A DNA stretch of 22,222 nt, taken from positions 1-22,222 of the IMG/VR virus record IMGVR_UViG_3300010354_000754; one strand, 5' to 3'. Numbering within the stretch: position 1 is the first letter of the stretch; every line of letters begins with the position of its first letter. Positions 1 to 22,222 of the stretch are shown piece by piece. This stretch comes from a virus. Both the position numbers and the translations under genes were made by a program. The notes below the pieces were generated by a model. The model saw nothing but the letters and a program-made list of their open reading frames with translations. It ran no database searches and was not told the DNA's origin.

Positions 1-28
1 AAGGGTCAGCCGCGAAGGGGACTGGTGA

Positions 29-370
29 TCAGCGCCGACCGCGGCGGATCACGCCGCGAATCTTGGCCTTGGAACGCTGCGCGCCAGGGTCGCCCATGGC
101 GCCGACGCGCTGGTTGCCCTCCTTGTTCCGCCACAGCCCTTCGTTCCGCTGCTTGGTGGCCTTCGTGCCGGAATAGAGCGCCTGGTTCTTACTCCGCAGC
201 CGACTACCGGTGCCGGTCAAACCTTTGCTCAGCAGCCGTTTGGTGGTCGCAGTGTTGGCCGAACGGGTGGAGCCAGACTTTGGCTTGCTGGCACTACCAC
301 CACCGCCGCCAGACCCGCCACCACCACCAGCGAAACGACCGCGGGAATCGCGCTTGTAGGTGCGGGCCAT
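29..370 (-). CDS. RGRFA-tagged small basic protein
   Basis: This 113-residue protein starts with MARTYKRDSRGRFA, the N-terminal tag shared with four other genes in the window. A glycine/serine linker follows (about residues 15-27), then a Lys/Arg-rich tail ending RRGRR with no recognisable enzyme domain. It is strongly basic, so binding to nucleic acid or to an acidic surface inside a particle is plausible; this is inference. The ATG is chosen because the tag begins exactly there and because CCGGAAACCT lies 34 nt upstream, as at its paralogues. There is no clear Shine-Dalgarno sequence. It lies 15 bp downstream of the next minus-strand gene and probably shares its transcript. It lacks the second conserved block (NRLTRDNAGRI...) found in three paralogues, so it is the minimal member of the family. 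Confidence 0.7.
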   Translation of the reverse strand: MARTYKRDSRGRFAGGGGGSGGGGGSASKPKSGSTRSANTATTKRLLSKGLTGTGSRLRSKNQALYSGTKATKQRNEGLWRNKEGNQRVGAMGDPGAQRSKAKIRGVIRRGRR

Positions 371-385
371 GAAACGTGCAGGGAG

Positions 386-1150
386 CTACCGCCTAGGTTT
401 CCGGTTGCGTCGCCGTTTCGGCGGGCCCTGCGTGTTTCTGGGGCCTGGCCGCAGGTTGTTCTTCCCGGCCTTCGGCTTGCCTTTGCCCATGTACGCCAGC
501 TGGTTGCCGTAGATCTCCCGGGCCCTCGCGGCTGGCTTGCTGCCACGCGCTGCAGCATCAGCAGCACGCTGCATTCGCCGCTGGATGGCCTTGGCGCCTG
601 GCCTGGTGCCGCTGATCCCGATCTCGACGCCAGCCAGCATCCGGTCAATCTTGTCTTTCCCGATCCGCTGCTGCATCGCCCTGGCGTTTTGGCGTTCCAG
701 CTGCCGCTTCATCGCGTCAATCCTTGGACGCTTGGACTTCACCGCATCGCTGAGCCGTTTCATCTCAGTATCAAGATCACGGACGGCGCGCTCAGCCTGG
801 CGATCCATTTGCCCCAGCCGCAGGCCAGGGGTCTTCGGGTTGAACGTCCGTACCGCACTGGCCTTGAGCGCCAGCGGCTGCCGCCTGTTCGCCCTGCCGC
901 TGGTGGGTCGCACCACGCTGCGAGCGCTGGGCCGGGGCAGGCCACCCGTGGGCCGGATCCCGTTCCCGCTGCCGGCCGCCCGGCGCCTGGTGCGGCTGAT
1001 CGTGCCAGCCGGCGCCGCTGCTCTGGTGGTGCTGCCCTTGGCTTGAGCACGACCTGGCGACCGCAGCCTGGAACCACGGCCACTGGTTTGGCCCTGATAC
1101 CCACCGCTGGCAAACCTGCCGCGTGCGTCTCGGACGTAGCGGCGGGCCAT
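386..1150 (-). CDS. RGRFA-tagged basic protein with helical middle region
   Basis: The protein has 254 residues and starts MARRYVRDARGRFASGG, a divergent copy of the family tag. Residues about 18-105 are low-complexity, rich in R, G, P and S. Residues about 110-175 are charged and probably helical or coiled-coil (RQAERAVRDLDTEMKRL and following). A later segment carries AIQRR...ARxIYxxQL, also present in the 440-residue paralogue at 4551-5873, so the two share a second module. The C-terminus is strongly basic (RNRKPRR). Its last codons overlap the CCGGAAACCT element serving the next gene. Its own start has a copy of the element 31 nt upstream and no Shine-Dalgarno sequence. I recognise no named family; the function is unknown. 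Confidence 0.7.
   Translation of the reverse strand: MARRYVRDARGRFASGGYQGQTSGRGSRLRSPGRAQAKGSTTRAAAPAGTISRTRRRAAGSGNGIRPTGGLPRPSARSVVRPTSGRANRRQPLALKASAVRTFNPKTPGLRLGQMDRQAERAVRDLDTEMKRLSDAVKSKRPRIDAMKRQLERQNARAMQQRIGKDKIDRMLAGVEIGISGTRPGAKAIQRRMQRAADAAARGSKPAARAREIYGNQLAYMGKGKPKAGKNNLRPGPRNTQGPPKRRRNRKPRR
395..404 (-). promoter_or_regulatory. CCGGAAACCT leader element upstream of gene 29-370
   Basis: Minus-strand CCGGAAACCT whose first base is 34 nt before the ATG at 370. It is embedded in the codons for the basic C-terminus (RNRKPRR) of the preceding gene, so the sequence is both coding and possibly regulatory. Confidence 0.6.
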
Positions 1151-1169
1151 GGGCTGAGCGGGGACTAGC

Positions 1170-1313
1170 TCAGGTTTCCGGTTGCGTCGGCACCGGCCGA
1201 TCGATCACCACCCGGCCAGTGCCATCAGGCCGCACGGCGATGACCTGATGCCGATGCGGCTCGCCGTTCCTCGGGCGCAGGCGGCGGCCAACGGCGGTGA
1301 CGACGGGGTTCAT
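1170..1313 (-). CDS. 47-residue basic microprotein
   Basis: An ATG on the minus strand opens a 47-codon frame starting MNPVVTAVGRRLRPRNGEP and ending PTQPET. It fills the gap between two tagged genes. Evidence that it is real: a CCGGAAA-type leader element lies 35 nt upstream of its ATG, as at neighbouring genes; it fits between flanking stops without overlap; and its composition (Arg, Val, Pro) matches its neighbours. The central stretch HQVIAVRPDGTGRVVIDRP could form a small beta hairpin. Its last codons and TGA stop lie inside the leader element of the next gene. No family is recognised. It could be a chance ORF, but position and leader favour a gene. Confidence 0.5.
   Translation of the reverse strand: MNPVVTAVGRRLRPRNGEPHRHQVIAVRPDGTGRVVIDRPVPTQPET
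1172..1181 (-). promoter_or_regulatory. CCGGAAACCT leader element upstream of gene 386-1150
   Basis: Minus-strand CCGGAAACCT within CGACGCAACCGGAAACCTGA, 31 nt before the ATG at 1150. It overlaps the TGA stop of the 47-residue microprotein. The preceding bases CGACGCAACC are identical to those before the copy at 395-404, so the repeat here extends to about 20 bp. Confidence 0.65.
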
Positions 1314-1338
1314 GGCGTGGTGGGGTGGGGAACGGCTT

Positions 1339-1348
1339 AACTTTCCGG
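1339..1348 (-). promoter_or_regulatory. Variant leader element (CCGGAAAGTT) upstream of microprotein
   Basis: Minus-strand CCGGAAAGTT shares seven leading bases with the consensus and lies 35 nt before the ATG at 1313, directly after the stop of the metallopeptidase-like gene. Position and partial identity support it as a diverged copy. Confidence 0.45.
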
Positions 1349-1349
1349 G

Positions 1350-2318
1350 TCAAGGGCCCCGGCGCACTCGGCTCCGGCGGCGAGCGGCGGGCTTCTGACT
1401 CAGGCCCTGTGCCTCGCGGTAGGCACCCATCACTTGGTAGTCGTATCGACGGCCGGTGCGCAGACCGGCATAGGTCTCGGCGATAAACTCGGCTGGGCTC
1501 GTTCGTGCATATCCGCTTACGCGACCTGCAAGGTTTCTGCGTCTCCATGATTCGCGCAGCTTGGATGCAGGGCCTCCGATGCCTGGTACTGCTTCCTTCC
1601 AATCGTCAATCCCTTTCTGGCCGCGCCGTTGGAAACGGGCTAGAGACGCCTTGTCTTTGGTGTGCTTGATCTCATGGTGGATCACGCCCATTGGAGATGA
1701 CGTTGAAAGATGCCCGCTTCTTCGGTATTCAATCGCTCTGAGCCTTGGGTTGCTCCAATACTCGGATGCTGTGTTGATTCCGATTGAGCGAACCCCTAGC
1801 AAGGCTTCGGCTATTCGCGGGTTATTTTTGTTGTTGAACTCGTAAACATTAAAGCCTTGTTTTTTGAGCCTTTTCACGGCTGTCGCAACGTTGTCCGCCG
1901 TATGACCGCTGAATCTGTTGTAAGGATTCTCCCCCTTCCTGAACCTGGCCATCGTGTTCACCGGCCGAGCGTTGGCGTTCATCAGCTCACCCGGCCGCAG
2001 CCTGCTGGTGGCTGCCGTCGCCCGGCCCTGCTGCACGTTCACCTTCGCCCGTGCGGCGCCGCTCCGGCTCACCACACCTTTCGGCGCAGCGTTCACTCGA
2101 TCGATCTGCCTGGCGCGCAAGTTCCAAGCTGCAGTCCGCAGCCGGCCGCCTCTGGCCGTTGCGCCGTTCCCGCCGACGCTGGTGATCCGCCCGGCATTGT
2201 CTCGAGTCAGCCGGTTCGTGCCCCTGCTCACCGGCTTGGCAGCAGGCCGCCCGCCACCGCTGGATCCACCGGTGCTGGCGAACCGGCCCCTGCTGTCGCG
2301 CTTGTAGGTCCTGGCCAT
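1350..2318 (-). CDS. RGRFA-tagged protein with zincin metallopeptidase-like C-terminal domain
   Basis: The 322-residue protein has three parts. Residues 1-14 are the tag MARTYKRDSRGRFA. Residues about 35-70 are a second shared block (NRLTRDNAGRITSVGGNGATARGGRL), also present in the proteins at 2929 and 4551. Residues about 125-300 form a distinct domain with HHEIKH at 214-219 (HEXXH, H215-E216-H219), followed by YARTSPAEFIAETYAGL, with Glu277 and Glu281 as candidate third zinc ligands. HEXXH followed by Y-x(n)-E-x-x-A-E is typical of zincin peptidases, including toxin-type ones carried by phages and polymorphic toxin systems. That makes it a candidate virion-borne protease. Substrate and activity are unknown. 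The C-terminus is basic (RRRSRVRRGP). The part encoding the catalytic domain is richer in A+T than the tag region, suggesting a separate origin. Confidence 0.75.
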   Translation of the reverse strand: MARTYKRDSRGRFASTGGSSGGGRPAAKPVSRGTNRLTRDNAGRITSVGGNGATARGGRLRTAAWNLRARQIDRVNAAPKGVVSRSGAARAKVNVQQGRATAATSRLRPGELMNANARPVNTMARFRKGENPYNRFSGHTADNVATAVKRLKKQGFNVYEFNNKNNPRIAEALLGVRSIGINTASEYWSNPRLRAIEYRRSGHLSTSSPMGVIHHEIKHTKDKASLARFQRRGQKGIDDWKEAVPGIGGPASKLRESWRRRNLAGRVSGYARTSPAEFIAETYAGLRTGRRYDYQVMGAYREAQGLSQKPAARRRSRVRRGP

Positions 2319-2337
2319 CCCAGCATCGCCTGATCTG

Positions 2338-2348
2338 CTGGGTTGCCG
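2338..2348 (-). promoter_or_regulatory. Degenerate leader element upstream of metallopeptidase-like gene
   Basis: The minus strand reads CGGCAACCCAG followed by CAGATCAGGCGATGCTGGG and the ATG at 2318. The stretch resembles the leader of the gene at 2929 (CCGGAAACCTGCAGCAGTGA, then AGTGATGCTGCC, then GTG), so it is probably a diverged copy. Spacing to the start is 30 nt. Confidence 0.35.
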
Positions 2349-2368
2349 CTGAGCGTTATGCCGTGGCC

Positions 2369-2378
2369 CCGGAAACCT
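2369..2378 (+). promoter_or_regulatory. CCGGAAACCT leader element upstream of gene 2400-2894
   Basis: Plus-strand CCGGAAACCTGCAG, 31 nt before the ATG at 2400. It lies in the divergent gap between the minus-strand metallopeptidase-like gene and the first plus-strand neck-type gene, and helps to choose that start. Confidence 0.6.
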
Positions 2379-2399
2379 GCAGGCATCGCGCCCCGGTCC

Positions 2400-2894
2400 A
2401 TGCCTGCACCGATCCCAAACACGATCCCGCCATGGCGGAGTTCCGATCGTGAGCAGATCCGCGGATACAGCGGATGGCCGGTGTCAACCTACAATCTGAC
2501 GCAGCTCACCGCAGCGATGAACCGGGTGGCGGAGGCCTCAGCCGATGCCGTCACCCAGCTGCAGGCCTGGATCGATGAAGTCGAGACGCTGGAGCAGGAC
2601 TGGGCGGACAAGGTGTCAGACGGCACCGCCCACTTGGGCAACGTGCAGAGCTACGAAGGCCCGGCGCCTGGAACGGCCCTCAGCAAGGACGATCGGCAGA
2701 CCAAGGCCGACGTGCTCGAGTGGGATGCCTCCCTCCTGAAGGTCTCCTACCAAGCCGGCACCCGTGGTGATTCCACCGCTGGAGGCGTGCTGCACGCCCG
2801 GGTGTCGGAGCTGAAGGGGAAGATCCTGCAGGCGATCGGCATCAAGTCCTACGACGGTGGCGCCGGCAGCGGCGCGGCGTTGCTCAGGAGCTGA
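2400..2894 (+). CDS. Putative neck/head-tail adaptor-type structural protein
   Basis: The preferred reading is 164 residues from the ATG at 2400, placed 31 nt after a leader element as at the neighbours. A GTG at 2481 (starting STYNLTQLTAAMNRV) is the main alternative and would remove a Pro-rich N-terminus of doubtful coding character. The body is mostly helical (AMNRVAEASADAVTQLQAWIDEVETLEQ), then KADVLEWDASLLKVSY and a glycine-rich end. Location just before the HK97 gp10-like gene suggests a head-tail connector role, but no diagnostic motif was recognised, so the assignment rests on position. It is the first plus-strand gene after the divergent minus-strand block and could be the first gene of a plus-strand transcript. 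Confidence 0.55.
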   Translation: MPAPIPNTIPPWRSSDREQIRGYSGWPVSTYNLTQLTAAMNRVAEASADAVTQLQAWIDEVETLEQDWADKVSDGTAHLGNVQSYEGPAPGTALSKDDRQTKADVLEWDASLLKVSYQAGTRGDSTAGGVLHARVSELKGKILQAIGIKSYDGGAGSGAALLRS

Positions 2895-2896
2895 AC

Positions 2897-2906
2897 CCGG
2901 AAACCT
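2897..2906 (+). promoter_or_regulatory. CCGGAAACCT leader element upstream of gene 2929-3579
   Basis: Plus-strand CCGGAAACCTGCAG, 32 nt before the GTG at 2929 and just after the stop codon at 2892-2894. The CCTGCAG extension matches the copy at 2369. Confidence 0.65.
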
Positions 2907-2928
2907 GCAGCAGTGAAGTGATGCTGCC

Positions 2929-3579
2929 GTGGCCCGGACCTACAAGCGTGACTCTCGCGGGCGGTTTGCTGGTGGGGGCAGCAGCTCGGGTCGGCCGGCG
3001 GCGAAGAAAGCAGCGACCAGGGCAGGCAACCGCCTAACGCGGGACAACGCAGGCCGGATCAGCTCAATCGGCGGCAATGGCGCCACGGCTCGGGGTGGGC
3101 GGCTCAAGACGGCAGCTGGGAATCAGCGGGCGAGGCAGACGGCACGGCTGAAGAGTGCTGGCGGACGGTTGAGGGGCGGGAAAGGAGGCGGCGCCGCTGT
3201 TGCCAAGCGGGTCAGAAAGCCAGACCTCAGCCAAGCAGCGTTTGAGCGGCGCGCCAATCTGACTGAGAAGCGTGCGCGGGCTGCCGAGCGTGCAGTGGCA
3301 GGGGCTGACCGGGGCTACGCCAGCAGGGGTACGCGACGCATGTTCCGTACGGCTGATGCACTTCGATCTGCTGCTGATTCCTACAGCAGCTATGCCAGAA
3401 GGGGCAAAAAGGGAGAGTTCAGCGCCGCCGATTACTTTAATACAGACCGCAGAACCAGTAGGCGAACAACCGCGCCGAAGCTGAGCAGAGCCGAGAAGGC
3501 CAGGCGAACTAGAGCAGCCAACGCTGACAAGCGCTTCCGAGAGAACATTCGCCGGATGGAGGCGGATCGCCGCCGCTGA
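2929..3579 (+). CDS. RGRFA-tagged basic protein
   Basis: This 216-residue protein begins at GTG with MARTYKRDSRGRFA, then a short Gly/Ser linker and the second shared block NRLTRDNAGRISSIGGNGATARGGRL (about residues 34-59) followed by KTAAGNQRARQ. The remainder is Arg/Lys/Ala-rich and probably helical (SQAAFERRANLTEKRARAAER), ending in ENIRRMEADRRR. No catalytic motif is visible. It sits between two neck-type genes, and its TGA overlaps the ATG of the next gene (TGATG), so it is translationally linked to structural genes. The GTG is fixed by the family tag and by the leader element 32 nt upstream. DNA binding or packaging into the particle is a plausible role but not shown. Confidence 0.7.
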   Translation: MARTYKRDSRGRFAGGGSSSGRPAAKKAATRAGNRLTRDNAGRISSIGGNGATARGGRLKTAAGNQRARQTARLKSAGGRLRGGKGGGAAVAKRVRKPDLSQAAFERRANLTEKRARAAERAVAGADRGYASRGTRRMFRTADALRSAADSYSSYARRGKKGEFSAADYFNTDRRTSRRTTAPKLSRAEKARRTRAANADKRFRENIRRMEADRRR

Positions 3580-4052
3580 TGCCCACCGACTTCGCCCCCT
3601 ACGCGAACCTCCGCCTGCTGATCCCACAGCCGGCAGCGGCACCGGCCAACTTCCGCTCGGGCGTGCCGGCTAGCACCGCCAGCTGGATCCTGCACGTCTT
3701 CGCCAAGGGCACCACCACCGCCGCCCCGGGCACGCCGTCGATCGACCCGCGCACCCGCACCCTGGAGGGCTACATCACCGCCTTCGCCACGCTCCCGGCC
3801 AACACCTCCTGGCTGCAGGCCACCGCCGGCCTCGCCTGGGACACCACCGGCCTGGCACCCGCAGGCCTCCTGGCCGGTGCATCAGGCCGTGGGTTCCTCG
3901 GGGTGCTCGAATCACTCCCCACCGTCACCGGTCAGCAAGGCGAGGCCACGATCACCGCCCTCGGCGGCGCTTTTGGCCCTGGTGGCATCGGCGCTGAGCT
4001 CCGCGCCCAGCTGGGCGATGCGATCACCGTCGAGCTGCAGTTCGCCGGCTGA
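3579..4052 (+). CDS. Putative head-tail joining (neck) protein
   Basis: The protein has 157 residues starting MPTDFAPYANLRLLIPQP, rich in Ala, Gly, Thr and Pro with a beta-type pattern (TLEGYITAF, EATITALGGAF, DAITVELQFAG). Its ATG overlaps the stop of the upstream gene by one base, and it is followed three bases later by the HK97 gp10-like gene. A small beta-rich protein in this position of a siphovirus cluster is commonly a head-closure or stopper protein. I recognise no specific motif, so the role is inferred from position and size. Confidence 0.5.
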   Translation: MPTDFAPYANLRLLIPQPAAAPANFRSGVPASTASWILHVFAKGTTTAAPGTPSIDPRTRTLEGYITAFATLPANTSWLQATAGLAWDTTGLAPAGLLAGASGRGFLGVLESLPTVTGQQGEATITALGGAFGPGGIGAELRAQLGDAITVELQFAG

Positions 4053-4055
4053 GCC

Positions 4056-4517
4056 ATGTCGATCAACGTCCGCGTCAACACCGGCAACCTGCAGGCCCGC
4101 GCCCAGCAGGCGGCCCGCCGCGCCTCCGAAATCGTGATGGGGGAGCTGTTCGCCGCGTTCCAGCAGTCCTTCACGGCTAAGGCATGGGACTGGCCACGCA
4201 TCACTCAACGCACCGCCGGCAGCCCAGTCGGCAGCCCTCGCAACCTGATCGACACCGGCAACCTCCGCCAGACCGGCAGCTACCAGATGACCGGGCCCTA
4301 TCAGGCCACGTTCCGCTGGAGCGCCAACTACGCCACCGCTGTCCACGAAGGCGCCTACATCTACCCGTGGGGCAACCGTGACGCCGATCGGGTCTACCTC
4401 CCGCCACGCCCCTGGACCCGCGCCGTGCTCGGCCAGGAAGATGCACCCGGCGTGAAGCCCTACAACCTCGGCGATCGGCTCCAGAACGTCTGGCTCGCTC
4501 AGTTCCGCAGGCGGTGA
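4056..4517 (+). CDS. HK97 gp10-like neck/tail-completion protein
   Basis: This is a 153-residue protein. Residues about 1-45 are a helical start (NLQARAQQAARRASEIVMGEL), and the later stretch FRWSANYATAVHEGAYIYPWG carries YAxxVHEG, characteristic of the HK97 gp10-like / tail-completion families of head-tail connectors. It is followed by YLPPRPWTRAVL, equivalent to the usual 'RPFLxPA' segment. LIDTGNLRQTGSYQ matches the family's 'DTGxLRxS' motif. The length is normal. Such proteins sit at the head-tail junction and are needed to complete or attach the tail. It directly follows the putative head-closure gene. Confidence 0.8.
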   Translation: MSINVRVNTGNLQARAQQAARRASEIVMGELFAAFQQSFTAKAWDWPRITQRTAGSPVGSPRNLIDTGNLRQTGSYQMTGPYQATFRWSANYATAVHEGAYIYPWGNRDADRVYLPPRPWTRAVLGQEDAPGVKPYNLGDRLQNVWLAQFRRR

Positions 4518-4527
4518 TCGGAAACCT
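4518..4527 (+). promoter_or_regulatory. TCGGAAACCT leader element upstream of gene 4551-5873
   Basis: Plus-strand TCGGAAACCTGAGC immediately after the stop codon at 4515-4517 and 33 nt before the ATG at 4551. The CCTGAGC extension matches the copies at 1172-1181 (minus) and 8514-8523. Confidence 0.6.
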
Positions 4528-4550
4528 GAGCTGATGATGGCGGCTCAGGC

Positions 4551-5873
4551 ATGGCCCGGACTTACAAACGCGACAGCCGCGGGCGGTTTGCCTCGGGTGG
4601 TGGATCGGGCAGCGGCAGGCCGGCCACCAAGGGCCTGAGCACCGGAAAGAACCGCCTCACCCGTGACAACAGCGGCCGGATCACGGGCCAGGGTGGATCG
4701 GGCGCCACTGCACGCGGCGGCAGGCTGAAGACCGCTGCAGGGAACGCCAGGGCTCGGCAGGTCGGCCGGCTGAAGGGCGCACCGGCAGGCACCGTCAGCA
4801 GGGGCGGCAAGGCTAGGGGTGCGGCGCCGGTGGCGAAGGCCAAGACCGTCAAGCCCGCAGCCAGGGTCACCAAGAAGGCCGCAGCCGAGGCCAAGCTCGA
4901 TCGGGTGATCGCCAGGGCCCAAAACATCGGATTCCGCCGATTCGACAAGGAAGGTCGCAGCGAACGGGCAAGGAATGCAGTGCAGGTCGAGCGGCGGGCC
5001 AGGAACTGGATCAACATGCTTGGCACGAACACCAGAAAGCCGCCGAAGACGGTGGCAGAGATGAAGGCAAATGCGGCCAAGGTCATGGCTGACCGCAAGA
5101 AAGTGAAGGCAAAAGCAGAGATACAATCAACCAAATGGGCGATCAGTCGCTCTCGCGCACAACGGGCGCCGAAGTTTGATCAAACGGCAATTCAGCGGCG
5201 CAGGAATCGCGTAATTGAGGCCGACAAGCGCCGTGGCGGGATCTCCAACAATGCAACGATCGAAGCCAGGAATATCTACGACGCCCAGCTGCGCGGCCAG
5301 CTTCCAAAGCAGCGCGGCGCACTGCTCCCAGGCATGAAAGCCGCCGGCCAGAGGGCCCGCAACGCCAACGTGGTGCGTGGTGCAAAGCCCAAAGTCGGCG
5401 CTCCAAAGGGTGGAGCCGGAGCGCAGATCAGGGCCAGGGGCAAACGGGGAGGACAGCTCGCCGCACCGTCTGGGCCAAGCATGCGGCAACGGCTGCGTGC
5501 TGCAGCCAAGGTCAAGCTGAGCCCAATGCAGCGGTCTGAGGCCAAGTACGCCAAGCGCAAGTACGGGGTGAGCTCCACAGTGAGCAACCCTGGCCGGCCC
5601 TCTATGCGCCTTCCGCGCAGGACCACCTCAGGAGGCGCGCGGATTGCCGTGAGGGGGAACAAGGCCGCAACCACCAGGGCCTACAAGCAGCGTGTCTCCG
5701 CAACGCTCGGCAACACCCGCAAGACCGACATGGCCACCATGGGCATCGGTGGCGGCCTGCGCAAACTCTCCAACCCCCGCATCCGCAAGCAGCAGACCGG
5801 GATGACGCAGCTCAGCCTGGTGGGCCGCAACAAACCTCTCGTGCGCTTCCGCCCCGCCAACGGCCGCCGTTAA
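4551..5873 (+). CDS. Large RGRFA-tagged basic protein
   Basis: At 440 residues this is the longest of the five tagged proteins. It begins MARTYKRDSRGRFASGG, then the second shared block NRLTRDNSGRITGQGGSGATARGGRL (about residues 34-59). Residues about 60-200 are Lys/Arg/Ala-rich, probably helical. About residues 215-265 contain AIQRRRNR...EARNIYDAQL, the module shared with the protein at 386-1150. The rest is basic and rich in Gly, Ser and Pro, ending VRFRPANGRR. There is no catalytic motif and no membrane segment. It lies between the gp10-like neck gene and the tail-chaperone gene, where core siphovirus genes are usually adjacent, so it looks inserted. A packaged nucleic-acid-binding or ejected protein is a hypothesis. 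Confidence 0.7.
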   Translation: MARTYKRDSRGRFASGGGSGSGRPATKGLSTGKNRLTRDNSGRITGQGGSGATARGGRLKTAAGNARARQVGRLKGAPAGTVSRGGKARGAAPVAKAKTVKPAARVTKKAAAEAKLDRVIARAQNIGFRRFDKEGRSERARNAVQVERRARNWINMLGTNTRKPPKTVAEMKANAAKVMADRKKVKAKAEIQSTKWAISRSRAQRAPKFDQTAIQRRRNRVIEADKRRGGISNNATIEARNIYDAQLRGQLPKQRGALLPGMKAAGQRARNANVVRGAKPKVGAPKGGAGAQIRARGKRGGQLAAPSGPSMRQRLRAAAKVKLSPMQRSEAKYAKRKYGVSSTVSNPGRPSMRLPRRTTSGGARIAVRGNKAATTRAYKQRVSATLGNTRKTDMATMGIGGGLRKLSNPRIRKQQTGMTQLSLVGRNKPLVRFRPANGRR

Positions 5874-5881
5874 GCCGCCAG

Positions 5882-5891
5882 CCGGAAACCT
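5882..5891 (+). promoter_or_regulatory. CCGGAAACCT leader element upstream of tail chaperone gene
   Basis: Plus-strand CCGGAAACCTACAG, 34 nt before the GTG at 5916, in the gap following the stop of the 440-residue tagged gene. The element therefore also precedes an ordinary structural gene, not only tagged genes. Confidence 0.6.
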
Positions 5892-5915
5892 ACAGAACCC
5901 ACCCACCGGCATCCC

Positions 5916-6674
5916 GTGCCACAGCTCCCCTTCGTTGTCGCGCCCAAGCGCGAGACGCGCCTCATTGAGGCTGAAGTCAACGGCGAAATCTGCTCCCTTG
6001 AGTTTCCAGTCTTCGGCGCCCTTCGCTCCGGGGAGCTCATCGACATCCGTGAGCACGAATACCAGGCCGACATCTACCGCGAATCGTCGCGCCTCGCTGA
6101 TGCCCTCGTTGCGGACGGCACCCCTGAAACCGAAGCGCAGCGCATCGCCATCCGCATCATCTCCACCCGCATGGGCGTGCCGGTGCCGCTTGATGACCCC
6201 GAGCAGCGCGCCATGCTCCGTCACGCCGATCTGGTGGCCAGCATTCAAGTCGCCCTCGCCGAGGCCTACGACCAGCTCACTCTTCGCACCGTCACCGCCC
6301 TCATCTCCCGCCGGCTGCCCGGCTGCGAAGACTGGACCGCAGCCGACAGCGAAACCCTCCCCGGCCCCTTGCAGGACGCCATCGCAGCCTTCGCCAACGC
6401 CGAGAAATCAGCCAAGACCCCCGACCGCTCACCTGAAGAGGTCGTGCAGGAGATGACCGAGACGCTGGGAAAGCTCGCGCCGCCGGATTCACCGGAACCG
6501 CCATCGACGCCGCCGGCACTCCCGCTGGGCTCCCCCAGCCCATCGACTGGCGAGCCCTCTACTGGCGATGCCGCCGCCTGTGGCCTCACGCCGCCGAATT
6601 CAACCCCGACCGATTCGCATCCCTCACCCTCCCCTACATCATCGAGGCGATCGAAGAAGGCGAACGCTGGCTGA
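5916..6674 (+). CDS. Tail assembly chaperone, short (G-like) form
   Basis: The zero-frame product has 252 residues, starting at GTG with MPQLPFVVAPKRETRLIEAEV. Its N-terminal half contains an acidic beta segment (NGEICSLEFPVFGALRSGELIDI) of the sort found at the start of siphovirus tail chaperones, followed by helices. From residue about 187 it becomes Pro/Ser/Thr-rich with no fold character, while the overlapping -1 frame becomes clearly coding. This matches the lambda G / G-T arrangement, in which most ribosomes make G and a minority shift to make the fusion. Its position between neck and tail tube genes is slightly unusual, since chaperones normally follow the tube gene. The start is supported by the leader element, without a Shine-Dalgarno sequence. 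Confidence 0.65.
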   Translation: MPQLPFVVAPKRETRLIEAEVNGEICSLEFPVFGALRSGELIDIREHEYQADIYRESSRLADALVADGTPETEAQRIAIRIISTRMGVPVPLDDPEQRAMLRHADLVASIQVALAEAYDQLTLRTVTALISRRLPGCEDWTAADSETLPGPLQDAIAAFANAEKSAKTPDRSPEEVVQEMTETLGKLAPPDSPEPPSTPPALPLGSPSPSTGEPSTGDAAACGLTPPNSTPTDSHPSPSPTSSRRSKKANAG

Positions 6675-7195
6675 AGGAACAGCTGCACCTCCACGAGCAG
6701 CCCATTGCCTTTCTCCATCAGCGGCTGGTGGCCGTCAACACCACCGACGCCAAGCTCATCCCGCCGCTGGATCAGCTCTACCTCTTCGGCGATACCCAGC
6801 CCGGCAGCCGCCCGCCGTCAGAGGCCGGTGCCGCCATGCTTGCGCTCATCAGCTCCAGCCTGTTTCCCACCTGGGCCCTCGCGTTCTACGAACCCCTGTC
6901 TCAGGCCGGCCAGGGCCACACCCCGCCACCGCTGCTGGCGCTCATCGCTGCCGATGCCATCCTCCTGGCGCCGCAGCAGGCGCCCGGCGGCTGGCGCGGG
7001 TTCCTCATCGCAGAGGGCACAACTCAGGGCCAGCTGCGGCCGTTTCATTGGCCTGGTGATCCAGCTCCAGCGTTCTGGCTTGCTGTGCCTCGCGCTTCTG
7101 CAGAAGCGGGAGCAGTGTGGGCGGAGGAAGCTGCATTTCTTGCCACTCAGCCATCTCCGCATACACCCGATTCACCCGGATCTCAGCTTCTGTGA
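5916..7195 (+). CDS. Tail assembly chaperone, -1 frameshift fusion (G-T-like)
   Basis: Predicted join of 5916-6473 with 6473-7195 by a -1 shift, giving about 426 residues. After the GGGAAAG site the new frame reads A-R-A-A-G-F-T-G-T-A-I-D and then PIDWRALYWRCRRLWPHA, EFNPDRFASLTLPYIIEAI and LHEQPIAFLHQRLVAVN. This is well-formed protein sequence with aromatic and charged patterning, but it has no good independent start or ribosome site before about 6728. G-T fusions bridge the tail tube and tape measure during tail assembly and leave the finished tail. The last 190 bases overlap the converging AP2-like gene on the other strand, so the C-terminus could be shadow sequence beyond the functional part. 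Confidence 0.6.
6467..6473 (+). promoter_or_regulatory. Programmed -1 ribosomal frameshift slippery site GGGAAAG
   Basis: The heptamer GGGAAAG is in the correct phase (G GGA AAG) relative to the GTG at 5916. It fits X-XXY-YYZ and is the same heptamer used by lambda G/T. Slipping back one base joins the reading frame that is strongly coding from 6473 to at least about 7000. Only a weak candidate stimulatory hairpin was noticed (CCGG-ATTCA-CCGG, just downstream). Confidence 0.7.
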
Positions 7196-7307
7196 TGCTC
7201 GCACAATACCCCAGGCTCCAGTAGCGGCCCTGCCACCACACCCGCGCCTGAAACGGTCGCTTCTTCATGTGCGGGCAGTGGCAGACGCCACGGGGGTAAC
7301 AGCTCAC
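7005..7307 (-). CDS. Small AP2-like domain protein
   Basis: A minus-strand protein of 100 residues from a GTG at 7307, or 87 from the ATG at 7268. Residues about 16-50 (RPFQARVWWQGRYWSLGYCASITEAE) show the AP2-like pattern: basic/aromatic strand, G-R, aromatic-S-L-G-Y, then an EA-rich helix. That pattern is known from phage integrases, HNH endonucleases and small DNA-binding proteins. The remainder is helical and Gln/Leu-rich, without an HNH motif. With the GTG start the N-terminus has three cysteines and a histidine (SCYPRGVCHCPH). The GTG is favoured by the leader element 38 nt upstream. It converges on, and overlaps, the end of the frameshifted chaperone by about 190 bp. A DNA-binding or regulatory role is inferred. 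Confidence 0.55.
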   Translation of the reverse strand: MSCYPRGVCHCPHMKKRPFQARVWWQGRYWSLGYCASITEAEIRVNRVYAEMAEWQEMQLPPPTLLPLLQKREAQQARTLELDHQANETAAAGPELCPLR

Positions 7308-7335
7308 AGGCGGGCGGAGAGCGCAGGCTGCCGCT

Positions 7336-7345
7336 AGGTTTCCGC
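7336..7345 (-). promoter_or_regulatory. GCGGAAACCT leader element upstream of AP2-like gene
   Basis: Minus-strand GCGGAAACCTAGCGG, 38 nt before the GTG at 7307. The CCTAGGCGG/CCTAGCGG extension resembles the copy at 395-404. Confidence 0.55.
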
Positions 7346-7415
7346 GCTCCCATTAAGCCGTGGCGGCGGCTTGAGCAGCGTTGGACCGCTGGAGGGGAAG
7401 CATTCATGCGCCCTT

Positions 7416-8255
7416 ATGTCTTCGGTCTATTCGCAGGCCTACGGCTACAACTTCTTCTTTCAGGTGCTCAAGAAAGGGTCGGTGAACCTTTCCGCCCTCC
7501 TGCCCAATGCCGGTCTGGGTGCCGGCAAATTCATCGACAACACCACGGTGCTGGCGAACACCTCCCTGGTGGTTCCCACTGGCACCGCCAGCACCTTCAA
7601 GCTGCTGGCCGGCGAAGGCAAGGTGGTCACCAAGGCCGCCATTGCCTCCAACGTTGCCACCCTGACCTTCGCCGCCGCCCCCGGCATCGCCAACGGCTCC
7701 ACCATCGCAGTGGCTGAGCTGCCAGCACCGTTTGAGGCGCTGAACGGCACCCGGGTGGTGACCGCCGTGACCACCTCGGCACCGTTCACCCTGTCCTTCG
7801 CACTCACCGCCGCGAACATCGCCGAGGCGACTGTCGCCAGCGGCCAGGTGGTCGGCACCTCCCTCCTGCTGGATGGCACCGACAACCCGGTTCGCCTGCT
7901 GGGCCTCACCAACTGCGCCCCGAGCGAGTCAGAGAACGAGGAGACCGTCACCACCTACGACGACGAGGCCAAGTCGTTCGATACCTCGATCGCCACTTCC
8001 AAATCGATGAGCTGGAGCCTGGAAGGCGTCACCAACCACAGCGACGCCGCCTACAAGCTCCTCCGAATCGCCGCCAAGGAGTCGGTGCGCGAGGGCCTGA
8101 TGGTCAAATACGCCCGGATTGGCCCCGTTGGCTTCAATGAAACCAGCTACGGCTACGGCCGCTTCACCGGTTTTGAGGAATCGCCTGCGGCTGGTGAGAT
8201 CGTGAAATACAGCACCACCCTTCGTGCTTACGGTCCCTACGAACTGGAATTCTGA
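7416..8255 (+). CDS. Major tail tube protein
   Basis: The protein has 279 residues from the ATG at 7416 (MSSVYSQAYGYNFFFQVLKK). The C-terminal half has the tail-tube look: TSIATSKSMSWSLEGVTNHSDAAYKLLRIAAKESVREGLMVKY, then GFEESPAAGEIVKYSTTLRAYGPYELEF, i.e. beta strands around one helix with a closing 'xxxYSxTLxxxGxxExE' strand. Residues about 30-145 are a Thr/Ala/Val-rich beta region that may be an inserted, surface-exposed domain. A GGAGG at 7391-7395 lies about 20 nt from this ATG, while an out-of-frame ATG at 7406 is closer. A TTG at 7371 would add 15 residues but is less likely. A terminator follows directly, consistent with the high expression expected of a tube protein. Confidence 0.75.
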   Translation: MSSVYSQAYGYNFFFQVLKKGSVNLSALLPNAGLGAGKFIDNTTVLANTSLVVPTGTASTFKLLAGEGKVVTKAAIASNVATLTFAAAPGIANGSTIAVAELPAPFEALNGTRVVTAVTTSAPFTLSFALTAANIAEATVASGQVVGTSLLLDGTDNPVRLLGLTNCAPSESENEETVTTYDDEAKSFDTSIATSKSMSWSLEGVTNHSDAAYKLLRIAAKESVREGLMVKYARIGPVGFNETSYGYGRFTGFEESPAAGEIVKYSTTLRAYGPYELEF

Positions 8256-8530
8256 GCTGGAGGAGATGGGGCCCCGGCTGCTTCGGCAGCTGGGGTTTTT
8301 TCTTGCCGTGGCAGCAGTGCTGCAGCCTGTTGCAGCGCAAATGCGCGATTGACGATCGCGTAATCGAGCACCTGATGGCTGATCTGCCGTAGCGCCTCCA
8401 GATCCCCAGGCCCCGCGCCATCAATCAGCGTGCGCCACTGGTTGAAGCGGAACTGTTCATGCAGCGGCAGTCCGTCCATTGGTGAGTGGCGTTTCGGGAG
8501 CTTGCCGGGCGCTTTGGAAACCTGAGCCAT
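8237..8530 (-). CDS. Small helical hypothetical protein, antisense to surrounding tail genes
   Basis: The minus-strand ATG at 8528-8530 opens 97 residues, MAQVSKAPGKLPKRHSPMDG..., with a helical core LHEQFRFNQWRTLI...LEALRQISHQVLDYAIVNRAFALQQAAALLP and an Ala/Pro-rich tail. An ATG at 8479 is an alternative start. It fills a 273-bp gap that has no plus-strand gene. Its first bases share CATG with the start of the plus-strand gene at 8529, so the two start codons overlap divergently. Its end overlaps the tube gene and the plus-strand terminator hairpin. The core is well balanced and reads like a real protein, but no family is recognised. It may be non-coding spacer. Confidence 0.4.
   Translation of the reverse strand: MAQVSKAPGKLPKRHSPMDGLPLHEQFRFNQWRTLIDGAGPGDLEALRQISHQVLDYAIVNRAFALQQAAALLPRQEKTPAAEAAGAPSPPAQNSSS
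8272..8301 (+). terminator. Intrinsic terminator after tail tube gene
   Basis: Stem CCCCGGCTGC (8272-8281) pairs with GCAGCTGGGG (8286-8295) through 10 pairs including one G-U, closed by a TTCG tetraloop and followed by six T (8296-8301). It lies 17 bp after the tube gene stop on the plus strand, where partial termination would separate tube expression from the downstream tape measure operon. Confidence 0.85.
8514..8523 (+). promoter_or_regulatory. TTGGAAACCT element at tail-terminator start
   Basis: Plus-strand TTGGAAACCTGAGCC lies only 15 nt before the ATG at 8529, unlike the 30-38 nt seen elsewhere, and is the last copy in the window. It matches the core and the CCTGAGC extension of the copies at 4518 and 1172. 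It may be a relic or act differently here. Confidence 0.4.
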
Positions 8531-8957
8531 GACCCTGCCCGCCACCGCTCAGGCGATCTACGACCGGCTGTTGGCTGATGCCACTATCGCCGCGGCGTTG
8601 GGCACCTACACCCTCGCCGATGGCACCAGCCGGCCAGCTATCGCCGTGCTCGCCGCCAACGAGAAGCTCCCCCCGGGCACGATCGCCGAGGGCATTGAGC
8701 TGGTGATCACCGCGGTGCCGGGCTTCGCCAACCGTGCGCTGCTCACCACCGAGAGCCTGCCCAACCCCACCTGGCGGGTCTACGTGATGGGCTGGCAGTC
8801 CGCCGCGCAGCTGCAGGTCGTCGCGCAGCGCGTGCTGGCCCTGCTGCCCGGCGCATCGGCCACGCCCGTCCCTGGTGACGCGCCCGGTGATGGCATCGGC
8901 GTGATCGATCAGCTGGCGATCACCTGGACCAATCCCACCGTGGTGGTGACCCCATGA
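8529..8957 (+). CDS. Tail terminator-like protein
   Basis: The protein has 142 residues: a first helix and short turn (AQAIYDRLLADATIAAALGTYTLADGTSRPAIAVLA), central strands (GIELVITAVPGF, TWRVYVMGWQ), a helix (AAQLQVVAQRVLALLPGA) and a last strand (GVIDQLAITWTN). This order and the R-V-Y-x-x-G-W strand followed by the 'xxVxxRVxxLL' helix match small tail-terminator/minor tail proteins (gpU-like fold). Such proteins cap the tail tube at its head-proximal end. Its stop overlaps the tape measure ATG (ATGA), indicating translational coupling. Confidence 0.6.
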   Translation: MTLPATAQAIYDRLLADATIAAALGTYTLADGTSRPAIAVLAANEKLPPGTIAEGIELVITAVPGFANRALLTTESLPNPTWRVYVMGWQSAAQLQVVAQRVLALLPGASATPVPGDAPGDGIGVIDQLAITWTNPTVVVTP

Positions 8958-11900
8958 GCGACTTTCAGGTTCAGGTCGGCGGCGATTTCTCCGAACTGCT
9001 CCGCGGGTTCCAGCAGCTGGAGGCCCGTGCGCAACAGTCCGGCAATGCCGTGGGCAAGGGCCTTGCCGATGGCATCCAGGGGTTCAGCAGCAAATCCATC
9101 GCCGCGCTCCAGTCCGAGCTCAGCCGCCTTGAGCAACGTCAGGTCAAGGTGGCGGTGGACTCCACCGCCTTTGAGAAGACCGGCAAGCGGATCACTGAAA
9201 TCAAGGCGCTCATTGCCGAGATTGAGCGCCGCCGGCTCACCGTTGGCGTTGACGACCGATCCATCACCGCGCTGCAGTCCAAGCTCGCGCAGTTGCAGTC
9301 CAAGCAGACACGGCTCGCGGTTGACTCGCGCGAATTTGCCGATGCGCAGAGTGAGATCAACGCGCTGGAGAAGGAGCTCAACGATGTCAGCCGCCGCAAG
9401 CTCCTGATCAACGCTGACCCGTCCAGCTTGATCGCCCTGCAGGCCAAACTCGGCGATCTGCAGGGCGAGCTGGGCCGCGTTGCAATCGGCAGCCAGCGAT
9501 TCCAAGAGCTCACCACCGCCATCCAGGCTGCCGAGCGCGAACTCTCAAGGGCCGGCGAATCCGCTGATCAGTTCCGCATCCTGGATGGCGTGGTGCAGGG
9601 CATCGCCTTCAGCCTCTCCAATTCGGTGGTGGACGGTGCTCAGCGGGCCCTTTCTGCGCTTGGCGGTGTCGTTGCTGAGTTTGGCCGGCTTGATACCGAG
9701 CTGCGCAAGGCGGCTGCCGCCAGCGGCGAGGCCGGCGCCTATGAATCCCTCGCCAGGTCCGTTGATCAGGTCGGCATCGAGGCGGCCGGCACCACCTTGG
9801 AAGTGGCGCAGCTCAACACCGAGCTGATCCGCGGCGGCCTCACCGTGGATCAGGCCAATGCCAGCCTCGCGGCGATCGTCCGCGGCGCAGAGGCCACCGG
9901 CACCAGTTTTGCCGCCTTCGGTTCGGTGGTGTCCGCCAGCCTCAAGTCCTTCGGCCTCGAAGCAAGGGACGCCCAGCGGGTGGTCGATGCCCTCGTGACC
10001 GGCGCCAACGCATCGGCCGCCAGCGCTGAGGGGCTTGGGCTGGCATTCAAATACGCCGCACCGGTGGCAAAGCTGCTCGGCGTTTCCATCGAAGACCTGG
10101 CGCTCGCCGCCGGCCTGCTCACCAACGCCGGCATCGATGCCTCCGAAGCTGGCGTCACCCTGCGAAATGGCTTTTCAAAGCTCGCCAGCGCTGCGCCCAA
10201 GGCTGGTGGGGCGATGCAAGACCTCACGGGTCAATCAGCGATGGCCGCCAAGGCGATGCGGTCGCTTGGGGTGGACATCTACAACACCGATGGAACCCTC
10301 AAGCCGATGGAGACCACCCTCCTTCAGCTGAAGGGGGCATTTGAGAAGCTCGACCCGGCATCGAAGATCCGGCTGGCGGCAAACCTCTTCGGCGGGGAAG
10401 ACGACGGCGCCAAGTGGCTGGCGTTGCTCAACCAGAGCGAGGCCGAAATTCGGCGCATGGCACAGACCATGGCCAACACCAAGGGTGCAGCCGATGTCGC
10501 ACGTGATGCGATGACGGGCTTTGAGCTCAAGCTCAAGCAGCTCGATGGCACAGTCGGCAGCCTTGCAATCACCTTCGGCTCAGTCGCAGCCGGCGCGCTG
10601 ATCCCGTTTGTCGATGCGGCAAACACCATCGTCGGCGCCATCACGGGCCTGCCCGGGCCGGTGAAAACCCTCGGCGCTGGCATGGTGCTGCTCACCGGCG
10701 CCACCGTTGCGGCGACTGCAGCGCAGATCGCCTTCACCCGGGCACTGCAGGCCGAGGCCGTGCAGGGCGCCATCAGCGCCGTTGGGGCCTTTGCCGGCGC
10801 GCTCCGCACCCAGTTGGCGGGGGCGCTGTCGGTGGCGGCCGTGGGATTCAGCACCCTGGCGACAGCGATCAAGGGATTCAGCGCACAATCGTTCTTCGCC
10901 TCGATCGCACAGCTCGCTGCTGCCATCCGAACGCAGCTGGCAGGCGCCGCCACGGTGGCGATCACAGCATTCAGCGCCCTTGCGCAATCCATCAAATCCG
11001 GCGCATTCGCCTCAGCACTTCAAAACCTGATCGGCCAGGTCGGATTGGTGACCGCTGGCATTGCTCGATTCGCCGCAACTGTCGGGCCCATTGCTCTGGT
11101 GGTCGGCATCGTTGCTAAGGCCATGGAAGGCGGCGCCGAGGCAGGGGAGCGATACAAGGCAGCCAACGACACGATCAGCGAAGCGCTCGTCAAGCTGCGT
11201 GATGAGCTGGGCAAGACCGACATCAAGCTCGCCGACAGCCGCAACGCAATCCAGAAGCTCTGGGATTCGTTTGGCGAAGGGGCTCGCGTCATCGGCGACA
11301 TTGACGCCACCAACAAGATCACGGAGTCGATCGCCAAGCTCAACCAGGAAGCCAGCGGCTACTTGGGCACGATCAAGCAGACCGGATCGCTCACTGATGA
11401 GCAGCGGTCGAAGTCCCTGGCCTTTGTCGCCGCACTCCAGAGCAGTAGCGGAGCTGTTCAGCAACTGGTCAAGGAATATGAGACCCTCGCCAGCAAGGCT
11501 GCACTGATCGGCGACGATCGCCAGGCGGAGGTCTACCGCGAAGCGGCAACGCTGCTCCAGCAGCAGGCCAATGCCGCCAACAACACCTCGGCGGCGCTGT
11601 CCAAGAAGGCACAGATCACAAACCAAGACATCGTGGCCACCGGCAAGGCCACCGAAGTGACCAAGGCACAGGCCGATGCCGAAAAGCAGCTGGCTGATGT
11701 CATCCGAACGCAACCCGTTCGCAACTTGGATGCGCAGTTGACCGCTGGGCAGTCGCTGCTTGGGCTGACGCAAGCGCTGTCAGAGCAAGAGCAATCGCGC
11801 TTCGCAGTAACAAAAGCTGGAATTGAGTATGAACTAAGCCAAGCAGAAAAACGCAAGGCATCAGAATCCACGATTCGGCGAATTAAAGACGAACTTAACA

Positions 11901-13279
11901 AGGTTGAGATTGCAGCTCTCCGCGCTCGCTACGGTTCACTTCAGCAAGAACAGGCATTGCAGCGTGAATTGCTCAAGCTCAGCCAAGAAAAAGCACGCCT
12001 AGAGTCAAACCTGGCCGTGCAAGAGCAGAACATTGCCGTGCTCAAAGCTGCCCAGCAGCTTCAGCAATCCATCAACGGCGGCAAGCAGGCTGAAATCAAC
12101 GCCGCACGCGCCAACCTTGACCTGCAGACCGCAATCCTCGGCACCCGCTACGAATCGGCAGGGCTGCTCAGCCGCACGCAGGAGCTCGAAAACCGTGTCC
12201 TTACAGCTCAGCAGGCAGCCGCGGAGAATACAGCCCGCGCAGCTCTGGCGCAGAAAGGAATTACGGCTGAGCTGCAGTCTTCGGCCGGCTATTCCACCCA
12301 GCTGGTGGGAACCACCGCGAGCATCGCCAGCAACGCTCAGGAATATGCAGCGGAAGCCCGCCGGGCTGCCGAACAGCAGGCCGGAATCGCTACCGCTGCG
12401 CAGCAGGCCAGCACGCAAACAGCTCAAGCTGCAGGCAATGCCAGGGCACTCGCAAGCAACACCACGGACGGTGTTCGCAAGACCACCGAGCTGGCCAATT
12501 CAGCAGGCCAAGCGAAGGGCAGCCTTGATGGCGCCAGCAAGGCTGCCGGAGGCGTTAAGGCTGAGCTGGGCGGCGCCACGGAGGCTGCAGCCAAGGCCGC
12601 CGCTGAAGCCGGAAAGGTCGGCGCCAGTGCCGCCGACAGCGCCAATCGGGCACGGCCGCTGGTGGAGGCTCTCGATAGCGCTGGCGCCAATGCCCAGGAG
12701 ATTGCTACCGCCCGGATGGCGGCCAACCTCAGCGCAGCGTCAGGATCGGCCGGCGGCCTCAGAAACGCCATGGCCGCGGCAGCAGGTGCCGCCCGCACCT
12801 TCTACGAGTGGCTGGCGAAAGCGTCAGGTCTCCCCGGCAGCCGCTGGACTGGTGGCCCGGTTGAAGCTGGCCAAACCGTGCGAATCAACGACGGCCCGGC
12901 CGGCCGGAGCCTGGGCCAGGAGTCGTTTCTTACCGCCGCGGGCAAACTCAGCCTGATCAACCGCCCTGCCAATTCGCTCTGGACGCCACCAACCAGCGGC
13001 GTGGTGATCCCTGCAGGCGTGACCGAGCAGCTGAAGGCTCGAGGTGCGTTTGATGCCAGCCGTGCGGCACGCGCTGCGGTTGCCAGTCGTTCCGCCAGCC
13101 CATTGGCAGGGGGGAGTGAAGGAGAGCTGGCTGCCAACCTTGCTCGGCAGGCCCTTGCGATCGGCAAGCTGCAGCAGAGCGTGGACCAGCTCGTGGAGAA
13201 AGACTGGAATGTGCAACTCCGCGTTCGCAGTGACGCCAACGGCCCCTCGTACCTGAACACCCTGAACAGGATGCTGTAG
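8954..13279 (+). CDS. Tape measure protein
   Basis: At 1441 residues this is the longest gene here and sets tail length. Residues about 48-205 are three ~55-residue repeats starting S-x-x-ALQ-x-x-L (positions 48, 103, 158). Residues about 215-500 match the tail tape measure core domain (PhageMin_Tail / TP901 type), with GTTLEVAQLNTELIRGGLTVDQANASLAAI and LGLAFKYAAPVAKLLGVSIEDLALAAGLLTNAGIDASEAGVTLRNGF. Residues about 555-725 are hydrophobic and contain an internal 41-residue duplication (ALRTQLAGA / AIRTQLAGA), as expected for a part that meets the host membrane. Residues about 770-1270 are long Ala/Gln/Lys-rich coiled coil. The C-terminus (about 1290-1441) is a distinct, more globular region. 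It starts by ATGA overlap with the tail terminator gene. Confidence 0.95.
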   Translation: MSDFQVQVGGDFSELLRGFQQLEARAQQSGNAVGKGLADGIQGFSSKSIAALQSELSRLEQRQVKVAVDSTAFEKTGKRITEIKALIAEIERRRLTVGVDDRSITALQSKLAQLQSKQTRLAVDSREFADAQSEINALEKELNDVSRRKLLINADPSSLIALQAKLGDLQGELGRVAIGSQRFQELTTAIQAAERELSRAGESADQFRILDGVVQGIAFSLSNSVVDGAQRALSALGGVVAEFGRLDTELRKAAAASGEAGAYESLARSVDQVGIEAAGTTLEVAQLNTELIRGGLTVDQANASLAAIVRGAEATGTSFAAFGSVVSASLKSFGLEARDAQRVVDALVTGANASAASAEGLGLAFKYAAPVAKLLGVSIEDLALAAGLLTNAGIDASEAGVTLRNGFSKLASAAPKAGGAMQDLTGQSAMAAKAMRSLGVDIYNTDGTLKPMETTLLQLKGAFEKLDPASKIRLAANLFGGEDDGAKWLALLNQSEAEIRRMAQTMANTKGAADVARDAMTGFELKLKQLDGTVGSLAITFGSVAAGALIPFVDAANTIVGAITGLPGPVKTLGAGMVLLTGATVAATAAQIAFTRALQAEAVQGAISAVGAFAGALRTQLAGALSVAAVGFSTLATAIKGFSAQSFFASIAQLAAAIRTQLAGAATVAITAFSALAQSIKSGAFASALQNLIGQVGLVTAGIARFAATVGPIALVVGIVAKAMEGGAEAGERYKAANDTISEALVKLRDELGKTDIKLADSRNAIQKLWDSFGEGARVIGDIDATNKITESIAKLNQEASGYLGTIKQTGSLTDEQRSKSLAFVAALQSSSGAVQQLVKEYETLASKAALIGDDRQAEVYREAATLLQQQANAANNTSAALSKKAQITNQDIVATGKATEVTKAQADAEKQLADVIRTQPVRNLDAQLTAGQSLLGLTQALSEQEQSRFAVTKAGIEYELSQAEKRKASESTIRRIKDELNKVEIAALRARYGSLQQEQALQRELLKLSQEKARLESNLAVQEQNIAVLKAAQQLQQSINGGKQAEINAARANLDLQTAILGTRYESAGLLSRTQELENRVLTAQQAAAENTARAALAQKGITAELQSSAGYSTQLVGTTASIASNAQEYAAEARRAAEQQAGIATAAQQASTQTAQAAGNARALASNTTDGVRKTTELANSAGQAKGSLDGASKAAGGVKAELGGATEAAAKAAAEAGKVGASAADSANRARPLVEALDSAGANAQEIATARMAANLSAASGSAGGLRNAMAAAAGAARTFYEWLAKASGLPGSRWTGGPVEAGQTVRINDGPAGRSLGQESFLTAAGKLSLINRPANSLWTPPTSGVVIPAGVTEQLKARGAFDASRAARAAVASRSASPLAGGSEGELAANLARQALAIGKLQQSVDQLVEKDWNVQLRVRSDANGPSYLNTLNRML

Positions 13280-13282
13280 GCC

Positions 13283-14029
13283 ATGGCCGTCACCATTGGA
13301 ACCCTGACGGTCTCCCATCTGCGGGCTCAACCGCTGGGATACAGCGAAACAGACACGATCAAAGGACTGGTCGCTCGCCGGTGGTCAGTAGAAGGCCTGG
13401 TGAGGCCTTCGGAATGGTTGGCGCTGCTGCAGATCTTTGAATCGTGGCGCCAGGCCAGGCGCGAGGATCCAGACTCCCTGGTGGCGCTGAGCACTGGCAG
13501 CACCGTTGCGTTCAGCGGCAGCGCTGCTGGCTACAGCTGGTCCAACGTCCCCTGTTGGTTCACGGCAGCACCAGCAGGGGAAGCGATCGGCGCATATATC
13601 GGCATCAGTGTTGAGCTGGTGGATGCGGCGCAGCAGCTCGCGGCATGGGTGCGGCAGCAGGAGCAGCAAGTTGAGATCGAGGAGGATTCGCGCCCGGCCT
13701 ACGGCACCATCACGCTGGGGCAAGCAACGCTGACGTTGACTGAACAGCCAGACGGCTATGCCGAAGGGCCAGCATTGCAGCGCACCGCATCTGGAAAAAC
13801 CTGGATCAATGGGCCGCTTGGCGTCATCAAGGCCAAGCGAATCACCGGTTACACCACCACCAGCGGGTGGACAGCACTGCGGCAGTGGTATGAGGGGATT
13901 ACATCGACAGCTCCAATCCAAGGGCAGTATTATCCCGTACAGCCACCAACCATGACGAAAGAAATCGTCTTGGTTGATGGCATCAAAACCACTCGATGCG
14001 TGGTTCAGCTGGAGCTGTGGGAGGCCTAA
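13283..14029 (+). CDS. Distal tail protein-like, duplicated domain
   Basis: The protein has 248 residues and begins three bases after the tape measure stop, the usual place for a distal tail protein joining the tube to the baseplate/tip. It looks like two copies of one fold. The N-terminal half is IGTLTVSHLRAQPLGYSETDTIKGLVARRWSVEGLVRPSEWLALLQIFESW. The C-terminal half is LGQATLTLTEQPDGYAEGPALQRTASGKTWINGPLGVIKAKRITGYTTTSGWTALRQWYEGI. Each ends with strands giving V-E-L or V-Q-L-E-L. The halves are joined by a Gln/Glu-rich stretch (QQEQQVEIEED). There is no catalytic motif. The role is assigned from synteny and two-domain beta architecture. Confidence 0.55.
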   Translation: MAVTIGTLTVSHLRAQPLGYSETDTIKGLVARRWSVEGLVRPSEWLALLQIFESWRQARREDPDSLVALSTGSTVAFSGSAAGYSWSNVPCWFTAAPAGEAIGAYIGISVELVDAAQQLAAWVRQQEQQVEIEEDSRPAYGTITLGQATLTLTEQPDGYAEGPALQRTASGKTWINGPLGVIKAKRITGYTTTSGWTALRQWYEGITSTAPIQGQYYPVQPPTMTKEIVLVDGIKTTRCVVQLELWEA

Positions 14030-14032
14030 GCG

Positions 14033-14752
14033 ATGAGCATCGATGTCAGGGCTAGAATGGTCTGCAATCTTGGCACAATTATTCGCGGCGATATTGGTGA
14101 TTCGCTGCTGACAGAAGGTGGGCTGATTAAAACGACAGGAACACTAGAACTTGACGGCATCAACATTCCTGCAAAAGGCACAGAGGTGATGCTGGCCTAT
14201 TACCGGCCTCAGTCAAACACGATTACACGCTTCCCGCGTCGTGTGCGGGTCAAGCGAGCAACAGCGGACCCGTATAGGCGTACAACCAAAATCGATGTTG
14301 GCTGCAGGCTGGCGATTGCAGAAGACATTGTATCGCCCACGGCTGTATATCCGCAAACGCGGACCGATCCTGGCTTTATAGCAAATAGGAGTGCCGAAAG
14401 CTATGTTGCAGCATATCCTCCAATTAGCGCGGTGTCGGTGCTGCTTCATTGCTTAAGCAAAACGGGGATCACCTTAAGCCCAGGATCAAGGCTGCCACAG
14501 TTTAATTTTATGCAGAAAGAAATAGATCTGTCGCCGGGTTACATCAGTGTTGTAAACGATCTCATTAAAAGTGAATGTTGTTACGGATACCTCGATCAGC
14601 AGGAGCGCCTAGCGATAGCAAAAGTAAACCTGACCGTAGGCCAAGCTGCTGCCGTTTTAAGGGATGCAGACCTGATCGATCTGAGCCCGATTGAAGGAGC
14701 CGAAGAGCCCAAGGATCAAGTCAACGTAGCTTTTAGCACCAATCGGAGGTAG
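14033..14752 (+). CDS. Baseplate hub-like protein, N-terminal component
   Basis: The 239-residue protein starts MSIDVRARMVCNLGTIIRGD. A beta-rich N-terminal part (LELDGINIPAKGTEVMLAYYRP) is followed by PPISAVSVLLHCLSKTGITL and SVVNDLIKSECCYGYLDQQERLAIAKV, reminiscent of siphovirus hub proteins, where a helix precedes 'GYxYxDxxGxLxI'. It stops after AEEPKDQVNVAFSTNRR, the point at which larger single-chain hubs would continue. The next gene begins five bases later in another frame and may provide the rest. The A+T content is clearly higher than upstream. The hub role is inferred from order and these motifs. Confidence 0.5.
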   Translation: MSIDVRARMVCNLGTIIRGDIGDSLLTEGGLIKTTGTLELDGINIPAKGTEVMLAYYRPQSNTITRFPRRVRVKRATADPYRRTTKIDVGCRLAIAEDIVSPTAVYPQTRTDPGFIANRSAESYVAAYPPISAVSVLLHCLSKTGITLSPGSRLPQFNFMQKEIDLSPGYISVVNDLIKSECCYGYLDQQERLAIAKVNLTVGQAAAVLRDADLIDLSPIEGAEEPKDQVNVAFSTNRR

Positions 14753-14756
14753 AAAC

Positions 14757-15953
14757 GTGAACGACTGGACATCAGAAAAATCGGCATCAAGAATTGAAAT
14801 AATTATTGGCTGGACGGACTCAGAGACCGGCGAGGAGCGCACTGGTTCATTTTTGAGCACAACAAGCACAGAAACAAAGTCTATCTATAGAACTTATTTT
14901 TACACAGATTCCGAAGGAAACAGCCAAAGCGCAGACGTGGTTGCGAGTCGCTTTTCGTCAACAACAACTACCAAAGCACAAGCAAATGGAGCCTTCGTGT
15001 CATGGTCATTGGCAAACACCGGAAAATTGCCATCTGGCAGCGCCACAAAAAGCTCATACACTTCTTATTCGTACAAAACAACTCAGGACGGCCCAAGATT
15101 GATCGCCGAAAGAACAGTAGAAAGGATCAGTGAGCTAGAGCTGGCAGGCTCCTTAAACATTCAAGATTATTCGGATTACACGCCAAGCTCAGATGAGTTT
15201 GAGTCAAGCCTAACAGAAACCATATTTGACGAATACAAAGATGGCCGGTCTGGGAGGGTTTACACTCAAAGCAAGACGACGCGACGCCTGTCCTATGGCC
15301 TCACACAAGAAGGCCAGCAGACGGCGTCTAAAAGCCTGGAGAGTGCCGCTGCAAACGTTGCTGAAATTGTAGACGGAATGAAAGGCCTTGTCCTTGACGG
15401 GATTGAAGTGCGGTCATCCATTGGACGTGCTGAATCGCCAACACGACCATCCGGTGAAGACTTGCTAAATGATTACATCAGAAGTGACGACAACCCCGAA
15501 GTTGATGGATACTTAGTTGATGAATATGGGCCGTCTGAGGTTGGTTCAAGCTCAAGCTATGAGCCATTTGAGTCTCCCAGCGCCAGTATATTGTTTGGCG
15601 GCAACACGGCCTTCCCAGCAGTTGAAACAACTCGGCTACCTTTTGCCCCGGATACAACGCTTGTCCTGAACGGACAAGGCGTTATCACTAGAATACCGAG
15701 CGGGGCAGAGCAGGCGGCAAGAGAATACGCTTTGATGCTGCAGGCATTGAAGGCGGGCTATGCCTACGGATTCAATATCACAACAAGTGCCGAAAGGCTG
15801 CCGACAACTCCATTTTCTCCCGTCTATGTAAACGCTGCAGGTCTCAGCGTTGCGACACGCATCAATGGCACCAGCTGGGCGTTTGATCAGTCCGGCCTGG
15901 TGGTAAGTAGTGATTTGATGCTGTGTGGCGTTGCGGGGAGGATCGCGTCATGA
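14757..15953 (+). CDS. Baseplate hub-associated / tail tip protein
   Basis: The protein has 398 residues from the GTG at 14757. GGAGG at 14746-14750, inside the end of the previous gene, gives a clear Shine-Dalgarno spacing of 6 nt. The N-terminal half is Ser/Thr/Tyr-rich beta sequence (STTSTETKSIYRTYFYTDSEGNS, KSSYTSYSYKTTQDGPRLIAERTVE). The middle is acidic, and the C-terminus has AEQAAREYALMLQALKAGYAYGFNI followed by a beta end. It may be the second part of a split hub. No enzyme motif is seen. It shares the A+T-rich composition of its neighbours and ends by ATGA overlap with the fibre gene. Confidence 0.5.
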   Translation: MNDWTSEKSASRIEIIIGWTDSETGEERTGSFLSTTSTETKSIYRTYFYTDSEGNSQSADVVASRFSSTTTTKAQANGAFVSWSLANTGKLPSGSATKSSYTSYSYKTTQDGPRLIAERTVERISELELAGSLNIQDYSDYTPSSDEFESSLTETIFDEYKDGRSGRVYTQSKTTRRLSYGLTQEGQQTASKSLESAAANVAEIVDGMKGLVLDGIEVRSSIGRAESPTRPSGEDLLNDYIRSDDNPEVDGYLVDEYGPSEVGSSSSYEPFESPSASILFGGNTAFPAVETTRLPFAPDTTLVLNGQGVITRIPSGAEQAAREYALMLQALKAGYAYGFNITTSAERLPTTPFSPVYVNAAGLSVATRINGTSWAFDQSGLVVSSDLMLCGVAGRIAS

Positions 15954-17632
15954 CAAACAGTTGGGTAGTGCTGCCGGTACCAGTAGCCAATCTCCAGCAG
16001 GTAGGAGAGCCCACCATCAACGTGAACCCAAAGCCGGCCGGGACGATTACGGCTCCCGAAGGCTTTGACCCAGATGCACCGGGCGCAATTTTTGATCAGC
16101 TGCCACTTAGTGATAATGACGTGCCAGCAGCAACACAAGCAGCTCAAGTAATCATTGCGCCATATCTTTACAGCGAAGAATTAACGGGCCGCAGTCGGCA
16201 TAAACTGGTGATTATTGAATATCCATACGCGCTAACGACGCCAGCCGTTGAAGTTGAGATCGTAAGTCGCACAAAGATAGAAGCGATGCCTGCAAAAGTG
16301 CTGGCGGCGCTTCCTGGCCAGCTTAGCCTAACCGCATTTGATGCGGGATTGAACTATGCTAAGCGAATTGCAGCTGAAGCCGGCGATTTTACCGTTACTG
16401 GCATGGGTTCCGGCACGGTCCGAGACTATGGCATTGGTGCAAACGTTGGAACATTCACCGCTACTGGTCAATCCATAGACATGATCTACCAGCGCGCGCC
16501 AATCCTGCTGGAGGCTGGCTTGGTGGCAATCTCGGGCCAAGATGCAAGCTTCTTCAAGGGTGCATCATTGGCTGCTGAATCTGGTGATGTTGGCATCACC
16601 GGAAACGATGCAGGTCTTCAGGTGTCAAGGGTACTGGGCGCTGCCGGAGGCGTGATTGCAGTTACCGGCCAAGAAGCTGGACTGCCTTACACTTCGCCGC
16701 AGCTTGCAACTGTGCTTTACACCGGAAACAGCGGGACAAGGACAATAAGCGGCCTTTCAATTCAGCCGGGACTTGTTTGGATCAAAAGGCGCACTGTTTC
16801 GCCCGAGAACCACTGGATATTCGACGATGTACGTGGCACAACAAGGGCTTGGCACAGTAACCTTGTCAATCAGCAGACCGTATCCTCTACATCGCTTACA
16901 GCGTTCAATTCAGACGGGTTTACGCTCGGCAATCAATCAGCCATCAATAGCAACAATGTGCCTTATGTAGCATGGTGCTGGGCCACGGGTGGTACGGCCA
17001 CCATCAACAACAGTGGCACCATCGCTACGACTTGTAGCGTCAACGAAGCGCTGGGAATGAGCATCTTTACTTATACAGGCGGCAATGGTGCCCAGACAAT
17101 GGGGCATGGCCTTGGGCAGGTTCCAGACCTTATTATTGTCAAGAGGCTTGATGGAAGTTCTGCCGCGTTTGTAGGATCGCCGCTAATTGGCAGCGGCAAG
17201 TTTCTAGCCCTTAATAGCACCAGTGGCACGCCAACAACCAATAGCGGCGCATTTAGCAGTATCACCTCTGCGGTTTTTGGGGGCAATGGAGTTAGCGGTT
17301 TCAGCGTTGCTGGCCAGTCCTTACTTGGCTATGCATTCGTCTCTATTCCAGGCATTAGCAAGATCAGCACCTTTACGGGCAATGGCGGCAGCACGCAAGC
17401 GGTCACAGGCCTGGGCTTCCAGCCTCGCTGGGTATTGATCAAGAGCATCAGCGGCACTGCGTCTGATTGGCGGATCTTTGATGATCAGCGAGATGCCATC
17501 CTCTTTGCCAACAGCACGGCGGTGGAGACCACGCCGAAACACATCACCTTTGACAGTAATGGGTTCACCCTAAGCAGCGGCGCTTCAGTCAACGACAACG
17601 GCTCGACCTATCTCTTCATGGCCTTTGCCTGA
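15950..17632 (+). CDS. Tail fibre protein with repeated beta domains
   Basis: The preferred start is the ATG at 15950 (MTNSWVVLPVPVANLQQVGEP), in an ATGA overlap and after GGGGAGGA at 15935-15942, giving 560 residues. Residues about 111-250 are five short repeats of the form AEAG-x-x-x-V-T-G-x-x-A. Three adhesin-like modules follow (about 251-347, 371-463, 472-560), each with a G-x-G-x-x-x-I/V-x-G-LGFQP-x-x-V-x-I-K strand. The first and third also have W-x-I-F-DD-x-R and SDGFTL/SNGFTL segments. This module is common in marine and cyanophage tail proteins, and YVAWCWA at the end of the first copy is typical. The likely role is receptor binding or tail-tip adhesion. Confidence 0.75.
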   Translation: MTNSWVVLPVPVANLQQVGEPTINVNPKPAGTITAPEGFDPDAPGAIFDQLPLSDNDVPAATQAAQVIIAPYLYSEELTGRSRHKLVIIEYPYALTTPAVEVEIVSRTKIEAMPAKVLAALPGQLSLTAFDAGLNYAKRIAAEAGDFTVTGMGSGTVRDYGIGANVGTFTATGQSIDMIYQRAPILLEAGLVAISGQDASFFKGASLAAESGDVGITGNDAGLQVSRVLGAAGGVIAVTGQEAGLPYTSPQLATVLYTGNSGTRTISGLSIQPGLVWIKRRTVSPENHWIFDDVRGTTRAWHSNLVNQQTVSSTSLTAFNSDGFTLGNQSAINSNNVPYVAWCWATGGTATINNSGTIATTCSVNEALGMSIFTYTGGNGAQTMGHGLGQVPDLIIVKRLDGSSAAFVGSPLIGSGKFLALNSTSGTPTTNSGAFSSITSAVFGGNGVSGFSVAGQSLLGYAFVSIPGISKISTFTGNGGSTQAVTGLGFQPRWVLIKSISGTASDWRIFDDQRDAILFANSTAVETTPKHITFDSNGFTLSSGASVNDNGSTYLFMAFA

Positions 17633-17640
17633 AAGGAAAG

Positions 17641-17663
17641 CTAGAGACAACCCCTGTCTCTAG
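17641..17663 (+). promoter_or_regulatory. Hairpin between Shine-Dalgarno and GTG start
   Basis: CTAGAGAC (17641-17648) and GTCTCTAG (17656-17663) form a perfect 8-bp inverted repeat with a 7-base loop. It sits exactly between a purine-rich AAAGGAAAG (17632-17640) and the GTG at 17663. Folding would bring the ribosome site next to the start codon. No T-run follows, so it is not a terminator. Confidence 0.6.
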
Positions 17664-18085
17664 TGGCATCGTTCAATAAGTTCCACTCCTTCGTGGAGGC
17701 GTTGGCCGAGAAAAAACATGACCTCGGCGCCGACACCCTCAAGGTGCTGCTCACCAATACCGCACCGGCTGCCACCAACGCCGTCAAGGCCGATCTCACG
17801 GAGATCAGCGCAGGCAACGGCTACACCGCTGGGGGCAATACCGCGACAGTAATCAGCTCCAGCCAGACCTCAGGCACCTACAAGCTGGTGCTGGGAGACC
17901 CCCCCAGCTGGACTGCCAGCGGCGGCAGCATCGGCCCGTTTCGCTATGCCGTGCTCTACAACGACACCGCCGCCAACGATGAGGTGATCGGCTGGTGGGA
18001 TTACGGCTCGAGCCTCACCCTGGCCGCTGGTGAACCCTTCGCGGTGGATTTTGACGGCACCACCGGCGTTCTCACTATTGCCTGA
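17663..18085 (+). CDS. FNKF-type phage structural protein
   Basis: The 140-residue protein from a GTG reads MASFNKFHSFVEALAEKKHDLGADTLKVLLTNTAP, then GNGYTAGGNTATV, SGTYKLVLGDPPSWTASGGSIGPFRYAVLYNDTA and IGWWDYGSSLTLAAGEPFAVDF. I recognise the pattern as a small structural protein common in phages, typically encoded near tail fibre genes; its precise role is unsettled. The GTG is fixed by the family's usual N-terminus. Its GC-rich composition contrasts with the A+T-richer genes on either side. Translation may depend on the hairpin that separates the ribosome site from the start. Confidence 0.65.
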   Translation: MASFNKFHSFVEALAEKKHDLGADTLKVLLTNTAPAATNAVKADLTEISAGNGYTAGGNTATVISSSQTSGTYKLVLGDPPSWTASGGSIGPFRYAVLYNDTAANDEVIGWWDYGSSLTLAAGEPFAVDFDGTTGVLTIA

Positions 18086-18090
18086 TCGCC

Positions 18091-18498
18091 ATGCCACTAA
18101 CAATTGCGATCACGCCCAAAGAGCTGGAACGGCAAGCAGCGCTTGCATTTCAAGGCAAAAGTTACAAAGTAATGCTTGCTTATGATCCAAACCAAGACCT
18201 AAGCATTGAATCAACAACGGCGGCTTGGAACGGAAAGGAGCTGCCCACCGCCAACGGCTACATCGCTGTAACCGGCACTATTGCTGCAGGATCATACAAC
18301 ACGGCCATAGGCAGGTTTGAACTGCCAACAATCACCGCGCAATTTACAGGCAGCGGCACAGGATACATTTATGACACGTTGGTGGTGGTCATAGACAGCG
18401 CAGCCCATCCGCATAGCGTTACACGGATTTCGCCAGAACAGGGCTTGCTGTCCAGTCAGTCGCGTAGTTATCTAATCAGGCTTGTGCAAGACGACTAA
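18091..18498 (+). CDS. Small tail-adhesion-region protein, unknown function
   Basis: The protein has 135 residues, starting MPLTIAITPKELERQAALAFQGKSYKVMLA. It has a beta-rich pattern (GYIAVTGTIAAGSYNTAIGRFELPTITAQFTGSGTGYIYDTLVVVID) and no enzyme motif. The layout (helix, strand with KVMLA, W-x-x-x-ELPTANGY, strands, YDTLVVVID) resembles that of the preceding 140-residue structural protein, so it may be a distant relative. It begins five bases after that gene's stop, and its TAA overlaps the ATG of the next gene (TAATG). It is A+T-richer than its left neighbour. Confidence 0.55.
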   Translation: MPLTIAITPKELERQAALAFQGKSYKVMLAYDPNQDLSIESTTAAWNGKELPTANGYIAVTGTIAAGSYNTAIGRFELPTITAQFTGSGTGYIYDTLVVVIDSAAHPHSVTRISPEQGLLSSQSRSYLIRLVQDD

Positions 18499-19982
18499 TG
18501 AGCTTGCTTGTCGACGTGCAGTTGGTGCCCAATAGGATTCTAGAAGCAGTCAAGGCGCGAATTCTTGCCAACAGACGAAAACAGAAAGATCAAGAGCAAG
18601 TTGCAAGACTACGAGGGCCGACTAGACCGCGTGTGCAGCGTACACGATTCGGCAGCACGGCCATCGATTATCGCAGGCCTGAGCCAGCCGCTCAAGGGAG
18701 TGCATCGTTGCATCACTTCTTCTGTTCTGTATTCCGAACACGTAACGCGAATCAACCAGGCCCGATCAACAGATTAACAACCGTTGCTAACACTTTTGCG
18801 GACGCAGCAATAGACGAGCCTGCGGATTTGCCAACTTACGATCCTGGCGATCCAAATCGTTTTGAAACCTATTTAGCAACAGCAATTCGCCTAAAACGCT
18901 GGAGAGCCGTAGTTGGCGGCGTCACCCGCTATTACGAAGAATGGGAGGTGCAGGTTAGAATCGACGGATATCAAAACGCGATTGGCGCGTTTGTGGAAAA
19001 GTCGGCATTTTCGACGGACACATACATCAGTCCATCGGCTGGGCATTTGTCTAAAATAAGCATTGCCGCAAGTCTTCCTCAGGAAGTCTGGGGCTATGAC
19101 AATGTTTCGCAATCACTAGCGAACGAAACGACTCTTGCGCTGCCTTCTTATCCTGATAAGTTTGCATTTTCTATTAAGCCTCAAGCTGAGCAGTTTCCGC
19201 CGCCTGAATTGCAAGGAGCAGCGTGGGACAGCTCAGCAATTCCGTGGACCAGCGCAACTGGAACAATTACGCCCAGGCGCCACGTGGCTTACAGCGCAAC
19301 AGTGACTAGGACAATATGCTTGCCGGCTGGGGGCAAAAAGGCCGTGTATCTTAAAATCTCGCAAGCTTCTCAGCAAAATGGATACTGGAACAATACAGTC
19401 TTTTACGACGGCCAAGCGGGAGCCACCTTAACCTCTACATCTGCGCTGGTTGAGACAGAGCATGTAATTTGCCAATTTATAGCTGGCTCGACCGTGCGAA
19501 CCATTGCAGCACCTGCAGAACTGCTACAAGTGGCACGGGAGACAATAGAGCCAGTGACGATTGATCCGACAAAAACCTTCTCAGAAGCAATTAGCTTTGG
19601 CACCGCAATTAAGCCATGGCCAGGCACGGTGGCAGTTCCAGTTGAGCCCACTGGAGAAACACTGCAAGATGATCAGGTTCTTGCGTTTTGGCCGCTGGAT
19701 TCACCAAACACAGGAGACCCGAACTTTTATCAATACATCACATTTTATTTATGGACGCCCCGGGCGTTTAGATTGCTTAAAGGCCAAACCGAAGAAAGCA
19801 ATCAGCGGCCTCCAAGATTTGGCAGATTCAAAGAGCAGCGAGCAGCAGTTAGCGATGTGCTTTATCGGGCAGATTTTCGCTCTGGCTTTTTTGAGCTGCA
19901 TCAAGTATGGGATGGCGGACAGCCGGGAGCATGCCGCAACCAACTGATTGAGCTGGGCTTTGCACTAGAAGACATCACCTAG
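18498..19982 (+). CDS. Large tail-region protein, unknown function
   Basis: The protein has 494 residues. Residues about 1-60 are basic and helical (RILEAVKARILANRRKQKDQEQVARL). The rest is mostly beta with Thr, Ser, Ala and aromatic residues, for example WRAVVGGVTRYYEEWEVQVRIDG, YSATVTRTICLPAGGKKAVYLKISQ and FYQYITFYLWTPRAFRLL. No catalytic motif, signal peptide or membrane segment is visible. I do not recognise the family. Its place at the end of the adhesion block, coupled to the preceding gene by a stop/start overlap, and its A+T-rich mosaic composition suggest a virion tail-tip or adhesin accessory protein. That is inferred only from context. Confidence 0.6.
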   Translation: MSLLVDVQLVPNRILEAVKARILANRRKQKDQEQVARLRGPTRPRVQRTRFGSTAIDYRRPEPAAQGSASLHHFFCSVFRTRNANQPGPINRLTTVANTFADAAIDEPADLPTYDPGDPNRFETYLATAIRLKRWRAVVGGVTRYYEEWEVQVRIDGYQNAIGAFVEKSAFSTDTYISPSAGHLSKISIAASLPQEVWGYDNVSQSLANETTLALPSYPDKFAFSIKPQAEQFPPPELQGAAWDSSAIPWTSATGTITPRRHVAYSATVTRTICLPAGGKKAVYLKISQASQQNGYWNNTVFYDGQAGATLTSTSALVETEHVICQFIAGSTVRTIAAPAELLQVARETIEPVTIDPTKTFSEAISFGTAIKPWPGTVAVPVEPTGETLQDDQVLAFWPLDSPNTGDPNFYQYITFYLWTPRAFRLLKGQTEESNQRPPRFGRFKEQRAAVSDVLYRADFRSGFFELHQVWDGGQPGACRNQLIELGFALEDIT

Positions 19983-20007
19983 GCAGACTTTCAAGGCCTT
20001 GTGTCAC

Positions 20008-20178
20008 ATGAGCGCATCAATGGCCGATCAACCCACGCCTAGCCAAGACGTTGACTATCGGCCGCTCATTGATGCCCTGCAGCTCCGTACCGCTGCGAAC
20101 CGTTATGCAATGCGGCAACGCCGCCAGCTGCAGCGGGCCCAAGCGCAAATTGTGCGCAAACTGATGCCGGAAAGCTGA
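20008..20178 (+). CDS. 56-residue basic helical protein
   Basis: An ATG at 20008 opens MSASMADQPTPSQDVDYRP followed by a Gln/Arg-rich helix (ALQLRTAANRYAMRQRRQLQRAQAQIVRKLMPES). A second in-frame ATG at 20020 is an alternative start. It fills the gap between the adhesion block and the scaffold gene and returns to the GC-rich composition of the head genes. The amphipathic helix could contact DNA or other virion proteins; no family is recognised. Confidence 0.5.
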   Translation: MSASMADQPTPSQDVDYRPLIDALQLRTAANRYAMRQRRQLQRAQAQIVRKLMPES

Positions 20179-20201
20179 ACCGCACTCAGCCGTGATGGCA
20201 A

Positions 20202-21008
20202 ATGCGCTTCAAGTTCCCCACCATCCGCCAGGAACTCCTGGCCCAGTTCCAGTACACCGCAGACCAGGATCCCCCGGGCGATTTCGACGCTGGTGGCAGC
20301 TCTGATCAAAGCGAACCCTCCCCTGGTGGGGAGGCTGACCCCAACGAAGGGCTCAAACGTGCTCTGGAGGCAGAACGCAGGCTGAACCGCCAGAACGCTG
20401 CCCGCGCCGCCCAACTCGAGGCGCAGCTCAAGGAAGTGGGCCAGGTGGATCCGAAGCTGCTGGCCGAAGCCCAGGCCAAGGCCGAGGCCGCCGAGCAGCA
20501 AAAACAACTGCTGGAGCAGCAGATCAACAACCGCTTGGCCGACGCCGAGCGGAAGTATCAGGAGCAGCTTGGTCGCCTCACCAATGAGCTGCAGAGCAAG
20601 GCATCAGCTGCCGAACGCGAGGCTTTGCGGGTAAAGACCGAACGCGAGTTTCTCGCTGCCAAGGGCCTGATGGAGGCCTCCACCATCGACGGCCGCACGC
20701 CGTTCGACTACATCTGGCAGCTCTACGGCAACCAGTTCGCCGAAGATCGCAACGGGCTGTTCCTCGCTGACGCAGACGGCAGCCCCAGGCTTGACGAGGA
20801 AACCGGCAAACGGATCACGCCCGCTGAATTCTTCGCCAAGCTCCGCAAAGACCCGGTGCATGGGATGCACTTTCAGCCGGAATACGGCTCGGGTTCTGGT
20901 GCCCGTGGCGGCCGTGATGGGCGGGTGAACAACACCGCTGACCTGTCGAAGGTGCCCACTTCGCAGCTGTTCCGCGAGACGTTCGGAGCCAAACGCCGAA
21001 CGGCTTAA
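20202..21008 (+). CDS. Putative capsid scaffolding protein
   Basis: The protein has 268 residues. Residues about 20-50 are acidic and disordered (DPPGDFDAGGSSDQSEPSPGGEADP). Residues about 50-160 are a long charged coiled coil (LKRALEAERRLNRQNAARAAQLEAQL, AQAKAEAAEQQKQLLEQQI). A compact segment follows (TPFDYIWQLYGNQFAED), and the C-terminus is basic (FRETFGAKRRTA). A disordered acidic start, a coiled-coil middle and a basic C-terminal tail is the classic plan of tailed-phage scaffolds, and the gene sits directly before the major capsid gene. No separate maturation protease is visible in the window. Confidence 0.65.
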   Translation: MRFKFPTIRQELLAQFQYTADQDPPGDFDAGGSSDQSEPSPGGEADPNEGLKRALEAERRLNRQNAARAAQLEAQLKEVGQVDPKLLAEAQAKAEAAEQQKQLLEQQINNRLADAERKYQEQLGRLTNELQSKASAAEREALRVKTEREFLAAKGLMEASTIDGRTPFDYIWQLYGNQFAEDRNGLFLADADGSPRLDEETGKRITPAEFFAKLRKDPVHGMHFQPEYGSGSGARGGRDGRVNNTADLSKVPTSQLFRETFGAKRRTA

Positions 21009-21019
21009 CCACAGGCGGC

Positions 21020-21078
21020 CTGCTGGTGACGACACGGGATGCGTGATGCATCCCAACCCGGCGTGACGCCACCAGCAG
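21020..21078 (+). repeat. Nested inverted repeats in the major capsid gene leader
   Basis: The outer arms CTGCTGGTG (21020-21028) and CACCAGCAG (21070-21078) are perfectly complementary over 9 bp. Inside them GGGATGC (21036-21042) and GCATCCC (21048-21054) pair over 7 bp around a GTGAT loop. No T-run follows. In the mRNA this would be a strong two-tier stem-loop ending about 21 nt before the capsid ATG, possibly stabilising or processing the transcript. Confidence 0.65.
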
Positions 21079-21099
21079 ACCCCTACCCCAAGAATCCCG

Positions 21100-22023
21100 A
21101 TGGGCCTGACCCTTCTGGAGGCGGCCAAATCCGAACGTGATCCGGCTCGCCTCGCCGTTATTCGTGAACTCGCTGAAGGCGAGCTGATGCGCGTGATCCC
21201 CTTCCAAGATGTGGAAGGTGAGGGCGTGTTCTACGACGTTGAGCAGGAACTTCCCTCCGTGGGATTCCGTGGCATCAACGAAACACTCGATGCCTCCTAT
21301 GGCGTGCTCAACCCTCAATCCGAACGCCTGAAGGTGCTCGGTGCTGAGGTCGATGTGGATACTTCCATCATCGACATGCGCGGCCCCGACGTGGTGGGCG
21401 ATCAAGTGCGCATGAAGGTCACTTCCATGCGGATGACCTTTGAAGACCACTTCATCAACGGCGACGAATCCGCCAACCCTCGCGCCTTTGATGGCCTCAA
21501 GCGCCGGATCAACGCCGGCAGCTCCCAGGCGATCAACATGAACAACGGTGCGCTGTCGTTGTCGGCGCTGGATGAGCTGATCGACGCCGTGGACGCCATG
21601 GGCGGCCAGAAGGTGCTGATCATGAACAAGAAGATGCGCCGCCGGCTGAATACCGCCAGCCGGGCCACCAGCATCGGCGGGTTCATCAACTACGAGCTCG
21701 ACAGCTTCGGCCGCCGGGTGACGCAGTACGGGGATGTGCCCATCATCGTGACCGACGTGAACGCCCAGAACCAGCCGGTTCAGCCGTTCACCGAAACCAG
21801 CTCCAGCACTTCGATCTACTGCGTGGCGCTGGGTGATCTGCTCACCACCGCGATCCAAGGCCGTGCCCGCGGTCAATTCGGGATCTCGGTGCGGGCTCTG
21901 GGCGAGGTGCCTGATGCGCCGGTCGATCGCACCCGCATTGAGTGGTATTGCGGCATGGCCATTTACAACGGCCGTTCTGCATCCCGCCTCTATGGCGTGA
22001 CCGATGCGGCCGTGGTCGCCTGA
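21100..22023 (+). CDS. Major capsid protein (HK97-fold)
   Basis: The protein has 307 residues, beginning MGLTLLEAAKSERDPARLAVIRELAEGELMRVIPF. The N-terminal pattern (TLLEAAK ... I-x-x-x-A ... VIPF) is followed by VFYDVEQELPSVGFRGINETLDASYGVLNPQSERLKVLGAEVDVD, typical of one family of HK97-fold capsid proteins. DELIDAVDAMGGQKVLIMNKKMRRRL and DVPIIVTDVNAQ match the P-domain region. RIEWYCGMAIYNGRSASRLYGV is the closing A-domain/axial strand pattern. It lacks an obvious cleaved prodomain, so assembly probably relies on the separate scaffold gene upstream. No Shine-Dalgarno sequence is clear at the ATG; the structured leader lies immediately upstream. Confidence 0.88.
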   Translation: MGLTLLEAAKSERDPARLAVIRELAEGELMRVIPFQDVEGEGVFYDVEQELPSVGFRGINETLDASYGVLNPQSERLKVLGAEVDVDTSIIDMRGPDVVGDQVRMKVTSMRMTFEDHFINGDESANPRAFDGLKRRINAGSSQAINMNNGALSLSALDELIDAVDAMGGQKVLIMNKKMRRRLNTASRATSIGGFINYELDSFGRRVTQYGDVPIIVTDVNAQNQPVQPFTETSSSTSIYCVALGDLLTTAIQGRARGQFGISVRALGEVPDAPVDRTRIEWYCGMAIYNGRSASRLYGVTDAAVVA

Positions 22024-22024
22024 T

Positions 22025-22034
22025 CCCCCCCCCC
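22025..22034. repeat. Ten-C homopolymer after the capsid gene
   Basis: Ten consecutive C follow the capsid stop codon. It is the longest mononucleotide run noticed in the window, outside any coding frame, and a possible sequencing or length-variation hotspot. Confidence 0.9.
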
Positions 22035-22056
22035 TTCACCTGAGAGGTAACGCCTT

Positions 22057-22222
22057 ATGGCACGTTCCACTGGCCTCGCCCCCCGAAGGGGCTACACCCT
22101 TGACGCCGCTACCGTTCTGGTGGGTGCCGTCAAGGCCGGCGCCCGAGGCCGCGCCGCAGCCACCCGCACCGGTGCTGAGCAAATCTTGAACACCCGCCTG
22201 GAAGCCCAGGACGTGTTCAAGC
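22057..22222 (+). CDS. Head-region protein, partial (runs off the window)
   Basis: An ATG at 22057 with a good ribosome site (GAGAGGTAA at 22042-22050) opens MARSTGLAPRRGYTLDAATVLVGAVKAGARGRAAATRTG, reading to the window edge. It follows the capsid gene by 33 bp. The visible 55 residues are Ala/Arg/Gly-rich and do not identify a family. Decoration or head-completion proteins are common at this position. It starts MAR but lacks the RGRFA tag. Confidence 0.6.
   Translation, partial: MARSTGLAPRRGYTLDAATVLVGAVKAGARGRAAATRTGAEQILNTRLEAQDVFK

Follow-up and report, generated by a model that had tools for sequence, protein, structure and literature searches.

The DNA analysed here (the window) is a 22,222-nt stretch of the IMG/VR virus record IMGVR_UViG_3300010354_000754, in which a short repeat, GGAAACCT, recurs upstream of genes on both strands (Table 1). 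The first-pass annotation had described seven close copies, one variant and one degenerate copy. Five of the close copies are exact matches to CCGGAAACCT (395(-), 1172(-), 2369(+), 2897(+) and 5882(+)) and two carry one mismatch (4518(+) and 7336(-)). The variant at 1339(-), GGAAAGTT, gives a good matrix score, while the degenerate copy at 2338(-), GCGGCAACCC, is marginal and may be non-functional. The nine start codons assigned to these copies, and their spacings, were correct, and for several of the nine genes the orthologues in relatives begin behind the same motif; two small ORFs, 1313 ('VTAVGR') and 7307 ('CYPRGVCHCP'), are among these genes. The repeat had been thought to be absent from the 8.5–22.2 kb region, but there are copies at 8516 (GGAAACCT, 13 nt 5' of its start codon), 17635 and 20169 (both GGAAAGCT, 28 and 33 nt 5' of theirs). 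The orthologues of the 8529 gene likewise have the box at 13 nt, and those of the scaffold-like gene at 20202 are preceded by the same box. Another GGAAAGCT at 6468 was rejected as it belongs to an intragenic frameshift heptamer. Rfam returned no relevant match.

Table 1. Candidate promoter boxes and associated features in the window. TSS, transcription start site.
Feature	Position (nt)	Strand	Remarks
Candidate promoter box CCGGAAACCTAGGCGG	389..404	-	Predicted TSS G389; predicted 19-nt leader to ATG 370
Candidate promoter box CCGGAAACCTGAGCTA	1166..1181	-	Predicted TSS A1166; predicted 16-nt leader to ATG 1150
Inverted repeat, 1150 gene	1154-1159/1168-1173		
Variant box CCGGAAAGTTAAGCCG	1333..1348	-	Predicted TSS G1333; predicted 20-nt leader to ATG 1313
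Marginal copy GCGGCAACCC	2338..2347	-	Before ATG 2318
Inverted repeat, 2318 gene	2316-2325/2336-2345		
Candidate promoter box CCGGAAACCTGCAGGC	2369..2384	+	Predicted start near 2384; predicted 16-nt leader to ATG 2400
Inverted repeat, 2400 gene	2378-2386/2400-2408		Start codon within repeat
Candidate promoter box CCGGAAACCTGCAGCA	2897..2912	+	Predicted TSS A2912; predicted 17-nt leader to GTG 2929
Inverted repeat, 2929 gene	2907-2912/2922-2927		
Candidate promoter box TCGGAAACCTGAGCTG	4518..4533	+	Predicted TSS G4533; predicted 18-nt leader to ATG 4551
Inverted repeat, 4551 gene	4525-4531/4543-4549		
Candidate promoter box CCGGAAACCTACAGAA	5882..5897	+	Predicted TSS A5897; predicted 19-nt leader to GTG 5916
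Candidate promoter box GCGGAAACCTAGCGGC	7330..7345	-	Predicted start near 7330; predicted 23-nt leader to GTG 7307
Candidate promoter box TTGGAAACCTGAGCCA, 13-nt class	8514..8529	+	Predicted TSS at the A of ATG 8529; predicted leaderless mRNA
Candidate promoter box AAGGAAAGCTAGAGAC	17633..17648	+	Predicted start near 17648; predicted 15-nt leader to GTG 17663
Inverted repeat, 17663 gene	17641-17649/17655-17663		
Candidate promoter box CCGGAAAGCTGAACCG	20167..20182	+	Predicted TSS G20182; predicted 20-nt leader to ATG 20202 (scaffold-like gene)
Major capsid protein gene	21100..22023	+	Query for finding relatives; without box

Copy numbers in the window were compared with those in 200 dinucleotide shuffles. 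Exact CCGGAAACCT occurs five times (shuffle mean 0.06, maximum 1) and GGAAA[CG]CT 11 times (1.45 in shuffles, maximum 4). When two mismatches are permitted, the number of copies does not exceed chance (24 against 19.7), so that the significance of the motif depends on its core. In the window and seven relatives this core is CCGGAAASCTRAGSCA (S = C/G, R = A/G), and about one gene in five lies behind it. The most enriched 6-mer 5' of starts is CGGAAA, found 65 times with 5.0 expected. The conserved unit spans approximately 16 bp, CC GGAAASCTRAGSC A, and is thus larger than first described; its edges are sharp and its flanks show no conservation. It had been suggested that the repeat is a recombination or cassette-boundary sequence carried along with genes, and an N-terminal tag like MARTYKRDSRGRFA is common to five window genes behind or near the motif. 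The motif, however, precedes many unrelated genes, on one side only and at a fixed distance from the start codon, and its flanks are unconserved, so that this explanation can be given almost no weight.

A matrix count in the relatives showed an extreme positional bias. Measured from the first G to the start codon, the spacing of 174 nonredundant sites has two modes: 13 nt at 11 sites and 27–37 nt at 150, with only five sites at 14–26 nt. A single class at 30–38 nt had been recognised originally; those spacings stand, but the 13-nt class, in which all 11 start codons are ATG, had been missed. In the long class, position +12 is a pyrimidine at 79% of sites and +13 a purine (A or G) at 88%, the sites having been selected without use of these columns. 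This pyrimidine/purine step resembles a transcription start, and GGAAANCT would then fit a -10-type box one helical turn upstream. Two observations count against a promoter: the +13 purine signal is weaker (68%) in the isolated phage S-CBS2, and the distance between motif and start codon is tighter than is usual for promoters.

No -35 partner was found, as positions -60 to -3, counted from the first G, are unconserved, and the named phages considered below likewise show none. Nor was a second conserved element found downstream of the box. These results bear on the proposal in the first-pass annotation that GGAAAC is itself an ECF-type -35 element, which would place the transcription start some 35 nt further on, close to the start codon. 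Its superficial likeness to GGAAC and the spacing of the long class agree with this, but the 13-nt class would then initiate transcription within the gene, no -10 element is conserved at the expected 15–17 bp downstream, and the sigma factor described below is of the SigB/SigF type rather than ECF, with no recognisable region 4. An ECF -35 element is therefore very unlikely.

The window fragment itself carries no sigma gene, but the search for one outside it, proposed earlier, was successful. A SigB/SigF-like sigma gene is present in all six relatives of at least 39 kb, and in one of these (G002) the capsid protein shares 95% identity with that of the window. The relatives carry one sigma70 region-2 gene apiece, in which regions 2-3 alone are recognisable, and the best matches of its profile are the SigB and SigF structures, aligned mostly over these regions. 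That only regions 2-3 can be recognised in the protein suggests that a -35 element is not used, although the structure model of the sigma has a low pTM, so a vestigial region 4 may be present. The FliA -10 element (GCCGATAA) was compared with the box as a possible relative and set aside, because SigB/SigF suits the sigma better. PF00940 (T7-type RNA polymerase) was unmatched in 10 records, which are fragments, and the control genomes gave no match either. When genomes were scanned with the capsid protein, the only relative returned was from Clostridia.

Motif and sigma co-occur down to approximately 25% sigma identity. A matrix trained on the window and its close relatives was applied to divergent loci, where it found correctly spaced sites both with a sigma 35–50% identical (45 of 56) and with a sigma 25–30% identical (15 of 15). 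Capsid relatives lacking the sigma gave one matrix match in 90 kb, and de novo k-mers agree with the matrix result. This co-occurrence is confounded by shared descent. Viral contigs were also searched with a single stem sequence as the pattern; most of the loci returned were unrelated, and this search was discarded.

The relaxed motif GGNANNCTA was found 26–35 nt 5' of genes in three isolated phages: 22 times in S-CBS2, 19 in S-CRES2 and 8 in PSS2 (0.3, 0.2 and 0.1 expected). These counts are from a pattern test with expectations; an EM run over-called (at least 80 sites per genome) and was not used. The sites lie mostly before late genes: by the deposited annotation, the motif precedes 22 of 57 genes for structure, packaging or lysis, compared with 2 of 56 metabolic genes, and in PSS2 the box lies 5' of portal, head, tape-measure and baseplate genes. 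All three phages carry a second sigma, and activators would not be visible from the box, so that a late promoter might instead depend on a host sigma, on the second phage sigma or on help from a phage activator, and not on the gp003-like sigma alone. This is improbable, since the relatives of the window show just one sigma70 region-2 gene each and the motif tracks the gp003-like family across great divergence.

Considered together, the computed features (the motif and how it is spaced, the pyrimidine/purine step, sigma co-occurrence, late-gene enrichment and the absence of a -35 element) make it probable, at roughly 0.78, that GGAAACCT serves as a single-element late promoter in a PSS2-like siphovirus of cyanobacteria and that a phage sigma reads it. 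That transcription initiates here, its exact start, its reading by this sigma and the mode of translation are predicted from comparative evidence. The box GGAAANCT would lie at about -13 to -6 and be read by the phage-encoded SigB/SigF-like sigma, with recognisable regions 2-3, on the host RNA polymerase core. Transcription would begin at the purine 13 nt past the first G, giving a leaderless 5'-AUG mRNA in the 13-nt class and a 14–24-nt leader without a Shine-Dalgarno sequence in the long class. The earlier suggestions that transcripts are nearly leaderless, and that a phage sigma with its gene beyond the window reads the promoter, are to this extent supported. No earlier report of the motif's sequence was found in the literature.

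A 5-base Shine-Dalgarno sequence precedes none of 62 motif genes but 63 of 401 others. This, the fixed distance to the start codon and the hairpins between box and start at several window copies would also suit an RNA-level translation element, in which the motif draws the ribosome or some phage protein to the mRNA and the start is brought near by the hairpin or by adjacency. The hairpins, striking as they are in the window, are not general among the 150 leaders (mean z -0.2); they were rejected as a general core of a translation signal and retained, using the better-matched test, as a window-level feature alone. A translation element also gives no reason for the 14–26 nt gap or the +12/+13 step, and leaves the sigma co-occurrence and the restriction to late genes unexplained. 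It is a weaker rival to the promoter, and a rather unlikely one.

A late promoter could also take part in translational control. Tentatively, and with the odds against it, the position of the transcription start may gate translation in a late regulon, read-through transcripts being locked by hairpins. Messages would start at the AUG or 14–24 nt before it and be read from the 5' end without a Shine-Dalgarno sequence, the 5' arm of the lock hairpin would overlap the promoter, and in the window's phage such a gate would precede about half of the promoter-bearing genes. Scanning would predict that the leaders avoid upstream ATGs, but they do not: 22 occur, compared with 15.5 in shuffles.

The motif supplies a candidate target for a viral sigma for which a regulon, but no promoter, was predicted in 2009, and it is testable in cultured S-CBS2, S-CRES2 and PSS2. 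If the interpretation as a promoter is correct, a start-codon-tied promoter at about one-fifth of genes would show how a large group of cyanobacterial viruses lays out its late expression, and would aid the annotation of gene starts and of late genes across many genomes of uncultured viruses. The scarcity of sites at 14–26 nt would amount to a natural experiment on how short a bacterial mRNA leader can be and still be used.

Several known systems share parts of this arrangement. Phage T4 late promoters, which lack a -35 element, have an 8-bp box lying roughly one helical turn upstream of the start (PMC2988020), and are similar in both respects. The box here is GGAAANCT or GGNANNCTA, not the TATAAATA of T4; T4 uses gp55 with gp33 and gp45, whereas the sigma here is SigB/SigF-like, and the leaderless class is a further difference. 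In T4 gene e, a start-proximal hairpin is cut by the promoter (PMC3014915), and the inverted repeats of the window resemble such hairpins. The gp36 sigma of phiEco32 recognises a single element, tAATGTAtA, with the start 6–8 bp downstream (PMC8948821). It is comparable in combining a phage sigma with a single element, and the box described here ends 6 bp before the predicted start, but the box sequences are unrelated and the candidate promoters here are far more numerous and tied to start codons. SigB promoters consist of GTTTAA, 15 bp and GGGTAT (PMC9847131); the -10 box of SigB/SigF promoters, like the box here, has GG at its upstream edge, while the -35 element (GTTTAA) is absent here and the remainder of the box differs. 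Also among these systems is PSS2, whose group 3 sigma, ORF003, is homologous to that of the relatives (34–37% identity over about 170 aa); its gene follows terL immediately, as do those of S-CBS2 and S-CRES2. The authors of the PSS2 study expected a specific regulon for this sigma, but reported sigma70-type promoters from a standard predictor only and gave no target sequence for ORF003 (PMC2784084); a candidate for that sequence is supplied here.

The repeat is real. Exact CCGGAAACCT occurs five times in the window against 0.06 expected from dinucleotide shuffles, and GGAAA[CG]CT 11 times against 1.45. The nine start codons assigned to it in the first-pass annotation are correct as stated; its absence beyond 8.5 kb is not, since three copies were overlooked (see table). 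The gene at nt 21100–22023 is assigned by homology to the major capsid protein. Among its named matches, Prochlorococcus siphovirus PSS2 ranks first (46.7%); a capsid search of IMG/VR returned 33 loci, most at 62–96% identity. In ten longer relatives (20–64 kb, capsid 77–95% identical), GGAAASCT occurs 5–16 times and the reversed pattern 0–3 times; the corresponding counts in two distant records (capsid 38–39%) are 3 and 2 versus 4 and 8. The motif count in relatives proposed in the first-pass annotation was made on 463 upstream regions from the window and seven relatives, most records being fragments and starts being the calls of a simple codon-usage gene caller. It gave CGGAAA as the top 6-mer before starts (65 versus 5.0 expected), and expectation-maximisation found about 98 sites with the consensus CCGG(A/C)AA(C/G/A)CTRAGSCA. 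For many strong matches seemingly without a start, the caller had overlooked one at the expected spacing; others were intragenic.

In the aligned sites, conservation spans -2 to +13 relative to the first G of the box (position 0), with none from -60 to -3 and only mild C enrichment 3' of the motif. Among 174 nonredundant sites, the first G lies 13 nt from the start codon in 11, 14–26 nt in five and 27–37 nt in 150 (the long class). All 11 sites of the 13-nt class use ATG, the A of which falls exactly on +13. When long-class sites are picked from columns no further than +8, C (66%) or T (13%) occupies +12 and A (63%) or G (25%) occupies +13; a pyrimidine followed by a purine is the usual bacterial transcription start signature. 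Counted from a predicted transcription start at +13, GGAAANCT spans -13 to -6 and fits a box of the -10 type. Predicted leaders are 0 or 14–24 nt long and hardly ever 1–13 nt, as would be expected if very short leaders were unusable. Some sets of orthologues span both classes: the distance is 13 or 32 nt for the 'AWVE' gene, whereas for 'PTLNPLW' it is 13 or 28–31 nt. A 5-base Shine-Dalgarno sequence precedes 0/62 motif-bearing genes versus 63/401 (p = 9e-5). AAGGAGG is present in one long-class 'AWVE' leader (L019, nt 11637), so a Shine-Dalgarno sequence can occur in such a leader.

A T7-type RNA polymerase gene was not found in a weak search. A phage sigma gene, which the first-pass annotation had suggested seeking outside the window, was found in relatives: a sigma70 region-2 protein is encoded in six of ten records, including every one of at least 39 kb, and is absent from the window, a linear IMG/VR fragment of 22,222 bp. 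The sequences read in five of the six (260–283 aa, mutual identity 58–82%) share 34–37% identity over ~170 aa with PSS2 gp003; one is from G002 (locus L019), with a capsid protein 95% identical to that of the window. Pfam detected region 2, a region-3-like helix-turn-helix (weakly) and no region 4. A 31-member profile matches the structures of SigB (1.5e-17) and SigF (4e-17), chiefly across regions 2–3, and Foldseek with the AlphaFold model (mean pLDDT 77, pTM 0.38) returned sigma factors. The modelled protein may carry a vestigial region 4; a sigma lacking a functional region 4 would be in keeping with a promoter that has no -35 element.

This sigma family is encoded at 74 viral loci. With a matrix trained on the window and seven relatives only, 45/56 matches were correctly spaced at loci with 35–50% sigma identity and 15/15 at 25–30%, and capsid relatives without a sigma match gave one match in 90 kb. 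De novo, the motif is the foremost 6-mer in each sigma group and AGGAGG in the group without sigma. The loci compared are related by descent, and co-occurrence in them is no proof of binding; sigma and box are a candidate pair. In the most distant sigma group (L141–L151), GTAACC and GGTAAA are also enriched upstream of starts, which suggests a third box base that changes along with the sigma.

In cyanophages S-CBS2, S-CRES2 and PSS2, the gp003-like sigma gene lies directly 3' of the large terminase gene, and a relaxed box, GGNANNCTA, is found 26–35 nt upstream of genes (22, 19 and 8 sites versus 0.3, 0.2 and 0.1 expected), with no conserved -35 element. By our own sorting of the deposited annotation, it precedes 22/57 structural, packaging or lysis genes versus 2/56 genes of DNA/nucleotide metabolism and the like (p = 4e-6). 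No promoter for a gp003-like sigma was found in the searchable literature, the coverage of which excludes most subscription papers.

Perfect stems of at least 5 bp lie between box and start codon at 5/11 window copies (0.9 expected, p = 0.003), and of at least 6 bp at four (0.2 expected). Stems also occur at two further sites (see table). Beyond the window the excess is weak (14/142 versus 8.8, p = 0.07), and general folding gave no hairpin excess there. Transcription starting at +13 would leave most of the hairpin 5' arm out of promoter-initiated RNA and keep it in read-through RNA, the same arrangement as at T4 gene e (PMC3014915). We hypothesise that the hairpin is a second layer of control in this phage. 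Leaders of scaffold-like genes retain a small GGC-GTGAT-GCC-like stem just upstream of the start; its bases change in pairs from one phage to another.

Features of the window and related loci
Feature	Position	Detail
Box copy	8516	GGAAACCT, 13 nt upstream of ATG 8529
Box copy	17635	GGAAAGCT, upstream of GTG 17663
Box copy	20169	GGAAAGCT, upstream of ATG 20202
Stem	2378-2386/2400-2408	takes in start codon
Stem	2316-2325/2336-2345	
Scaffold-like leader stem	20169-20202	also L014, L016, L019, L026, L035, PSS2 L068
Tag protein	29-370(-)	
Tag protein	386-1150(-)	
Tag protein	1350-2318(-)	contains HHEIKHTKD
Tag protein	2929-3579(+)	
Tag protein	4551-5873(+)	

Five basic proteins of the window, none with a Pfam family, have in common the N-terminal tag MARTYKRDSRGRFA (or similar), after which their sequences diverge; relatives encode further examples. 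The HHEIKHTKD of one looks like a zinc-metallopeptidase motif. The tail-chaperone-like gene (nt 5916–7195) contains the heptamer GGGAAAG (nt 6467–6473, in-frame G GGA AAG), and the -1 frame is open as far as nt 7195. Judged by sequence, the heptamer matches the usual pattern of programmed -1 frameshifting, known from lambda G/GT, and accounts for the recurrent GGAAAGCTCG within this gene in relatives.

The GG of the box is reminiscent of the SigB -10 element, GGGTAT (PMC9847131), although the box has no -35 partner. T4 late promoters, with an 8-bp box one turn upstream and no -35 element (PMC2988020), would be alike in working, and phiEco32 gp36 promoters, in which transcription starts 6–8 bp downstream (PMC8948821), are likewise built on a single element. 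In both cases the sequence and the type of sigma differ, and the box is therefore assigned to neither kind.

Follow-up and report, generated by a model that had tools for sequence, protein, structure and literature searches.

The tagged gene and its neighborhood

The window studied here, a complete IMG/VR record of 22,222 bases that is classed as linear (a class that often denotes a fragment), carries a gene for a protein in which a short N-terminal tag and a long linker precede a predicted zincin domain (Table 1). The initial annotation had placed a reading frame at 1350-2318, and the frame exists, with the minus strand as the coding one, the plus-strand reading of the same interval being broken by 6 stops. 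The two sequence elements on which the zincin proposal was built, HHEIKH at residues 214-219 and YARTSPAEFIAETYAGL at residues 270-286, are both found at these positions in the translation.

The major capsid protein (MCP) of the window matches phrog_212 in PHROGs (E 6e-72) and has Cyanophage PSS2 as its top phage match (46.7%), and the scaffold protein matches solely the Synechococcus phages S-CBS2 and S-CRES1-3. Judging from these matches, a cyanobacterial host is therefore likely for this phage. One of the two genes presumed to belong to the head-tail joining region, at 4056-4517, gave a weak PHROG match to tail completion/Neck1 (E 0.17).

Gene order in related contigs places the tagged zincin within the head-gene cluster. 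MuF is its direct neighbor in G001 and G010, and in G009 one exonuclease gene separates the two; the portal lies upstream in G009 and G010, and homologues of the window genes starting at 2343, 3579 and 4056 lie downstream in all three. In L050, the tagged zincin comes directly after a MuF-like gene. The order is less similar in G012 and G002, and within the G002 record MuF is far off. In the zincin-free relatives L011, L014, L020 and L040, the same interval is filled by genes in which the tag precedes a different C-terminus.

Three tagged genes of the window, that of the zincin included, are oriented against the structural genes, and so are some of the tagged genes in G001, L011, L020 and L040. 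Such an orientation would fit late or lysogenic accessory (moron) genes that lie among the head genes and whose products are not virion proteins. We regard this as very improbable, since a common tag implies a common destination and since fusions of the zincin to portal, MuF and minor-capsid proteins put the domain in the head of other phages.

Table 1. Coordinates of the features of the window
Feature	Position	Strand	Remarks
Tagged zincin protein, 322 aa	1350..2318 (stop codon included)	-	Full-length homologues in L005 and others
N-terminal tag, residues 1-14, MARTYKRDSRGRFA	2277..2318	-	Common to 5 window ORFs
Second basic block, residues 36-63, RLTRDNAGRI..GATARGGRLRTA	2130..2213	-	Also in the 2929 and 4551 paralogues
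Gly/Ser/Ala/Arg-rich linker, residues 15-130 including second block, predicted disordered	1929..2276	-	Low pLDDT
Folded zincin domain, residues 131-305	1404..1928	-	AF2 models; 58-sequence alignment
HExxH, residues 215-219 (His ligands H215 and H219, catalytic E216, predicted)	1662..1676	-	Invariant in 58/58 and 73/73
Tyr270, seven residues N-terminal of Glu277	1509..1511	-	Tyr in 72/73 homologues
Glu277, most likely third zinc ligand	1488..1490	-	Invariant; Y-x6-E spacing, also in 4l7a
Glu281, second conserved acid of EFxAE	1476..1478	-	Invariant, partly built in by scan pattern
Tagged paralogue, 113 aa, other C-terminus	29..370	-	No Pfam match
Tagged paralogue, 254 aa, other C-terminus	386..1150	-	C-terminus clusters with tagged proteins of L024, L033 and L040
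Tagged paralogue, 216 aa, other C-terminus	2929..3579	+	No Pfam match
Tagged paralogue, 440 aa, other C-terminus	4551..5873	+	No significant Pfam match
Conserved head-cluster gene, beside zincin gene	2343..2894	+	Homologue comes after MuF/tag genes in relatives
Two conserved genes, presumed head-tail joining region	3579..4052; 4056..4517	+	Synteny in G001, G009 and G010
Head scaffolding protein	20202..21008	+	Matches to Synechococcus phage scaffolds
Major capsid protein	21100..22023	+	phrog_212; PSS2 match

Conservation and predicted fold of the zincin domain

Searches of Pfam, PHROGs, NCBIfam and PDB sequences gave nothing usable for the window protein, two of its homologues had no match in PHROGs, and tblastn against 50,697 phage records returned no relative of the window zincin and, with the L005 homologue as the query, one record alone at E 4. 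Relatives were gathered by degenerate-pattern scans and confirmed by tblastn, a step that favors similar sequences. The HExxH motif was never among the scan patterns and is nevertheless retained in all 73 related ORFs, so its presence is not due to chance; the motif is thus kept in the homologues, where its loss would have spoken against the assignment. A tyrosine seven residues before the distal glutamate is found in 72 of the 73, the exception being L065. Nine columns are invariant in an alignment of 58 sequences (H215, E216, H219, A271, E277, F278, A280, E281 and G289), although the conservation of E277 and E281 is partly built in, as EF[IVA]AE was one of the scan patterns. Purifying selection on the zincin is strong: of 11 pairs compared, the 9 with a finite dS had dN/dS values of 0.042-0.184, with 0.042-0.104 in the six close pairs (≥84% identity) and values up to 0.184 in the other three.

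The structure model agrees with this picture, and motif, selection and model together back the zincin assignment of the initial annotation. The domain is folded with confidence in the AF2 prediction (mean pLDDT 86.4, pTM 0.82). In the full-length model, residues 131-305 are folded and residues 1-130 mostly have a pLDDT below 50 (block means of 31-47 for residues 11-130); HExxH lies within helix 211-221, and E277 and E281 lie within the confident helix 275-287. The nearest folds are M34 peptidases, at modest scores. Foldseek against the PDB gave no match at E≤0.001, with 5d1t appearing weakly at E 0.42. In VIA-align, rows 1 to 24 were all lethal-factor chains, the best with Z 5.8 over 139 aligned residues at an rmsd of 5.0, a modest value under the level that the tool treats as clear, and lethal factor or PPEP accounted for 44 of the 50 rows listed, which are redundant. 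The PPEP rows had Z of about 3.8-4.5, and Y178 and E143 of PPEP-1 appear in the titles of some. Among viral predicted structures (BFVD), the best matches were phage proteins named "Minor capsid protein" and "Lethal factor" (E 2.6e-4 to 2.3e-3).

A family profile run against PDB sequences had a single match below E 0.01, 4l7a (E 3.1e-4), in which HEFAH and YAGSKPSEDIAEV align with HExxH and Y-x6-E-x3-E. This is an uncharacterized bacterial protein, which we take to be from B. ovatus and Peptidase_Mx-like, and it differs from the window protein in having no phage context. Weak Pfam matches among the 58 family members were to M91 (9 members), Peptidase_Mx (8) and ATLF (4, the best at E 0.0029).

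M34 peptidases have a tyrosine seven residues ahead of the ligand glutamate. With the catalytic domain of lethal factor and PPEP-1/2/3, which make up the comparison with MEROPS M34 (ATLF, PF07737) and rank nearest in VIA-align, the window zincin shares HExxH and the Y-x6-E spacing, but it lacks a Pfam ATLF match, which is found weakly in only 4 of the 58 members, and it has a phage-head context and a tag. We read it as an M34-like gluzincin without filing it in M34. H215, H219 and, most likely, E277 would bind the zinc, with E216 as the general base and Y270 as the transition-state tyrosine.

ArdC also appeared in VIA-align, at Z 4.1, and all 77 distinct tagged proteins described below have a pI above 10.7. 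Both observations would suit a protein without proteolytic activity that uses the zincin fold to bind DNA or a defense protein in an ArdC-like, anti-restriction role, the basic tag perhaps binding DNA. We consider such a role improbable given that the catalytic residues are fully kept under strong purifying selection and that M34 peptidases reach scores equal to or higher than that of ArdC.

A shared tag in front of exchangeable proteins

Five window ORFs begin with the tag, MAR.Y.RD.RGRFA, and three of these (those at 1350, 2929 and 4551) also have the second block, RLTRDN.GRI..GATARGGRL, so that of the earlier claim that the paralogues carry the same tag and second block, the part on the tag stands for all five and the part on the block for three. 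Against its own record, the zincin protein matched the ORFs at 4551 (E 7.7e-33), 2929 (E 1.1e-22) and 29-370 (E 4e-8), in each case through their N-terminal parts, and Pfam assigned no named domain to its tagged paralogues in the window. The scanned loci contain 137 tagged ORFs, of which 77 have distinct C-termini, and R3, Y5, R7, D8, G11 and F13 of the tag are invariant in these 77. A tag query against the 50,697 phage records found none, and the tag was not found in the stretches examined of PSS2, S-CBS2 and S-CRES1. We also considered the tag as a mark of structural proteins (portal, MuF or capsid) and rejected this; in a scan of the ORFs of 22 sequences for RD..G[RQK][FY], small basic proteins had the motif close to their N-terminus, and a few matches lay elsewhere (for example, L053:2384-3004).

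What follows the tag is replaced even between nearly identical tags. Between L008 and L009, nucleotides 1-369 agree at 97.8%, and beyond them no match is left; for L009 and L021, a stretch of about 640 nucleotides has 98.6% identity and what follows is unrelated. The zincin carriers L050 and L069 agree at 94% along the tag, with a middle part that differs. In 11 of 12 genes, the zincin part has a lower fourfold-site GC than the tag part (p<0.03 in 7, uncorrected), with L079 lower only nominally and L026 reversed (p 0.044); in the window, the other four tagged genes have no significant difference. This exchange of cargo behind a constant start is the pattern of polymorphic toxins; no immunity gene was noticed.

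Few of the cargoes can be named. PARP/ART-like segments occur in 2 of the 77 distinct tagged proteins, those of L050 and L070, at 17.3 and 22.6 bits against a cutoff of 26.7, and a J-domain occurs in one (DnaJ, E 3.8e-6, 27.3 bits against a cutoff of 27.8). Most cargoes are without a recognizable domain, and the reading of the tagged proteins as effectors therefore depends on a few members. When the parts beyond residue 100 were clustered, one component took in 34 of 70 sequences, and because this component may be held together by the shared linker, we give no count of cargo families.

Several further features were seen among the tagged proteins. The J-domain is C-terminal in L053:10635-11669, which directly follows a tagged zincin and could be a delivered cochaperone. 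The C-terminus of 386-1150 (..YGNQLAYMGKGKP...N.LRPGPRNTQGPPK..) recurs in tagged proteins of L011, L024, L033, L037 and L040, and a motif resembling LR.GLR.LAQSDAR is present twice per protein in several cargoes (L014, L020, L024 and L040). In the unrelated phage L064, three tandem zincin genes (8030-8908, 8911-9747 and 9752-10546) have a short N-terminal tag of their own,.GTR(S/T).G.GR.G, that is also found on 12847-13356, an ORF that looks ART-like by eye only and has no Pfam match; the cluster lies between terminase-like and portal-like ORFs.

In L050 and L070, the zincin is C-terminal to the ART-like segment in one chain. Because of this arrangement, some probability remains for a releasing peptidase, in which the zincin would free its own chain or neighboring tagged proteins from the tag and linker, in the head or just after delivery. 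The long linker, predicted to be disordered, would suit such a cut, and release of this kind has been proposed for the metallopeptidases (MPTases) of polyvalent proteins in the accessible part of PMC5512222. The chain in the window consists of tag and zincin alone, and a releaser acting in trans would be expected wherever the tag is found, but the zincin was undetected in 17 of 17 tag-bearing contigs (several of which are fragments), while the same query found it in 13 of 13 carriers. On balance, we think release unlikely, while taking it more seriously than the anti-restriction role.

Fusions of the zincin to head proteins and its possible role

The same domain is joined to head proteins in other phages, and in most of the 73 zincin ORFs it lies near the C-terminus. 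Twenty-two of these ORFs are tagged, 18 are fusions to lambda-type portals and 3 to other portals; fusions to MuF (4), DUF2213 (3), XkdF (1) and Phage_min_cap2 (1, from a Phycisphaerales MAG) were also found, and the remaining 21, L116 among them, are stand-alone, truncated or unassigned. The partners were named by Pfam in 20 chosen ORFs and the other members were assigned by blastp; L095, counted among the MuF carriers, scores under the Phage_Mu_F cutoff (25.8 versus 29.6). Uncultured phages thus have portals of three Pfam families whose C-terminal part carries the zincin. We take fusion to several unrelated head proteins as the best evidence that the domain may act in or from the phage head. 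The initial annotation had suggested a virion protein, and for this part of its proposal the support is indirect, coming from these fusions to portal, MuF, minor-capsid and head-protease-type proteins and from the position beside MuF, between portal and neck.

Portal fusions were seen in L098, L099, L101, L102, L105, L109, L110 and others, as well as in L086, L119 and L125. The DUF2213 proteins (L089:2681-4942, L090 and L091), for which we assume a head-protease role, have two HExxH motifs, one in the zincin domain and the other about 270 residues downstream. L116:8084-10381 combines ADPrib_exo_Tox (ADP-ribosyltransferase exoenzyme, E 1.5e-8) and the zincin in one ORF.

Maturation of the particle had been offered as an alternative function, and the distribution of the domain disfavors it. 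A zincin that replaced the usual serine prohead protease would be in keeping with the fusions to portal and to protease-type proteins (XkdF and DUF2213) and with the rarity of known prohead-protease families, S78 being found in 1 of 33 records and S49 and ClpP in none, but these three families, the only ones surveyed, do not span all prohead proteases. Four of the 17 zincin-free tag-bearing contigs yielded an MCP, with 71%, 63%, 55% and about 50% identity to that of the window; these close capsid relatives are G039, G042, G006 and G037, whose contigs may be incomplete. MuF was found in the nine longest of the 17, all nine that were searched for it. The zincin was likewise undetected in the whole records of the cultured relatives PSS2, S-CBS2 and S-CRES1. 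The zincin gene also runs opposite to the structural genes, being on the minus strand, and the window has a separate scaffold gene, as do phages that need no proteolysis, of which SPP1 is an example. We therefore have strong doubts about a maturation protease. Because relatives with 71% and 63% identical MCPs do without it, the zincin is, judging by this distribution, an accessory enzyme, and a core role in maturation is unlikely.

Our preferred reading, to which we lean somewhat, is that the protein is an active zinc protease and a swappable cargo that is directed to the head by its tag and probably delivered into the host. In this reading, a short address tag comes first and a flexible basic linker tethers the protease to it; the tag probably brings the protein into the procapsid close to the portal/MuF complex. 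A few copies would be packaged with the DNA and delivered along with it, and the protease would then cut at least one host protein early in infection. As with polymorphic toxins, the 5' tag would stay constant, and the protease would be one among several cargoes that can be exchanged behind it. We put even weight for and against the broader proposal of a new polymorphic virion-cargo system of cyanophage-like siphoviruses, in which a tag of about 14 residues (MAR.Y.RD..GRFA) and the linker would load interchangeable proteins, among them the zinc protease and ART-like and J-domain proteins, near the portal and MuF for delivery to the host, the unrelated phage L064 having evolved a short tag of its own.

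Three known systems resemble this proposal. In temperate phages, MuF polymorphic toxins join a constant head-associated part to a C-terminal enzyme that varies, and of 191 such proteins, 20% have a metallopeptidase domain and 14% an ART domain according to the accessible text of Jamet et al. (2017, PMC5576092). The constant part here is instead a tag of about 14 residues with a linker; Pfam found no Phage_Mu_F domain in the window zincin protein, and MuF is a separate neighboring gene in the relatives. A second comparison is with T4, where we take Alt to be a carrier of the capsid targeting sequence (CTS). The internal proteins of T4 are diverse and share only this conserved short sequence that targets them into the head, as described in the portion of PMC3012670 available. 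The 77 distinct tagged proteins likewise have a common short N-terminal sequence, but the tag is unrelated to the CTS, and a search for S78, S49 and ClpP found no prohead protease that would remove it. By analogy, the tagged system would work like MuF toxins and T4 CTS proteins with a different and very short constant part, without MuF or a known CTS.

Polyvalent proteins are the third comparison. Iyer et al. (2017, PMC5512222, available part) described zincin MPTases in these proteins, which are thought to be packaged, with ART and zincin domains as partners, and also reported PBECR and 2H domains fused to MuF and portal. Zincins in presumably packaged phage proteins and the pairing of ART and zincin are common to both systems, but the window zincin has no match to MPTase-PolyVal or another polyvalent family, and small tagged proteins stand here against giant multidomain ones. 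Lethal-factor-like metallopeptidases are among the polymorphic-toxin domains listed in a 2012 paper (PMC3482391, in part). A literature search on the tag system and the portal-zincin fusion, which covered few subscription papers, led to MuF toxins, polyvalent proteins and the T4 CTS and to no description of this tag, and the available part of a jumbo-phage survey (PMC7824862) has nothing specific to the tag system.

If the proposal is true, the tag, which nature has attached to dozens of proteins that are unrelated to one another, would offer a loading signal open to direct testing, and its cargoes would already list proteins active during the first minutes of cyanobacterial infection. The zinc protease is the clearest enzyme among them and can be tested in vitro. 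In unrelated phages, this one zincin family has repeatedly been joined to portals, to MuF and to proteins of the head-protease type, and the target of a head-borne protease therefore becomes a testable question.
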